From positions 62,001-126,000 of the forward strand of contig NZ_WKKW01000003.1 in NCBI RefSeq assembly GCF_009683175.1: 64,000 nucleotides of DNA, read 5' to 3'. The first letter of the stretch is position 1. Each line of letters begins with the position of its first letter. This document shows positions 1-64,000 of the stretch, piece after piece. The position numbers and the translations under genes were made by a program. This DNA is from Bifidobacterium asteroides (GTDB lineage Bacteria > Actinomycetota > Actinomycetes > Actinomycetales > Bifidobacteriaceae). Under the pieces are notes generated by a model. The model did no database searches. It was not told the origin of the DNA and saw only the letters and a program-made list of their open reading frames with translations.

Positions 1-1150
1 TGATGGCGATGGTGGCCGAACTTTCATCCGATGCTTCTGCCGAGTCGGGGTCCGGCTTCGGCGTTGGATTCTCCTGTACCTTGGCGGCAGAGGGGTCTTC
101 AGCATTATCGTCGCCCAACAGGGTGCCCACGGTGATGGTGGAGGGTGCGCCAGCGGGTGACGGACTTGGCGTCTTCTGCTGCCGACGGGTTCGCTGGTCC
201 TGCTCATGGTCGCCCAGCTGCTGGGCCAGGCGCTCAACCTGGGCCTTGAATTGGATGATCCGTTCGTTGTCTGCATGATCCAAGGCGGTGATGAAGTCGC
301 CCACCTGCTCCATCTGCAGCCAGAGATTGGCCCGGAGCATGATCAGGTCGTCCAGCCGGGCCCCCATCATCCTGCCGTAGGCTGCAATGACTGCGTTGCG
401 GCGTGACCCGTCAAGCTTGGCGAAGATCCAGGCCAGGTCACGGGCAGGATCGTTGATCTGCATGTCCTGCCAGCCGTAGACCCCGCTCAGTCCGGAGCCT
501 GCATAGAGCAGATCGCCGTCGGAGAAGCCCCCATGCACAGTGCAGGTGTCGAAGGACCAGAGTCCGTCGGTTGCCACGATGGAAGCCCAGGAATCGGTGA
601 TTTCCTTGGGCACATGGCCGTCCATGCGCAGCCGCTTGATCCATCCGCGCAGTTGTGCCGCGATTTGGGCGGTGGAGAAGGCCGGATAGCCGTGGGTTTT
701 CAGAAAATCAGGGCGCACCCGGTGGATGGCGCCGATGGCTGTGCCTGCAGCCGTGCATTCGTTCAGGGTCAGCAGATGGAGGGGACGGATTCGGCCTGGG
801 CAGTGGGTCATGACGGCAACAGCTGTGGTGCCGGTCGGGCTGTCGGCCTTCTCGCCTGGCTGGTAGGCCAGGATGCGCTCGACCTGGAAGCCCATGGCTG
901 CCATCTCCTTGGCATCGGCCAGGGCCTGGGCCGCCTTGACTCGAGCGGCCAACCGACGTTTGCCGGCCTCCGAGCTGGTGGCCCAGACGTCGTAGACGTT
1001 GCCGGTCGCGTCCTGGACCACCGCACAGTCCACGCCCTGTGCACGGTCCAGGCTGCTGAGCTGGTCGCAATCCCGCGCGCCGGTCACGGGCACCTCGGGC
1101 ATGGCGGCCGACGCCAGGGCGGCCAGGGTCAGCTTCGTTCGTTCAGTCAC
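1..1150 (-). CDS. APH-fold phosphotransferase-like protein, probable pseudokinase (3' end outside window)
   Basis: About 383 residues are visible, read from a GTG at 1150 to the window edge. The overall pattern is that of the aminoglycoside/choline phosphotransferase (APH) family: an N-terminal kinase-like lobe, then a catalytic-loop region VHGGFSDGDLLY (around residue 206) and a following segment ending NDPARDLAWIF, which matches the family's DPARDLA stretch. The catalytic motif is degraded: family HGDxxxxN reads HGGFSDGD, and the metal-binding Asp of the V-I-D-W/F strand reads VYGWQ. After about residue 300 the chain becomes polar and low in complexity (Gln/Arg, Pro/Ser/Asp). The gene diverges from the helicase at 1254. 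A role as a non-catalytic binding protein is inference; the family assignment rests on pattern only. Confidence 0.7.
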   Translation of the reverse strand, partial: MTERTKLTLAALASAAMPEVPVTGARDCDQLSSLDRAQGVDCAVVQDATGNVYDVWATSSEAGKRRLAARVKAAQALADAKEMAAMGFQVERILAYQPGEKADSPTGTTAVAVMTHCPGRIRPLHLLTLNECTAAGTAIGAIHRVRPDFLKTHGYPAFSTAQIAAQLRGWIKRLRMDGHVPKEITDSWASIVATDGLWSFDTCTVHGGFSDGDLLYAGSGLSGVYGWQDMQINDPARDLAWIFAKLDGSRRNAVIAAYGRMMGARLDDLIMLRANLWLQMEQVGDFITALDHADNERIIQFKAQVERLAQQLGDHEQDQRTRRQQKTPSPSPAGAPSTITVGTLLGDDNAEDPSAAKVQENPTPKPDPDSAEASDESSATIAI

Positions 1151-1160
1151 ATTCTCAAGG

Positions 1161-1166
1161 ATAATA
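1161..1166 (-). promoter_or_regulatory. -10 element (TATTAT) of the APH-like gene
   Basis: On the minus strand TATTAT lies 10 bases before the GTG start at 1150, so a transcript would have a leader of only a few bases. No clear -35 hexamer is seen. Confidence 0.4.
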
Positions 1167-1175
1167 CAAGGACTG

Positions 1176-1199
1176 TTGTGGATACGGTTGTCCACTTGA
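1176..1199. promoter_or_regulatory. Inverted pair of DnaA-box-like 9-mers
   Basis: The segment holds GTATCCACA read on the minus strand (8 of 9 matches to TTATCCACA) and TTGTCCACT on the plus strand (7 of 9). Together they form the inverted repeat GTGGA-N8-TCCAC between two divergent genes. Binding by DnaA is inference. Confidence 0.3.
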
Positions 1200-1253
1200 C
1201 CACATGGGCACGCCGCCGCCGGTTCGGGTACCGGCCTTTGACACAATGGGGGT

Positions 1254-2744
1254 GTGCATGAGGATGAGGAACGATTGCTGGAGGGACTGGATCCCGCCCA
1301 GCGGCAGGCGGCTACCGTGCTTGACGGGCCTGTGCGCATTATCGCAGGGGCCGGGGCTGGCAAGACCAGGACCATCACCCGGCGGATGGCCTATGCCTGC
1401 GCATGCGGTAGCTGGGAGCCCTCCAAAACCCTGGCGGTGACCTTTTCGGTTCGTGCCGCGGCTGAGATGCGTGATCGACTGACCAAGCTTGGCGTGTCGG
1501 CCTCCCTGCAGGCGGCGACCTTCCATTCGGCCGCCCTGCACCAGCTCAGGCGGGTCTGGCCCCAGGTCAGCGAGACCTACCCTCCCGATTTGATCGAGGA
1601 TGTGGGTCCCCTGGTGTCTTCTGCCTATCAGCGGGTCTGCGGGCAGGAGGCCGACCCGGGCCAGGTCAGGGACCTGACTGCGGAGATCAACTGGGCCAAG
1701 GTGGGGCTGATTGCCCCCCAGGACTACGTTCGGGTCTGTGCAGCCAGTCACCGTCTGCCGCCGGCAGGTCTGGAGGCAGATCGGATGGCCGATCTGTACA
1801 CGGTCTTCGAGAGTTCCAAGGCCGCCCATAATCAGATGGACTTCAACGATATTCTCCTGCTGGTCTGTCACATATTGGAAGAAGACGGTCAGGCTGCTGC
1901 AGATATTCGAGACCGAATCGGCTGGCTGACGGTGGACGAGTACCAGGATGTCTCGCCCCTGCAGCACCGGCTGCTCAAGCTTTGGCTCAACGGCAGGCAG
2001 AACATCTGCGTGGTGGGGGACCCGGCCCAGACCATCTACTCCTTCGCGGGGGCCACCTCCTATTACTTGCTGAACTTCCCCCAGGAATTCCCTGGCATCA
2101 AGGCCGATCTGGACCTGTCCACCGACTACCGGTCCACAGAAAGGGTGGTCCGATACGCCAACGGCATTCTGGCGCGCTCGCCGGTGCGTGACGACTATCT
2201 GAAGCTGACCTCGGCCCGTCAGGAGGGTAGCAGGGTCGCGATGACCCGTTATGAGGACGATGCTGATGAGGCTGGGGCCGTGGCCTCCCGTATATCCTCC
2301 ATGATCCGGAAGGGGGCCCGGCCCGGCCAGTTTGCAATACTGACTCGGATCAACGCCCAGCAGACCCTGATCTGCCGTGCCCTACACGAACATGGAATCG
2401 GCTACCGGGTGCGCACCGAGTCAGGCTGGCAGAACCAGTCGGTCAATCTGAGCAAGCAGGAGGTGCTGGAACAGCTGGAGGGAGGCATAGGCCAGGGGAG
2501 GGTCACGGTCTCTACCATTCACGCCGCCAAGGGATTGGAGTTCGCCCATGTCTTCATCGTGGGCTGTGCCGAGGGGTTGATTCCCTTTGGTTCACCGCCG
2601 GAGGGGGATGCCCTGGAAGAGGAACGTCGTCTCATGTACGTAGGGGTGACCCGTGCCGAGGACACTCTGCACCTTTCCTACGCGGAGCATAAGGACGGCA
2701 GCGCCTTCGTCCGACGCGCCCCCAGCCGGTTCATTCACCGCTGA
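1254..2744 (+). CDS. Compact UvrD/PcrA-type superfamily 1 DNA helicase
   Basis: This ATP-dependent 3'-5' DNA helicase has 496 residues and starts with GTG. All SF1A motifs are present: Walker A AGAGAGKT at 31-38, motif II VDEYQD at 227-232, motif III GDPAQTIYSFAG at 255-266, DYRS at 291-294, motif V HAAKGLEF at 423-430 and motif VI VTRAED at 465-470. UvrD and PcrA are usually about 700 residues. Here only about 50 residues separate RINAQ from motif V, so most of subdomain 2B is missing, whereas the 1B interval (38-227) is of normal length. It diverges from the APH-like gene. A role in repair or restart is expected from the family, but the partner is unknown. Confidence 0.9.
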   Translation: MHEDEERLLEGLDPAQRQAATVLDGPVRIIAGAGAGKTRTITRRMAYACACGSWEPSKTLAVTFSVRAAAEMRDRLTKLGVSASLQAATFHSAALHQLRRVWPQVSETYPPDLIEDVGPLVSSAYQRVCGQEADPGQVRDLTAEINWAKVGLIAPQDYVRVCAASHRLPPAGLEADRMADLYTVFESSKAAHNQMDFNDILLLVCHILEEDGQAAADIRDRIGWLTVDEYQDVSPLQHRLLKLWLNGRQNICVVGDPAQTIYSFAGATSYYLLNFPQEFPGIKADLDLSTDYRSTERVVRYANGILARSPVRDDYLKLTSARQEGSRVAMTRYEDDADEAGAVASRISSMIRKGARPGQFAILTRINAQQTLICRALHEHGIGYRVRTESGWQNQSVNLSKQEVLEQLEGGIGQGRVTVSTIHAAKGLEFAHVFIVGCAEGLIPFGSPPEGDALEEERRLMYVGVTRAEDTLHLSYAEHKDGSAFVRRAPSRFIHR

Positions 2745-2785
2745 GCACTATCGCCTGGGCCCTCGGAACATGGGGGAGCCGCTGT

Positions 2786-4423
2786 TCAGGCGTGGTCGTT
2801 GTCCGAGTGGTCGTTGTCCGAGTCGTCTCTGTCCGAGTCGTCCTGGTCCGGGTGGCCATCATCGAAATTCTTGGAATCTTTGCCGGCGCTCTTCTGGCTG
2901 CCAGGAGCCTCATGGTCTGGATGCCCCTGGTCATTGGAAGCGTCGGAGTCTGCCGGGGTGATCGGGTTGGCAGAGGAATCCTTCTCCTCGGCATTCAGCA
3001 GTTTGTCCAGCTCGGCATCCCAATCCACTGAGGTGGCGGGAGTGTCGGCCTTCTGCTCGGATTGCCCGTCCGCAGAGGTCGATGTTCCGGCTTGGTCGGC
3101 ATCCTCCTTGACAGGCAGGGAGGGCAGCAGATCAGGATGGGACCAGTGATCGTCGCGGCCCTGTACACCCTCGTCAGCGGTGATGCGCTCCCAGAGATCA
3201 GCGGCCTCTCGCAACCTCTTGGGATGAAGATGCAGTCCCAGCAGGGACTCGAAGGTCTGCTCGGCCGGCCCTCCCACGGCGCGCTCGCGTCGGGTCATCT
3301 CCCGCAGCTGCTCCAGGTGGGGCAGGTGGGCCATGCCAGCGTTCCATACCACGCAATCCACCCAGCCGTCGACCAGGGCCAGCAGGTCGCCAAGGCTGTG
3401 CAGGGCCTCCTTCTGCTCAGGGGTGTCTTCGATGCCGACATTGCTGAGGTTGATGGCGCCGGCGATGGATTCGGGGTTGATTTGCTCAGCATCGCGCAGC
3501 TGGTCCTCCACAGCGTCCAGGTCGATGGAGACTCCCCGGGCGTATTTGCCGATCAGGGCCTCGAAGCGCGGCATCAACCAGGGGACGGCGGCGTAGAGCC
3601 GGGCGTGGGCGGCCTCCTTGAGGGCCATGTAGCGGGTGACCTCGTCCAGATCCAGTTCAAGGGATTTGGTGTAGGTCTTGATGTTCTGCGGAATGAGGGC
3701 GCCGGCGGGGTTCTTCAGCAGCGGGATTCCCTGGTCGAATCCTCCTCGGACCTCCTTGGCCAGCTCACCGGCGGCCTGCCCCAGCTGCATGGCGAAAGAG
3801 GTGTTCCCCAGCAGCTTCATCAGCGTGGTGGGATCCTTGAGGTTGTCGGGCAGGGGGATGGGCACAGGTCCGGCAAACATCCCGGAAATCTCGCCCTGGT
3901 CGAAGCCTTGGAAACGCTGGCTTATGACGGAGGTCAGGGCCTCGCTGACCGCCTGGGCCACCGGGGAGGCGAACTTTACCCAGGCGTCTATGCTGCCCTC
4001 GATCCATCCGGCACGGGTCAGGGCTTGCGTTTGGCCCGGGGCGGGGTCGAAGGCGCAGACGGTATCCAGCCAGAGATTGGCTTCGCTCATGACTCGGGCC
4101 ACCCTGTCGCTGTCTTCGGCTGTGACTGTGGTATCGGACTGGTCGGCCCTGGTGCGTCCCAAGGCGATGTTCTTGGCCAGTGCAACGTTGATGGGACCCT
4201 GGTCAGCTTGGGCCTGCATATCGGCCGGGGTGTTCAGCCCTCCAGCAGTGAAGGCCTGGATCAGGGCCTGAACCTCGGCGGGTTTGGGCAGTTGATCGGC
4301 TCCCTGGGCCGCCATCTGGGAGCGGATGGACTCAGGTAGCTGTGAGAACTGACTCCAGGCCAGCTCGCCCTGCACCGGGCCGAAGCACTCGATGAGCCAT
4401 TGGTGGATTGCATTCTCGTCCAT
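2786..4423 (-). CDS. Zincin-like DUF2342 family protein (putative metalloprotease/hydrolase)
   Basis: The protein has about 545 residues. It resembles the actinobacterial zincin-2/DUF2342 family: the N-terminal IHQWLIECFGPVQGELAW region and a core KEAAHARLYAAVPWL, where the family often has (L)REAAHxRLFxxVPWL. A full HExxH is not present, so peptidase activity is unproven. The C-terminal 110 residues are acidic and disordered, ending in repeated Ser-Asp units encoded by a 15-bp DNA repeat. I chose the ATG at 4423, where the conserved part begins. An in-frame ATG at 4498 would add 25 residues but would leave only 19 bases to the divergent gene at 4518. Neither start has a convincing ribosome binding site. 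Confidence 0.75.
   Translation of the reverse strand: MDENAIHQWLIECFGPVQGELAWSQFSQLPESIRSQMAAQGADQLPKPAEVQALIQAFTAGGLNTPADMQAQADQGPINVALAKNIALGRTRADQSDTTVTAEDSDRVARVMSEANLWLDTVCAFDPAPGQTQALTRAGWIEGSIDAWVKFASPVAQAVSEALTSVISQRFQGFDQGEISGMFAGPVPIPLPDNLKDPTTLMKLLGNTSFAMQLGQAAGELAKEVRGGFDQGIPLLKNPAGALIPQNIKTYTKSLELDLDEVTRYMALKEAAHARLYAAVPWLMPRFEALIGKYARGVSIDLDAVEDQLRDAEQINPESIAGAINLSNVGIEDTPEQKEALHSLGDLLALVDGWVDCVVWNAGMAHLPHLEQLREMTRRERAVGGPAEQTFESLLGLHLHPKRLREAADLWERITADEGVQGRDDHWSHPDLLPSLPVKEDADQAGTSTSADGQSEQKADTPATSVDWDAELDKLLNAEEKDSSANPITPADSDASNDQGHPDHEAPGSQKSAGKDSKNFDDGHPDQDDSDRDDSDNDHSDNDHA
2792..2851. repeat. Four tandem 15-bp repeats inside the zincin gene
   Basis: Units start at 2792, 2807, 2822 and 2837. 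The first two are identical, and the third and fourth diverge by a few bases. On the coding (minus) strand they encode HSDND-type pentapeptides in the acidic tail. Confidence 0.8.
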
Positions 4424-4517
4424 TGCTTTGATTCCAGTCCTCGCCAAGGCAGGCCGTCCGCCCTCAAGGTTGACGTCTGCCGGGATTATCGTCTTCATCA
4501 ACCATAATATTGGAGCT

Positions 4518-5384
4518 ATGACACTTCCGCACGGGAAATCGGATCACTGCGCCACAGGCGCACCCGAAAGGCAAGCCGGGACGCTTGGCGGACCCACCCG
4601 CAAAATGCTGGTCGGCGGTCTTCTGGTCATTCTGGCCATCTTGGTGCTCTTCCTCCCATCGCCCTATACCATCGAGACGCCCGGTCCCACCCAGGATGTG
4701 TTGGGAAGTTCAAAGGACTCACCTGTCATCAAGGTGAAGGGCGGCCAGGTTCACCATGACAAGGGTCGTCTACTGATGACTACAGTCAATGCCCGCGGAA
4801 TCCCCGGCTACCCGGCCTCTAACCTTGATGCCCTGGTGGGCTGGGCCGATCCTCACGCCACGGTGCTTCCCCAGGAGGCCGTGGTCCCTCCCGGACAGAG
4901 CGTTGAGGAGTATAAGCGCCAGGAGCAGGGCGATATGCACGGCTCCCAGAAGGCCGCATCGGCCCAGGCTCTGGCCTTTCTCAAGGCCCGAGGATATGAC
5001 GTGTCAGGCCTGCAATTCAGCATGAGGGTGGCCGACATCGGCGGTCCCTCGGCCGGACTCATGTACACCCTGGGGGCCATCGACAAGATCACCCCGGAGC
5101 AGGAGACCGGCGGTCTGACCATCGCTGGAACCGGCACCATGGATCAGAAGGGACGGGTCGGGGCCATCGGCGGTATCCAGCTGAAGATGCTGGGTGCCAG
5201 GCGGGACGGCGCCACCTGGTTCCTGGCCCCGGCGGCCAACTGCTCACAGGTGGCAGGTCATGTGCCCAAAGGGCTGCGCGACGTGCGGGTGTCCACCTTG
5301 GACGATGCCTACAAGGCCCTGGTGGCCATCGGCCATGGCCAGGGGGAGGGGCTGCCCCACTGCACGGCCGCCAAGGCCAAATAA
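4518..5384 (+). CDS. Membrane-anchored Lon-like (S16) serine protease lacking its PDZ domain
   Basis: The protein has 288 residues, with one transmembrane helix at about 31-46 and the rest outside the membrane. The C-terminal Lon-type proteolytic domain carries the Ser-Lys dyad: S178 in GGPSAGLMYTLG and K223 in GGIQLKMLGARR. The family (YlbL of Bacillus, actinobacterial PDZ-S16 proteins) is normally about 340-350 residues, with a PDZ domain between the ALxxLGY helix and the S16 domain. Here ALAFLKARGYDV (151-162) runs almost directly into the S16 domain, so the PDZ is absent. The chosen ATG precedes a charged N-tail and the helix; upstream in-frame codons would overlap the divergent gene. Protein quality control at the cell surface is inferred from the family. 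Confidence 0.85.
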   Translation: MTLPHGKSDHCATGAPERQAGTLGGPTRKMLVGGLLVILAILVLFLPSPYTIETPGPTQDVLGSSKDSPVIKVKGGQVHHDKGRLLMTTVNARGIPGYPASNLDALVGWADPHATVLPQEAVVPPGQSVEEYKRQEQGDMHGSQKAASAQALAFLKARGYDVSGLQFSMRVADIGGPSAGLMYTLGAIDKITPEQETGGLTIAGTGTMDQKGRVGAIGGIQLKMLGARRDGATWFLAPAANCSQVAGHVPKGLRDVRVSTLDDAYKALVAIGHGQGEGLPHCTAAKAK

Positions 5385-5435
5385 GACAAGGCCGGTCCAA
5401 TTGGTGAATTCCGGCAGTCTTGTTATGCTGAAGCC

Positions 5436-5852
5436 GTGGCTGAGACTACAACCTATACAGCGGAAGAGTTCGGTTTTCATCCCGGAGATATCGTTCAGGA
5501 ATGGATGTGGGACGACGATGTCGACGACGGGATCCGGACCAGGATTGAGGATCTGACCGGCGAAGAGCTGGTGGACGAGGACTATGACGCAGCCGTGGAT
5601 GGAGTCATCATCTGGTGGCGGGACGGGGATGCCGAGGACGATCTGGCGGATACCATCATGGATGCCTCGGCCATGGTCAACAAGGGAGCGCCTTTCTGGG
5701 TGCTGACCCCCAAGCCCGGCAGACCTGGGGCTTCGGCGCCAGGGGTCGTCTCCAATGCGGCCAAGACCGCCGGCATGAACGCCCTGATGCCCACCACCGT
5801 CAGCAAGGATTGGAACGCCACCCAGCTGCGGGCTTTCGGCAAGGGCAAGTAA
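5436..5852 (+). CDS. DUF3052 family protein
   Basis: A 138-residue protein starting at GTG. It matches the actinobacterial DUF3052 family through GFHPGDIVQE, the acidic DDDVDDGIR, TGEELVDEDYDAAVD, IIWWRDGD and LTPKPGRPG. It is soluble, strongly acidic and has no signal peptide. The molecular role of the family is not established to my knowledge. It stands alone, 51 bases after the Lon-like gene, and ends before a bidirectional terminator. Confidence 0.85.
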   Translation: MAETTTYTAEEFGFHPGDIVQEWMWDDDVDDGIRTRIEDLTGEELVDEDYDAAVDGVIIWWRDGDAEDDLADTIMDASAMVNKGAPFWVLTPKPGRPGASAPGVVSNAAKTAGMNALMPTTVSKDWNATQLRAFGKGK

Positions 5853-5874
5853 GACTTCTGGCTGCATAAGCGCC

Positions 5875-5930
5875 AATGAACGAGGTGGTGGGCATCAGGA
5901 TCAACCAATGCCCACCACCTCGTTGTCATT
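5875..5930. terminator. Bidirectional hairpin terminator
   Basis: A perfect 15-bp stem (5881-5895 with 5908-5922) and a 12-base loop lie between the convergent DUF3052 and exporter genes. Partly complementary A/T-rich flanks (5875-5880 and 5923-5930) extend it. Confidence 0.8.
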
Positions 5931-5971
5931 CAGGAGGAATTCCCGGAGGAATCCGCACGACGAGCGGCCCT

Positions 5972-7516
5972 TTACTGTTCGCTCTTCTCAGCAATTGCAG
6001 GAGCCACCGTCGTGGCCTTGTTCTGGTATTCGGCCAGCAGAGTGCGCGAGCGGATGTCGCAGAGGTTGGCCACCAGGGCCATGATCAGGATGACCAGGCC
6101 TACCACGAAGATCCAATGCAGGCCGTCGAAGACGATGGTGCGGGCCGGACCCAGCAGGCGTGAGGGGATGCTCCCTGCCGTGGCCGGGTTGATCATGCTG
6201 TTCATCATGTCCTCGGTCAGTCCCTTATACCGGGGTACCTCGCGGGCGATGACCGTGTTCATGACGATGCCGAAGATGGAGACCATCAGCGTTTGTCCCA
6301 GGGAGCGGGCCAGGGTGTTGAAGCTGGTCGAGGCACCCACGTCGCCTGAGGGCACCACGCTCTGGGCGGTGATGGTCGAGGTGGTGATGGTCAGGCCGAA
6401 GCCGAAGCCGACCACGGCCGAGATGACCAGGAAGACCCAGTAGGCGGTGGCCTGGGGGACGGCTATGTAGCAGACGCAGGCCGTCAGGATGAAGGCCAGG
6501 CCGATGTTGGTGGCCCGGTGTGGCGGGTGGTGCATGGTCAGTGGTCCGGCCAGGTAGGCGCCCAGGAGCCAAAGAATGGAGGAGGGGGTGACCACAAAGC
6601 CGCCCAGGGAGGGATTCATCCCCAGCACAGACTGCATCCAGATGGGCATGTAGGTGTCGAAGCCCATGAGGAATCCGGCCACCAGGAGCATACAAACGTT
6701 CTGAATGACAAAGGTCCTGATGCGGAAGAGCCGCAGGGGCAGGATGGGATCCTCCTGGCGGCCCTCCACATGAAGAAGCAGAGCAAAGGTGACCAGAGTG
6801 GCCGCAGCCAGAACCAAGGTGATCCGTGCATCGCCAGCCGATCCCAGGCTCTGCAGGCAGAGCATCAGGCAGATCAGGCAGACGCTGAGCAGTCCGATGC
6901 CCATGTAGTCGACGCGGGTTTCACGCGCCTGGATATGCTCGCTCAGGAAGATCTGGATCATGATGATGACCAGCAGGCCGATGGGCACGTTGATGGCGAA
7001 GACCCAGTGCCAGCTTATCTGCTGGACGATGAAGCCTCCCAGCAGGGGGGCGATGATGGAGGCGATGCCCCAGGCCGAGCCGTTCAGGCCAATCATGCCC
7101 GCCCGCTTGTCCAATGGATAGATATCGGCCAGGACCGTGTAGGTCAGCGGCTGGATGGCGCCTGCCCCCAGGCCCTGCAGAAAACGGGCGCCGATCAGCT
7201 GGGGCATGGACTGGGACAGGGCGCACAGGGTGGACCCGATCACGAAGACCAGCAGACCGATGGTCAGCAGCGGCTTGCGGCCGAAGCGGTCCGAAAGCTT
7301 GCCGTAGATGGGTGTGGTGACCGCCGTCATGAGCAGATAGATGGAGTAGACCCAGTTCATGATGGACAGCCCATGCAGGTCCCCGATGATGGTGGGCATG
7401 GCGGTGGAGACGATGGTCCCCTCGATGGCCGTCATGAAGGTGGCGATGAAGACCGCCACCGTCACCAGGGTGCGGTTGGTCTTCCTGCCACTGCCTGTAT
7501 CGACTGTCTGTGACAA
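5972..7516 (-). CDS. DHA2 (EmrB/QacA-type) MFS drug exporter
   Basis: A 514-residue proton-driven multidrug exporter with about 14 membrane segments. The DHA2 signature is visible near the N-terminus (FMTAIEGTIVSTAMPTI, WVYSIYLLMTAVT, GKLSDRFGRK for motif A). Motif C follows in the region around GLNGSAWGIASIIAPLLGG. The TTG start is supported by a GAGGGGG ribosome binding site about 6 bases upstream. It has its own strong promoter at 7592-7620, whose spacer is a perfect palindrome, suggesting repression by an unlinked regulator. The substrate cannot be read from sequence. Confidence 0.9.
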   Translation of the reverse strand: MSQTVDTGSGRKTNRTLVTVAVFIATFMTAIEGTIVSTAMPTIIGDLHGLSIMNWVYSIYLLMTAVTTPIYGKLSDRFGRKPLLTIGLLVFVIGSTLCALSQSMPQLIGARFLQGLGAGAIQPLTYTVLADIYPLDKRAGMIGLNGSAWGIASIIAPLLGGFIVQQISWHWVFAINVPIGLLVIIMIQIFLSEHIQARETRVDYMGIGLLSVCLICLMLCLQSLGSAGDARITLVLAAATLVTFALLLHVEGRQEDPILPLRLFRIRTFVIQNVCMLLVAGFLMGFDTYMPIWMQSVLGMNPSLGGFVVTPSSILWLLGAYLAGPLTMHHPPHRATNIGLAFILTACVCYIAVPQATAYWVFLVISAVVGFGFGLTITTSTITAQSVVPSGDVGASTSFNTLARSLGQTLMVSIFGIVMNTVIAREVPRYKGLTEDMMNSMINPATAGSIPSRLLGPARTIVFDGLHWIFVVGLVILIMALVANLCDIRSRTLLAEYQNKATTVAPAIAEKSEQ

Positions 7517-7591
7517 TCCGAACCCCCTCTTATATGGTGTAAATGGTGTGTTTCTCTTCTTTTGCGGATCAGGCCCGCGAATTCCTAGTGG

Positions 7592-7620
7592 ATTATAGCC
7601 GCACCGTGCGGCCTTGTCAC
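7592..7620 (-). promoter_or_regulatory. Promoter of the DHA2 exporter
   Basis: On the minus strand: -35 GTGACA (7620-7615), a 17-base spacer, and -10 TATAAT (7597-7592, perfect consensus). The leader to the TTG start is about 70 bases. Confidence 0.65.
7598..7612. promoter_or_regulatory. Perfect palindrome filling the exporter promoter spacer (candidate operator)
   Basis: GCCGCAC-C-GTGCGGC: 7-bp arms around one central base, placed between the -35 and -10 hexamers. The position suits a TetR- or MarR-type repressor. No regulator gene lies beside it. Confidence 0.5.
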
Positions 7621-7646
7621 CGTGTATTCTGCTAAGGTAGTGTGCT

Positions 7647-7720
7647 GGTCCCGTGGCTCAGTTGGTTAGAGCGCCACCTTTACACGGTGGATGTCCCCGG
7701 TTCGAGTCCGGGCGGGACCA
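7647..7720 (+). tRNA. tRNA-Val, anticodon TAC
   Basis: A 74-base cloverleaf: acceptor GGTCCCG pairing with CGGGACC, D arm GCTC/GAGC, anticodon stem CCACC/GGTGG with loop TTTACAC (anticodon TAC, reading GUA), and T arm CCCGG TTCGAGT CCGGG. The discriminator base is A. The CCA end is not encoded, since CA followed by G comes next. Confidence 0.97.
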
Positions 7721-7820
7721 CAGGGGTTTTTAGGGGGCGTGCCCGAAGTCGCGTCTTAGCGCTCACGTAGAATCGATGCACGACGATCGTTGGCAAGAAA
7801 GGTCAGGAGGTCGATGCCTG

Positions 7821-9557
7821 ATGTCAGCTAAGCCTGATGCCCGTGGAACCGAGGCGACCATCGCGCGCTCGGGCAAGCGCAAGTGGGGATATGACACCAA
7901 GCAGGTGGACGCCTTCCTGGAGCGGGCTCACTCGCTCTATGAGAGCCAGGACCCTGATCTGACCCAGGAGGAGATAGCCAACGCCTCCTTTGATCTGTGC
8001 AAGAACGGCTATATCATCACCCAGGTGGATGCTGCCCTTTCGCGGCTGGAGAGGGTGATTTCCGACAGGCAGACCAGCTTGGAGATAGCCCGGGTGGGCG
8101 TGGACGGTTGGACGACCAGAATGGTCAGTCTGCAATCAGAGCTGACCACTCATGCCGGCAGACCCTCAGGCAGTGTTTTCAAGCGCGGGGATCCCGGCAT
8201 GCCCTCATACGACTGCAAGCAGGTGGAGCGGCTGATCGAGCAGGTCCTCAACAAGACTTCTGACCAGCTCAACCTGCAGGAGGGACGGAAGACCGACTCA
8301 GGCAAGTCAAAGAACACCGACATCACGGCTGACCGTGTCTCCAACGTCATCTTCACCCAGCGGCGGGGGAACAAGGGCTATGACGAGCGCCAGGTGGACT
8401 TCTTCCTGGCCAAGGCCGTCGAGCTTCTCGAGCAGTTGGAGTCCTTTGCCAGGGTCAGCGAGAGGGCCAGGAGAGCCAGAGCCAATGCAACGGCGCCTGC
8501 TGCTGTTCCTGCGCAATCGCAGTTGCCGGTGCAGGACTCTTCAGCTTCGGGCGTTCAGCCGCTGATCGGACAGAGCCAGACACCTGCCTGGAGTATCCCC
8601 AATGCTTCCGCTGCCGCGAACGACCAGGGCAGTCAGGACGATTTCGCTCAACTGCACCAGGCAGAGCGTGCTATCTTCGAGGCGCCGGTCGCCAGCACGC
8701 AGACGACGCCTACAGCACAGACAGCGCAGCCCAACAGCTCGCTGAGCGCTCTGGCTTCGGCGGTCAACCAGCGGCTGGCCCAGGAAGGCGCGGGGGCTGC
8801 CCCAGTGTCATCGACAGCAGCAACTCCAGCCTCTTCGTCAGCCAGGTCGGCCTCCTCAGCAGGCATGAGCGGCGGAGCCCCCGTTGCCTCTGCCAATTCC
8901 ACCCCTGCCAATCCCCCTGTCTCCGGTCAGCAGGAATCAGTTATGCCCGCTTCCGTGCCGCCTGCGGCTGCACAGCCGGCCTCTGCGCCGACCAGCCACA
9001 ATCCTGTGGCTCCCGCTGCAGCGTCAGCGGCACCTGCGTCGGTTGCGCAATCCGCGCCTTTCAACCCGGTGATGCCTTCTTCGCCTTCGCCTGCACCACA
9101 GACTCCTGAGCCGACGGCATTTCAGCCGACCCCTTCGGCACCCGTAGCCTCCACTCCGCCTACTTCGGCCGGGAATGCTTTCGTCCCTTCGGCGACAAGG
9201 GCTGACACTGACGGCTCGTCTACGCCAGGATCCACCTCAATCATCTCCTCGCCCTTCGTCGATGGTCCTCTGGGCGCAGGCGGACCCCTGGGCAACTATG
9301 AGGAACCAGCACCTGCAGCGCCTGAGGTCCAGGAGCGTCCTTGGGCTGAGACAGCCGGAACCAGCACGGATACGCCCGACTGGGCCAAGCCCAGGTATTC
9401 ACAACAAAACACGCAGGGGAATAAGCAGGACCAGGACCCGGATTCCTACCTGGCTTCGCTGCTCAACCAGGATCTGCCCAAGATGGATCTGGACATCCCC
9501 GATATTTCTTTCCCGGCTTTCGGAGACGAGGGGGAGCAGGATAAAGGCAATCGATGA
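7821..9557 (+). CDS. DivIVA-repeat protein with long Pro/Ala-rich tail
   Basis: The protein has 578 residues; ATG at 7821 is preceded by AGGAGG 10 bases upstream. It carries four DivIVA N-terminal-type motifs of the form GYxxxQVDxxLxxx, at about residues 20-37 (GYDTKQVDAFLERA), 62-79 (GYIITQVDAALSRL), 128-145 (SYDCKQVERLIEQV) and 185-203 (GYDERQVDFFLAKA). From about 215 to 520 the chain is low-complexity Ala/Pro/Ser/Gln, and the C-terminus ends in a short conserved-looking block with DLPKMDLDIPDISFP. DivIVA proteins recognise curved membrane at poles and septa; a scaffold role is inferred. Its TGA overlaps the dxr ATG, so it is translationally coupled to isoprenoid synthesis. It is distinct from the canonical DivIVA at 28240. 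Confidence 0.75.
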   Translation: MSAKPDARGTEATIARSGKRKWGYDTKQVDAFLERAHSLYESQDPDLTQEEIANASFDLCKNGYIITQVDAALSRLERVISDRQTSLEIARVGVDGWTTRMVSLQSELTTHAGRPSGSVFKRGDPGMPSYDCKQVERLIEQVLNKTSDQLNLQEGRKTDSGKSKNTDITADRVSNVIFTQRRGNKGYDERQVDFFLAKAVELLEQLESFARVSERARRARANATAPAAVPAQSQLPVQDSSASGVQPLIGQSQTPAWSIPNASAAANDQGSQDDFAQLHQAERAIFEAPVASTQTTPTAQTAQPNSSLSALASAVNQRLAQEGAGAAPVSSTAATPASSSARSASSAGMSGGAPVASANSTPANPPVSGQQESVMPASVPPAAAQPASAPTSHNPVAPAAASAAPASVAQSAPFNPVMPSSPSPAPQTPEPTAFQPTPSAPVASTPPTSAGNAFVPSATRADTDGSSTPGSTSIISSPFVDGPLGAGGPLGNYEEPAPAAPEVQERPWAETAGTSTDTPDWAKPRYSQQNTQGNKQDQDPDSYLASLLNQDLPKMDLDIPDISFPAFGDEGEQDKGNR

Positions 9558-10837
9558 GTCATCAGACAACAATCAATACAGGTAGTGAAGATAGGCAGGG
9601 CGGTTTGTCAGTCGGGCGTGAGCGCACCTTGGCGGATTGGTCACCCAGGGAAGATGCAGACCAGTCTCGCAGTCTGGTCATCTTGGGATCCACGGGATCC
9701 ATCGGCACCCAGGCTCTGGATCTGATCAGTCGTCATAGGGATCGGTTCCAGGTTACCGGGTTGGCCGCTGGCGGGGCGCATGTCGAGCTCCTGGCCCGTC
9801 AGGCCCGCGATTTTGACGTGACCCGTCTGGCTCTGGCCGACAAGGCGCAGGTTCCAGCCCTGCAGCAGGCTCTCAAGGCCCTGGGATTGACCGGCATTCA
9901 GGTAGAGGCAGGCATGGAGGCGGTTCAGGCGCTGGCTGGTTCCGGCAGCGATCTGGTCCTCAATGGCATCACCGGATCAGTCGGTCTGCGTCCATCCATT
10001 GCGGCCCTGCAGGCCGGATCCCAGCTGGCTCTGGCCAACAAGGAGTCCGTGGTGGCCGGCGGCCATCTGCTCTTTGATGCCGAGGTAAGGCCGGGGCAGA
10101 TCAACCCGGTCGATTCCGAGCATTCGGCCATCTGGCAGTCCCTGCGTTCGGGGCAGCATGGAGAGGTGGCCCGTCTGGTGGTCACCGCCTCGGGAGGTCC
10201 CTTCCGGGGCTGGAGCCGCCAAGCCATGCGCGAGGTCACCCCTGAGCAGGCCCTGAACCATCCCACCTGGTCCATGGGTCCGGTGGTCACCATCAACTCC
10301 TCCACCATGGTCAACAAGGGTCTGGAGGTCATCGAGGCCAGCAGGCTCTTCAGGATCGAGCCCGAACGGATCACCGTGGTGGTCCACCCCCAGTCCGTGG
10401 TCCACTCCATGGTCCAGTTCCAGGATGGGGCCACCATAAGCCAGGCTTCGCCTCCTGACATGCGTCTGCCCATCGCCCTGGGCCTGTCGGCACCCGCCCG
10501 TCTTGACAATGTGGCTGCGGCCTGCGACTGGTCCAAGGCCAGCACCTGGACTTTCGAGCCCCTGGACGACGAGGCCTTCCCGGCGGTCAACCTGGCCAGG
10601 CGGGCTCTGGGCAGCTGCGAGCCCATGACTGCGGTCTTCAATGCCGCCAACGAGCAGGCGGTCAGGGCCTTCCTGGATCACCGGCTGCCCTACCTAAGCA
10701 TCGTCGAAACCATCCGTTCGGTCATGGATGCCATGGAAACGCATCTTCCGGGAACATTCACATCCGTGGAGGTAATGGAGCAAGTCGAGCATGAGGCACG
10801 TCAAAGGGCTGATGCTTTGATAGACATGACAGCGTGA
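9554..10837 (+). CDS. dxr: 1-deoxy-D-xylulose 5-phosphate reductoisomerase
   Basis: Converts 1-deoxyxylulose 5-phosphate to 2-C-methylerythritol 4-phosphate with NADPH (second step of the MEP isoprenoid pathway). Length 427 residues. The NADPH loop GSTGSIGTQ begins near residue 46, followed by [11 protein letters not shown], the metal/substrate segment [21 protein letters not shown] and [15 protein letters not shown]. The N-terminus has about 40 extra polar residues compared with many homologues. ATG overlaps the preceding stop (ATGA), and the gene overlaps ispG at its end. No rseP-type protease gene lies between dxr and ispG, unlike in many actinobacteria. Confidence 0.97.
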
Positions 10838-12063
10838 GTAGCATTCCCAAGACCGAACAGTCAACATCCTCCCAGGGGTTCCGCAAGACAGGCGAGCAGG
10901 CCATCAGCCAGACTCCGCTGCATCCTCGTCGCCGCTCCCGTCGGATCATGGTGGGGTCTGTGCCGGTCGGCGGGGGAGCCCCAATTTCGGTGCAGTCCAT
11001 GACCAACACGGTCACCGCTGACATCAACGCCACCCTGCAGCAGATCGCCGAGCTGGCCGCCGCAGGCTGCGATATCGTGCGGGTGGCCGTGCCCAGCCAG
11101 GACGATGCCGACGCGCTTCCCATCATTGCGAAGAAGTCGCCCATCCCGGTCATCGCCGACATCCACTTCCAGAGCAAGTACGTCTTCCAGGCCATCGATG
11201 CCGGCTGTGCAGCCGTCAGGGTCAACCCGGGCAACATCCGCAAGTTCGACCAGGTCGGCCCCGAGATCTGCAAGGCGGCCACCGACGCGGGCATCTCCCT
11301 GCGCATCGGCGTCAACGCCGGCAGCCTGGACAAGGACATCTACGCCCGCTACGGCGGCCCCACCCCCGAGGCCCTGGTCGCCTCGGCCCTGAAAGAGGCC
11401 CATATGTTCGAGGACGTGGGCTTTCACGACTTCAAGATCTCCGTCAAGCACCACGATCCCGTCACCACGGTCCAGACCTATAGGCTCCTGGCCTCCAAGG
11501 GCGACTGGCCCCTGCACCTGGGCGTGACCGAGGCCGGGCCCTCCTGGCAGGGGACCATCAAGTCCTGCCTGGCCTTCGGCGCGCTCCTGGCCGAAGGCAT
11601 CGGCGACACCATCAGGGTCTCCCTGTCCGCGCCGCCTGTGGAAGAGGTCAAGGTGGGCTGCAAGATTCTGGAATATCTGGGGTTGCGCCAGCGCCACTTC
11701 GACATCATCTCCTGCCCCTCCTGTGGCAGGGCCCAGGTGGACGTGATCGAGCTGGCCAAGGAGGTCACCGAGGGGCTCAAGGACATCACCGCCCCCATCC
11801 GGGTGGCTGTCATGGGCTGCATCGTCAACGGACCAGGCGAGGCCAGGGAGGCCGACCTGGGAGTGGCTTCGGGCAACGGCAAGGGTCAGATCATCATCAA
11901 GGGCAAGGTGGTGCAGACCGTGCCTGAGGACCAGATTGTCCCCACCCTGCTGGAACGGGCCAAGGAAATCGCTGCCCAGATGGATGCCAAGGCTGCGGCC
12001 GAGGGTGAAACCCTGCCGGAGGCAGGACCCATGGTGGTCCCGGTCACCGGCCGTGCCAGCTGA
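10834..12063 (+). CDS. ispG: 4-hydroxy-3-methylbut-2-enyl diphosphate synthase (flavodoxin/ferredoxin)
   Basis: Makes HMBPP from methylerythritol cyclodiphosphate (a late MEP pathway step) using a [4Fe-4S] cluster. Length 409 residues, GTG start overlapping the dxr stop by 4 bases. Seen: [17 protein letters not shown] substrate region, [18 protein letters not shown] and the cluster cysteines in SCPSCGR and [15 protein letters not shown]. The N-terminal 40 residues are a variable Ser/Thr/Gln-rich extension. It is coupled to dxr, so two MEP enzymes are co-expressed. Confidence 0.97.
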
Positions 12064-12095
12064 GGGCGTAAGCGCCATCCCCGCCACCGGCTACA

Positions 12096-13817
12096 ATGAC
12101 CGACGTGTCCCAAGAGGTTGAGCGTTCCCTCCCTGCAAGCGGGTGGAGCAGGGTCAGGCGGCTGATGACCAGCCTGCCCGTCTTCATCATCCTTATGGGT
12201 CTGCTGGCCTCTGTCTCCCACTTGACCGCCGTTCCCTGGAAATACGAACCGGTGGATCAGAATTTTCCCACCCTGACTCCGGACACCGCGGTCACCTTCG
12301 ACTGGCCTGCCGGGGTTGACAGGGATACCGTGGGGCAGTACCAGGTCGAATCCCGTCACCAGGAACTGAGCGTGGAAAGGCCCGCCACTGGGGAGCACCA
12401 GCGTATCCGGATTCTGATCCGCACCCCCAAGGGGGCTTCAGGGAATCGGCCGGCAGTGGTCTTCATGCATGGCGCCGGATATGGCACCTGCGACAACTCC
12501 TTCGGGGACGTGGCCCGGACCCTGGCCTCTGCCGGTTTCGTCACCGCCGTGCTGGACAAGCCGGTCTGGTCCACCACGGATGCCGACCGGGACTATCCTG
12601 CTTCGGCCAAGGCCTACGAGCAGGTTGCCAACCTGCTGCGCGACCGGGATGATGTGGATGCATCCAAGGTAGGCATCTATGCCACCAGCGAGAGCACCTG
12701 GATCGCCGCCATGCTGCTGACCATGGACCACCGGATCGCCTTCCAGATCCTGCTGAGCCCCATGGTCTATTCCCCGCGGCACGCCATGGGCTTCTTCGTG
12801 GCACAGGACTTCGCCATCGCCGGGGCCAACCAGGGCTACCAGTCGGTGGTCCGTCGGCTCTTCAGCACCGATGCCTCCCTCTTGGGTCTGAACAATCTGG
12901 ACATCGATCCCACCGACCGCTACACCTATGCCATTCCCACCCTGTTGGCCTACGGGGCCAAGGATGTGATGACCGCCCAGGTGGAGGGGGTGCAGCGCGT
13001 GCTGTCCCAGGCCCACGCCTCCGGCAACGAGAACGTCACGGTGCGTTCCTACCCGGTCTCCAACCATGTGCTGCGGCTGGGGGATGAGGCCCGGACCGGC
13101 ACGCCCCTGGCCGACCACTACCAGCAGGACATGATCGACTGGGCGGTGGGTCAGGTCCACGGCCTGCATCAGACCAGCCCCAGCGTGGGCGGGGCCACCA
13201 TCCACCAGTCCATAGCCGTGCCCACTGATCTGCGGGGGCGGCGCTCGCTGACCATCTATATGCTGGTCCTGCACCTGCTGACCCTGGTGCTTTTGCTGGC
13301 GGCCCTGGTCATGGCCCTGGTGGCCGGTCTGATGAAATTGTTCCGCCTGCGACGACGCAAGGAACCGGTCCTGGGCTTCAGCCATGGCTTCGGCGGCACC
13401 CTGGTCACCATCACCGGCACCACCCTGGCTACCCTGGTCCTTTTCGGAGCCGGTCTGGGTCAGGTCATCATGGCTGTGGTACGCCTGGGCTGGGGCGGTG
13501 TGCCCGATCAGGCCGGGGTCAGCTACTGGAGCTGGCCGGTCATCCAGGTGGTCTGCGCCCTGGTCATCTGGGCCTGGTCGCGCACCTTCGCCCGCATGGT
13601 CGAAGTCGCCTCCCTGAGGGGATTGGACCGGCTGCCCGACCAGGTGCGCACAAGCAAGGCCGGCGGCCCCAGTCTGCGCCAGCAGATGCGGAGCATGGAT
13701 CCCAGGCCTGTGCTGGCCTCCACCCGTTTTGGCGTTGCCCTCTTCGTCGTCACCACCCTGGCCATGTTCGGGGTCCTGCTGATCTTCGCCTTCTGGGGCC
13801 TGTTCATCTACCAATGA
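12096..13817 (+). CDS. Membrane-anchored alpha/beta hydrolase
   Basis: A 573-residue protein with a membrane segment at about 28-46, an external alpha/beta-hydrolase domain (about 100-365), and several further membrane helices in the C-terminal 200 residues. The oxyanion-region motif is VVFMHGAGYG. The likely nucleophile lies in GIYATSESTW, with candidate acid Asp in YGAKDVMTA and His in SNHVLRLGDEA. The elbow is not the classical GxSxG. Substrate unknown; an esterase or peptidase acting on exported or envelope compounds is inference. It sits between ispG and recO, 32 bases after ispG. Confidence 0.7.
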   Translation: MTDVSQEVERSLPASGWSRVRRLMTSLPVFIILMGLLASVSHLTAVPWKYEPVDQNFPTLTPDTAVTFDWPAGVDRDTVGQYQVESRHQELSVERPATGEHQRIRILIRTPKGASGNRPAVVFMHGAGYGTCDNSFGDVARTLASAGFVTAVLDKPVWSTTDADRDYPASAKAYEQVANLLRDRDDVDASKVGIYATSESTWIAAMLLTMDHRIAFQILLSPMVYSPRHAMGFFVAQDFAIAGANQGYQSVVRRLFSTDASLLGLNNLDIDPTDRYTYAIPTLLAYGAKDVMTAQVEGVQRVLSQAHASGNENVTVRSYPVSNHVLRLGDEARTGTPLADHYQQDMIDWAVGQVHGLHQTSPSVGGATIHQSIAVPTDLRGRRSLTIYMLVLHLLTLVLLLAALVMALVAGLMKLFRLRRRKEPVLGFSHGFGGTLVTITGTTLATLVLFGAGLGQVIMAVVRLGWGGVPDQAGVSYWSWPVIQVVCALVIWAWSRTFARMVEVASLRGLDRLPDQVRTSKAGGPSLRQQMRSMDPRPVLASTRFGVALFVVTTLAMFGVLLIFAFWGLFIYQ

Positions 13818-13832
13818 AAGGACGGGACCGTC

Positions 13833-14549
13833 GTGGCCATCTATCGTGACGAGGGCCTGGTCCTCAGAACGGTCAAACTGGGCGAGGCCGACCGGATCGT
13901 CACCATTCTGACCAGGGGGCACGGCAAGGTCAGGGCCGTGGCCAAGGGGGTACGACGGACCAAGTCCCGCTTCGGCGCACGGCTGGAGCCATTCATGCGT
14001 GACGATCTGCTCATCTCCCGCGGCCGCAACCTGGACATCGTCTCCCAGGCCGTCTGCATAGCCGCCTATGCGGATGCCATATGCGCCGACTATGACCTTT
14101 ACGCCAACGGGGGCGTCATGCTTGAGACAGCCGACAAGCTGGTGGTGGGTGAGCATGAGCCGGAGCAATACCGTCTGCTGGTCTCCGCCCTGGCCAGCCT
14201 GGCAGGTCACCGGCATGGACCCCGTGACATCGGCGCCTCCTACCTGCTGCGGTCTCTGGCGCTGGCGGGCTGGCGGCCCCGGTTGGATTCCTGCATCGTC
14301 TGCGGCCGGACCGACCAGCTGACCCACTTTTCAGTGCCCGGCGGCGGTGTGGTCTGCAGCCGGGATAGGCCCACCGACGCTGTGGCGGTGGATCCCGCCA
14401 CACTGGCACGCTTTCGGGCGCTGAGCAGCGGGGACTGGTCCAAGTTGGACGGCAGGGATTCAACCCCCCTCTGCGATGGTCTTGTCGAGAAATGGGGCGA
14501 ATATTACCTGGAGCGGCCCATCAGGTCCCTGCGGCTATTAGATTCTTGA
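13833..14549 (+). CDS. recO: DNA repair protein RecO
   Basis: Mediator of RecA loading in RecFOR recombination. Length 238 residues from GTG; the N-terminal OB-fold shows the family start YRDEGLVLRTVKLGEADRIVTILT, then GVRRTKSRFGARLEPF. The zinc-binding region has CIVCG but only one later cysteine (GGGVVCSRD), where CxxC is usual, so the site has three visible Cys. It starts 15 bases after the hydrolase and 3 bases before uppS; the recO-uppS pair is common in actinobacteria. Confidence 0.93.
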   Translation: MAIYRDEGLVLRTVKLGEADRIVTILTRGHGKVRAVAKGVRRTKSRFGARLEPFMRDDLLISRGRNLDIVSQAVCIAAYADAICADYDLYANGGVMLETADKLVVGEHEPEQYRLLVSALASLAGHRHGPRDIGASYLLRSLALAGWRPRLDSCIVCGRTDQLTHFSVPGGGVVCSRDRPTDAVAVDPATLARFRALSSGDWSKLDGRDSTPLCDGLVEKWGEYYLERPIRSLRLLDS

Positions 14550-14552
14550 AGC

Positions 14553-15347
14553 ATGAGCTTTGACCCCGTCGACTACACCTCCCTGGATGTGCCTGCAGCC
14601 CCCTTCTCCGATCCTGCTCGTATCCCGCACTTTCCCGAGGGCTCAGTCCCTCGGCACCTGGGAGTGATCATGGACGGCAATGGCCGTTGGGCAAAGCAGA
14701 GGGGCATGGAGCGCACCCAGGGTCACCGGGCCGCCGAGCCGGTGGTTTTCGACACCATAGCCGGGGCCATTGAGGCCGGGGTCCGATACCTGAGCCTGTA
14801 TACCTTCTCTACGGAGAATTGGAAGCGCTCGCCGGCTGAAGTCCACTTCCTGATGGGTTTCTCCCGGGACATCATCCACCGTCGTGTGGCCCAGATGGAC
14901 GACTGGGGAGTGCGCGTGCGCTGGGCGGGCCGTCGTCCTCGGCTTTGGAAGTCGGTCGTCGACGAGCTGGAGGCGGCCATGGAGCGAACCCGGCACAACA
15001 CCAGAATCGATGTGATCTTCTGCATCAATTACGGAGGCCGGGCTGAGCTGGCCGATGCAGCCACCGACATCGCCCGGGAGGTGGCGGCCGGGCGGATCAA
15101 GGGCTCCAAAGTTACCGAAAAGATGATCGCCCAGCACCTCTACAACCCCGACATACCGGACTGCGATCTGGTCCTTCGTACCTCGGGGGAGCAGCGCACC
15201 TCCAACTTCCTGCCCTGGCAGGCGGCCTATGCGGAGCTGGCCTTTGTGCCCGAGCTCTTCCCCGACTGCGGGCGCGACGTGCTATGGCGGGCCATCGACG
15301 ATTACATCCACCGGGACAGGCGCTTCGGCGGCGTGGACCAAGCCTAA
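14553..15347 (+). CDS. uppS: Isoprenyl transferase (undecaprenyl diphosphate synthase family)
   Basis: Condenses isopentenyl diphosphate to long cis-polyprenyl diphosphate, the lipid carrier precursor for wall synthesis. Length 264 residues. Catalytic region HLGVIMDGNGRWAKQRG with the metal-binding Asp of MDGNGRWA, then GHRAA, YLSLYTFSTENWKR, and the C-terminal DLVLRTSGEQRTSNFLPWQAAYAEL with the RTSGE..SNF motif. It uses the product of the MEP pathway encoded just upstream by dxr-ispG. Product chain length cannot be fixed from sequence. Confidence 0.96.
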   Translation: MSFDPVDYTSLDVPAAPFSDPARIPHFPEGSVPRHLGVIMDGNGRWAKQRGMERTQGHRAAEPVVFDTIAGAIEAGVRYLSLYTFSTENWKRSPAEVHFLMGFSRDIIHRRVAQMDDWGVRVRWAGRRPRLWKSVVDELEAAMERTRHNTRIDVIFCINYGGRAELADAATDIAREVAAGRIKGSKVTEKMIAQHLYNPDIPDCDLVLRTSGEQRTSNFLPWQAAYAELAFVPELFPDCGRDVLWRAIDDYIHRDRRFGGVDQA

Positions 15348-15449
15348 AGAAAACAAGACAACTCAATTTGTGAAGTTAGCCATAGTCGTCCAAATTTACA
15401 GGTCTGAACACTCTCGTAATGCCCTTGAAAGGTAGTCTGTGTCTTATCG

Positions 15450-15473
15450 CAGCGGAGCAAGCCAAATCCGCTG
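15450..15473 (+). other. Leader hairpin upstream of the amidohydrolase
   Basis: CAGCGGA (15450-15456) pairs with TCCGCTG (15467-15473) around a 10-base loop; two outer pairs, one of them G-T, can extend it. It lies 40 bases before the gene start, without a U-tract. Confidence 0.35.
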
Positions 15474-15513
15474 TGGCAATCAGGGCAGCAAACGAAGCGA
15501 AGGAGTGACAGGC

Positions 15514-16944
15514 GTGGACGACAAGCAACGCATCATGCAGATCATCGAAGATAAGTCACAGGAGTTCATCGAGGCCGCCGATCATATTTGGGGTACCCCC
15601 GAGACCCGGTTTGCCGTGAAGGAGTCGGTCCAGCAGCACTACAAGGTGCTGGAGCAGGAGGGCTTTGACATCGAAAAGGGCGTGGGCCATATGGACTACG
15701 CCTACGTGGCGACCTGGGGCTCGGGCCGTCCGGTGATCGGCATCACTGGCGAATACGACGCCCTGGGAGGCCTCAGCCAGGTGGCTGATCTGGGCGAGCA
15801 CAAGCCCTTGGTCGAAGGCGGCAACGGGCAAGGCTGCGGCCACAACATCCTGGGCATGGCCGCTGTAGCGGCAGGCGTGGGCATCAAGACCTTCATGCAG
15901 GAGAAGGGGCTCAAGGGGACCATCAAGGTCTTCGGCTGCCCGGCTGAGGAGTCGGGCTATGGCAAGGCCTTCATGGCCAGGGACGGGGTCTTCGACGGGC
16001 TGGACCTGGCCCTGTCCTGGCATCCCTCGGATGTGACCCAGGCCTGGGGCTCCTCCAGCCTGGCTGTCCTACAGGCCTACTTCGACTTCACCGGCGTGCC
16101 GGCACACGCGGCTGCGGCTCCCGAGCTGGGCCGGAGCGCCCTGGATGCCGCGGAGCTGATGAACGTGGGCGTGCAGTTCCTGCGCGAACACATGATCGAT
16201 GCGGCCCGTGTGCACTACGCCTTCATCGATGCAGGCGGCGAGTCGGCCAACGTGGTGCAGTCCCACGCCCGGCTCTACTACTTCGTGCGTGCTCCCAGGA
16301 TGGACCAGGCTCAGGATCTGTTCAAGCGTGTGGAGAAGATCGCCCAGGGTGCGGCCCTGATGACCGAGACCCAGGTCAAGGAGGAGTTCGATGCGGCCTG
16401 CTACAACTTCGTCCCCAACCATCCGCTGACCGAGGCCATAGACAGGAATCTGGACCTCGTCGGCCCCCTGCCCCTGGACCAGCAGGAGCTGGACTACGAA
16501 CGCCGCTACACCGACACGGTCCCCGAGGCCGGCAAGCAGCGGGTGCTCAGCCGTACCAAGGCCGCCTTCCCCGATCTTCCGGATGAGGAAGTCAGGAAGA
16601 TGGCCGAGTCCACCATGGCTCTGAAGAAGTATCCGCTGGCCTTCACGGATACGGCATCGGGGTCCACTGACGTCGGCGATGTCAGCTGGCAGACGCCCAC
16701 CGCCCAGTTCAGCGGCGGGTTCGAGCCCCAGGGCACCTCTGCTCACTCTTGGCAGTGGGCGGCCAACGGCAAGTCCTCGGTGGCCCACAAGGGCCTGCTG
16801 GCTGCGGGCAAGACCCTGGCTCTGACTGCCTACGATGCCTTTACCGACCCGGATCTGGTCAAGGCCGCCAAGGAGGACTTCGACAAGACCTTCGCCGGCC
16901 AGGAGTACAAGGTCGTCATCCCTGACGATGTGATGCCCCACTGA
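15514..16944 (+). CDS. M20 family amidohydrolase, AbgB-like
   Basis: A 476-residue metallo-amidohydrolase resembling p-aminobenzoyl-glutamate hydrolase subunit B. Zinc/active-site features of the M20D type: GITGEYDALGG, the cysteine-histidine motif GCGHNILG, and CPAEESGYGKAFMA; the lid domain includes GVPAHAAAAPELGRSALDAAELM. The GTG start follows AGGAG by 8 bases; longer in-frame readings lack a binding site. It is followed by an MFS transporter 61 bases downstream, suggesting import and cleavage of an acylated amino acid or folate breakdown product. No AbgA-like partner is present, so the substrate is open. Confidence 0.85.
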   Translation: MDDKQRIMQIIEDKSQEFIEAADHIWGTPETRFAVKESVQQHYKVLEQEGFDIEKGVGHMDYAYVATWGSGRPVIGITGEYDALGGLSQVADLGEHKPLVEGGNGQGCGHNILGMAAVAAGVGIKTFMQEKGLKGTIKVFGCPAEESGYGKAFMARDGVFDGLDLALSWHPSDVTQAWGSSSLAVLQAYFDFTGVPAHAAAAPELGRSALDAAELMNVGVQFLREHMIDAARVHYAFIDAGGESANVVQSHARLYYFVRAPRMDQAQDLFKRVEKIAQGAALMTETQVKEEFDAACYNFVPNHPLTEAIDRNLDLVGPLPLDQQELDYERRYTDTVPEAGKQRVLSRTKAAFPDLPDEEVRKMAESTMALKKYPLAFTDTASGSTDVGDVSWQTPTAQFSGGFEPQGTSAHSWQWAANGKSSVAHKGLLAAGKTLALTAYDAFTDPDLVKAAKEDFDKTFAGQEYKVVIPDDVMPH

Positions 16945-16957
16945 CCTACCTACTGTT

Positions 16958-16980
16958 CGGCTGCCGCCAGGCGGCAGCCG
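16958..16980. other. GC-rich hairpin between amidohydrolase and transporter
   Basis: A near-perfect inverted repeat: a 10-bp stem with a 3-base loop, 26 bases before the transporter start and without a T-tract. It could modulate distal gene expression or stabilise the upstream message. Confidence 0.5.
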
Positions 16981-17005
16981 GCTTCGACTGAAGGATGACA
17001 GACCA

Positions 17006-18202
17006 ATGGCAATCAAGCAATCCTCAAAAACGGCGAGCGGAACGCTGATCTTCTCCCTGATGGCCGGTTACTCGATCGTGTACATGGACAAGAACATGAT
17101 CTCGACCGCCATCATCCCCATCTCCGAGCAGTTCCACCTTGACTCGGGGCAGACAGGCATCATTATGTCGGCCTTCTTCCTGGGCTACTCGCTCATGCAG
17201 ATTCCCAGCGGCTGGCTGGCCGACAGGCTTGGGGCCAAGCGTGTGTTGATGGCCTCCATGATCATCATTGGTCTGTTCAGCTACCTGTTCGGCCTGGCCA
17301 ATGGCCTGGCCTTCTTCATCATCGTCCGGTTCTTCGCCGGCATGGGCCACGGAGGCTACCCGCCCTCCTGCTCCAAGTCGATCGCGGAGAATTTCCCTCA
17401 GGAACGGCGCACCTTCGTACAGTCGCTGATCCTGTCGACCTCGGGCATCGGCGGCATCCTGGCCTTCGTCCTGGGCGCCAACCTGGTCGCCATCAACTGG
17501 CACCTGGCCTACGCTGTGCTGGGCACCCTCTATCTGCTGGCCTTTGTCTGCATTCTGATCTTCGTGCCCTCCAAACCCCGGCAGCCCGAGGTTGACCAGA
17601 AGCCCGGAGCCAAGGGTGCAGGGTTCCTCGAGGTCCTGAAGAACCGGAACGTGCTGGTCCTCTTCGTGGCCATGCTTCTGCTCAACATCCTCCTGTACGG
17701 CAATATCTCCTGGATGCCCACCTTCATAAAGAACACCTTCGGCCTTACGATTGGCCAGGCCGGCATCCTGCTGGCGGTCAATGCGGTCTTCACGACCGTC
17801 GCCACCATCTATGCTGGTCAGCTGCTCTCGAAGCTCTTCCTGGGCAGGGAGAAGGTGGCCATCCTGGGCGCCGGGGTGATCAGTGCCGTCCTGGTGGTCT
17901 GCTTCGTCTTCTCGCGCAACATCTGGCTCTCCCTCCTGCTGCTGATCCTGGTATCCTGCGTCTCCGTGGTGGCCTTCACCGGCATCTTCACCTGGCCCCA
18001 CAAGATCATGGACCCGCACATCATCGGCTCCGCCATCGGCATCATCAATACCGGCGGCACCCTGGGCGGGTTCCTGGCCCCCATGATCATCGGTTACCTG
18101 GTCAAGGCCGCCGGCGGCTCCTTCGTCGGAGCCTTCCTCTTCATGGGTGCGGCGGCCATCGCCTCCGGCCTCATGGCTCTGCTGGTCAAGGTCGGCAAGT
18201 AA
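17006..18202 (+). CDS. MFS transporter (anion:cation symporter-like)
   Basis: A 398-residue permease with about 12 membrane segments. Typical MFS motif GWLADRLGAKRVL follows the second helix; the first helix has the YMDKNMISTAI pattern seen in the organic-anion symporter branch. It lies directly after the AbgB-like amidohydrolase on the same strand and is followed at once by a terminator hairpin, so the two form a small unit. The substrate is most simply that of the amidohydrolase (an amide-linked carboxylate), which is inference from context. Confidence 0.85.
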   Translation: MAIKQSSKTASGTLIFSLMAGYSIVYMDKNMISTAIIPISEQFHLDSGQTGIIMSAFFLGYSLMQIPSGWLADRLGAKRVLMASMIIIGLFSYLFGLANGLAFFIIVRFFAGMGHGGYPPSCSKSIAENFPQERRTFVQSLILSTSGIGGILAFVLGANLVAINWHLAYAVLGTLYLLAFVCILIFVPSKPRQPEVDQKPGAKGAGFLEVLKNRNVLVLFVAMLLLNILLYGNISWMPTFIKNTFGLTIGQAGILLAVNAVFTTVATIYAGQLLSKLFLGREKVAILGAGVISAVLVVCFVFSRNIWLSLLLLILVSCVSVVAFTGIFTWPHKIMDPHIIGSAIGIINTGGTLGGFLAPMIIGYLVKAAGGSFVGAFLFMGAAAIASGLMALLVKVGK

Positions 18203-18205
18203 AGC

Positions 18206-18226
18206 CGAGGCTGAGGTAGCCTCGTT
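18206..18226 (+). terminator. Hairpin after the MFS transporter
   Basis: CGAGGCT (18206-18212), 5-base loop, AGCCTCG (18218-18224), then TT; it begins 4 bases after the stop codon. The T-tract is short. Confidence 0.55.
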
Positions 18227-18380
18227 CAGGCTTCCGGGTCCGAAGATCAAGGGGTCCGAGATCGAGTCATGACTGCCGATTAAGTGCAAGCAGTCACTGT
18301 CAAAGGACTGTCGCTTCTTTAGGATCCTTCGATTCCTTGGTTCTGACCACAGGTGTTTAAATGAGGATGTTTTTACAAGA

Positions 18381-18422
18381 GAAAGGCCCGCTCCCTGAGC
18401 AATTTCAGGGAGCGGGCCTTTC
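18381..18422. terminator. Strong bidirectional terminator
   Basis: A perfect 18-bp stem (18381-18398 with 18405-18422) and 6-base loop with A-rich 5' and T-rich 3' ends, between the plus-strand transporter and the minus-strand GH32 gene. The 180 bases before it hold no gene I can support. Confidence 0.9.
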
Positions 18423-18445
18423 CTATGCCGACCAGGGAAGTAGGA

Positions 18446-19969
18446 TTAGCGATCCGGCTCTTCCCAGATGGTGCCCAGTTTGGCGATGGAGATGGAGTTA
18501 ATCAGGGCCTTGCCTTCGCCGGATTCGGCAATCAGGCGGATGCCGCGCGGTCCTTCGGCGGGGAAGGAGTAGGAGGACATGATCTCCAGGCCGTCGTTTA
18601 CGACGACCTCGATCGAGCCCCGGTCCACGATGATGCGCAGCTTGAGCTTGCCCGAGGACTTGTCGACGGGAGCAGTGCGGTAGCCACGGTCCCCATAGGT
18701 GTTGCAGTGGCGGTCGAGCACCACGCGGCCCAGCTGGTCGTCATAGCAGACCAGCGTGTGGTCACCTGATTGGGTCCGATGAATCTCCAGGCCGATGCGC
18801 TCGGCCTGGGACTTGTTCAGGTCGATCTCCATATTGATGTCGGCGGTCTGCGCATCGTCCACCAGATCCTGGCTGCCGTTGACCTCCAGCTCGATGGGAC
18901 CGAAGTCCTGCCTGTCCTGGTCCAGGTCGGAGAACTCGCGTACTGGCAGGCAACGCAGGTGATCGCCGGCCAGGGTGACCTCGCGAGGTACGGTGAACTG
19001 GCCACACCAGCCATCCTCCTGCATGGGGATGGGTTCGGTGAATGGGCTCATCCAGCCGAAGACCAGCCGACGGCCGTCAGGGGCCTGGAAGGTCTGCGGT
19101 GCATAGAAGTTATGGCCGTCGTCCCAGAGGTGGAATTCAGTCTCCTGATGGAAGTCGCCGCCGGGCTGCCAGCTGCCGATCACATAGCCGGCGTTGTTGT
19201 GGTTGCGGGCTTCGAACCCATGGGGCTTCAGGCCCATGGCCGAGTAGCAGATAACCCATTTGTCCTCCAGGGGGAACATGTCAGGGCATTCCAGCATGAA
19301 GACCTCAGGGTCGGGGTGCCGGTAGATGACCCGGTCGAAGGTCCAGTGCTCCATGTCCTTGGAGGTGTACATCCAGATCTCGCCCCGGTGGGCGGGTGTG
19401 CTGACTCCGAAGACCATGTACCAGAGCCCACCCATCTTCCACACCTTGGGATCGCGGAAGTGCAGGATCTTGTCGTCGGGGCAGGGGACTACGACCCCCT
19501 TCTTTTCGAAGTGGATGCCGTCCGTGGAGACAGCCATGCACTGCTCCTGGAGGTTGCCGTCATCTTCATTGACCCCATTGCGCCAGCGGTGACCGGTGTA
19601 ATAGATGGTCAGACGGCCGTCGTCGCCCACCACGGCCGATCCGGAGAAGACTCCGTCCTTCTCGACCTCCAGGGTGGGCGCCATGGCCAGGGGCTCGCGA
19701 CGCCAGGTGACCAGGTCGGCGCTGGACACATGTCCCCAGTGCATGTTGCCCCACTCACTTCCGTAGGGGTTGAGCTGGAAGTAGGCATGATAGCGCCCCT
19801 TGTAGTAGCTCAGGCCGTTGGGGTCATTGATCCATCCGGCCTTGGAGGCGATGTGGCACTGGGGATACCAGCGGTCATTGCGGGTGGCGAAGAGCCGATC
19901 TATGCTCTTCTGGGCCTTGTTCAGCTGAGCGCTCATATCGGCGTTTTCCTTGGTTGCTGACTGGTTCAT
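18446..19969 (-). CDS. cscA: Beta-fructofuranosidase (GH32)
   Basis: Intracellular hydrolase of sucrose and short fructans, 507 residues with no signal peptide. The GH32 residues are present: nucleophile D49 in WINDPNG, transition-state stabiliser in FRDPKVW (RDP at 172-174), and acid/base E227 in ECPD. The C-terminal beta-sandwich follows from about 340. An AAGGATTCAAGG stretch precedes the start. It is the second gene of the csc operon, 49 bases after the permease, so uptake and cleavage are co-expressed. Confidence 0.93.
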   Translation of the reverse strand: MNQSATKENADMSAQLNKAQKSIDRLFATRNDRWYPQCHIASKAGWINDPNGLSYYKGRYHAYFQLNPYGSEWGNMHWGHVSSADLVTWRREPLAMAPTLEVEKDGVFSGSAVVGDDGRLTIYYTGHRWRNGVNEDDGNLQEQCMAVSTDGIHFEKKGVVVPCPDDKILHFRDPKVWKMGGLWYMVFGVSTPAHRGEIWMYTSKDMEHWTFDRVIYRHPDPEVFMLECPDMFPLEDKWVICYSAMGLKPHGFEARNHNNAGYVIGSWQPGGDFHQETEFHLWDDGHNFYAPQTFQAPDGRRLVFGWMSPFTEPIPMQEDGWCGQFTVPREVTLAGDHLRCLPVREFSDLDQDRQDFGPIELEVNGSQDLVDDAQTADINMEIDLNKSQAERIGLEIHRTQSGDHTLVCYDDQLGRVVLDRHCNTYGDRGYRTAPVDKSSGKLKLRIIVDRGSIEVVVNDGLEIMSSYSFPAEGPRGIRLIAESGEGKALINSISIAKLGTIWEEPDR

Positions 19970-20018
19970 CCTTGAATCCTTTCGGGTTGGATGGGTGCTG
20001 ATGATGATTGATCTGGGA

Positions 20019-21311
20019 TCAGCCCTGGGTCACGGCGGACTTCTGTGAATCCCTGATGAAGGGATCGCCGTCCACCTGCTGGTCGTCGCGCTTGAGCACG
20101 AAGATGCCGTAGATCAGGGCAGCGAGAACCACCAGGGAGATGGTGTAGAAGGTGACCTGGTCGCCGGCGCGATCGTGGAGCATGCCCAGCGGGGTGGACA
20201 GGATCACCTGGCCGACCTGGGAGGCAATCTGGAAGCCCACCATGTAAAGGGTGGCGGACAGCTTGGGGTTGAAGTGCAGGGTGAAGTAGCGGAAGGCCGG
20301 CAGGCTGAAGAGCGGGACCTCGATGGAGTGGAAGAGCTTGACGATGGAGACCATGACCGGATCGTGGAAGAACCCGCACAGTCCGATTCTGGCGAACATG
20401 ACCGTAGCCCCCAATAAGAGGGAGTTGCGCACGCCGATCTTGCGCATGATGATTGGGACGACTCCCATCATGGCTGATTCCAGGAAGACCTGGAAGGAGT
20501 TGAGGATGCCGTAGACCTGGTTGCCCAACTGCGGCGTAGCGAAGAGGTTGGCGTAATAAGTTGGGAACATCTGCTGGTCGAAGACCGTGTAGAAGGTGTT
20601 GGTGAAGATCATGAAGACGATCAGCAGCCAGAGGGCCGGCATGCCCAGCACGTGGAGCATATCACCCAGAGAAGGCTGGGACTTCTCGCCCTCGGGGGTC
20701 GATTCGCGGCGAATCTCGTCACGCTGTTCATCAGGGATCCAGAAGGCGTAGACCAGCAGCATGCATAGGCCAAAAGCTGATCCCAGCCAGAAGTTGATCA
20801 TGGGATTGATGTTGAAGACAAAGCCGGCGATCAGGGCCACAATTGCGTAGCCGAAGGAGCCCCAGGCCCTGGACTGTCCATACTCGAAGCCGAACTTGCG
20901 AGAATAGCGCTCGGTGATGGCTTCGATCAAGGAGCAGCCCGACATGAAGCCGGCAGAGAGGACCACCGCGCCAAGCATGGCGCCCAGCATTATGTTGGAG
21001 CGCATGAGCGGCGCGTAGATGAATTGGACGAAGGGCCCCACCAGAGCGGCGATGGCAGCGATGAAGATGGCCAGACGGCGCTTGACTCCCAGTTCGTCCT
21101 GAATGACCCCGTAGACGAACATGATGATCAGGGTTGCTACGGAATTGATGGAGTAGATGTTGCCGACCTGGGTATTGGTCATGCCAAGCCCTGTTACCAG
21201 CCATCGCTGGTAGAAGGACCACCAGACTCCCCAGGCGCAGAAGAAGAAGAATATTCCGGTGGAGGATTCCAAATATGATGGATTCCTCCACGCCGATAAT
21301 TTGGCGGCCAT
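20019..21311 (-). CDS. cscB: LacY/CscB-type sugar:proton symporter
   Basis: A 430-residue oligosaccharide:H+ symporter with 12 membrane helices. The N-terminus (PSYLESSTGIFFFFCAWGVWWSFYQRWL) is typical of the LacY/sucrose-permease branch, and the loop YGVIQDELGVKRRLA matches the MFS motif after helix 2. A GAGGGG ribosome binding site precedes the ATG. The promoter and two operators lie about 90-125 bases upstream. Together with the GH32 enzyme the substrate is probably sucrose or a short fructo-oligosaccharide (inference). Confidence 0.9.
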   Translation of the reverse strand: MAAKLSAWRNPSYLESSTGIFFFFCAWGVWWSFYQRWLVTGLGMTNTQVGNIYSINSVATLIIMFVYGVIQDELGVKRRLAIFIAAIAALVGPFVQFIYAPLMRSNIMLGAMLGAVVLSAGFMSGCSLIEAITERYSRKFGFEYGQSRAWGSFGYAIVALIAGFVFNINPMINFWLGSAFGLCMLLVYAFWIPDEQRDEIRRESTPEGEKSQPSLGDMLHVLGMPALWLLIVFMIFTNTFYTVFDQQMFPTYYANLFATPQLGNQVYGILNSFQVFLESAMMGVVPIIMRKIGVRNSLLLGATVMFARIGLCGFFHDPVMVSIVKLFHSIEVPLFSLPAFRYFTLHFNPKLSATLYMVGFQIASQVGQVILSTPLGMLHDRAGDQVTFYTISLVVLAALIYGIFVLKRDDQQVDGDPFIRDSQKSAVTQG

Positions 21312-21400
21312 GCTGCCCCTCTTTCCTTGTTGTGCACCGCTTCTCCGCAGTGTCTTCCGGTTCGATGCACTTCCTATGTGCAGAGCGAATCCTTGTAGGT

Positions 21401-21429
21401 ATAGTAAGCCGTCAATCGATTTACGTCAA
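21401..21429 (-). promoter_or_regulatory. cscB promoter
   Basis: Minus strand -35 TTGACG (21429-21424), 17-base spacer, -10 TACTAT (21406-21401). Both operators overlap the -35 and spacer. The leader is about 80 bases. Confidence 0.7.
21411..21424. promoter_or_regulatory. LacI-type operator O1
   Basis: The 14-bp near-palindrome GTCAATCGATTTAC, centred on CG with one mismatched pair, as in LacI-family sites. It covers the promoter spacer. Confidence 0.6.
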
Positions 21430-21438
21430 ACGATTGAC
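21425..21438. promoter_or_regulatory. LacI-type operator O2
   Basis: GTCAAACGATTGAC, a 14-bp palindrome with central CG and one mismatched pair, abutting O1 with no gap. It overlaps the -35 hexamer. Confidence 0.65.
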
Positions 21439-21580
21439 TGTTGATGTCAGTTCTTACCCACACGGTGAGTGGTTAGCAGGGGATCTTGGCTGATTGGCTG
21501 TTGGCGACTGGTATCAAGCTAGCCAGAATTGGACCTGGGTTCGGCATCTTGCGACAGTGAAGGGGAAGGGTGAGTGTGGC

Positions 21581-22654
21581 TTAGCGGCTGGCCGGGACCA
21601 GGTCTGAGGTGGCATCGAGGCGGGTAGAGCCCTTGCGAATCAGGGCGCAATGGATGCGTACCCCGCCAGCTTGATCGAGCGGCGGAAGGACAGCACGGGT
21701 ATCGGGCAGTGGAAGAGCACCGCGGCGGGGATTGATTTGTGCCAGCAGTCGTCGCACCGCCCAGAAGCCCATCTCGTAGTGAGGCAGTTCGACCGTGGTC
21801 AGGGGAGGGGCCGAGGTCTCGGCTACGACCTGGTGGTTGTCCACGCCCACCAGACTCAGGTCCCTGCCGATGACCAGATGGCGTGCGGCGGCGGCCTGGT
21901 AGAGGTAAAAGGAACGCGAATCATTGAAGCAGAAGACGCCATCGGGGTGCTGGTCGTCCATCAGATCGTTTGTCTGATCCATGGCCTCCTGATTGAAGCC
22001 CACCAGTCGGATTAAGGCCTGACTTGCAGGTAATCCCGCTTCCTTAAGAGCGGTCTGATATCCGCGTATTCTGTCTTCCTGCGCCGGCAGATCCTGTGTG
22101 GTGCCCAGGTAGGCCACTCGACGACTACCTGATTCGATCAAATGTCGGGTGGCATCGTAGCCGATCAGAAACTCGTCAGGCGCGATGCTGGGGCAGCGGT
22201 TGGCCCGCTCCACTGCGTTGACCACCACGGCAGGGCAGGAACGCAGCGTCTGGGGCAGGTCGACATTCTGGTCATACATCTTGGCGAAGAGGAAACCGTC
22301 CACCCCATAGCGCTTCAGGGCCTGAATCTGTTCTGATTCACGGATGCCCCCATCGGTGGAGACGGTGAGAAGCACATAGCCGCGCTCGGCCGCCGCATCC
22401 TGTGCGCCCTGAATGATGGCGCCGGCGTATGGCGTGGTGGCCACCTCTTCGCTGATGAAGCCCAGCATGCCGGTCTTGCTGGTGCGCAGGGACCGGGCCA
22501 TGGGGTTGGGCCGATAGCCCAGGGTTTTGGCTGTGTTGCGCACCTTTAGGGCGGTCTCCGACTTGACCCTGCCCTTATCGCGGCCGTTGAGCACCAGAGA
22601 GACTGTGGAGACGGATACGCCTGTGCGTGCGGCAATCTGCTTCATCGTGATCAT
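21581..22654 (-). CDS. LacI-family repressor of the csc operon
   Basis: A 357-residue regulator. The N-terminal helix-turn-helix reads TMKQIAARTGVSVSTVSLVLNGR, with the hinge region RPNPMARSLRTSKTG, followed by a periplasmic-binding-protein-like effector domain (about 60-335). ATG at 22654 is preceded by AAGG. It lies upstream of cscB on the same strand and most likely binds the tandem operators at 21411-21438; sucrose or fructose 6-phosphate as inducer is a guess. It may be co-transcribed with the thiamine-binding gene 61 bases upstream. Confidence 0.9.
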   Translation of the reverse strand: MITMKQIAARTGVSVSTVSLVLNGRDKGRVKSETALKVRNTAKTLGYRPNPMARSLRTSKTGMLGFISEEVATTPYAGAIIQGAQDAAAERGYVLLTVSTDGGIRESEQIQALKRYGVDGFLFAKMYDQNVDLPQTLRSCPAVVVNAVERANRCPSIAPDEFLIGYDATRHLIESGSRRVAYLGTTQDLPAQEDRIRGYQTALKEAGLPASQALIRLVGFNQEAMDQTNDLMDDQHPDGVFCFNDSRSFYLYQAAAARHLVIGRDLSLVGVDNHQVVAETSAPPLTTVELPHYEMGFWAVRRLLAQINPRRGALPLPDTRAVLPPLDQAGGVRIHCALIRKGSTRLDATSDLVPASR

Positions 22655-22715
22655 GGGCACACCTTAACCTGCTCAGGCGATTTCAGCCCGGTTGATCTTC
22701 AGTGACAGGGAGCTT

Positions 22716-23051
22716 TCAGCGGTTTTCCCCGCCCAGGATCCGGTCGACCCGCTCCACCTTCTCGTGAATCTGGTCCCGCTTGCCGGGACGGATGTCAAGC
22801 CTGAGATTGACGCCGGTCCGATACCCCTGCTCGGCCAGGACCCGTGTGGCTTCTTCCACGACCTCCATGACCCGGTGCAGATCCCCTTCGACGACCGTGC
22901 TCATGGCATTGGTCTGGTTGGGCAGCCCCGAATCCCTGATGACCTTGATGACCTGGGCCACATAGGTGGACAGTTCCTCACCCTGACCGGAGGGCGCAAT
23001 CGTGACCTCGGCTACGGTGTTCAGATAGGATGGGTCGTTTACATCGGGCAT
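22716..23051 (-). CDS. MTH1187/YqgV family thiamine-binding protein
   Basis: A 111-residue protein with a ferredoxin-like fold pattern. It matches the small MTH1187 family: AEVTIAPSGQGEELSTYVAQVIKVIRDSGLP, then MSTVVEGDLHRVMEVVEEA. Members bind thiamine or a pyrimidine precursor and form tetramers; the cellular role is unclear. No TPP riboswitch is visible upstream. Confidence 0.85.
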   Translation of the reverse strand: MPDVNDPSYLNTVAEVTIAPSGQGEELSTYVAQVIKVIRDSGLPNQTNAMSTVVEGDLHRVMEVVEEATRVLAEQGYRTGVNLRLDIRPGKRDQIHEKVERVDRILGGENR

Positions 23052-23248
23052 ATCGGGAACCTTTCCACATTGATTGGTGTTCGTAGGCAGGATGCCCGGT
23101 GTCCCCTGCGGTCACCAGCGCGGCCTCTCGCACCTTCCTCGATGGTAGGCCTTTACACTGACAGCAGGTCACCCGCCAAAGGTATGCTGGAGGCCGGTCA
23201 TCAGGTCGTATACCCCCAGGAGGGGTTCCCGAGCAGAAGGTGTGATCA

Positions 23249-24766
23249 GTGGCAGTATCGAAACTGGATGAGGTCATCTCCCTGGCCAAGCGCCGAGGAT
23301 TCGTCTTTCCCGCAGGGGAGATCTACGGCGGGACGCGCTCGGCCTGGGACTATGGCCCCCTGGGTGTGGCCCTCAAGGACAACATCAAGCGTGAGTGGTG
23401 GCGGACAATGGTGGTCACCCGCGACGACGTGGTCGGCGTGGACACCTCGGTCATCCTGCCCACAGCGGTCTGGGAGGCCTCGGGCCATGTGTCCGTATTC
23501 AACGACCCTCTGATCGAGTGCCTGAACTGCCACAAGCGTCACCGGGCCGACACCCTGGAGGAGGCCTACGTCGAGAAGCACGGCCACGATCCGGAAAACG
23601 GCCTCAAGGACATCCCCTGCCCGGACTGCGGCACCAAGGGCCAGTGGACCGAGCCGCGCGACTTCAACATGATGCTGCAGACCCACCTGGGTCCCGTCCA
23701 GGACGAAAAGAGCCTACACTACCTGCGCCCCGAGACCGCCCAGGGCATCTTCGTGGACTTCAAGTCCGTCATGGCCTCCTCACGTTCCAAGCCCCCCTTC
23801 GGCATCGCCAACATGGGCAAGAGCTTCCGCAACGAGATAACCCCAGGCAATTTCATCTTCCGTACCCGTGAGTTCGAGCAGATGGAGATGGAGTTCTTCG
23901 TCCACCCCGGCACCGACGAACAATGGCATCAGTACTGGATCGACGCCAGGACCCGTTGGTACGTGGACCTGGGCGTCAAGCCCGAAAACCTGCGCCATTA
24001 CGAGCACCCCAAGGAGAAGCTGGCCCACTATTCCAAGAGGACCGTTGACATCGAGTACCGGTTCGGCTTCCAGGGCTCCGAGTGGGGCGAGCTGGAGGGC
24101 GTGGCCAACCGCACCGACTACGACCTCAAGGCCCATGCCGAGCACTCGGGCGAGGACCTGAGCTACTTCGACCAGGCCAGCGGGGAACGCTACATTCCCT
24201 ACGTGATCGAGCCCGCGGCCGGTCTGACGCGCTCGCTGATGGCCTTCCTGGTGGATGCCTATGACGTGGACGAGGCCCCCAACACCAAGGGCGGGGTCGA
24301 CCGTCGCACCGTGCTGCGTCTGGATCCGAGGCTGGCCCCGGTCAAGGCCGCGGTCCTGCCCCTGTCCAAGAAGCCTGATCTGCAGCGGATCGCCCACGAC
24401 CTGGCCGCCGACCTGCGCCAGAACGAGTGGATGGTGGACTACGACGAGTCCGGTGCAATCGGCCGCCGCTACCGTCGTCAGGATGAGATCGGCACACCCC
24501 TGTGCATCACCGTGGACTTCGACACCCTGGACGACAAGGCCGTCACCATCCGCAACCGCGACTCCATGCAGCAGGACCGCGTGGCCCTGGAGCAGGTGGA
24601 GGACTATGTGCGCAAGGTTGTAGGCGAGCAGCGTGTCCGTTACCCCATGGGCCCGTCCGACCTGACCGGTACGCGCGCCGCTGACGGCTACACGGACCTG
24701 GCCAGCGAGCCGGGCACGGACGAAAGCGAACCCATCAAGGTGGCCGAGGCCGGTGGCCGGTACTGA
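23249..24766 (+). CDS. glyS: Glycyl-tRNA synthetase (dimeric type)
   Basis: Charges tRNA-Gly. Length 505 residues, the single-chain alpha2 type. GTG start with AGAAGG 8 bases upstream. Class II features: motif 1 around [20 protein letters not shown], motif 2 [25 protein letters not shown], and motif 3 near [11 protein letters not shown] CxxC...CxxC insertion ([16 protein letters not shown]) is seen. The anticodon-binding domain begins near residue 360. It overlaps the downstream dusB by 14 bases. No T-box leader is visible. Confidence 0.97.
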
Positions 24767-25931
24767 GATTGATCGCCAGACCCTGAAGGTTGCCCCGGTG
24801 AAGCTGGGCCCGATAACCGTACCTGTTCCGGTCATGCTTTCGCCCATGGCGGGCGTGACCAACTGGCCCTTCCGCTTGCTCTGTCGCGAGTATGGACCCG
24901 ACGGACTGTATGTGGGGGAGATGGTGACGGCCCGGGCTCTGGTGGCGCGCAACCCCAAGGCCTTCCGGCTCTGCCGCTTCGCCCCTCAGGAGAAGGTGCG
25001 CTCCCTGCAGCTGTACGGAGTGGACCCGCAGATTATGGAGCAAGCCACCCGGATGGTGGTCGATGCCGGCTGGGCCGATCATATCGATATGAACTTCGGC
25101 TGCCCGGTCCCCAAGGTCACCAGGCATGGCGGCGGGTCCGCCCTGCCCTGGAAGACCGACCTCTTTGCCGAACTGGTCCATCGGGTGGTCGCTGTCTGTT
25201 CCCCTGCCGGAATCCCCGTCACCGCAAAGATCCGGGTGGGCATCGACCACCAGCATGAGACCTTTATGGAGGCGGCCCATATCGCCCAGGAGGAGGGGTG
25301 CGCCGCCGTCACCCTGCACGCCAGGACCACGGCTGAATACTATGGCGGCCATTCCGACTGGGACCGGATCGCTCAGTTGGTCCAGGCCGTAGACATCCCC
25401 GTCTTCGGCAACGGTGACATCTGGACCGCCGAGGATGCCCTGGACATGTTCGCCCAGACCGGCTGCGCAGGCGTGGCCATAGGCCGGGGCTGTCAGGGCC
25501 GTCCCTGGCTCTTTGCCGACATCGCGGCGGCCCTGGCCGGCTCTACGGAACGGCAGGAGCCAACCCTGGGTCAGGTGGGAGCCATCATGGCCCGCCACGC
25601 CAGGCTTCTGGTCGAGTTCTATGACGGTGACGAGCGCATGGCCGTCCACGATATGCGCAAGCACGTGGCCTGGTATCTCAAGGGCTTCGCCGTAGGCGGC
25701 CAGGTACGCCGCGACTTCATGTCCTGCGAGAGCCTGGAGGATATGGACCGCTGCATCGCCAATCTGGACCAGGACATGCCCTATCCCCGGGCCGTGGCTG
25801 GCAAGCCCCGGGGTCGGGTCCGCTATGCCAAGAAGGTCCGCCTGCCCTATGGCTGGCTGGATTCGCGGACCACCACCCATCAGGAGCGCGAGACGCTCTT
25901 CGGCAACGACCCCATGGACGCCTCCTACTGA
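24753..25931 (+). CDS. dusB: tRNA-dihydrouridine synthase
   Basis: An FMN- and NADPH-dependent enzyme that reduces uridines in the tRNA D-loop. Length 392 residues, GTG start inside the end of glyS. TIM-barrel motifs: [13 protein letters not shown] (FMN), [19 protein letters not shown] with the catalytic Cys, [23 protein letters not shown] and [15 protein letters not shown]. The family resembles DusB/Dus-like proteins of actinobacteria; which uridine is reduced is not predictable here. Confidence 0.94.
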
Positions 25932-26162
25932 AGCCGGAAATATTTCCGTCACCAACCATGCGCACCCGGGTCTAGAATCAGGGTTTAGAATACGGACAGA
26001 ACGGCGTGGAGGTTCTTTCGGAAGGCCAGGGCGGTTGGCTCTGACCTCCCGGACCCTAGGCCCACGGCCGTCAGGGAGGGTCGGAACGCCTGTGGGCAAA
26101 TGCGTGTTGGCGTATATGACCTGCGCTAGAGTTGAGCGTAACGTGAGTGACGGGAGCATACT

Positions 26163-27335
26163 GTGAGCGAGATTGCCCAGAATGACAATTTCAATGACAA
26201 GACCAACATCAAGGTCGTTGGTGTTGGTGGAGCCGGTGGCAATGCTGTCAATCGTATGATCGCCGAGGGTCTGCAGAATGTCGAATTTGTGGCCATCAAT
26301 ACCGATGCCAAGGATCTCCTGCGCTCAGAAGCCGATGTGAAGATCTCCCTATCTGATGCCAACAGCCGCGGCCTGGGAGCAGGAGCCGATCCCGAGAAGG
26401 GCGCCAAGGCCGCCCAGGACCATCAGTCCGACATCGAAGAGGTCCTCAAGGGCGCCGATATGGTCTTCGTCACTGCAGGCGAGGGTGGCGGCACTGGCAC
26501 CGGTGCCAGCCCTCTGGTGGCGCGTGCAGCCCGTCAGCAAGGCGCGCTCACCATCGCCGTGGTCACCCGTCCCTTCACCTTTGAGGGGCCCAGGCGCTCC
26601 GCTTCCGCCGAATCGGGCATCGAGAACCTACGCAAGGAGGTCGATGCCCTTATCGTTATCCCCAATGACCGGCTTCTGGATCTCTCGGATCGCACGGTCT
26701 CGGTCATGGATGCCTTCAAGACCGCCGACACCGCCCTGCTGGCAGGTGTTCAGGGCATCACCGACCTGATTACCATGAACTCCTACATTCACGTGGACTT
26801 CTCCGATGTCACCGCCATCTTGAAGGATGCCGGCACCGCCCTCTTCGGCATCGGCGCAGCCAGGGGCGAGGATCGAGCCACCCAGGCCGCCGAGATCGCC
26901 ATCTCCTCTCCGCTCCTGGAGGAGAGCATCGAGGGCGCCCATGGGGCCCTGATCAACGTGGCCGGTCCCACCGACCTGAGCATGCAGGAGGCCTCTGCGG
27001 CCGCCCAGCTGGTTCAGGATGCCATCCATCCCGAGGCGCAGATCATCTGGGGCCTGGCCTTGGACGATGCCTACGGGGACGAGGTGCGGGTCACGGTCAT
27101 CGCCGCCGGATTCGATCCCACCCCTAAGAAGGACGAGACCCCGGCCCCTGCAGTGGACACGACCACCGCACCGGCAGCGGCCACGCCGGTCCAGGAGCCT
27201 CAGCAGCCGCTGACGACTCCGTCCGTACAGGCGGAGTCCGATGAGACCTCTGAACACGATGTGGTGCCCCCCGCCTCCGGCGACGATGGCACCTCCGACC
27301 CGGGATATCTGGATATCCCTGACTTTCTGCGGTAA
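26163..27335 (+). CDS. ftsZ: Cell division protein FtsZ
   Basis: A tubulin-like GTPase that forms the Z ring. Length 390 residues, GTG start after GGGAG. Seen: GVGGAGGNAVNRMI at the N-terminus, the tubulin signature GGGTGTGASP, NDRLLDL, and the T7-loop region with DFSDVTAIL. A flexible Pro/Ala/Thr linker (about 320-378) leads to the C-terminal tail DIPDFLR that binds SepF/FtsA-type partners. It is not next to ftsQ/murC here; the dcw wall genes are about 28 kb away. The 231 bases upstream hold GC-rich inverted repeats but no clear promoter. Confidence 0.98.
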   Translation: MSEIAQNDNFNDKTNIKVVGVGGAGGNAVNRMIAEGLQNVEFVAINTDAKDLLRSEADVKISLSDANSRGLGAGADPEKGAKAAQDHQSDIEEVLKGADMVFVTAGEGGGTGTGASPLVARAARQQGALTIAVVTRPFTFEGPRRSASAESGIENLRKEVDALIVIPNDRLLDLSDRTVSVMDAFKTADTALLAGVQGITDLITMNSYIHVDFSDVTAILKDAGTALFGIGAARGEDRATQAAEIAISSPLLEESIEGAHGALINVAGPTDLSMQEASAAAQLVQDAIHPEAQIIWGLALDDAYGDEVRVTVIAAGFDPTPKKDETPAPAVDTTTAPAAATPVQEPQQPLTTPSVQAESDETSEHDVVPPASGDDGTSDPGYLDIPDFLR

Positions 27336-27353
27336 TCAGGCGAAGGAGCAGGT

Positions 27354-27821
27354 ATGGCAGGATTGATGAAGAACGCAATGTCCTTTTTCGGCATGTCGGA
27401 TGTCGTGGATGACGATGACGACGACCTGGCCGACGATGACGAGGCCCGCGATGGCTTCGACACCGATCACTCTGTGACTCCCATGGCTCCGCAATCCACG
27501 TCCAGCAGCCAGGAGGCCGAGTCCACACCCTTCCAGAGCCGGATCAACCGCATCACCACCATCCATCCCAAGTCCTATGAAGATGCCCAAATGGTTGGCA
27601 GGGCCCTGCGGGATGGGGTGCCGGTGGTCCTCAACCTGACTGGCGTGTCCGAGTCGGTGGCCTACAGGATCGTCGATTTCTCGGCCGGAGTGGTCTTCGG
27701 GGTACGCGGGTCCATTGAGCGGGTCACCCCCAGGGTCTTCCTGCTCAGTCCTGCACAGGTCAACATCAAGGTGGAGGAGCCCGAGTCAGGCTCTTCGGCC
27801 AAGGGGCTTTTCGCCCAGTGA
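27354..27821 (+). CDS. sepF: Cell division protein SepF
   Basis: A 155-residue membrane anchor and bundler of FtsZ. The N-terminal amphipathic start MAGLMKNAMSFFGM is the membrane-binding helix, followed by a very acidic stretch (seven consecutive acidic residues or nearly so at about 20-30) and the SepF core from about 65 (ITTIHPKSYEDAQMVGRALRDG, VVLNLTGV, RIVDFSAGVVFGVRGSIERV, FLLSP). It starts 18 bases after ftsZ, in a conserved actinobacterial pair. Confidence 0.96.
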   Translation: MAGLMKNAMSFFGMSDVVDDDDDDLADDDEARDGFDTDHSVTPMAPQSTSSSQEAESTPFQSRINRITTIHPKSYEDAQMVGRALRDGVPVVLNLTGVSESVAYRIVDFSAGVVFGVRGSIERVTPRVFLLSPAQVNIKVEEPESGSSAKGLFAQ

Positions 27822-27862
27822 CCGACCCCCTGGCAGCCGTGTCCGCAGGAGTCTAAAGACGC

Positions 27863-28147
27863 ATGCTTGTTCCTTTTCTTCGATATCTGGTAGACATCTG
27901 CATTGAGACCTACCTGCTCATCCTCTTCGTGCGGATGATTCTGGACTGGGTCCTGGTTCTGTCGCCCCGCTGGTATCCCCGTGGCTTCGTGGCTTCGCTC
28001 ATTCGGGTCATCTATGCCTTGACCGAGCCGCCCCTGCGCTGGCTGCGCCGGTACATCCCGCCTCTGCCCATGGGTAGGATTCAGCTCGATGTCTCCTTCA
28101 TGGTGCTCTACGCCGCCCTGATCATCATTCAGGTGCTGCTGGGGTAG
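27863..28147 (+). CDS. YggT family membrane protein
   Basis: A 94-residue protein with two membrane helices. The N-terminus (LRYLVDICIETYLLILFVRMILDWV) and the middle segment LTEPPLRWLRRYIPP match the YggT family, in which LTEPxLxPxRRxxPP is the hallmark. It is part of the ftsZ-sepF-yggT-divIVA order found across Gram-positives; its exact role is undefined. Confidence 0.92.
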   Translation: MLVPFLRYLVDICIETYLLILFVRMILDWVLVLSPRWYPRGFVASLIRVIYALTEPPLRWLRRYIPPLPMGRIQLDVSFMVLYAALIIIQVLLG

Positions 28148-28239
28148 AAAGCAAGACCGCGGATACGGCAGACTCCGTGCTAGCATGCAGTAAGAGAACA
28201 CAATCGGGCTGGTTGGCCTGAAGCGAGGTGGAGAAACAT

Positions 28240-29544
28240 ATGGCTCTATTGACGCCTAATGACATAAGGGAGCATACCTTCCAGACAGTGCGGTTTAAGG
28301 AAGGCTACGACGTCGACGAGGTCGACGACTTCCTGGATCAGGTCACCGATACGGTTGAAGCCCTGGGCAAGCAGGCCATGCAAGGCAACGCTGCTTCCAC
28401 CCAGTCCCTGGGCACCGATGTGGCCTCGCTGAACTCGAAGATTTCCGACTTGACGGCTCAGGTGGAATCCCTGCAGACAGAAAACCGGGATTTGAAGCAG
28501 GCCCAGGGTAATGCCGCCCAGCAGCCTGCCGTGGATGCCCAGACCAAGCGTCTCCTGGCCGAGTCCCAGAGTCAGGTCAAGACCCTGGCCTCCCAGAACG
28601 ACCAGCTCAAGCGTCAGGTCGAGCAGCTCAACTCGCAGATCGACCAGCTGACCGCCCAGGCCGCCGCGGGCACCAACACCCAGGCGCTGACCAACCAACT
28701 GACGGCCATGCAAAAGGAGCGCGACCAGGCCCGCCAGCAGGTCCAGGCCCTGACCAACCAGCTCAATGCCTCCCAGCAGAGCATGGCCACGGCCCGCCAG
28801 CAGGTCACCCAGGCACAGAAGGCCTCTCAGGAGCAGCAGCAGCGTACCGAGCAGCTCAACAAGCAGCTGGAGGAGTCCCGCAAGCGCGAGGAGCAGCTGC
28901 GTCAGCAGGTCTCCAAGTCCGAGCCCTCCACCGAAACGGGCAGCCTACAGCGGATTGCTGGTGCTGGCGCCGAAGCCAGCAGCGAACCCGAGAGGGCCAC
29001 CGCCATGCTCACCCTGGCCATGCAGCTGCACGACCAGTATGTGGACAAGGGCAAAGCCAATGCCTCCCAGCTGGTTGCCGAAGGTCACGCCCAGCACGAC
29101 GACATCGTCAAGAAGGCGGAGGACTACTCCAAGAGAACCCGTGCCGAGGTGGACGAGTACTCCAAGCGAGTCCACTCCGAGGCTGATGGCTACTCGCAGC
29201 GTATACGCTCCCAGGCCGACGAGTACTCGGTCAAGACCCGTTCCGATGCCGACGCCTATTCCAAGCGCCAGCACACCCAGGCCGACGAGTACGAGACCCA
29301 GGTGCAGACGCGCGCCCAGGAGTACGACAAGAACACTCGCGACAGCGCTGACCGCTATGCCGCCGATGTCAAGAATAAGCTCGTGGATCAGTCCAAGGTT
29401 CTGGAGGAGAACATCCAGGGGCTCAAGCAGTTCGAGGCGGGCTACCGCAGCAAGCTGACCGAGTTCCTCAACCAGCTGATCAACCAGATTTCGGACACCA
29501 GCAATTACCAGTCCATGGAAAAGAAGTCCGAACAGGCCCACTGA
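28240..29544 (+). CDS. divIVA: DivIVA/Wag31-type polar growth protein
   Basis: A 434-residue coiled-coil scaffold for polar growth and septation. The membrane-curvature domain is at the N-terminus: LLTPNDIREHTFQTVRFKEGYDVDEVDDFLDQV. A long Gln/Asn-rich coiled coil follows (about 60-230). Residues 291-378 form eight tandem 11-residue repeats of the type xxADEYSKRxx, each with Tyr at the sixth position. I chose ATG at 28240 (AGGTGGAG upstream) over an in-frame GTG at 28228. It is larger than Wag31 (about 260 residues). Confidence 0.93.
   Translation: MALLTPNDIREHTFQTVRFKEGYDVDEVDDFLDQVTDTVEALGKQAMQGNAASTQSLGTDVASLNSKISDLTAQVESLQTENRDLKQAQGNAAQQPAVDAQTKRLLAESQSQVKTLASQNDQLKRQVEQLNSQIDQLTAQAAAGTNTQALTNQLTAMQKERDQARQQVQALTNQLNASQQSMATARQQVTQAQKASQEQQQRTEQLNKQLEESRKREEQLRQQVSKSEPSTETGSLQRIAGAGAEASSEPERATAMLTLAMQLHDQYVDKGKANASQLVAEGHAQHDDIVKKAEDYSKRTRAEVDEYSKRVHSEADGYSQRIRSQADEYSVKTRSDADAYSKRQHTQADEYETQVQTRAQEYDKNTRDSADRYAADVKNKLVDQSKVLEENIQGLKQFEAGYRSKLTEFLNQLINQISDTSNYQSMEKKSEQAH
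29110..29373 (+). repeat. Eight 33-bp/11-residue coding repeats in divIVA
   Basis: Contiguous 11-residue units, e.g. KKAEDYSKRTR, AEVDEYSKRVH, SEADGYSQRIR, SQADEYSVKTR, SDADAYSKRQH, TQADEYETQVQ, TRAQEYDKNTR and DSADRYAADVK. The DNA copies are diverged. Confidence 0.85.
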
Positions 29545-29556
29545 TTCCATCCGGTA

Positions 29557-30087
29557 ATGACGAAGAACACACACAAGGGACGGCTGCGCGGGCGCGTGGC
29601 CGTCTTCGTCACTCTGGCGGCAGTGGCCATAGCCCTGGACCAGGTGACCAAGGCCCTGGCTCTGGCTCGGTTGGGCAACGGTGTCAGGGTGGCCTTGCCT
29701 GGACCATTGCGTGGACTGCGTCTGGTACGCAACCCCGGGGCCTCTCTTGGATTGGGGTCGGGGAGTACCTGGATCATATCCCTGATTGCCCTGGCAGCCT
29801 GTCTGCTCATCATTGTTCTGGCTTTGCGCACCACCTCCATGCTCTGGACTTTGGTGCTTTCCCTGGCCTTCTCCGGGGCAGCAGGCAATCTGATCGACAG
29901 GGTGGCCTATGCCTCCGGTTTTCTTGACGGTGCCGTGGTCGACTTTCTGGACTACGGCTGGTCGGTGGGCAATGTGGCCGACGTCTATCTGACCCTGGCA
30001 GGCGTGGCCGTGGTGGTACTCATTATCTGCAATGTGCGATTCAGCGACAGGGACAAGCCCGAAAAAGATGGGGGAGCGGCCAAGTGA
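29557..30087 (+). CDS. lspA: Lipoprotein signal peptidase
   Basis: An aspartic peptidase that cleaves prolipoproteins after lipidation. Length 176 residues, four membrane helices. Catalytic aspartates are in GNLIDRV and NVADVYL; the conserved NPGASLG box is present. It overlaps the next gene by 4 bases (GTGA). Confidence 0.96.
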   Translation: MTKNTHKGRLRGRVAVFVTLAAVAIALDQVTKALALARLGNGVRVALPGPLRGLRLVRNPGASLGLGSGSTWIISLIALAACLLIIVLALRTTSMLWTLVLSLAFSGAAGNLIDRVAYASGFLDGAVVDFLDYGWSVGNVADVYLTLAGVAVVVLIICNVRFSDRDKPEKDGGAAK

Positions 30088-31013
30088 CCCGGCTTCTTCC
30101 CGCACCGGATGCCTTGGTGGGTCGGCGCCTGGACATGGCCCTGTCCAAGATGTTGGGCCTGTCCAGGGCCAAGGCCAGCGATCTGGTGGCCCAGGGCCAT
30201 GTGCGGATTATGGGCCGTCGGGTGAACAAGGCCACCACCCTGATGAGCGGTGATCTGATAGAGCTGGACGAGCCCGAGCCAGTCAAACAGGTGGAGCCGG
30301 TGGCCGAGGACATGCCGGTGGTCTACGAGGACGAGGATGTGGTCGTCGTCGACAAACCGGTGGGTGTGGCGGCGCATCCCTCAATAGGCTGGACCGGACC
30401 AACGGTTCTGGGCAGCCTCCTGCAGCGGGGCACCCACATCACCTCCATGGGGGCCCAGGGCCGCCAGGGCATCGTCTCCCGCCTGGACGCGGGTACCAGC
30501 GGCCTCATGCTGGTCTGCAAGTCCGACCTGGCCTACAAGGAGATGCGTCGGCAGTTCGCCCGGCATGAGGTGGTCAAGATCTACCACGCCCTGGTCCAAG
30601 GCAATCTTTCCGAGGACAAGGCCACCATCGAGGCCCCCATCGGACGGGCTCGGGTCTCGGACTTCCGCTTCACGGTCACCCCTGCCGGCAAGGAGGCCAT
30701 CACCCACTGGGATGTGCTGGAGCGCTTCGGCTCGGCCACCCTGGTCAGTGTCAATCTGGAGACCGGGCGCACCCATCAGATACGCGTGCACTTCTCATCA
30801 ATAGGCCATCCCCTGGTGGGTGACCACATGTATGGGGCCAATCCCGATTTGGCGAACAGGCTGGGCCTGAAGCGGCAGTGGCTGCACGCCATGCGCCTGG
30901 AATTCCGCCATCCCCGCACCAAAATCTGGACCAAGGTGGTCTCCTCCTACCCGGCTGATCTGCGCCGGTCCCTGCAGATCGAACGTCAGAGCGCCACTGG
31001 TATACGCAGCTAG
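30084..31013 (+). CDS. rluD: RluA/RluD-family pseudouridine synthase
   Basis: A 309-residue RNA pseudouridine synthase. An N-terminal S4 domain (RRLDMALSKMLGLSRAKASDLVAQGHVRI) precedes the catalytic domain with active-site Asp in SRLDAGTSGLMLV and the motifs KIYHALV and TGRTHQIRVHFSSIGHPLVGD. The lspA-rluD pair is standard. Target uridines (23S rRNA in the RluD group) are inferred. Confidence 0.93.
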   Translation: MTRLLPAPDALVGRRLDMALSKMLGLSRAKASDLVAQGHVRIMGRRVNKATTLMSGDLIELDEPEPVKQVEPVAEDMPVVYEDEDVVVVDKPVGVAAHPSIGWTGPTVLGSLLQRGTHITSMGAQGRQGIVSRLDAGTSGLMLVCKSDLAYKEMRRQFARHEVVKIYHALVQGNLSEDKATIEAPIGRARVSDFRFTVTPAGKEAITHWDVLERFGSATLVSVNLETGRTHQIRVHFSSIGHPLVGDHMYGANPDLANRLGLKRQWLHAMRLEFRHPRTKIWTKVVSSYPADLRRSLQIERQSATGIRS

Positions 31014-31056
31014 CGCACTCCGGCGATTCGGCCAGGGTCCTGGGTAAGTTGGAGAT

Positions 31057-34000
31057 ATGTCCTCAACCCGGTCAGACTTCGTTCACCTTCACACCCACAC
31101 CCACTATTCCACCCTGGACGGGGCCAGCAGGATTCCCGATCTGGTTGCCGAAGTGGGACGGCTGGGACAGCCCGCTGTGGCCATCACCGACCATGGCAAC
31201 ATGCACGGGGCCTATGAACTTTGGCGAACGGCCGTGGATGCCGACATCAAACCCATCATCGGCATCGAGGCCTACGTGACCCCCGAGACGGCCCGCCAGG
31301 ACAAGAGCCGGGTCCACTGGGGAACCGACGAGCAGCGTTCCGACGATGTCTCCGGCGGCGGCTTCATCACCCACATGACGCTCTGGGCCAGCGATGACAC
31401 GGGCCTGGTCAACCTTATCAAGGCCTCCTCGGTTGCCAATCTGGAGGGCCTGGTAGGCAAGTGGCCCCGAATGGACAAGGATCTGCTGTCCACCTACCAC
31501 AAGGGGGTCATCGCCACCACCGGCTGCCCCTCGGGCATCGTCCAGACCAGGCTGAGGTTGGGCCAGTTCGACGAGGCCCTACGGGCCGCCGGGGAATTCC
31601 AGGACATCTTCGGCAAGGAGAACTACTACGTGGAGCTGATGGACCACGGGCTGGAGATTGAGCACCGGGTGACCAAGGATCTGCTGGAGATCGCCCGTCG
31701 TCTGGATGCCCCCCTGGTGGCCACCAACGATTCGCACTATGTGCGCAAGGAGGATGCCTCGGCCCAGGATGCCCTGCTCTGCATCAACTCGGGGTCCCGG
31801 CTGACCGACCCTGGACGCTTCAAGTTCGACGGCACCGGCTACTACATCCGCTCGGCCCAGGAGATGCGTGAGATCTTCAAGGAGTTCCCCGAAGCCTGCG
31901 ACAACACCCTGGAGATCGCGGAACGTTGCAACGTCATGTTTGACGACCACGAGGACGGGGCCTTCATGCCCCGTTTCGACTGCCCTGAGGGCTGGGACGA
32001 GACCTCCCTCTTCCTGAAGAAGGTGGACGAGGGGTTGAAGAACCGCTACCCGGACGGGGTGCCCGAGGAGGTCTCCCACCAGGCCGACTACGAGTGCGGG
32101 GTCATCTGCCAGATGCAGTTCACCGGATACTTCCTGGTGGTGGCCGATTACATCAACTGGGCCAAGAACCACGGAATCATGGTGGGTCCGGGCCGTGGAT
32201 CGGCTGCAGGATCCATGGTGGCCTACGCCATGGGCATCACCGAGCTGGACCCGCTCAAGCACGGCCTGATCTTCGAGCGCTTCCTCAACCCCGAGCGCGT
32301 CTCCCTGCCCGATATCGACGTGGATTTCGACCCCGAGGGGCGCATGAAGGTCCTGGACTACGTGGCCCGCAAGTACGGCTCCGACAAGGTGGCCCAGTGC
32401 GTGACCTACGGCACCATCAAGACCAAGCAGGCCCTGAAGGACTCGGCCAGGATCATGGACTACGAGTACTCCGTGGGCGACCAGGTCACCAAGGCCCTGC
32501 CGCCCACGGTCAACGGCAAGGACATGAGCCTCAAGGAGATCTTCGACCCCCGGTCCAAGCGTTACCCGGAGGCCAAGGAGTTCCGCGACCTGTACGAGTC
32601 CAACCCGGACGTCAAGCGGATCACCGAGGAGGCCAAGGGCATCGAGGGCATCATCCGCCAGACCGGCGTGCACGCCTGCGCCACCATCATGGCCTCCAAC
32701 CCCATCACCAACACCTCGCCGCTGATGGAGCGCACCGACGGCACGGTGACCACCACCTTCGAGTACCACACCTGCGAGACCCTGGGGCTGGTCAAGATGG
32801 ACTTCCTGGGGCTGTCCAACCTCACGGTCATCAGGGACACGGTCAACAACATCAAGCGCAACGGCAAGGAGCCCATCAGTATCGAGAAGGTCCCCCTGGA
32901 CGACAAGGAGACCTACCAGCTGCTGTCCAGGGGCGACACCCTGGGTGTCTTCCAGCTCGATGGCGACGGTATGCGATCCCTGCTGCGCATGCTCAAGCCC
33001 GACAACTTCAACGACATCTCCGCCCTGATCGCCCTCTACCGGCCGGGGCCCATGGATATGAACTCGCACATCAACTATGCCAAGCGCAAGAACGGGCTGC
33101 AGAAGATCGAGCCTATCCACCCCGAGGTGGCCAAGCCCCTGGCGGGTGTGCTGGACGAGACCTACGGCCTGATCGTCTACCAGGAGCAGGTCCAGTCCGC
33201 AGCCCGGATTCTGGCCGGTTACTCACTGGGCCGAGCCGATGTGCTGCGAAGGGCCATGGGCAAGAAGAAGCCCGACGTCCTGGCCAAGGAGCAGGTGCCC
33301 TTCTTCGAGGGCATGAAGGCGCATGGCTACTCCCAGGAGGCCGCCCAGGCGGTCTGGGACGTCCTGGTGCCCTTCTCCGGCTACGCCTTCAACAAGGCGC
33401 ACTCGGCGGCCTACGCCCTGATCGCATACTGGACCGCCTACCTGAAGACCCACTATCCGGTGGAATTCATGGCCGCCCTGCTGCAGAACGAGCGGACCAA
33501 CAAGGACAAGACCGCCCTCTACCTGGGCGAGGCCAGAAGGATGGGCATCCGCATCCTGGCACCCGACATCAACGAGTCCGTGTCCGAGTACTCCGCTGTC
33601 GGCGACGTGGTCCGCTTCGGCCTGGGCGCCATCCGCAATGTGGGCGACAAGGTGGTGGCGGACATCATCAAGGAGCGCCAGGGGCCCCGGGGCAAGTACG
33701 TCAACTTCATGGACTTCGTCAAGCGGGTGCCCATGGAGGTGCTCAACAAGCGAACTGTGGAATCCCTGATCAAGGGCGGCGCCTTCGACAGCATCGACCC
33801 CAACCGGAGGGCCCTCTTCCAGATCCACGACGAGGCAGTCGACCAGGTCATGCCCATCAAGCGCAAGCAGGCCGAGGGCCAGTTCGACCTCTTCGCCGAT
33901 GCCGATGACGACCAACCCCAACAGGACGCACTGGGCGATGCCCAGGTGACCGTGCCCGACATCGACGAGTGGGACAAGTCCATCAAGCTCAACTTCGAGC

Positions 34001-34614
34001 GGCAGATGCTGGGCCTGTATGTGTCTGACCACCCGCTGAGCGGCATGACCTCGGTTCTGGCCGGCATGCGCGACATGTCCATCGCCCAGCTGCTCAACCG
34101 GTCCAAGGGCATGGACGGCAAGGCGGTGACCCTGGCCGGGCTGGTCACTGCAGTGGATCGCCGGGTCTCCAAGAAGGGCAATCCCTGGGCCATCGTCACC
34201 ATCGAGGACCTGGAGAGCTCCATCCAGTGCATGTTCTTCGGCAAGGTCTACGATGCCCACTCCGACGACCTGGTCCTGGACTCGGTCATCCGGGTCAGGG
34301 GTGTGGTCGAGCTGCGGGACGAGGCCACCAATATCCGCGTCAACGATATGGAGGTGCCCGTCCTGGAGTCGGCGGACGAGCGGCCTCTGACCATCACGCT
34401 GCCCAGGCAGGCCCTGGATCGGGGGCACATGGAGCGGCTGGCCCGGATACTCAAGTCCCACCCCGGCTACTGCCAGGTCCGTCTGGCCGTCACCGACGAC
34501 CGGGGCAATGTGCGCCTGCTGACCTTTGGCGACGGCTTCCGCACCAGGCACGACACCTCCATGATGGCCGAGATCAAATCGGTCTTCGGGCCCTCCTGCC
34601 TGCCGTCGGCCTAG
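31057..34614 (+). CDS. dnaE: DNA polymerase III alpha subunit
   Basis: The replicative polymerase, 1185 residues. N-terminal PHP domain (FVHLHTHTHYSTLDGA), palm catalytic aspartates in PDIDVDFDPEGR (about 419-425), GPGRGSAAGSMVAYA, and the fingers region with GVFQLDGDGMRSLL. An internal clamp-binding motif QFDLFA is at about 942, followed by an OB-fold (TLAGLVTAVDRRVSKKGNPWA). Length and order fit the DnaE1 type; imuB/dnaE2-like features are absent. The ATG is 43 bases after rluD. Confidence 0.98.
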   Translation: MSSTRSDFVHLHTHTHYSTLDGASRIPDLVAEVGRLGQPAVAITDHGNMHGAYELWRTAVDADIKPIIGIEAYVTPETARQDKSRVHWGTDEQRSDDVSGGGFITHMTLWASDDTGLVNLIKASSVANLEGLVGKWPRMDKDLLSTYHKGVIATTGCPSGIVQTRLRLGQFDEALRAAGEFQDIFGKENYYVELMDHGLEIEHRVTKDLLEIARRLDAPLVATNDSHYVRKEDASAQDALLCINSGSRLTDPGRFKFDGTGYYIRSAQEMREIFKEFPEACDNTLEIAERCNVMFDDHEDGAFMPRFDCPEGWDETSLFLKKVDEGLKNRYPDGVPEEVSHQADYECGVICQMQFTGYFLVVADYINWAKNHGIMVGPGRGSAAGSMVAYAMGITELDPLKHGLIFERFLNPERVSLPDIDVDFDPEGRMKVLDYVARKYGSDKVAQCVTYGTIKTKQALKDSARIMDYEYSVGDQVTKALPPTVNGKDMSLKEIFDPRSKRYPEAKEFRDLYESNPDVKRITEEAKGIEGIIRQTGVHACATIMASNPITNTSPLMERTDGTVTTTFEYHTCETLGLVKMDFLGLSNLTVIRDTVNNIKRNGKEPISIEKVPLDDKETYQLLSRGDTLGVFQLDGDGMRSLLRMLKPDNFNDISALIALYRPGPMDMNSHINYAKRKNGLQKIEPIHPEVAKPLAGVLDETYGLIVYQEQVQSAARILAGYSLGRADVLRRAMGKKKPDVLAKEQVPFFEGMKAHGYSQEAAQAVWDVLVPFSGYAFNKAHSAAYALIAYWTAYLKTHYPVEFMAALLQNERTNKDKTALYLGEARRMGIRILAPDINESVSEYSAVGDVVRFGLGAIRNVGDKVVADIIKERQGPRGKYVNFMDFVKRVPMEVLNKRTVESLIKGGAFDSIDPNRRALFQIHDEAVDQVMPIKRKQAEGQFDLFADADDDQPQQDALGDAQVTVPDIDEWDKSIKLNFERQMLGLYVSDHPLSGMTSVLAGMRDMSIAQLLNRSKGMDGKAVTLAGLVTAVDRRVSKKGNPWAIVTIEDLESSIQCMFFGKVYDAHSDDLVLDSVIRVRGVVELRDEATNIRVNDMEVPVLESADERPLTITLPRQALDRGHMERLARILKSHPGYCQVRLAVTDDRGNVRLLTFGDGFRTRHDTSMMAEIKSVFGPSCLPSA

Positions 34615-34627
34615 GACGCGTCCGGAA

Positions 34628-34672
34628 CCGTCTCACCATTTGGGACGGCGGTGAGTCGCTGGCTTTGGCGAC
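34628..34672 (+). other. Alternative hairpins between dnaE and hisD
   Basis: Three stems can be drawn: 34628-34634 with 34642-34648; 34632-34637 with 34650-34655, which excludes the first; and 34655-34660 with 34667-34672. No T-tract follows. Could be a weak dnaE terminator or an attenuator-like his leader. Confidence 0.3.
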
Positions 34673-34684
34673 ACAAAAGTTCAC

Positions 34685-34690
34685 TACCAT
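34685..34690 (+). promoter_or_regulatory. Candidate -10 element of a leaderless hisD transcript
   Basis: TACCAT ends 6 bases before the hisD ATG and no Shine-Dalgarno sequence is seen, as in leaderless actinobacterial genes. The -35 is unclear. Confidence 0.3.
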
Positions 34691-34696
34691 CAAAGT

Positions 34697-36094
34697 ATGT
34701 CAAAGCTCATGATGAGAACCATGGATCTGCGCGGGAAGACCATGTCCCGCGCCCAACTCCTGGCCGCCATGCCCCGGGCCGATATGGGTACCCGGGAGGC
34801 CAGCGCCCAGGTGCAGCCCATACTGGACCAGGTGCGCGAGCACGGGGCTGCGGCCCTGCGCGACCTGGAGGAGAAGTTCGATCATGTGCGTCCCCATGAT
34901 CTGAGGGTTCCGGCATCTGCCATGCAGGAGGCCTTGGATGGGCTGGATTCCAAGGTCAGGGCGGCAATAGAGGAGTCCGTCACCCGCATCCGTAAGGTCT
35001 GCACCACCCAGGTGCCTAAGCCCATGGCCACCGACCTGGCACCCGGCGCCCGGGTCAGCGAGCGGTGGATCCCGATCGAACGCGTAGGCCTTTACGTGCC
35101 GGGAGGCAAGGCCCTGTACCCTTCCTCGGTCATCATGAACGCGGTCCCCGCCCAGATTGCCGGCGTTGATTCCCTGGCCGTGGCCACGCCGCCCGCATCC
35201 GACGACCCCCGCGGTCTGCCAGCGGCCATCATCCTGGCTACCTGCGCCATCCTGGGGGTGGACGAGGTCTATGCCGTGGGCGGCGCCCAGGCTGTGGCCA
35301 TGTTCGCTTACGGGGCCAAGGGATCCGAGCCTCAGGACGGGGAGATTCTCTGCGACCCGGTCGACAAGATCACCGGCCCTGGCAACATCTTTGTGGCGAC
35401 AGCCAAGCAGATGGTCTCCGGCATGGTGGGCATCGACGCTGTGGCCGGACCTACGGAAATCGCCATTCTTGCCGACGGTCAGGCCAACCCCGACTGGGTT
35501 GCCGCAGACCTGATCGGCCAGGCCGAGCATGACGAGCTTGCCGGCTCGGTGCTGATCACCGACAGCCAGGACTTGGCCCAGGGCGTTCAGGAGGCTCTGG
35601 ATCGCAGGGTGCCTCGGACCGAACACGCCGACCGGGTGCGCACATCTCTGGGTGGCAACCAGTCGGGAATCATCCTGACTGACGGGATCGACCAGTCCAT
35701 CGACGTGGCCAATGCCTATGCCGCCGAGCACCTGGAGGTTCAGACGGCCGATCCTGACGCCGTCATCGACCGGATTCGAAACGCCGGAGCCATCTTCCGT
35801 GGCCCTTACTCTCCTGTGCCCCTGGGCGACTACATGGCCGGGTCCAACCACGTCCTGCCCACCGGCGGAACCGCCCGCTTCGACGTGGCCCTGGGAGTCC
35901 ACACCTTCATGAAGCCTGTCGAAGTCATTGAGTACGACCAGGAGGGGCTCAAGCCCATCGCTGCCAAGATTAATGATTTCGCGGTATCCGAGGACCTGCC
36001 CGCCCATGGCGAGTGCGTCCTGAGCAGATTCCTGGACGACCCCTACGACAAGGCCGACCTGGAAGCCAACGAAGAGAAGGCCGGTCTGCGGTGA
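34697..36094 (+). CDS. hisD: Histidinol dehydrogenase
   Basis: A zinc enzyme oxidising histidinol to histidine with NAD (last two steps). Length 465 residues. Conserved segments: ERVGLYVPGGKALYPSSVIMNAVPA, YAVGGAQAVAMFAYG, KITGPGNIFVATAK, GPTEIAILAD and DLIGQAEHDELAGS; C-terminal SNHVLPTGGTARF. The first 16 residues contain several Met codons, so the true start may be a little downstream. First gene of the his operon; it overlaps hisC by 4 bases. Confidence 0.96.
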   Translation: MSKLMMRTMDLRGKTMSRAQLLAAMPRADMGTREASAQVQPILDQVREHGAAALRDLEEKFDHVRPHDLRVPASAMQEALDGLDSKVRAAIEESVTRIRKVCTTQVPKPMATDLAPGARVSERWIPIERVGLYVPGGKALYPSSVIMNAVPAQIAGVDSLAVATPPASDDPRGLPAAIILATCAILGVDEVYAVGGAQAVAMFAYGAKGSEPQDGEILCDPVDKITGPGNIFVATAKQMVSGMVGIDAVAGPTEIAILADGQANPDWVAADLIGQAEHDELAGSVLITDSQDLAQGVQEALDRRVPRTEHADRVRTSLGGNQSGIILTDGIDQSIDVANAYAAEHLEVQTADPDAVIDRIRNAGAIFRGPYSPVPLGDYMAGSNHVLPTGGTARFDVALGVHTFMKPVEVIEYDQEGLKPIAAKINDFAVSEDLPAHGECVLSRFLDDPYDKADLEANEEKAGLR

Positions 36095-37239
36095 GTGCCA
36101 TACCAGCCGATCTTCCCCTCCGTGCGGACCTGGTGGGGGAGGAGCCCTACGGCGCCCCCCAGCTGGATGTCCCGGTCTGCCTGAACGTCAACGAGAACCC
36201 CTACCCCCTGGACCAGGAGGTGGTCGATGCCATCTGCCAGCGCGTGCGCCAGGTGGCCCCCGGCCTCAACCGCTATCCGGACAGGGAGCATGAGGAACTG
36301 CGGCGGGCCCTGGCTGCCTACCTGAAGAAGGAGTCGGGGACCTCGCTCCAACCCGAGCAGCTCTGGGCGGCCAACGGGTCCAATGAGATCATGCTCCAGC
36401 TCTTCCAGGCCTTCGGTGGGTCGGGCAGGACGGCCCTGGGCTGCGACCCGACCTACTCCATGTATCCCGAGTACGCCCGGGATACCTTCACCGACTGGGA
36501 GCTGGCCCATCGGCTGCCCGATTTCAGCCTGGATGTTGAAACGACCATCGAGCGCATCAAGGCTTTGAGGCCAGCTATGGTCCTGGTGACCAGCCCCAAC
36601 AATCCCACTGGGACGCCCCTGCCCATGGATCAGCTGACCAGGCTCCTGGAGGCCTGCTCCCAGGTCCCTGTAGCGGGCGCGGATCCGTCCGCCCGGCCCA
36701 TCGTGGTCGTGGACGAGGCCTACATCGAGTTCCGAGACCCGGGTACGCCCTCGGCGGTCAGCCTGATCGGGCAGTACGACCACCTGGCCGTCAGCCGGAC
36801 CATGTCCAAGGCCTTCGCCTTCGCCGGCGCCAGGGTGGGCTACCTGGCTGCAGCCCAGGGAATAATCGACGCGGTCCGCATCGTCCGGATGCCCTACCAC
36901 CTGAGCGCGCTGACCCAGGCTGCTGCCCTGGCTGCCCTGGAACACACCGACCTCCAGCTGGCCCGGGTGGATCAGCTCCGCCAGACCCGTCGGGAGACCG
37001 CCGAGTGGCTGGCCGGGCAGCAGTTCCACGGCCGACCCTTGACCGTGGTCCCCTCGGCCTCCAACTTCATCCTCTTCGGCATCTTCCCCGACCGGGATGC
37101 CGTCTTCGAGGCCATGAAGGATGAAGGCGTGCTGATCCGGGCCGTGGGTCCCCAAGGGTATCTGAGGGTCTGCATGGGCACGGACGAGGAGATGGAGCGA
37201 TTCCGGCAAACCCTGGTCCATGTCCTCAAGCGGTTCTAG
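36091..37239 (+). CDS. hisC: Histidinol-phosphate aminotransferase
   Basis: A PLP enzyme, 382 residues, GTG start overlapping the hisD stop. Fold-type I signatures: LNVNENPYPL, GLNRYPD, AANGSNEIMLQLF, TSPNNPTGTPL, VVDEAYIEF and the PLP lysine in SRTMSKAFAFAGARVGY. Confidence 0.96.
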   Translation: MSAIPADLPLRADLVGEEPYGAPQLDVPVCLNVNENPYPLDQEVVDAICQRVRQVAPGLNRYPDREHEELRRALAAYLKKESGTSLQPEQLWAANGSNEIMLQLFQAFGGSGRTALGCDPTYSMYPEYARDTFTDWELAHRLPDFSLDVETTIERIKALRPAMVLVTSPNNPTGTPLPMDQLTRLLEACSQVPVAGADPSARPIVVVDEAYIEFRDPGTPSAVSLIGQYDHLAVSRTMSKAFAFAGARVGYLAAAQGIIDAVRIVRMPYHLSALTQAAALAALEHTDLQLARVDQLRQTRRETAEWLAGQQFHGRPLTVVPSASNFILFGIFPDRDAVFEAMKDEGVLIRAVGPQGYLRVCMGTDEEMERFRQTLVHVLKRF

Positions 37240-37256
37240 GAGGATGCAGACCAGCG

Positions 37257-37288
37257 GCACGGCTATGCTGGTGGTCTAGACGCCGTGC
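37257..37288 (+). other. Inverted repeat in the hisC-hisB gap
   Basis: GCACGGC (37257-37263) and GCCGTGC (37282-37288) with an 18-base loop; CCAGC/GCTGG (37251-37255, 37267-37271) is an exclusive alternative. This 100-base gap is the largest inside the his operon. Confidence 0.35.
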
Positions 37289-37339
37289 AGGAGCCACAGT
37301 GCGGACTGGAGTGCGCGGCAAGAAAGCGGAGGAGCAGCA

Positions 37340-37942
37340 ATGGCAGGCAGAACAGCCACCATCACCCGCCAGACCAGTGAATCCAAGGTGAGCCTGAGTC
37401 TGGACCTGGATGGCACCGGAGTGACCGATATCGACACCTCGGTTCCCTTCTATGACCATATGATGACGGCCCTGGGCAGGCATTCCCTGATCGACCTGAC
37501 CATCAAGGCCAGCGGGGACACCCAGATCGACGTCCACCACACCGTCGAGGACGTGGCCATCGTCTTTGGCGAGGCCCTGGCCCAGGCCCTGGGGGACAAG
37601 CGGGGCATCAAGCGCTTCGCCGATGCAACCGTTCCCCTGGACGAGGCCCTTGCCCGAGCCGTGGTCGATATTTCCGGCAGGCCCTATGCGGTCTGCACCG
37701 GTGAGCCGGAAGGGTTCGAATACGCCATGATCGGCGGGCACTTCACCGGTTCCCTGGTCAGGCACGTCATGGAGTCCATCGCCCTGCACGCCGGCATCTG
37801 CCTGCACCTGACCCTCTTGTCGGGCAGGGATCCGCATCACATCGCCGAGGCTGAATTCAAGGCCCTGGCCAGGGCTCTGCGTTTCGCCGTGGAGCCTGAT
37901 CCCAGGGTGAAGGGCATCCCCAGCACCAAGGGGTCGCTATGA
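37340..37942 (+). CDS. hisB: Imidazoleglycerol-phosphate dehydratase
   Basis: A manganese-dependent dehydratase, 200 residues. His/Glu metal motifs: [25 protein letters not shown], and the second-half counterpart [23 protein letters not shown], with [16 protein letters not shown] near the end. GGAGGAG precedes the ATG. It is single-domain, without the phosphatase half seen in enterobacteria, and overlaps the next gene by 4 bases. Confidence 0.96.
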
Positions 37943-38691
37943 GCACTGATGAACACGACAACAACGACAACAAGGATCAGGACCTGCCGGATTCCGGCCA
38001 TCATCTGAGCGAGGAGGAGGTCGAACGGGCCCTGGCCAGCTTTGAGGCTGAGTTCAATCAGGACCAGGACCAAGCGGATCAGCCGGTTGAGTACTCCGAA
38101 TCGAGTGTGGACGACGAGGCTGGGCTGAATTCCGAGCCTGCTGACCAATCGTCAGTGGAACCGGACGGGGCTGATGGCGTTGAGGCTGACTTCGATCAGG
38201 AGCTGGAAGGCCTGATCGGCAACCGGGCCAAGGCCGCCGTCATGGTCACCCGTCTGGCTTCGGCGGAGCTTCTGGCGGCCTTCTGCCAGATCTCCGACAT
38301 TTCCGCCTGGTGCATCCAGGCCCGTGAGGGTGCCGTGGCCGTCCTGAGAAACCTGGACGGGGACGGACCCGAGGCGGCCATCCGCGATCTGACCACGGTC
38401 GTATCCGGGCTCAGCGCCATCCTGGCGGTCAACCGTGCCGACAAGCTCGAGGTGACCCTCTGGATCAGCGGGAGGTCGGGGCAGACGCTTGCGCCGCCCA
38501 TCCTCTTTGCCGCCACCGCCGACTTCGTGGAGGATCTGATGATCGGGACCACCACGGTGGACAGGCTGCGCCAGGACGGGGCCGCCGTCTTCGACTCGGG
38601 GGAGTACAACCGCGAGAAGGCCATGGGCATCATCGCCTCGCACACCAGGTTCGGTGCCGGCGGATCGACTCGCCAAGGCCGCGTCGAGTAA
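37939..38691 (+). CDS. Uncharacterised acidic protein inside the his operon
   Basis: A 250-residue protein of unknown function; I do not recognise a family beyond its place in the his operon. Residues 1-95 are very acidic and Gln/Asn-rich (disordered). Residues 100-240 look globular: alpha-rich [22 protein letters not shown], then [10 protein letters not shown] and [17 protein letters not shown]. No signal peptide, metal motif or nucleotide motif is seen. ATG overlaps the hisB stop (ATGA) and AGGAGG for hisH lies just after it, so it is translationally coupled between hisB and hisH. Confidence 0.8.
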
Positions 38692-38736
38692 TCGAGTCGA
38701 GTAGAAGTTCAGGCAAGAGGCTTGGCTAGGAGGAAC

Positions 38737-39510
38737 ATGACCAGGATACAGGTGCTTGACTATGGGTTCGGCAATGTCAGATCCATGGTGCATGCCCTCT
38801 CCCAGTTGGGGGTCGATGCGCAGATCAGCGCCGACCCGGACCTGGCCATGAAGGCCGACGGCCTGGTCATCCCGGGTGTGGGAGCTTATGGGGCCTGCAT
38901 GGCGGGGTTGCGCGCCGTGGGCGGCGACCGCATCATCCTCGATCGTCTGGCCCAGGGACTGCCGGTTCTGGGGGTCTGCATAGGCCTCCAGGTCATGTTC
39001 CAGTTCGGGGACGAGGACGGCCGCAGCGAGCCTGGTCTGGGCCTGATCCCCGGTCGTGTGACCAAGCTGGATGCCGATGTGGTGCCCCATATGGGCTGGG
39101 ACCATGTCCAGGCGCCTCAGGGAACACGACTCCTGGCAGGGGTTCAGGACCAGCGTTTCTACTTCGTCCACTCCTATGCCGCCATGGCTGCGCAGGGCGA
39201 TGACCGGGTCAGCGGGACGCAGCCCGATCTGTGCCTGCGGGTATCAGCATTCAAAGAACATGGTGACAGCCGGCCAGGGTCATTCCGGACAGGGTCTAAC
39301 AAGACCTCACAGGGCGTCTCTTTCGGTGAACCGCTGGTTACCTGGGCCACCTATGGACGCAGCAGGTTCGTGGCCGCCTATGAATGCGGTCCCTTGAGCG
39401 CCACCCAGTTCCATCCTGAAAAGTCCGGACAGGCCGGGGCACGGTTGCTGACCAATTGGGTGAGGACCCTTCCCGGGGCTTCCGGACTCCCTTGCGAGAA
39501 AGGTGAATGA
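38737..39510 (+). CDS. hisH: Imidazole glycerol phosphate synthase, glutaminase subunit HisH (with insertion)
   Basis: Supplies ammonia from glutamine to HisF. Length 257 residues against about 200-215 usual. Catalytic triad C81 (GVCIGLQ), H226 and E228 (QFHPEKSG); DYGFGN at the N-terminus. Between FVHSYA (about 143-148) and TWATYG (202-207) there are about 40 extra residues rich in Ser/Gly/Thr. AGGAGG sits 3 bases before the chosen ATG. HisF is not in this window. Confidence 0.93.
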
Positions 39511-39511
39511 G

Positions 39512-40243
39512 ATGCTGACGCTCCTACCCGCTGTCGACGTCCGTGACGGAAAGGCGGTCCGTCTGAAGCAGGGGATCTCCGGTTCCGAGAAGGTCTATGG
39601 TGAGCCTGCCGATGCAGCCAAGGCCTGGGTGGACCAGGGTGCCGGGTGGCTCCACCTGGTCGACCTGGATGCGGCCTTCGGCACGGGCGACAACCGAGAC
39701 AAGCTGGCCGCCCTGGTCAACGAGCTGGGCGATCGCGTCAAGGTGGAGCTCAGTGGCGGCATCCGTGACGGCGCCAGCCTGGAGGCAGCCTTGGATGCCG
39801 GCGCCACCCGGGTCAACATCGGCACGGCGGCCCTGGAGAACCCGGAGTGGACCAGCCAGGTCCTGGATCGATACGGCGAGCGGGTCTGCGTGGGTCTGGA
39901 CGTGCGCGGACACACCCTGGCCGCCCGGGGCTGGACCAGACAGGGCGGGGACCTTTTCGAGGCCATGGAGCGACTGGACCGTGACGGGTGCACCCGGTAC
40001 GTGGTCACCGATGTGACACGCGACGGGATGATGACCGGTCCCAACCTGGATCTGCTGGGACAGGTGGCTGACCGGACTCCGGCCAAGGTGACCGCCTCGG
40101 GAGGTATATCCAGCCTCGATGACCTGAGCCGGATCCTGGATCTGGCCGATCGGGGCGTGGACAGCGCCATCCTGGGTAAGTCCCTCTATGAGGGGGCCTT
40201 CACGCTGGAGCAGGCGCTTAACCTGGTCTCAGGGCATTGTTAA
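39512..40243 (+). CDS. hisA: Phosphoribosyl isomerase (HisA, possibly bifunctional PriA)
   Basis: A TIM-barrel isomerase of 243 residues acting on ProFAR. Seen: [18 protein letters not shown] with the catalytic Asp, [30 protein letters not shown] with the second Asp, and [11 protein letters not shown]. Actinobacterial homologues (PriA) also serve the tryptophan step of TrpF; dual use is inferred. I chose ATG 39512 with AAAGG 8 bases upstream; a GTG at 39503 overlapping hisH is the alternative. Confidence 0.94.
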
Positions 40244-40289
40244 CGCTATAAGCAAATCTGCGAAATATAGGAATGGGAGCATAGGCTCT

Positions 40290-41627
40290 ATGGATAAGCA
40301 AGAGGAGTTCGCGCTGCGCACTGTCGAGGAGCGCGATGTCCGGTTCATTCGTCTCTGGTTCACCGACGTCTTGGGAACCCTAAAATCGGTGGCCATAGCG
40401 CCCACCGAGTTGGAGGTCGCCTTCGAAGAGGGGCTGGGCTTCGACGGCTCGGCTATCGAGGGCATGACCAGGGTCTCCGAGGATGACATGATCGTCAAGC
40501 CCGACCCGTCCACCTTCCAGATACTTCCCTGGAGGGGCGGACCCCAGGGTACGGCGCGGATCTTCTGCGACGTGCTCACACCGGATGGCGAGCCCAGCAG
40601 CGGTGACCCCAGGCATGTGCTCAAGCGCGCCCTGGCCAAGGCCAAGGAGAAGGGCTTCATCTTCTACACCCATCCGGAGATCGAGTTCTACCTGTTCGAG
40701 AACCAGGATGACTGGTCCCAGGTTCCGACCCCCATCGACGAGGGCGGCTACTTCGACCATGTGCCCCGCAGCCCGGGGATGGACTTCCGCCGGGCCTGCG
40801 TCAACATGCTGGAGCAGATGGGCATCTCGGTGGAGTACTCCCACCATGAGGCCGGACCAGGACAGAATGAGATCGACCTGCGCTATGCCGACGCCCTGAC
40901 CACCTCCGACAACATCATGACCTTCCGGACCGTGGTCAAGGAGATCTCCCTGGAGCGGGGGATCTACGCCAGCTTCATGCCCAAGCCCTTCACCGACAAG
41001 CCGGGGTCGGGCATGCACACCCATCTGAGCCTGTTCGAGGGGGACACCAACGCCTTCTACGAGGTGGGCCAGGAGTTCAACATGTCCCAGACGGCCCGGC
41101 AGTTCGCCGCCGGCATCCTGGCCCATGCGGCCGAGATCTGCGCGGTGACCGACCAGTACGTCAACTCCTACAAGCGGCTTTGGGGGGGAGCCGAGGCACC
41201 CAGCTACGTCTGCTGGGGGCACAACAACCGGTCCGCCCTCCTGCGCATACCCCAGTACAAACCCGGCAAGGGCAACTCGGCCAGGATGGAGTTCCGGGGG
41301 CTGGATCCGGGGGCCAACCCCTACCTGGCATACTCGGTGCTGCTGGCTGCGGGCCTGGACGGGATCGAGCAGAAGATGACCCTGGGTGAGCCCACCAGCG
41401 ACGACGTCTGGGAGCTGACCGACGCCGAGCGGCAGGCCATGGGCATCGAGCCCCTGCCTGACAGCCTGGACGCGGCCCTCAAGGTCATGGAGAAGTCGGA
41501 CTTCGTGGCCCAGGTGCTGGGCGAGCAGACCTTCGAGTACTTCCTGCGCAACAAGCACCGGGAGTGGGCCGGATACAGCCGGCAGGTCACCCCCTACGAG
41601 CTGGCCTACTACCTGCCCAGGCTTTGA
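40290..41627 (+). CDS. glnA: Glutamine synthetase, type I (alpha-like, not adenylylated)
   Basis: Makes glutamine from glutamate and ammonia. Length 445 residues. Signatures: FDGSAIEGM, the DPSTFQILPW latch, GxGMHTHLSLF (PGSGMHTHLS), NSYKRLWGGAEAP and the active-site flap NNRSALLRIPQ. The segment corresponding to the adenylylation loop reads DDVWELTDAERQA, so the target Tyr is replaced by Trp; regulation by GlnE is unlikely. The region before the ATG (40244-40289) holds TATAAG but no clear -35. It follows hisA by 46 bases. Confidence 0.95.
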   Translation: MDKQEEFALRTVEERDVRFIRLWFTDVLGTLKSVAIAPTELEVAFEEGLGFDGSAIEGMTRVSEDDMIVKPDPSTFQILPWRGGPQGTARIFCDVLTPDGEPSSGDPRHVLKRALAKAKEKGFIFYTHPEIEFYLFENQDDWSQVPTPIDEGGYFDHVPRSPGMDFRRACVNMLEQMGISVEYSHHEAGPGQNEIDLRYADALTTSDNIMTFRTVVKEISLERGIYASFMPKPFTDKPGSGMHTHLSLFEGDTNAFYEVGQEFNMSQTARQFAAGILAHAAEICAVTDQYVNSYKRLWGGAEAPSYVCWGHNNRSALLRIPQYKPGKGNSARMEFRGLDPGANPYLAYSVLLAAGLDGIEQKMTLGEPTSDDVWELTDAERQAMGIEPLPDSLDAALKVMEKSDFVAQVLGEQTFEYFLRNKHREWAGYSRQVTPYELAYYLPRL

Positions 41628-41636
41628 ATCCGGGGC

Positions 41637-42524
41637 TCACTGGTCCGATCGGCCGAACCAGCTGTTGTAGATGATGACGAAGTTGCGATTGCCATAGCTT
41701 GAGCAGCGGTTGCCCTCGCCGTCGCCTGCCCGCAGCGCTGCCTCGTTGGGCTGGTAGGGCGTATAGATGTAGAGCAGGGCAGTGGCATCGTTCTCGATGT
41801 AGACCTTGCCGCTGCCACAGGAGGCATCGGGGCTGAAGCGCACATCGTTCAGGGCCTTGGTCTGGTAGCCGTATTGGTCCCGGTGGGCCTGGTAGTAGCG
41901 GAACCGGTGGGCGGCACCGTAGACCTGGTTGAAGAATCCGGCGTAGCGGGCGTCGCAGTCTGCATCGTCAGGGCAGGAGAGGCCCATGGCCGACTGGAGC
42001 TGAACCTGGGTGGGGGGCTGGTCGGTGGCCACCAGGTGCTGCTCCTTTTGCAGCATGGTCAGGAGGACCTTCTGACTGATCCCGCAGGAGCGGGCTGACC
42101 CGTCGATGATCTGAGCCGCGCTCTGCCCCTTGCCGCCCTTGTAGGCATCACATAGGCCGTCGCCAGGGCGGTCGGGGACATCCATCTGCAGACTGCGCAG
42201 GCAGGTGGAGCCGTTGCAGGATCCCCCCTTCTGGTCCAGGAAGGCCTGGACATCGTCGGCGTTCATGTCCACCGTGTCATGGAAGCGGTGATCGGTGATG
42301 ATCCTGCCTGGATTGAAGACGTACTCCTGGGAGAGCTGCTCCTGGTGGCGGATGACGCGGCCGACCATCAGCCGGTAGGAGACGAAGCGGACGGCCAGGA
42401 TGCACAGGGCGACCACCAGGACTATGGCCATCAGGGCTGCCCCCAGGGTCTGCGCGCGGCGGAGGGTCATCCGTCTGCGTTTGTTGCCGCCCCTGCGTGC
42501 TCGTCCTGATGGCCTTGTGTTCAT
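41637..42524 (-). CDS. Membrane-anchored exported protein with lysozyme-like region
   Basis: A 295-residue protein with a basic N-tail (GRARRGGNKRRRM), one membrane helix (about 27-47) and an exported domain. Cysteine pairs (CNGSTC, CxxAYKGG, CPDDADC) suggest disulfides. The segment IIDGSARSCGISQKVLLTMLQKEQHLV resembles the lytic-transglycosylase helix with the catalytic Glu in QKEQ. FFNQVYGAAHRFRYY, YTPYQPNEAAL and CSSYGNRNF belong to a widespread actinobacterial secreted-protein pattern. Murein cleavage is inference. ATG overlaps the hrpA stop (ATGA), with GGAAGG upstream. Confidence 0.7.
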   Translation of the reverse strand: MNTRPSGRARRGGNKRRRMTLRRAQTLGAALMAIVLVVALCILAVRFVSYRLMVGRVIRHQEQLSQEYVFNPGRIITDHRFHDTVDMNADDVQAFLDQKGGSCNGSTCLRSLQMDVPDRPGDGLCDAYKGGKGQSAAQIIDGSARSCGISQKVLLTMLQKEQHLVATDQPPTQVQLQSAMGLSCPDDADCDARYAGFFNQVYGAAHRFRYYQAHRDQYGYQTKALNDVRFSPDASCGSGKVYIENDATALLYIYTPYQPNEAALRAGDGEGNRCSSYGNRNFVIIYNSWFGRSDQ

Positions 42525-45500
42525 GGTTTTCCTTCCAGCGCCTTCCTGATCCTTTGCAGGCTGACGGGGATGGCCGTCCCCAGCTCCTGGGCCCAGATGG
42601 AGACAAAGTACTCCTCCATCATCCAACGTCCCCTTTGCGCACGGTCCATGGCCTGGTCTCGTCCGGGACCGGCGGGCAGAGCCTGGGCCGCCTTGGCCGC
42701 CTGGTCCACCAGATCCTGGGCGGTCTGCGCCTGCCATGCCCATCGTACGTCACGATCCTTGTCCCTGCGGGCCTTGTCCAGGCGCATCAGGTCCGCCTTC
42801 AGGTATGTGTGCAGGCGGGGGAGGGCATAGGGCGGATCGGCGCCGATGAAGCCCTTGGCCACCAGATTGGCAGAATGCTGGCGTATCCACTGCAGGACCG
42901 AGAGCAGGGGAAGATCGGCCGGGCCGGACACGGCCTTGTCCACCTGGGCCGAGGTCTCCAGAATGGCGACCACATCCCTGGCCACCTGATAGACGGTGTC
43001 CTCGTAGACCTGGCTGACGCCGGCCACAGCCTCCTGCAGGGTCCGGTCGTCGGTCACGGCTTCGGTGTGGGGGATCAGGCGCTTGACAGCGGCCATCTGC
43101 AGGTCCTCGGCAAGCGAGGAGGTGCTCGGGTAGGGGGCCGAGGCCAGCATCAGGGCCTCCCGGCTCAGCCAGCGCGAGGAGATCCGCTGGGCAGGCAGGT
43201 GGAGCTTGTCCAGGGCGGCCTGCCAGATCAGTTCCTCGCGCGGTTTGGTGGTGGCGCCGGACTGGTGGAGCAGGTCGGCGCTCTTGACCACCTGACCCTG
43301 TCGGGCGGCCTTGCTGGCCTGGGAGTCCACCCGGGACCGGGCCGACTGCCGGGCCTGTCCGGCCAGGTCGCGCTGCAGGTCGGTCAGGGACTTGGACCGG
43401 CCCAGGACCTTGGGGTGGCCCTGGCCCTTGCGGCCGTGGCCCTGGCGCCGATCCTCCTCCACCTGGAAGGTGGGGCGCAGGTAGTCGGGTAGCCGTTCCA
43501 ACCTGGCCTGGGTGAAGACCTCCGGGTGCAGCTGGGCTCCGACCGTATCGATGGCTGCGGCGGTGAAGGCCTGCTCGAAGTCCGGCCAGCCTCCGGCGGG
43601 GATGGCTCCTGCACTGTTTTCGTCTTCGTCTGCATGCTGCTGGTCCGCCGACCCGTAGGTGGCCTGCTCTGCCGGCGCCGGATCGGCGCCGGGCAACAGG
43701 GGATAGTGGCCGTCTATCCAGGCGCGGATGGTCCGGGCGGCGTCAGGGGCGGGGACGAACTGGACCCGCAGGGCCTTGGGCAGGGACTTGATGGTGGCTG
43801 TGATCAGGTCGTCCAGAAGACCGGGCACGGTCCAGCTGAACTGTCCGGGTGTCAGCTGGTTCAGGCAGTGCAGGGGGATGTGGACAGTGATGCCGTCGTC
43901 CGGCTCTCCCGGCTGGTAGCGGTAGGTCAGGGGCAGATCCATGGGCCGGCCGTCGATGCCCAGGGTGTGCCAGTGGTCGGGGTAGTCCCCGGGTCGGTAG
44001 GAGGCGGACTGGTCGTTCAGGCGCTCCACCTTGTCGGGGTCGAAGTCCAGCAGGTGGGGGTCCGCATCGTGGTGCTTCCGCCACCAGGCGCCCAGTGCAG
44101 CCAGGGAGGTGGCCTCCTGGGGAATGCGCTCCTGGTAGAAATCGTAGAGGTCCTCCTCGGTGACGGTGCCGGTCACCTGACGGGTCCGGCTGGTCCGCTC
44201 TCCGGCCTCGCTGAGCACCTGCCTGTTGGCCTGAATGAAGCCGTCATGGGGGAAGCGCTCGCGTACGTCACCCTCGACCAGGCCCTGGCGTATCAGCATG
44301 TCCCGGGCCTGGCCGGGGTTGATGCGGGCCCATTGGACCGTCCTGTCGCGCACGATGGGCAGGCCGTAGAGCAGAACCTTTGAGGTCGCCACCGCGGCAC
44401 CACGGGAGGCCGACCAATGGGGCTCGGCGTAGGTGGTCCTGGTCAGGGACTTGGCCAGGGGCTCGGCCCAGGCGGGGTCGATGGCTGCACAGCAGCGCGC
44501 CCAGAGCCGGGAGGTCTCCACCAGTTCGGCGGCCATGATCCAGGGCGGATTGGCCTTGGCCAGGGCAGAGCCGGGGAAGATGGCGAAATGCGTGCCGCGC
44601 GCCCCCTGATAGTCGTTCTTGGCCTGCCGGCGAGCCCGCTTCATGGCCTTGGCCCGGGCGGCACCATGCAGGCCGGCGAAATCGGAGGCCTTGGGTTCGT
44701 GCACCACCTGCATGCCCATGCTGGAGAGCAGTCCGGCCAGCATGGACCGGTGGATGCCTTGGTCGTCCCAGGAGCAGACCAGGGCATGGGCCGCCTGCTG
44801 CCCAATCGGCAGGGCCAGCAGGGCCTGATCCGGTCCCTTGACGGGGACGGGGGAGCCCACCTTCATGTGCAGGCCCCGGCACATCTGGGCAAGCTGCCGG
44901 TAGAGGTCATGCCACTGCCGCATGCGCAGGAAGGCCATGTACTCCTGCTTGCAGGCCTTGCGCAGGGCCCCGTTGGAGGGTTCCTTGTCCTGCGGGAAGA
45001 AGCGGTTCCAGATGTTCAGGGCCGTCAGGAAGTCGCTGGATGGGTCCTCGTAGCGGGCATGGATCCGATCGGCCTCCTCGCGCTTCTCCTCAGGTCGCTC
45101 GCGAGGGTCCTGCAGGGAGAGGAAGGCCACGACCACCAGAACGGCGGCCAGGGTGTCCGGGGTGGCATCCTGGCCGGCCTGCAGGATCATTCTGCCCAGA
45201 CGGATGTCGATGGGGATCCTGGCCAGCCGTCGTCCCAGATTGGTCAGCCGGATGAGGCCCTGCTGGCGGGAGATGGCCTGCAGCTCGGTCAGTTCCCGCA
45301 GACCGTCGCTGACTGCTCGGGTGTCGGGCGGGTCGATGAAGCCGAAGTCGGTGACGTCCTCGGCCGTATGGGCCACGCCCACCGAGAGCATATGCAGGAT
45401 GACCGAACCCAGGGAGGTGCGCAGGATCTCCGGGTCGGTGAACTTGGGACGGGTGTCATAGTCGTCCTTGGCATACAGGCGGATGGCGATGCCGTCGGCT

Positions 45501-46612
45501 ACACGTCCGCAGCGGCCTGCACGCTGATCGGCCGAGGCCTGGGAGATGGGTTCGATGGGCAGGCGCTGGACCTTGGCCGACTTGGAATAGCGGCTGATCC
45601 TGGCCAATCCCGGGTCCACCACGTATCGGATGCCCGGTACCGTCAGGGAGGTTTCCGCCACGTTGGTGGCGATCACGATGCGCTGATGGCCGTGGTGTTC
45701 GAAGACCCGGTGCTGCTCCTTGGCCGACAGGCGGGCGAAGAGGGGGATGATCTCCAGGGCGTCCGGGCGGCGCATGTCGGAGGTTCGCGGGCCGAAGTGG
45801 CGTCGCAGGGCGGTTTCGTACTCACGGATGTCGCGCTCGCCGGCTGCGAAGACCAGGATGTCCCTGGGGCCGTCCTCATGAGTGGAGTGGATGACCAGCT
45901 CGGCGCAGGCCCGGGCCACCGCCTTGGGGATGTCCGGTTCCTCCCTGTCCTGGCCTTCCCCATCGGAGTCGAACCCGGGTACATGCCGCATCAGGGCAGG
46001 TGCCGATCCGGCGGGCTCGTAGAGGGTTTGGACCGGATAGGTCCGGCCGGAGACCTCCAGCACGGGCACCTGGGTGTGCAGGGCCTTGGCGAAGTGGTCC
46101 CGGAACTTGACCGAATCGATGGTGGCCGAGGTGATGATCAGCTTCAGATCGGGCCGTTTGGGCAGCAGGGCGGTCAGGTAGCCCAGCAGAAAGTCGATGT
46201 TCAGGCTGCGCTCGTGGGCCTCGTCGATGATGATGGTGTCGTAGGCCCGTAGCTGGGGATCGCCCTGGATCTGCGCCAGGAGGATGCCGTCGGTGACCAC
46301 TCGCAGGCGGGTGCTCCTGCTGGACTTGTCGGTGAAGCGGACCTGGTAGCCGATCTGGTCGCCTAGCCTGGTGCCAGTCTCCGAAGCGATGCGCTCGGCC
46401 ACGGTTCTGGCGGCGATCCTCCTGGGCTGGGTGTGCACAATCTGACGACCGTGGTCGCCGCGGCCCATCTGAAGGAGGATCTTGGGGATCTGTGTGGTCT
46501 TGCCCGAGCCGGTCTGGCCTGAGACGATGACCACCTGGGAGGACTGCACGGCATGGACGATGTCCTCCTTGGCCGCGCTGATGGGCAGCTCGGCAGGATA
46601 CTCGAACCTCAT
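42521..46612 (-). CDS. hrpA: ATP-dependent RNA helicase HrpA
   Basis: A DEAH-box 3'-5' helicase, 1363 residues, the full HrpA length. Walker A SGQTGSGKTTQIPK near residue 36, the DEAH box IIIDEAHERSLN, SATID, and motif VI QRAGRCGRV. The C-terminal half carries the HrpA-specific region (LTYRYQPGEPDDGITVHIPLHCLNQL). E. coli HrpA rescues stalled ribosomes; the same role here is an inference. It is coupled by ATGA overlaps to the methyltransferase upstream and the exported protein downstream. Confidence 0.95.
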   Translation of the reverse strand: MRFEYPAELPISAAKEDIVHAVQSSQVVIVSGQTGSGKTTQIPKILLQMGRGDHGRQIVHTQPRRIAARTVAERIASETGTRLGDQIGYQVRFTDKSSRSTRLRVVTDGILLAQIQGDPQLRAYDTIIIDEAHERSLNIDFLLGYLTALLPKRPDLKLIITSATIDSVKFRDHFAKALHTQVPVLEVSGRTYPVQTLYEPAGSAPALMRHVPGFDSDGEGQDREEPDIPKAVARACAELVIHSTHEDGPRDILVFAAGERDIREYETALRRHFGPRTSDMRRPDALEIIPLFARLSAKEQHRVFEHHGHQRIVIATNVAETSLTVPGIRYVVDPGLARISRYSKSAKVQRLPIEPISQASADQRAGRCGRVADGIAIRLYAKDDYDTRPKFTDPEILRTSLGSVILHMLSVGVAHTAEDVTDFGFIDPPDTRAVSDGLRELTELQAISRQQGLIRLTNLGRRLARIPIDIRLGRMILQAGQDATPDTLAAVLVVVAFLSLQDPRERPEEKREEADRIHARYEDPSSDFLTALNIWNRFFPQDKEPSNGALRKACKQEYMAFLRMRQWHDLYRQLAQMCRGLHMKVGSPVPVKGPDQALLALPIGQQAAHALVCSWDDQGIHRSMLAGLLSSMGMQVVHEPKASDFAGLHGAARAKAMKRARRQAKNDYQGARGTHFAIFPGSALAKANPPWIMAAELVETSRLWARCCAAIDPAWAEPLAKSLTRTTYAEPHWSASRGAAVATSKVLLYGLPIVRDRTVQWARINPGQARDMLIRQGLVEGDVRERFPHDGFIQANRQVLSEAGERTSRTRQVTGTVTEEDLYDFYQERIPQEATSLAALGAWWRKHHDADPHLLDFDPDKVERLNDQSASYRPGDYPDHWHTLGIDGRPMDLPLTYRYQPGEPDDGITVHIPLHCLNQLTPGQFSWTVPGLLDDLITATIKSLPKALRVQFVPAPDAARTIRAWIDGHYPLLPGADPAPAEQATYGSADQQHADEDENSAGAIPAGGWPDFEQAFTAAAIDTVGAQLHPEVFTQARLERLPDYLRPTFQVEEDRRQGHGRKGQGHPKVLGRSKSLTDLQRDLAGQARQSARSRVDSQASKAARQGQVVKSADLLHQSGATTKPREELIWQAALDKLHLPAQRISSRWLSREALMLASAPYPSTSSLAEDLQMAAVKRLIPHTEAVTDDRTLQEAVAGVSQVYEDTVYQVARDVVAILETSAQVDKAVSGPADLPLLSVLQWIRQHSANLVAKGFIGADPPYALPRLHTYLKADLMRLDKARRDKDRDVRWAWQAQTAQDLVDQAAKAAQALPAGPGRDQAMDRAQRGRWMMEEYFVSIWAQELGTAIPVSLQRIRKALEGKP

Positions 46613-47277
46613 GCCCGGCCCACCTCGATGATCCGGTAGCCCTTGGCCGAGGCATACTTCTCTGCCGTCCAGCCGGAGCCCAGGGCCTCAGCCAGCCAGG
46701 GAATCAAGGAATCGGCGCCCAGGTTGCGCTGGACCACCAGGTAGGCCCGGCCTTGGGGCTTCAGTCTGGGCAGGTAGGTCATCAGCAGGTCGTGCAGGGC
46801 CGCCTTGCCCACTCGGATGGGCGGATTGGACCATATCAGGTCGAAGCGTAGATCGTCCGGCACCTGTTCCGGAGTCAAGGTGCGAATCCTGTCAAGACTT
46901 TGGGTTTTTGCATTGCGGGCAGTCAGATCCAGGGCTCGGAGGTTGGTGTCCACAGCATAGACCTTGGCTTTGGGTGACTGCATGGCCATGCTCAGGGCGA
47001 TGGGACCCCAGCCGCAGCCCAGGTCCAGAAAGTCACCCTCGGCCGGGGGCTGGGGGACGCGTTTGAGCAGGACCGAGGTGCCCAGGTCGAGCCTGCCCGA
47101 CGAAAAGACCCCGTTGGAGACCTCCACCTGGCAGGTGCGGCCGGCGAGTTCAACCTGGATGGTCCGCCGCTGGTCGGGGGAGGCCGGACGGGCTACGAAG
47201 TATTGTTCGCCTCCGTCCGTCCCGGTCCTGGAGGATTGCCCCCGGCTGCTGCCATGGTCCCTGTGCGTCATGTCCAT
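46609..47277 (-). CDS. rsmC: RsmC-like class I SAM methyltransferase (16S rRNA guanine-N2 type)
   Basis: A 222-residue single methyltransferase domain. SAM motif I FLDLGCGWGPIALSMA, the catalytic NPPI in LIWSNPPIRVG and the family C-terminus YLVVQRNLGAD, WTAEKYASAKGYRIIEV. E. coli RsmC carries two such domains and methylates G1207 of 16S rRNA; this one-domain form is common in Gram-positives. The start is uncertain between ATG 47277 and 47271. It is the first gene of a coupled trio with hrpA, diverging from hflX. Confidence 0.88.
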   Translation of the reverse strand: MDMTHRDHGSSRGQSSRTGTDGGEQYFVARPASPDQRRTIQVELAGRTCQVEVSNGVFSSGRLDLGTSVLLKRVPQPPAEGDFLDLGCGWGPIALSMAMQSPKAKVYAVDTNLRALDLTARNAKTQSLDRIRTLTPEQVPDDLRFDLIWSNPPIRVGKAALHDLLMTYLPRLKPQGRAYLVVQRNLGADSLIPWLAEALGSGWTAEKYASAKGYRIIEVGRA

Positions 47278-47412
47278 CCTGTCCGTCTTTGAAGACTGCC
47301 CGTCCGTCGGGCGCTCGCTGATGTCTGCTAAGAAGATGATAATAAAGACTGTGTCATGATTCCGCCTACACCGGATTCGTTCCCTAGTCCATAGATCAAT
47401 GCAGAGGTGCCT

Positions 47413-50024
<2,612 letters not shown>

Positions 50025-50062
50025 GTATTTCCCAGAACACCCTTGCCTTGTGCCCCCTGGTG

Positions 50063-50095
50063 GCATACCTTGGTGACTGATGAATCGGGGTATGC
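50063..50095 (+). promoter_or_regulatory. Inverted repeat abutting the CDF transporter start
   Basis: GCATACC (50063-50069) and GGTATGC (50089-50095), 19 bases apart; the second arm ends directly before the ATG. Could be an operator or a start-masking hairpin. Confidence 0.3.
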
Positions 50096-51025
50096 ATGAG
50101 CGCTCATGAAGGTGTTGTCCAGGGCGGCGGGTCCGCCCATCGTCGACAGTTGCTGACGACCTTGGCACTGACGGGGTCGGTCTTCGTGGCCGAAGTCGTC
50201 GGCGCCTTGGTCACCCGAAGCCTGGCCCTGCTGGTCGACGCCGGGCACATGATGACCGACATGGCCGTGCTGATCGCCTCCACCGTCACTGCAGTGTTGA
50301 TGGAGCGCCGCCCCACAAACCGGCGGACCTGGGGCTGGTCCCGCCTGGAGGTCATCACGGCGGCTGGCGGGGCTCTGGTTCTGCTGGCTGTGGGCATTTA
50401 CGCCATTGTGGAGGCTGTCTTGCGGCTCTGGTCACCTGGGCGGGACCAGGTCCATCAGCAGGGGCTGTTGCTCTTCTTCGGCATCCTGGGTCTGGCTGCC
50501 AATGTGGGGTCCATCCTGGTCCTGGCCTCCGGGCATAAGGACAACCTGAACATGCGCGCCGCTTTTCTCGAAGTGGTCAACGATGCGCTGGGTTCGGTCG
50601 CGGTTCTGGTATCAGCAGTGGTCATGATGCTCACCGGCTGGGCCGGATTTGACGCCGTAGCGGGAGGTCTGATCGCTCTGCTGATGATTCCGCGTGCTAT
50701 CAAACTGCTGGCCAGCAGTGTTTCCGTGCTTCTTGAGGAGACCCCAGCAGACCTCGACATGGCCAAGGTCAGGAAGCACCTGGAGGATGTGCCTGGCGTA
50801 CTTGAGGTTCATGACCTACATGCCAACAGCGTCTCCACCGGCCTGCCTCAGCTGACAGCACACGTAATCGTTCCCAAGGGTACGACGGCCGTTGAAAACG
50901 AACGTATTCTGACCAGCATGCAACGCTGCCTGCGCGATCATTTTCCGGTCTCGGTCGAACACACGACTTTTCAGATAGAGCCGCAGGGGCACAGAGACAG
51001 CAGCGGCGAGCATTTGGACATGTAG
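50096..51025 (+). CDS. Cation diffusion facilitator (CzcD/ZnT-like)
   Basis: A 309-residue divalent metal/proton antiporter with six membrane helices and a cytoplasmic C-terminal domain (ADLDMAKVRKHLEDVPGVLEVHDLHANSV). Site A ligands: H51 and D55 in AGHMMTD of helix 2 and D163 in helix 5; the fourth position, usually His in zinc-type members (HxxxD), is E159 (FLEVVND). No long His-rich loop is present. Metal (Zn, Co or Cd) not certain. It converges on lexA with a 3-base gap and no terminator. Confidence 0.9.
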   Translation: MSAHEGVVQGGGSAHRRQLLTTLALTGSVFVAEVVGALVTRSLALLVDAGHMMTDMAVLIASTVTAVLMERRPTNRRTWGWSRLEVITAAGGALVLLAVGIYAIVEAVLRLWSPGRDQVHQQGLLLFFGILGLAANVGSILVLASGHKDNLNMRAAFLEVVNDALGSVAVLVSAVVMMLTGWAGFDAVAGGLIALLMIPRAIKLLASSVSVLLEETPADLDMAKVRKHLEDVPGVLEVHDLHANSVSTGLPQLTAHVIVPKGTTAVENERILTSMQRCLRDHFPVSVEHTTFQIEPQGHRDSSGEHLDM

Positions 51026-51028
51026 CCT

Positions 51029-51817
51029 TCAGACCTTGCGCAGAACGGTGACCACCTTACCCATGATGACGGCATGGGTGCCGTCAATAGGGGAGTATGC
51101 CGGGTTGTGGGGAATCAACCAAACGTGGTCCTTCTCGCGTCGGAAGGTCTTTACCGTGGCCCCATCGTCCAGCAGAGCCGCGACGATATCCCCGTTCTCG
51201 GCTTCCTGCTGACGGCGGACGACAACAAAGTCTCCGTCGCAGATGGCGGCATCGACCATGGAATCCCCATGGACCTCGAGCATGAATAGCTCACCGGATC
51301 CCGTCAGACGTTCGGGCAGACGCATGACATCGTCCACATGCTGCTCGGCCAGAATGGGCTGACCGGCGGCGATTCTGCCGACCAGGGGCACGTCGCGCGA
51401 CTGCATGATTGCCTCGTCGGCCTGCGTGTCGGGGAAGGGTACAATCTTGGCGGTTCCTGCAGCCGGCTCAGGCTGGTCCTGAACCAACTCTATGGCACGT
51501 CCCTTGTTGGCAGTCAGACGAATGTAGCCCAAATCCTGCAAGACCTGAAGCTGGTGCTTGACGGAAGAAGTGCTGCGTAGTCCTGCGTCTTTGCCGATCT
51601 CCCTGTAGGAGGGCAGGAATCCGCGCTCTGCCAGGTGCCGCTTGATAGCTTCCAAAACCCTGGCCTGGCGATCGGTCAGCTTAGGTCGGGATCCCTTATT
51701 CAGGCTCTCGGCGTTGACGGAGGTTTCAGCGGCTTCCTGAGAGTCGGCGCTGTTGGTGACAGTGGCCTGGTTGAGGGAGCTCGTAGCCATGGACCCGGTA
51801 AAGGGGATGGTACTCAC
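51029..51817 (-). CDS. lexA: SOS repressor LexA
   Basis: A self-cleaving repressor, 262 residues. It has a 45-residue variable N-extension, then winged helix LTDRQARVLEAIKRHLAERGFLPSYREIG, cleavage site in RIAAGQPI (Ala-Gly), catalytic Ser in HGDSMVDAAI and Lys in ATVKTFRRE. The GTG start at 51817 has AGGAG 7 bases upstream. A LexA box overlaps its own promoter, so it is autoregulated. Confidence 0.96.
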   Translation of the reverse strand: MSTIPFTGSMATSSLNQATVTNSADSQEAAETSVNAESLNKGSRPKLTDRQARVLEAIKRHLAERGFLPSYREIGKDAGLRSTSSVKHQLQVLQDLGYIRLTANKGRAIELVQDQPEPAAGTAKIVPFPDTQADEAIMQSRDVPLVGRIAAGQPILAEQHVDDVMRLPERLTGSGELFMLEVHGDSMVDAAICDGDFVVVRRQQEAENGDIVAALLDDGATVKTFRREKDHVWLIPHNPAYSPIDGTHAVIMGKVVTVLRKV

Positions 51818-51847
51818 GATGGGCTCCTTTCCTTGCAAACTGAACTC

Positions 51848-51876
51848 AGTCTAACCTGCCGGGAGTGAAAAATCAA
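51848..51876 (-). promoter_or_regulatory. lexA promoter
   Basis: Minus strand -35 TTGATT (51876-51871), 17-base spacer, -10 TAGACT (51853-51848). The LexA box at 51875-51886 touches the -35. Confidence 0.6.
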
Positions 51877-51886
51877 ACAAATGTTC
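51875..51886. promoter_or_regulatory. LexA box 1 (lexA side)
   Basis: AAACAAATGTTC, followed by G: one mismatch from the GAAC-N4-GTTC palindrome. Confidence 0.7.
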
Positions 51887-51926
51887 GAATCAGCCTTGCC
51901 AAATGGCTCTTGCGGTGCCACAATGA

Positions 51927-51938
51927 GAACATCTGTTC
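51927..51938. promoter_or_regulatory. LexA box 2
   Basis: GAACATCTGTTC, a perfect GAAC-N4-GTTC site followed by G, 30 bases before the LysM gene. Confidence 0.8.
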
Positions 51939-51942
51939 GATA

Positions 51943-51954
51943 GAACAAATGTTC
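51943..51954. promoter_or_regulatory. LexA box 3
   Basis: GAACAAATGTTC, a perfect site followed by G, 16 bases (centre to centre) from box 2 and 14 bases before the LysM gene. Confidence 0.85.
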
Positions 51955-51968
51955 GAAAGAGGTGTGCC

Positions 51969-52397
51969 ATGGTTGTTCGTACCTGTGCCAGTTCCCGCAT
52001 GTCTGCGCCGTCGAACCTGTTTTCGGCCTGCCGGGCGTATGTAGGTTCTGTGTTCTCGTCCGTCATGGCTCATCTTCGTAGAGCTGTTAAAGCCTGTGTG
52101 TCCGAGCAAGGTTTTCTGAGTGTCGTTGTGCATAGATTTGCGGTTTTTCTGGCTGTCGCTGTTCTGACCCTGGCTGGAATCGGATTGATGGCTCGACCGG
52201 CCAGCTCCGCTCCAGGACCGCAGGAGGTCATCACCAGAACTGTTCGTCCGGGCGATAACGTCTGGTCCTACGCGGCCTCGATCACACCACAAGGTGAGGA
52301 TGTCACTAAAAACGTGGACCGCATCATGCAGATCAACAATATGTCTTCACCCAATCTGCGTGTTGGCGACCGAATTCTGATCCCCAGCGACGATTGA
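51969..52397 (+). CDS. SOS-controlled membrane LysM protein (ChiZ/DivS/YneA-like division inhibitor candidate)
   Basis: A 142-residue protein with an N-terminal cytoplasmic part, a membrane helix (about 56-75, FAVFLAVAVLTLAGIGLMA) and an exported LysM domain (about 89-140, TVRPGDNVWSYAASI ... INNMSSPNLRVGDRILIPS). It diverges from lexA behind two perfect LexA boxes and precedes nrdR, the position of M. tuberculosis Rv2719c (ChiZ) and C. glutamicum DivS. Damage-induced division block is inferred from that synteny. The likely -10 is unclear. Confidence 0.85.
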   Translation: MVVRTCASSRMSAPSNLFSACRAYVGSVFSSVMAHLRRAVKACVSEQGFLSVVVHRFAVFLAVAVLTLAGIGLMARPASSAPGPQEVITRTVRPGDNVWSYAASITPQGEDVTKNVDRIMQINNMSSPNLRVGDRILIPSDD

Positions 52398-52541
52398 GAC
52401 CGTGACTTTCAATCCAGTGAATCAATGAAGGGGTTTCAATGACTTGTCGTCTGAACGAAGGCGATAGCTGAATTCGAGGAGTTTGTCCAGGGTTGTACGC
52501 TGATAGGCCCGGTATACGTGGGTCTCGCGGTCCTTTGGCGC

Positions 52542-52547
52542 TATGAT
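52542..52547 (+). promoter_or_regulatory. -10 element (TATGAT) of a probable leaderless nrdR transcript
   Basis: TATGAT ends 7 bases before the nrdR ATG at 52555; no Shine-Dalgarno sequence lies in between. Translation would begin at or near the first base. Confidence 0.45.
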
Positions 52548-52554
52548 ATTATCT

Positions 52555-53037
52555 ATGCATTGTCCTTTCTGCCAGAATCCCGATACCAAGGTTGTGGATA
52601 CGCGAATCAGCGACGACGGCCATGCCATCAGACGCCGCCGTGAGTGTCCGAACTGCTCGCGTCGGTTCACCACGGTGGAGACTTCGATTCTCTTGGTCAT
52701 GAAACGCTCAGGCAATGCCGAGCCTTTCAACCGCGACAAGGTCATCTCTGGTGTGAGGAAGGCCTGCCAGGGTAGGCCCATCGATGAGAATGACCTAAAG
52801 CTCCTGGGCCAGCAGGTCGAAGAGGATCTACGTTCGCGCGGCCTGGCCCAGGTTGATTCGGAAGAGGTCGGCAGGGCCATCCTGAAGCCCCTCAGGGAGC
52901 TGGATGAGGTGGCCTATCTGCGCTTCGCTTCGGTATACCGCAACTTCAGCAACCTGGAGGACTTCCAACAAGCCATCGATACCCTGCGCGCCGAGGACCA
53001 GTCAGCTGAAGAGCAGTCTGCAACTGCACAGTCCTGA
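52555..53037 (+). CDS. nrdR: Transcriptional repressor NrdR
   Basis: Represses ribonucleotide reductase genes in response to dATP/ATP. Length 160 residues. N-terminal zinc ribbon MHCPFCQ ... [12 protein letters not shown] and the ATP-cone ([24 protein letters not shown]). I chose the ATG giving MHCPFC, the family's invariant start; the track-length start 12 bases earlier lies inside the -10. Confidence 0.96.
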
Positions 53038-53064
53038 AATTAGCTACTCAGGCACATAGGCACA

Positions 53065-55299
53065 TCATCCCAGGTCCAGCAGCCTCTGATCCTTGGATGT
53101 CTGGGCGATGACCAACTCCTGGGTCGGTCGCGTCATGGCCACATAAAGGTCGGCCGCCGCGCTCAGTCTGGAGGGGGCTTCATCCTGAATGGCTCCAGGT
53201 TCAACCAGAACCACGGCGTCGAATTCCAGTCCCTTGGTGTGGCCGGTGGTCGTGACCATGATCTGGTGCTCCTGTGACTTATCAATATGGAGCCGGGAGC
53301 TGACCTCGGCTTCCAAGGCACTGGGAACGATGATGGCCAGGCGCCCGGTACCGTCTTTGCCTAGATGGCGTTCCGCCAATTCGCCCACCAGGTCAGGCAG
53401 CTGATCCAGCAGGCTGGCCTGATCCTCTGCTCGCAGATGACTGACTGATCCTTCCACCTCGCGCACGGCCTTGAGTGTGGAAACCTCAAGACCCTCGGAG
53501 GCTGCGAAGGAGGAGGCCAGGTTGGATACCTGGCGAGGGTTGCGATAGTCGATGGTCAGCTGCCGCAGGTCCCACCCGTCCGGGCCGAAAAGCTTGTCCA
53601 TGGTGGAGGCCCAGGACCGTGTGCCACCAAGGGCCGCTGTCTGGGCCACATCCCCGACGATGGTAAAGGACCGGGATGGGCAGCGCCGGACCAGCATCCT
53701 CCAGTCCATGGCCGTCAGCTCCTGGGCCTCGTCGACCACGATGTGCCCGTAGACCCATTCTCGGTCGCCGGCCGCCTGGGTGGCTGCCTGGTTATCGTCC
53801 TGGCCGTTGATGGAATCCAGCAGCATCTGCGAGGTCACGATGCCTGTGCCGATGCCGTTTTGAGCCAGAGTGTCGCTGGCAAACCGACGTTCCTCCTCGC
53901 GGCGGGCCTTTTCAGCCTGATCTCGATCCGCCTGGTGGGGGTCGGGGCCCAGCAGCTCCATGGCCTCGTCCAGGATGGGGATGTCGGATACGGTCAGTTC
54001 GGCGCCGTCCTGGCGGGTCAACAGGTCAATCTGTTCAGGAGTCAGCCAGGGGGCGAACCGGCGCAGACGGTCCGGCCTGGACCAGAGGTCGTTGACCAGC
54101 CAGCGGGGGTTCATGGGGAGCCAGGCCAGATTGAGGGTCCGTCGCACCTGGTCGTTCAGACGCAGCAGGGAGGTGACCCGGGCAAGTTCCTCGGCTCCGG
54201 GCTGATAGTCCACTCCCTCGGCATAGCGGGTGGTCATGGCGTTCAGGGCCGAGCGCACGAAGGTGTTTCTGGCCTTGTTGTGGGGTTGATGGCTGCGGCG
54301 TGCATCGACCAGGGCCTGTTCCAGGTCGACCGCCAGCATGGGTACGGCAACCCCGTCCACCTTGACCGTGGGCAGGGAGCCAGGTACCCGCTCCCGAGAT
54401 GCGACGGCGTTGGCTACGGCCTCGGCCATGCGGATGTCCCCCTTGAGTCGGGCCACGTGCGGGTCCTCCTGGCGTTCGGTGCTGATGCCGGGGATGAGGT
54501 CGCCTATGGTGCGGCTGAGCACTCCGGTCTCACCCAGGGAGGGCAGGACCTGGTCGATGTAGTGCAGGAAGGCGTTGCTGGGCCCGACGATGAGCACGCC
54601 CGAACTCTCCAGTCTGCGCCGGTGGGTGTAGAGCAGATAGGCCGCCCGATGCAGGGCCACGGCCGTCTTGCCGGTTCCCGGCCCGCCCTGGACCACCAGC
54701 GGACGGGTCATGGGGGAGCGGATGATCCGGTCCTGTTCGGCCTGGATGGTGGCTACGATGTCGGTCATCTGCCCGGTACGGCGGCTGGACAGGGAGGCCA
54801 TGAGCGCGCCCTCGCCGGCAAGCGTGCCGCCCTGGGCCGCCTTATCTACCTCGGGGGCGGATAAGTCCAGGACCTCATCCTCGATGCCGGTGACCTGGCG
54901 GAAGTTGAGGGTGATGTGCCGACGCATGACGATGTCGCCGTGGTCCGCCGGGGTGGCCTCGTAGAAGGGGCGCGCGGCCTCGGCACGCCAGTCGGTCAGA
55001 ATGGGCTCGTGGTTGCTGTCCAGCAGACCCAGCCGTCCGATATATCGCCGGCCGCCCTGGGCCGTATCCAGTCGGCCGAAGACCAGACGGTCCTCCACGG
55101 CCCGCAGCTGGGTCAGCCGGTCCTCATACATGTTGGCGAAGGAATCCCGCTCGGTGCGCTGGGTGGGGGATCCGTGTGAGCCGGCGGCCCTGACTGCATC
55201 CAGTCTGGTCCTGGCCTGTGTCCGCAGCTCGTCCAGACGGCCGTAGGCCCTGTCCACCGCCGTCTGCTCTTCATGCAGCTGTGAGGAATAGCTCGACAT
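53065..55299 (-). CDS. helD: HelD-type superfamily 1 helicase (RNA polymerase recycling factor)
   Basis: A 744-residue UvrD-like ATPase. The N-terminal coiled coil (EEQTAVDRAYGRLDELRTQARTRLDAV) that enters the RNA polymerase secondary channel is present. Walker A is GGPGTGKTAVALHR, helicase motif II is VVDEAQELTAMDW, then GDVAQT, the DYRNPRQVS motif and a C-terminal TKGLEFDAVVLVEP. Size and layout fit the actinobacterial (class II) HelD that removes RNA polymerase from stalled complexes. ATG 55299 is preferred over 55341. A -10-like TATATT (55345-55340) lies upstream. Confidence 0.88.
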   Translation of the reverse strand: MSSYSSQLHEEQTAVDRAYGRLDELRTQARTRLDAVRAAGSHGSPTQRTERDSFANMYEDRLTQLRAVEDRLVFGRLDTAQGGRRYIGRLGLLDSNHEPILTDWRAEAARPFYEATPADHGDIVMRRHITLNFRQVTGIEDEVLDLSAPEVDKAAQGGTLAGEGALMASLSSRRTGQMTDIVATIQAEQDRIIRSPMTRPLVVQGGPGTGKTAVALHRAAYLLYTHRRRLESSGVLIVGPSNAFLHYIDQVLPSLGETGVLSRTIGDLIPGISTERQEDPHVARLKGDIRMAEAVANAVASRERVPGSLPTVKVDGVAVPMLAVDLEQALVDARRSHQPHNKARNTFVRSALNAMTTRYAEGVDYQPGAEELARVTSLLRLNDQVRRTLNLAWLPMNPRWLVNDLWSRPDRLRRFAPWLTPEQIDLLTRQDGAELTVSDIPILDEAMELLGPDPHQADRDQAEKARREEERRFASDTLAQNGIGTGIVTSQMLLDSINGQDDNQAATQAAGDREWVYGHIVVDEAQELTAMDWRMLVRRCPSRSFTIVGDVAQTAALGGTRSWASTMDKLFGPDGWDLRQLTIDYRNPRQVSNLASSFAASEGLEVSTLKAVREVEGSVSHLRAEDQASLLDQLPDLVGELAERHLGKDGTGRLAIIVPSALEAEVSSRLHIDKSQEHQIMVTTTGHTKGLEFDAVVLVEPGAIQDEAPSRLSAAADLYVAMTRPTQELVIAQTSKDQRLLDLG

Positions 55300-55472
55300 G
55301 TGCGTCCGTTCTGTCCAATGTTCAAAAATCGGATGATCCAATATACCGCTCGACCTCTACTTTTTCGGCTCTGAAGACCCTCGGCCGCGCTCTCTTTGAC
55401 GGGTGGCGAAACGCCGGGCCGGTCCCTTTGGTGAGTCGAATGGTTGGGTTTGGGCCTGAAATGGTGTCATGG

Positions 55473-55508
55473 TGGTGAGCAATGGGGATAAGTGGGGTAA
55501 AGTGGGGA
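55473..55508 (+). promoter_or_regulatory. MraZ operator: four 10-bp-phased TGGNGN repeats
   Basis: TGGTGA (55473), TGGGGA (55483), TGGGGT (55493) and TGGGGA (55503), exactly 10 bases apart, 69 bases before the mraZ ATG. MraZ is known to bind such direct repeats in front of the dcw operon. Confidence 0.75.
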
Positions 55509-55576
55509 GCATTGCGTAGGGGACGCTACCCGATGGGGTCGTCCCATGGTTACCAAACTGGCATTGGAGGTGGGGC

Positions 55577-56059
55577 ATGGCCGATACATACGAGGCAGAT
55601 GCCTCCTCGCCTTCCCTGCCGCCCATGCTTCTGGGTACCTACACACCCAAGATGGATTCCAAGGGACGCCTGGCTCTGCCGGCCAAGTTCCGCGCTCAGC
55701 TGGGTCAGGGTCTGGTCATGGCCCGCGGTCAGGAGCGTTGCGTCAGCCTGCTGCCCACCGAGGAATTTCGGCGGATGGCCGTGCGCATCCAACACACTTC
55801 CATGGGCGACAGGTCAGCCAGGGACTACCTGCGCGTATTTTTGTCAGGCGCCGTCGACCAGATCCCCGACAAGCAGGGGCGCATCCTGGTTCCGCCCATG
55901 CTTCGCTCCTACGCACGGCTGACCGGCCCCGTCGTGGTCATCGGTGTGGGAACCCGTGCCGAGATTTGGGATCAGGATTCCTGGTCCTCCTACCTGGAAA
56001 GCAAGGAGCAGGGCTACGCCGATATTGCCGACGATGTTCTTCCGGCGGTGGATTGCTGA
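55577..56059 (+). CDS. mraZ: Transcriptional regulator MraZ
   Basis: A 160-residue regulator of the dcw operon with two SpoVT/AbrB-like halves: MLLGTYTPKMDSKGRLALPAKFR and VDQIPDKQGRILVPPMLRSYA. An extra 16 residues precede the fold. GGAGGTGGGG lies just before the ATG. The stop overlaps a possible start of rsmH. Autorepression through the upstream repeats is expected. Confidence 0.96.
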   Translation: MADTYEADASSPSLPPMLLGTYTPKMDSKGRLALPAKFRAQLGQGLVMARGQERCVSLLPTEEFRRMAVRIQHTSMGDRSARDYLRVFLSGAVDQIPDKQGRILVPPMLRSYARLTGPVVVIGVGTRAEIWDQDSWSSYLESKEQGYADIADDVLPAVDC

Positions 56060-56070
56060 TGGAGGCCCTC

Positions 56071-57162
56071 ATGGAAAATCGCAATCCGCCCGACCAGGAG
56101 GCTGTGGACAGCGGCATGGTCCATCGTCCCGTCCTGCTGGAGCGCTGTCTTGCGCTGGCCCGGCCCGCCTTGGAGCACCGGGGGGCCGTGGCTTTGGATT
56201 GCACGCTGGGCCTGGCCGGTCACGCCACCGCCTTCCTCAAGTCCTGTCCTCAGGCCCGTCTTATTGGCATCGACAGGGATCTTGAGGCTCTGGACCTGGC
56301 CACGGGCCGGATGCGTGACGAGGGCCTGGCCGACCGCTTCACCCCGGTGCATGCCCCCTTTGACCAGCTGGATCAGCAGCTGGATGCCCTGGGCCTGGGC
56401 CAGGTAGACCTGGTCTTCATGGATCTGGGGCTGTCCTCCCTGCAGATCGACCAGCGCGACAGGGGGTTCACCTACCGGCAGGACGCTCCGTTGGACATGC
56501 GTATGGACACCAGCCAGGAGCTGACGGCTGCACAGGTTCTGGCCGAGTACGACCAGGACCAGTTGGCCGGCATCTTCTCCCGGTATGGGGAGGAGCGCTA
56601 TGCAGGACGCATCGCCCGGGCCATCGTGGAGGTCAGGCAGGAGCAGCCGCTTACCACCTCGGCCCAGCTGGATCGTCTGGTTGACAGGGTTGTGCCACGT
56701 GGCCACCGTCCTCCGGGCAATCCGGCCAAGAGGGTCTTCCAAGCCCTGCGCATCGAGGTCAACGGAGAGCTAGACCGCCTGCGGCGAACCCTGCCTCAGG
56801 CCATTCTTCGCTTGACCCAGGGTGGTCGTCTGATTGTGGAGTCCTACCACTCCCTTGAAGACCGTATGGTCAAGCGCTTCATGGCATCAGGGCTGCATGT
56901 GGACCTGCCGGCGGGCATGCCGGTGGTGCCCGATCAGGCCCGTCCCTACTTATCGGATCTGACTCATGGGGCCATCAAGGCCGATGTGGCCGAGCGGGAA
57001 AGCAACCCCCGGTCCGCCTCGGTGCGCCTGCGGGCCGTGGAGATGATTGGGACAATCCCTGAGGAGCGTCGTCATCGGCTTGAGTCCGAAGCCCGTGGTG
57101 AGTTCTCAGATGGTCATCATCGCCATCCCGGCCACGGCTCGGAATCGAGGCGCCGGTCATGA
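56071..57162 (+). CDS. rsmH: 16S rRNA (cytosine1402-N4)-methyltransferase
   Basis: A methyltransferase of 363 residues. Family signatures: MVHRPVLLERCL, DCTLGLAGHATAFL (motif I), IGIDRDLEALDLA, FMDLGLSSLQIDQRDRGFTY, AKRVFQALRIEVNGEL and ESYHSLEDRMVKRFM. ATG 56071 has GGAGG at good spacing; ATG 56059 overlapping the mraZ stop would add four residues. The C-terminal tail is His/Ser/Arg-rich. It overlaps ftsL by 4 bases. Confidence 0.95.
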   Translation: MENRNPPDQEAVDSGMVHRPVLLERCLALARPALEHRGAVALDCTLGLAGHATAFLKSCPQARLIGIDRDLEALDLATGRMRDEGLADRFTPVHAPFDQLDQQLDALGLGQVDLVFMDLGLSSLQIDQRDRGFTYRQDAPLDMRMDTSQELTAAQVLAEYDQDQLAGIFSRYGEERYAGRIARAIVEVRQEQPLTTSAQLDRLVDRVVPRGHRPPGNPAKRVFQALRIEVNGELDRLRRTLPQAILRLTQGGRLIVESYHSLEDRMVKRFMASGLHVDLPAGMPVVPDQARPYLSDLTHGAIKADVAERESNPRSASVRLRAVEMIGTIPEERRHRLESEARGEFSDGHHRHPGHGSESRRRS

Positions 57163-57650
57163 CCATGCCAGCACGTTCGGTCCGTTCCAAGGCCTCCCCG
57201 GACAAGGGGCATCCCCGCATCCAGGAGATGCCCACCAGGCCTGAGCTCAGTCTGATCAAGGGCACAGGCAAGGCAGGCAAGGCGCGCCAGCAGGAACGAG
57301 GTCCAGTGGCTGAGGGGGTCCGGCGTCTGATCGGCTGGACGCGGACCCGGGGCAATCCTCTGCTGCGGATTATGACATCGGTGGTTTTTCTGGCGGCCTG
57401 CATGTTCGGCTCCCTGATGCTGCGCACCCAGATGGTCCAGGATTCTTTCGAGGCCACCCGGATCCAGCATGAGATCAGCAATCTCAACCAGGACGTCCAG
57501 GATGACCAGAACAAGCTCGACCAGCTCCAGGCCTCTCTGCCGGACAAGGCCCAGCAGTTGGGCATGCAGCCACAGCAGGGTCTGAACTCCATCGATCTGC
57601 AGGGCTACAAGCCTCCTCAGGATGCCCATGGCAAGGCGGGGCATCCATGA
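57159..57650 (+). CDS. ftsL: FtsL-like bitopic division protein
   Basis: A 163-residue protein with a basic cytoplasmic N-tail (about 70 residues), a membrane helix (about 69-90, LLRIMTSVVFLAACMFGSLML) and an exported coiled coil (IQHEISNLNQDVQDDQNKLDQLQ). Sequence is not diagnostic; the topology, ATGA overlaps with rsmH and ftsI, and its position define FtsL. It would partner FtsB/FtsQ and activate FtsWI. Confidence 0.8.
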   Translation: MTMPARSVRSKASPDKGHPRIQEMPTRPELSLIKGTGKAGKARQQERGPVAEGVRRLIGWTRTRGNPLLRIMTSVVFLAACMFGSLMLRTQMVQDSFEATRIQHEISNLNQDVQDDQNKLDQLQASLPDKAQQLGMQPQQGLNSIDLQGYKPPQDAHGKAGHP

Positions 57651-59428
57651 GCGGCAAGGGAACCAAGCGCTCCTGGCATCTTTCCTTCTGCAAGCGTTCG
57701 CTGTCTGTGGGCCTGATTCTGATCCTGGTGGCCGCTCTGGCCCTGGGCAAGCTGGCCTACATCCAACTCTTTGACGGAAGGTCCATGGCCCAGGCTGCTG
57801 CGGCAGGTCGCACCGTGCCGCACACCATCAAGGCCCAGCGTGGCCGCATCCTGGATGTCAATGGCCGGGTGCTGGCCCAGAGCCTGGAGCGATACAACAT
57901 CATCGGCGACCCCGAGGCGGCCGCCTCTTTCATACCAATCAACTGCACCAAGCGCACCGGAAACGACTGCCACAGCATCAAGGGCCATCCGGTGGGTGCC
58001 GACGGTGCTGCCGGCGTGGCACGTCTTCTGGCACCGGCCCTGGGGATGAACGCCATGGAGCTGGGCGGCAAGCTCAGCGTTCCCGGACGGTACGTGGTCC
58101 TGGCCAAACGGGTGACTCCCGAGGTCAAGCGCTCCATCGACAAGCTGGGGCTGCAGGGGATCATCACGGCCGAACTGAGCAGCGAACGCACCTATCCTCA
58201 CGCGGATCTGATGGGAGCCCTGATCGGGGGCATCGACGACAGCGGCAAGGGAGTGGCCGGGATCGAGCAGATGGAGAATCGGCGGCTGACCGGCACTGAC
58301 GGCTATACGGTCTATCAGCAGGGGATGCTGGGCCAGGAGATTCCCGGAACCATGACCCGTCAGCGCAATCCGGTCAACGGCAAGGATGTGAGATTGACCA
58401 TTGATCAGGACGTGCTCTGGTATGTCCGCCAGGCCCTCAAGTCAGGCTGCCAGAACTATCATGCGGACTGGGCACTGGCGGTGGTTCAGGACACCCGCAC
58501 CAACGAGATCCTGGCCCTGGCCGACTCCGACGATTACCAGGCGGGCAGCGACCAGGCCAAGGTCAACTCCTCCAGGGCGGTGGCGGAGACTTTCGAGCCC
58601 GGATCGGTCGGGAAGACCATCTCGGCCGCTGGCATGCTCCAGGAGCAGGCGCACTCCATGACCGACCGCTTTACAGTGCCCGACCACATCACCCTCGACA
58701 ACCAGCAGTACAAGGATTCCTTCAACCATGGGGACGAGCATTGGACGCTGGCCGGAATTTTGCAGAATTCCTCCAACGTGGGCATGGTCATGGCCGGCCA
58801 GAACTATCCGGACCAGAAGCGTTACGACTATCTGACCCGCTTCGGCATCGGCCAGGTCTCGGCCCTGGGTCTGCCGGGGGAGTCCAAGGGGCTGCTGACC
58901 ACACCTCAGACCTGGGACCGGCGCACCCGGAACACGGTGCTGTTCGGCCAAGGCTATGCCACCAACGCCGTTCAGCTGACCAATGCCATCGCCACCCTTG
59001 CCAATAAGGGGGTCCGTTCCGACCAGACCATCATCCGCGGTCAGGGCGCCCCCAAAGCTCATCAGGTCAGGGTCGTGGACGAGAAGGTGGCCGCCGAGGT
59101 CATGAACGCAATGGAATCGGTGTCAGAGAAATACGATAAGACGGTCAAGGTGGAAGGCTACAGGATAGCCGCCAAGACCGGCACCGCCGAGGTAGCCGAC
59201 AGCTCCGGCAGGCTGGGCGGCATCGTCAGCGACTGGGTGGGCATACTGCCCGCTGACGATCCCCGCTTTGTGATCACCGTGGTGCTGAAGAACCCCCACA
59301 GCAGCGCCGGGATTTTCGGCGGCGTCACCGCAGGTCCCATCTTCGCCCAGATCGGTGAATTCCTTATGCAGAAATACCAGGTCCCCACGTCCCAGCCCAG
59401 AACCGATGCTATCCCGGTAACATGGTGA
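57647..59428 (+). CDS. ftsI: Septal peptidoglycan transpeptidase (class B PBP, FtsI)
   Basis: A 593-residue monofunctional class B penicillin-binding protein. Membrane helix at about 18-38, dimerisation domain with RGRILDVNGRVLAQS, then the transpeptidase: S320-x-x-K323 in FEPGSVGKTI, SxN in QNSSNVG and KTG in AAKTGTAEV. Crosslinks septal wall with FtsW. It follows ftsL directly. Confidence 0.96.
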   Translation: MSGKGTKRSWHLSFCKRSLSVGLILILVAALALGKLAYIQLFDGRSMAQAAAAGRTVPHTIKAQRGRILDVNGRVLAQSLERYNIIGDPEAAASFIPINCTKRTGNDCHSIKGHPVGADGAAGVARLLAPALGMNAMELGGKLSVPGRYVVLAKRVTPEVKRSIDKLGLQGIITAELSSERTYPHADLMGALIGGIDDSGKGVAGIEQMENRRLTGTDGYTVYQQGMLGQEIPGTMTRQRNPVNGKDVRLTIDQDVLWYVRQALKSGCQNYHADWALAVVQDTRTNEILALADSDDYQAGSDQAKVNSSRAVAETFEPGSVGKTISAAGMLQEQAHSMTDRFTVPDHITLDNQQYKDSFNHGDEHWTLAGILQNSSNVGMVMAGQNYPDQKRYDYLTRFGIGQVSALGLPGESKGLLTTPQTWDRRTRNTVLFGQGYATNAVQLTNAIATLANKGVRSDQTIIRGQGAPKAHQVRVVDEKVAAEVMNAMESVSEKYDKTVKVEGYRIAAKTGTAEVADSSGRLGGIVSDWVGILPADDPRFVITVVLKNPHSSAGIFGGVTAGPIFAQIGEFLMQKYQVPTSQPRTDAIPVTW

Positions 59429-59474
59429 TACCGGCAGGCATCATGGCGTTCCCGGACGAAGGAGAGATTGCAGC

Positions 59475-60356
59475 ATGAGTGCGCTGAGTGAATCAATCTC
59501 CCGACGGTTGACCCTGGGTCAGCTCAAGGGGCGCTACGGGCTTACCCTGGTCCCCGACTTCGCTGAACCAGTCACGGTGACCTCACTGGTGGACGACCTG
59601 CCCTCAGTACGGCCCGGCAGCCTTTATGTGCCTGCAGACCAGCAGGTGGACCAGGGCATGATCGAGGAGGCCGAGCGTCGAGGGGCCTACGCAGCCCTGC
59701 TGCCGACTTCGGCCCGCCAAGAGGTGGGACGAGCCAACATACCCCTGCTCTTCGGCACCATGCACCCCTGGCAGATGGGCCAGTTGCTGGCCAATGCCGC
59801 TGGAGACCCTTCTGGAGCCCTGGCTGTCTTTGCCCTGGTCGGTTCCCAGGTGCAGGACCAGGTGGATCTCCTGGCCGACTTCCTGCACGTGTTGGGCAAT
59901 CCCGTCGGTATTCTCAGTGCCAAGGGCTCATACTCGCTGGACCGGCGACTGGACCTGGAATACCCCCTGAGCATGTTCGATGTGCAGCGCAGTCTGTCCA
60001 TTGCCCTGGAGGACGGAGCGGCCGCCGTGGTCATCTCCGTGGATGAACAGACCCTGGCCAGGGATGCCCTGCAGGCGGTGAATCTGGATGTGGTGGCCTT
60101 AGGCGCCCAGGAGGGCTCAACCCGCGATATGCGGCATGTACGCCTGATCTCCAGGGCCCGCCGATACGGATTCAGCCTGGGCGGGCACACCATTGTGGCC
60201 CGACGTAACGAGGAATCGGACGACCTGGCCCGCCAGTCCCTGCCCGCCGATGCAGAAAGCGACGACCTGTCCCTGTGCATCGCCATGACCATGGCCGCCG
60301 GAGTCAAACGCAACAACATCAGGAGCGCCCTGCGCGTCTCCCGTGAAATGTCCTGA
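59475..60356 (+). CDS. Truncated MurE-like protein without catalytic motifs (pseudoenzyme)
   Basis: A 293-residue protein in the exact murE position between ftsI and murF. It aligns with the first two MurE domains: a MurE-like N-domain (TSLVDDLPSVRPGSLYVPADQQVDQGM ... AERRGAYAALL) and a Rossmann-like middle. The P-loop GTNGKTT of Mur ligases is replaced by VGSQVQDQV (122-130). The region normally EvSSHaL reads ISVDEQTL (188-194), and the TN motif after it reads GAQ. The C-terminal ligase domain, normally about 150 residues, is absent. The frame is intact and codon use is like its neighbours, so this is not obvious decay. A true MurE must lie elsewhere. A structural or regulatory role is inference. 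Confidence 0.8.
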   Translation: MSALSESISRRLTLGQLKGRYGLTLVPDFAEPVTVTSLVDDLPSVRPGSLYVPADQQVDQGMIEEAERRGAYAALLPTSARQEVGRANIPLLFGTMHPWQMGQLLANAAGDPSGALAVFALVGSQVQDQVDLLADFLHVLGNPVGILSAKGSYSLDRRLDLEYPLSMFDVQRSLSIALEDGAAAVVISVDEQTLARDALQAVNLDVVALGAQEGSTRDMRHVRLISRARRYGFSLGGHTIVARRNEESDDLARQSLPADAESDDLSLCIAMTMAAGVKRNNIRSALRVSREMS

Positions 60357-60365
60357 GAGGTGAGG

Positions 60366-61892
60366 ATGAGTCAGTCTGTAGGGGCCGGGTCCATGCCCAT
60401 GACCCTGGAAGAGGTCGTCGAATATGTGCACGGTCGGCTGGTCGAGGCCGGTCCCGGTCGCGAACCCGATCGGCGGTCGGTGCGCATGCGGGTGGTGACC
60501 GATTCCCGGCAGGCGGGGGCCGATGGACTCTTCGTAGCCATCAAGGGCGAGCATGTGGATGGCCATGACTATGTTCCCGGTCTGGGTATCAAGGGCTGCC
60601 GCGCGGCCCTGGTCGACCACCTGGTTCCAGGTGCTGACCTGCCTCAGATTCTTGTGGACGATACAGTTGTGGCTCTGGGTCTGTTGGCCCGGGCCAACAT
60701 AGACCGTCGGCGCGAGGCACAAGGTCCCTTCACTGTCATCGGCATCACCGGCTCTGTCGGCAAGACCACGACCAAGGATCTGCTGGCCTCCCTGCTGGCC
60801 CTGCTGGGTCCTGTGGTGGCTCCGGTCGGGTCCTTCAACAATGAGATCGGTCTGCCTCTGACCGCCTTGGAGGTCGGGCCGGACACCCGTTACCTGGTGG
60901 CGGAGATGGGAGCCAGCCACGTGGGCGAGATTGCAGGTCTGACCCGGATGGTTCCCCCGGACATCGCCCTGGTCCTCAAAGTGGGAGTGGCCCACCTGGG
61001 TGAATTCGGCTCCGTGGAGCGCATCGCCCAGGCCAAGAGCGAGATCGTGCAGGGCCTGGTGCCGGGTGGGACCGCCGTGCTCAATGCCGACGATCCCCGG
61101 GTGGCCGCCATGGCCGATCTGGCCTCTGGGCCTGTTCTGCGGTTTGGGATGACCACTGAGGATGGTGGGCAGGACCGCGACCTGGACGGCTCGGCTCGTT
61201 TTCTGGACAGTGACAGCTTGGACAGGCCGGCCTTCGAGCTGTGCCTGCGTGGCCAGCAGCCGGTTCGGCTGCGTCTGGGCATCCCCGGACGGCACAACGT
61301 CATGAACGCCCTGGCCGCCGCCACGGTGGCCCACACCCTTGGTCTGAACGCAGAGCGCATCGCCGATGAGCTGGGCCGACAGCGGCAAATCAGTCCGCAT
61401 CGGATGGCCCTATCGTCGGTCCGGTTGCCTGATGCCTCCTTCACCCTGATCGATGATTCCTTCAATGCCAATCCCGACTCCGTGCGGGCCGGTCTGGACG
61501 CCCTGTCCGCCTGGAAGGGATCCGATGGCCCGGTCTATCGGATAGCGGTCCTGGGGGTCATGCTTGAGCTGGGCGATCGAGGGGAGCATCTGCACCAGGA
61601 GATTGGCGCCTACTGCCGTCGTCAGGGCATTGATGCATTGGTCGCGGTGGGTTGCCGGGACCAACAGATGGATGCTCTGGTCCAGGCCCTGGTCCGTGGT
61701 GCCGGCGGCCCATCCGATCCGAGCGAGGATCAGCCTGGGTCCATGCGTGTCCTCTTTGCCCAGGACGCTGACCAGGCCGACCAGATGGTCCGCCGCCTGT
61801 GCGCCAGGCATTCGGACCGGCAGAATCTGGTTCTGCTCAAGGGCTCGCACATGTCCGGCCTGTCCGATCTGGCCGACCGGTGGCAGGGCTGA
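60366..61892 (+). CDS. murF: UDP-MurNAc-tripeptide:D-Ala-D-Ala ligase
   Basis: Adds D-Ala-D-Ala to the UDP-muramyl-tripeptide. Length 508 residues. P-loop GITGSVGKTTTKDLL, SFNNEIGLPLT, EMGASHVGEI, NADDPRV and DDSFNANPDSV. ATG 60366 with AGAGG 5 bases upstream is preferred to GTG 60360. It follows the MurE-like gene by 9 bases; all Mur ligase motifs are intact here. Confidence 0.95.
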   Translation: MSQSVGAGSMPMTLEEVVEYVHGRLVEAGPGREPDRRSVRMRVVTDSRQAGADGLFVAIKGEHVDGHDYVPGLGIKGCRAALVDHLVPGADLPQILVDDTVVALGLLARANIDRRREAQGPFTVIGITGSVGKTTTKDLLASLLALLGPVVAPVGSFNNEIGLPLTALEVGPDTRYLVAEMGASHVGEIAGLTRMVPPDIALVLKVGVAHLGEFGSVERIAQAKSEIVQGLVPGGTAVLNADDPRVAAMADLASGPVLRFGMTTEDGGQDRDLDGSARFLDSDSLDRPAFELCLRGQQPVRLRLGIPGRHNVMNALAAATVAHTLGLNAERIADELGRQRQISPHRMALSSVRLPDASFTLIDDSFNANPDSVRAGLDALSAWKGSDGPVYRIAVLGVMLELGDRGEHLHQEIGAYCRRQGIDALVAVGCRDQQMDALVQALVRGAGGPSDPSEDQPGSMRVLFAQDADQADQMVRRLCARHSDRQNLVLLKGSHMSGLSDLADRWQG

Positions 61893-61966
61893 GCCATGGG
61901 TCCATCGGCATCCCCGCAGCGGGGTCTAATATTCAAGGACAGAATCCAAGAGTTGGAGTACACACT

Positions 61967-63070
61967 GTGATTGCCCTCATCATCGGAATCCTGGTCGCCC
62001 TGGTGGTGACGCTGGCGGGGACCCCCCTGCTGATACGGCTGGTCCACCGCCTGCACTACGGCCAGTACATCCGCCAGGACGGGCCCAAGTCCCACCTGGT
62101 CAAGCGCGGCACCCCGACCATGGGCGGGCTGGTCATCAACCTGGCCATCCTGCTGGGCTGGGCGGCCTCGGCGCTCTACCGCTACCTGTCGCGGGGGGAG
62201 TCCGTGTCCCTGTCGGCCATGCTGGTCCTGTTCGCCATGCTCTCCATGGGCTTCCTGGGCTTCATCGACGATTTCGCCAAGGTGCGCAAAAAGCAGAACC
62301 TGGGCCTGTCGGTCAGGGCCAAGTTCATCGGTCAGTTCATTCTGGCCACCATATACGCGGTGCTGGCCCTGAAGCTGCCCACCAAGAACGGCTACCCCAG
62401 CGCCCAGGCGGGCATATCCTTCGTGGAGCAGCCCATCATCGACTTCCGAATGGCGGGCAGCGTCCTGTCCGTGGTGCTCTTCATCATCTGGGTCAATCTG
62501 CTGATGACGGCCTGGAGCAATGCCGTCAACCTGACTGACGGCCTGGACGGGCTGGCTTCGGGCTCCTCCATGATCGCCTTCGTGGGTTACACGGTCATCG
62601 CCTTCTGGGAGAGTTACCACCTGAAGGGCGGCAGCCATCCCGGACATGCCTATGCGGTCTCCGACCCCCTGGACCTGGCCATCATCGCCTGCTGCGCGGC
62701 CGTGGCCTGCTTCGGCTTCCTCTGGTACAACACCAATCCGGCCTCCATCTTCATGGGAGACACCGGATCCCTGGCTCTGGGCGGGCTCTTCGCAGCCCTG
62801 TCCATCGCCACCCATACCGAGCTGCTGGCGGTCATCCTGGGCGGGCTCTTCGTGGGAGAGGCCGCCTCCGACGTCATCCAGGTGGGCTACTTCAAGCTCA
62901 CCCACAAGCGGGTCTTCAAGATGGCGCCCATCCACCACCACTTCGAGCTGATGGGCTGGCAGGAGTCCAAGGTGGTTGTCCGGTTCTGGATGGTGGACCT
63001 GATCTTCGTCCTGCTGGCCCTGGTCTGCTTCTATGCGGACTGGGTGGTCCGCTCCGGGCTGCCCATCTGA
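61967..63070 (+). CDS. mraY: Phospho-MurNAc-pentapeptide transferase
   Basis: Transfers the muramyl-pentapeptide to undecaprenyl phosphate, making lipid I. Length 367 residues, ten membrane helices. GTG start after GGAG. Signatures: GPKSHLVKRGTPTMGGL, GFIDDFAKV (catalytic Asp pair), NAVNLTDGLDGLASG, FMGDTGSLALGG and MAPIHHHFELMGW. The lipid carrier comes from uppS at 14553. Confidence 0.97.
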   Translation: MIALIIGILVALVVTLAGTPLLIRLVHRLHYGQYIRQDGPKSHLVKRGTPTMGGLVINLAILLGWAASALYRYLSRGESVSLSAMLVLFAMLSMGFLGFIDDFAKVRKKQNLGLSVRAKFIGQFILATIYAVLALKLPTKNGYPSAQAGISFVEQPIIDFRMAGSVLSVVLFIIWVNLLMTAWSNAVNLTDGLDGLASGSSMIAFVGYTVIAFWESYHLKGGSHPGHAYAVSDPLDLAIIACCAAVACFGFLWYNTNPASIFMGDTGSLALGGLFAALSIATHTELLAVILGGLFVGEAASDVIQVGYFKLTHKRVFKMAPIHHHFELMGWQESKVVVRFWMVDLIFVLLALVCFYADWVVRSGLPI

Positions 63071-63149
63071 GTGCGTCCATTCACGGTACCGGACTTCGGC
63101 AGCCGGTATCATGCCAAGCAGGTGCCGGAGCTAGCGGAATGAGGTATTC

Positions 63150-64000
63150 ATGAACATGGACTTGAGCCAGAAGCGTGTACTGGTCGCCGGGCTGGGCATT
63201 TCCGGACGGAGCGTGGCCGCAGCCCTGCAAGGCCGTGCAGCCGGGGTGACCACTGTGGACCAGCGCGCTCCACAGGCCGATCTGCATGACTTCGACCAGG
63301 TGGATTGGAGCCGGGTGGACCTGGTCATGGCTTCTCCTGTCTTCAATCCGCGCACCCCATTTATCCTTGAGGCACAGCGTCGGGGCATCCCCGTGGTCAG
63401 CGAGGTGGAGATGGCTTGGCTGCTGCGGGTGCCCTCAGCCCGGACCGGCCGTCCAGCCCCCTGGATCGGGATCACCGGCACCAACGGCAAGACCTCGACC
63501 ACCAGGATGGTAGCCTCCATGATGCAGGCCAGTGGGTTTACGGCCCCTGCGGTGGGCAACATCGGCAAGGCCGTCTCCACAGCCGTCCTGGATCCCGACA
63601 ATGACATGCTCTGCGTGGAGCTGAGCTCCTTCCAGCTGCACTTCACCTTCTCGCCGGCCCTGGAGTGCGCGGCCATCACCAATCTGGCCGACGACCACCT
63701 GGACTGGCATGGGGGCTTCGAGGCCTATGCGGCCGACAAGGCGCGCATCTACCGGGGCGTACGCAAGGCCCTGGTCTACAACGCCGACGACTCCCGGGTC
63801 TCCGACCTGGCCGGACAGGCTCAGCCGGCCTCCGGTTGCCGACGGGTGGGCTTCACCCTGGAGCGACCCGAGTCCGGGCAGCTGGGCGTGGAGGACGGCT
63901 GGGTCGTGGACCGCAGCGGATTGACCGGTCAGGACCTTGAGGAGGGCGTCAGGCTGGTCCGGGTGGCCGATCTGACGGACCTGTGCGAGCCCGATGGTAC
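63150..64000 (+). CDS. murD: UDP-MurNAc-L-Ala:D-Glu ligase (3' end outside window)
   Basis: Adds D-glutamate. About 284 residues are visible. N-terminal Rossmann [15 protein letters not shown]-loop [48 protein letters not shown] and YNADD. GAGG 5 bases before the ATG. The order mraY-murD is that of a standard dcw cluster; ftsW, murG and murC are expected just outside. Confidence 0.95.

Follow-up and report, generated by a model that had tools for sequence, protein, structure and literature searches.

Analysis of the window, a 64,000-nucleotide stretch of a Bifidobacterium asteroides contig, revealed a gene (59475..60356, + strand; 293 amino acids, ATG start) at the murE position of the division and cell wall (dcw) cluster whose product is, by sequence and predicted structure, a catalytically dead relative of MurE. 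The gene, here called the slot gene, is kept across most of a bacterial family within the core wall operon and has no family model of its own. Its product, the slot protein, probably has a new, non-enzymatic task in wall-precursor synthesis, and would thus be a natural experiment in which a displaced essential enzyme is kept for a structural task. The reading that we favor, with confidence only a little above even, is that a protein descended from the ancestral MurE supports the cytoplasmic synthesis of peptidoglycan precursors without catalysis, as a partner in structure or assembly whose likeliest associate is MurF.

The Slot Gene and Its Kinship to MurE

The slot gene begins 46 nt after the end of ftsI, which encodes a class B PBP (57647..59428, + strand), and is followed by a complete murF (60360..61892, + strand), whose product is a proposed partner or pathway neighbor. 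Depending on whether murF starts at 60360 (GTG) or 60366 (ATG), 3 or 9 nt separate it from the slot-gene stop. A Shine-Dalgarno-like AAGGAGAG (59459..59466, + strand) was read from the sequence 8–10 nt 5' of the slot-gene ATG. The unbroken frame, ribosome binding and tight murF spacing described in the initial annotation are borne out by these coordinates, as is the placement in the murE slot, the position between ftsI and murF being typical of MurE. The window lies in a genome of the B. asteroides type; named loci at 73–100% identity (n = 10) belong to B. mellis, B. polysaccharolyticum, B. choladohabitans, B. asteroides (two loci), B. mizhiense, B. indicum, B. apousia and two unnamed species.

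Taken alone, the slot protein has a kinship to MurE that is remote, with no Pfam match at E<1, a match to the NCBIfam murE model at E=1.3e-3 and one to Mycobacterium tuberculosis MurE at E=5e-4; no Pfam or NCBIfam model scored above its cut-off. At the level of the family profile the kinship is strong. Alignment of the slot-family profile with 19 outgroup dcw MurE sequences (hhalign) gave E=8.6e-20 and matched residues 10–293 to MurE columns 2–340, and a search of the PDB with family profile A1, built from 68 slot proteins, returned 13 sequences (E=4e-16 to 3e-4), of which 12 are MurE, MurE-like or a MurE-MurF fusion and one is MurF. A Pfam search of the same 68 proteins gave no Mur family and three stray matches, each in one member.

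The predicted structure of the slot protein is a confident MurE-like fold of domains 1 and 2. In a structural comparison by VIA-align, covering the chains ranked high by Foldseek, the aligned ranges in bacterial MurE structures stop at 322–380. Alignment and model together delimit a domain 1-like part (residues about 10–108; 59502..59798, + strand; border approximate), which has lost the UDP-side residues, and an internally shortened domain 2-like part (residues about 112–293; 59808..60353, + strand), which ends near the border of domains 2 and 3; the domain 1 border and the start of domain 3 were placed according to the domain architecture of MurE. The initial annotation had described the fold pattern of MurE domains 1 and 2 and proposed structure prediction and MurE alignment as a check; both found the expected resemblance. 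Low-complexity inserts of roughly 50–70 residues follow residue about 55, in domain 1, in three slot proteins of the window's genus (L083, L084 and L086), and are absent from that of the window.

Loss of the Active Site and Relocation of Constraint

The former P-loop of the slot protein (residues 122–130; 59838..59864, + strand), located by profile alignment and motif counts, reads VGSQVQDQV where MurE has GTNGKT, and a Walker A or P-loop motif of the GT(N/K/D)GKT kind, sought as GxxGK[ST], occurs in 0 of 110 slot proteins of the family. By alignment, the former EVSSH motif (residues 188–192; 60036..60050, + strand) is now SVDEQ. The alignment stops at MurE column 340 of 514, such that the C-terminal ligase domain (domain 3) is missing, and the shortening extends to the middle of domain 2, with the final two helices of domain 2 retained. 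The P-loop Lys, SSH motif and ligase domain are therefore absent, as had been noted from the single sequence.

The loss extends to most positions that are constrained in MurE. Outgroup MurE has 44 aligned columns with conservation of 90% or more. The slot-family consensus is the same in 12 of these; nine, all occupied by Gly, Ala, Pro or Val and including the first P-loop Gly, are shared at 70% or more. The slot family has lost the T, N and K of the P-loop together with the TT pair, E, SS, R, F-T-N-L and Y, as well as the S and R of DSR and the G...H(G) of domain 1, and the G36 and H40 of domain 1, invariant in outgroup MurE, align to gaps. The DSR and G...H(G) residues are UDP-side residues of MurE, and the catalytic, UDP-contact, substrate and metal roles of the lost residues in general are assigned from MurE enzymology. 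When outgroup MurE columns 147–210 were compared with the consensus of 68 slot rows, the domain 2 substrate and metal residues (TT, E, SS, R, D, H and Y of outgroup MurE) were not found. An E[VA]SS match in L107 and a DSR match in L047 both lie away from the motif positions.

Alignment and model show that constraint on the slot protein has shifted across the central β-sheet, from the dead active site to the opposite edge. Residues T34, T36, G48, Y72, F119, N142, P143, E179, G181 and D205 are identical in all 110 slot proteins, and H138 in 109. Mean conservation at the catalytic edge of the central domain (21 positions at strand ends) falls from 0.90 in MurE to 0.43 in the slot family, whereas at the opposite edge (15 positions at the helix-to-strand turns HxLGNP, EDG and DV) it rises from 0.56 to 0.84. 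A difference of this size was reached by 0 of 99 circular shifts and 0 of 20,000 permutations, figures that are descriptive rather than a test because both edges were named after the conservation had been seen. The opposite edge includes the newly conserved turn LHVLGNP (LHxLGNP in the family; residues 137–143; 59883..59903, + strand), leading from the end of the first helix to the second strand, and the turn E179-D180-G181 (60009..60017, + strand). A later model, with helices at 127–139 and 167–179 and strands at 144–147, 184–189 and 206–209, agrees with the assumed edges.

The Slot Gene Is Conserved across Most of the Bifidobacteriaceae

In a survey of 151 Bifidobacteriaceae genomes (genera labelled g1–g16), the slot gene was present in 139, including 130 of the 130 genomes that are at least 90% complete with contamination of 5% or less; 110 of these 139 carriers were read at the sequence level. 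No stops were found in slot-gene matches among the matches listed. The 12 genomes without a match are all less than 90% complete, and profile A1 found nothing in them at E≤0.1. In six of these (L216, L238, L240, L242, L243 and L244) ftsI runs directly into murF, and in three others murF lies behind a 454-codon ORF without a Pfam match (G031), an acyltransferase (G043) or a DUF3000 gene (G014); the best murF-model match in G003 and G008 is probably another ligase, and G040 has no murF match. Among 297 genomes of the order, profile A1 at 1e-25 gave 27 matches, namely 26 family members and one ordinary MurE (536-codon frame). One stop is counted in 24 of the 27, which in the window's genome is the slot gene's own, overrun by the match, and the single stops in the remainder are taken to be likewise the genes' own.

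The constant neighbor of the slot gene is murF, which lies 3' of it in 109 of 110 loci, the remaining locus having ended before that position in the region read. Upstream, ftsI was found in 103 of 110 loci; at L107 its match is partial and 1.46 kb away. Long open frames in G087 (976) and G142 (657) were considered as fusions of the two genes and rejected because ftsI and the slot gene occupy different reading frames.

Selection was measured by the Nei-Gojobori method on 33 disjoint pairs of relatives, using pairs with dS of 0.05–2.5. Median dN/dS was 0.094 for the slot gene (31 pairs), compared with 0.097 for ftsI (30 pairs) and 0.136 for murF (31 pairs), the values for the two neighbors referring to the BLAST-covered part of each gene; L007 and L008, whose slot proteins are identical, were placed in two different pairs. 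In the eight pairs nearest to the window (L007–L022), slot-gene dN was lower than that of both neighbors in five and not in three. Over 351 pairs, mean identity was 37% for the slot protein versus 51% for MurF and 51% for FtsI, indicating faster divergence at depth. The marks of a pseudogene, frameshifts or stops in relatives and a dN/dS near 1, were not found in these comparisons. The slot gene thus appears to be guarded by selection about as closely as its working neighbors, and, within the reach of sequence evidence, decay is excluded. Random decay had been named in the initial annotation as one outcome that would overturn its reading of a catalytically empty MurE with retained function; the survey and a dN/dS of about 0.09 speak against decay and, with the confident MurE-like fold, support that reading.

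A Distal MurE and the Origin of the Slot Gene

The window's genome contains six genes with a Mur-ligase middle domain. The search for a complete murE elsewhere in the genome, also proposed at the outset, found one about 60 kb from the slot gene (G000:C3:181367-182764), encoding a complete protein of 522 amino acids with GTKGKT and EVSSQ motifs. The best NCBIfam model for this distal MurE is PRK00139.2-3 (741 bits; cut-off 762), and with the L-lysine-adding model NF010628 (cut-off 536) it scores 382 bits, two dcw MurE of the outgroup reaching 258 and 290. It forms a separate branch in MurE trees. A murE-model match at E≤1e-10 is present in 151 of 151 family genomes; in G008, G014 and G045 (57–82% complete) a complete MurE was not seen, the matches being weak and maybe to other ligases, and in the g2 genomes examined the match falls in two pieces within one frame of about 500 codons. 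Tandem distal MurE matches occur in ten genomes: G135:C11 (L205), G142:C1 (L204), G007:C29 (L206), G079, G138, G119, G144, G106, G110 and G121. In L204 and L205, one copy carries DDPN and the other has no such motif by the pattern used, perhaps reflecting different third amino acids. The carrier genome G034 encodes a possibly acquired MurE (G034:C4:396348-397742; L127, L187) that has a DNPR motif and scores 441 bits, compared with 230–283 bits for the usual MurE of carriers.

Among 19 loci from outgroup members of the order, 16 have a complete MurE between ftsI and murF, and in the other three not all genes were found. The slot-family profile scores highest with these outgroup dcw MurE (19 of 19 rows, median 53 bits), followed by the MurE of the sister clade described below (7 of 8 rows, median 31 bits) and by distal MurE (34 of 42 rows, median 22 bits, some rows being duplicate or cut); none of 6 MurF rows scored. 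Trees join the slot protein with outgroup dcw MurE (FastTree 0.77; SH-aLRT 92, not starred), which is moderate support. By the AU test on a careful set of 47 rows, grouping the slot protein with distal MurE alone (p=0.0225) or with sister-clade MurE (0.0224) was rejected, and outgroup MurE as one clade without the slot protein (0.32) was not; on a quick set of 58 rows, none of the groupings with distal MurE (p-AU 0.18), distal plus sister-clade MurE (0.46) or MurF (0.45) was rejected. Synteny, score and tree together make it most likely, with the tree by itself falling short of proof, that the ancestral murE of the Actinomycetales dcw cluster gave rise to the slot gene.

A tree of FtsI, MurF and MraY separates the carriers (47 rows, SH-aLRT 100) from a sister clade of g4, g5 and g10 (8 rows, 99), with L237, L241, L239, L251, L254 and L262 left out beforehand; the murF matches of L237 and L241 fall on a long branch within the outgroup, and g15 weakly joined the sister clade in an earlier species tree. 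The sister clade has no slot-gene match, and in its six readable clusters the slot is empty, with ftsI followed by murF. Consequently, the wall of this family can be built without the slot protein, and the displaced murE seems either to have been lost or to have become fixed as a pseudoenzyme. The MurE of g4 and g5 (356–404 bits in seven of eight genomes; 368 in the eighth with its pieces joined) was considered as an intact ancestral dcw copy and rejected, as it sits outside the ftsI-murF interval and groups with distal MurE in preference to outgroup dcw MurE (support 0.89). A 796-residue frame in the sister clade (L236:5608-7995, − strand) combines MurG-type glycosyltransferase domains with a Mur ligase middle and C-terminal domain.

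Proposed Role of the Slot Protein

In the mechanism that we propose, the second, divergent MurE encoded elsewhere would do the chemistry in the Bifidobacteriaceae lineage. The dcw copy has lost the ATP loop, the substrate residues and domain 3, as alignment and model indicate, presumably in the wake of this takeover, and in one of the two family clades strong purifying selection retains it as a compact protein of two domains. As a dead enzyme whose ligand residues are gone, the slot protein would best act by contact. The opposite edge of the β-sheet may then be a docking surface that binds a protein, whose identity would be sought in the cytoplasmic Mur pathway, first in the co-encoded MurF and second in the distal MurE. 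More tentatively, and with confidence clearly below even, the displaced MurE may have become a dedicated non-catalytic Mur scaffold, an independent bacterial counterpart of plastid MurE, in which the docking face opposite the dead site holds MurF and other precursor enzymes even where the cluster is without FtsI and FtsW.

It is unlikely, though worth serious weight, that the slot protein is instead a dedicated partner of the distal MurE (an activator, stabilizer or targeting subunit) that recruits it to the Mur machinery encoded in the dcw cluster. Among pseudoenzymes it is common for a dead paralogue to regulate the live one, and distal MurE rows from carriers have GTKGKT in 42 of 42 cases, compared with GTDGKT in 8 of 8 MurE rows from the clade that lacks the slot gene. 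However, a lone split in the family tree underlies this co-occurrence, which therefore amounts to a single event, the 42 rows include some genes twice and cover a subset of carriers, and the two genes of the window's genome lie far apart.

Regulation of flux by a slot protein that senses and binds UDP-MurNAc peptides, akin to the UDP-muramyl-peptide-binding regulator suggested in the initial annotation, appears improbable. The domain 1 fold and a VTVTS...PGxLY segment are retained, but such binding is disfavored because the residues conserved around those sites in outgroup MurE (S and R of DSR, G36, H40, the TT pair, E, SS and R) are lost, most of these positions being variable in the slot family. 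We give an equally low weight to a newly gained catalysis through T34, T36, Y72, H138, N142, E179 and D205. Their identity in 109 or 110 of 110 rows speaks for it, but by topology those in the central domain are predicted to occupy helix-to-strand turns at a distance from the former pocket.

Service to the divisome as a partner of FtsI, to which the upstream position of ftsI in most loci might point, is marginally less probable still in view of genus g13. Seven g13 genomes (0.6–0.9 Mb) have the slot gene adjoining murF. In six of them, 94–100% complete (G012, G025, G037, G047, G052 and G056; L054, L062, L070, L075, L078 and L079), rsmH lies directly 5' of the slot gene and no ftsI match occurs in the region, and murF, with mraY and murD, is still found beside it; rsmH, mraY and murD were identified by eye from translations. 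In the seventh, G060 (87% complete), the contig begins 350 nt 5' of the slot gene. Over the whole genome, each of the six has two genes for transpeptidases, one next to its only SEDS gene and the other in a frame of 727–753 codons, and none of these genes is in the dcw cluster; the window's genome has four transpeptidase and two SEDS genes, and G060 one and none. Loss of ftsW from the g13 cluster was read from these SEDS counts and positions. All seven g13 slot proteins retain the invariant residues, with D180 replaced by E. FtsI or FtsW therefore cannot be the sole cause of retention, since six genomes without ftsI in the cluster keep the slot gene. The structural partnership with MurF or FtsI suggested at the outset is thus compatible on its MurF side, given the constancy of murF as the next gene, and disfavored for FtsI as the main reason. 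Least probable of all, to the point of being negligible, is a decaying pseudogene or a spacer retained only for operon order, which the lost active site and domain 3, the fast divergence at depth and the gene loss in the sister clade might suggest, but which the low dN/dS, the lack of stops among the matches listed, the invariant residues over 110 rows and retention in genomes of 0.6–0.9 Mb all oppose.

Relation to Known Systems

Physical complexes of Mur enzymes are a long-discussed idea, which the favored role of the slot protein as a structural partner makes testable, as with seemingly no chemistry left only binding would be possible. Searches of an open-licence literature library listed no paper on the slot gene. 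The accessible portion of the main text of a B. breve UCC2003 TraDIS study (PMC5514069) contains neither 'mur' nor 'dcw', the available part of PMC6327494 names no such gene, and PMC5746004 has none of the terms sought for it.

The closest known system is MurE itself (UDP-MurNAc-tripeptide synthetase; M. tuberculosis 2wtz/2xja and M. thermoresistibile 8g6p), from which the slot protein differs by its missing P-loop, substrate and UDP-side residues, its missing domain 3 and its shortened central domain. The distal MurE, a homologue in the same cell, is complete, unlike the slot protein. PAP11, the plastid MurE homologue, is a subunit at the periphery of PEP, the chloroplast RNA polymerase, and, in the portions of the reports available, is discussed as a possible scaffold (PMC12681378, PMC9456514). 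According to the available part of PMC12681378, it carries the MurE C-terminal domain, which contributes to its contacts, and in most plants it still has many of the catalytic residues, whereas the slot protein is without domain 3. PAP11 is moreover eukaryotic and belongs to another complex. Its likeness to the slot protein lies in the modeled MurE fold, with common descent indicated only insofar as both are MurE relatives. That MurE and MurF can be physically joined is illustrated by 8f5d ('Architecture of the MurE-MurF ligase bacterial cell wall biosynthesis complex'), a MurE-MurF ligase in one chain that matches the slot protein by profile and fold. In 8f5d a single long chain is matched by the profile in both halves, whereas in the window the MurE-like part is, as predicted, dead and encoded by a separate gene.
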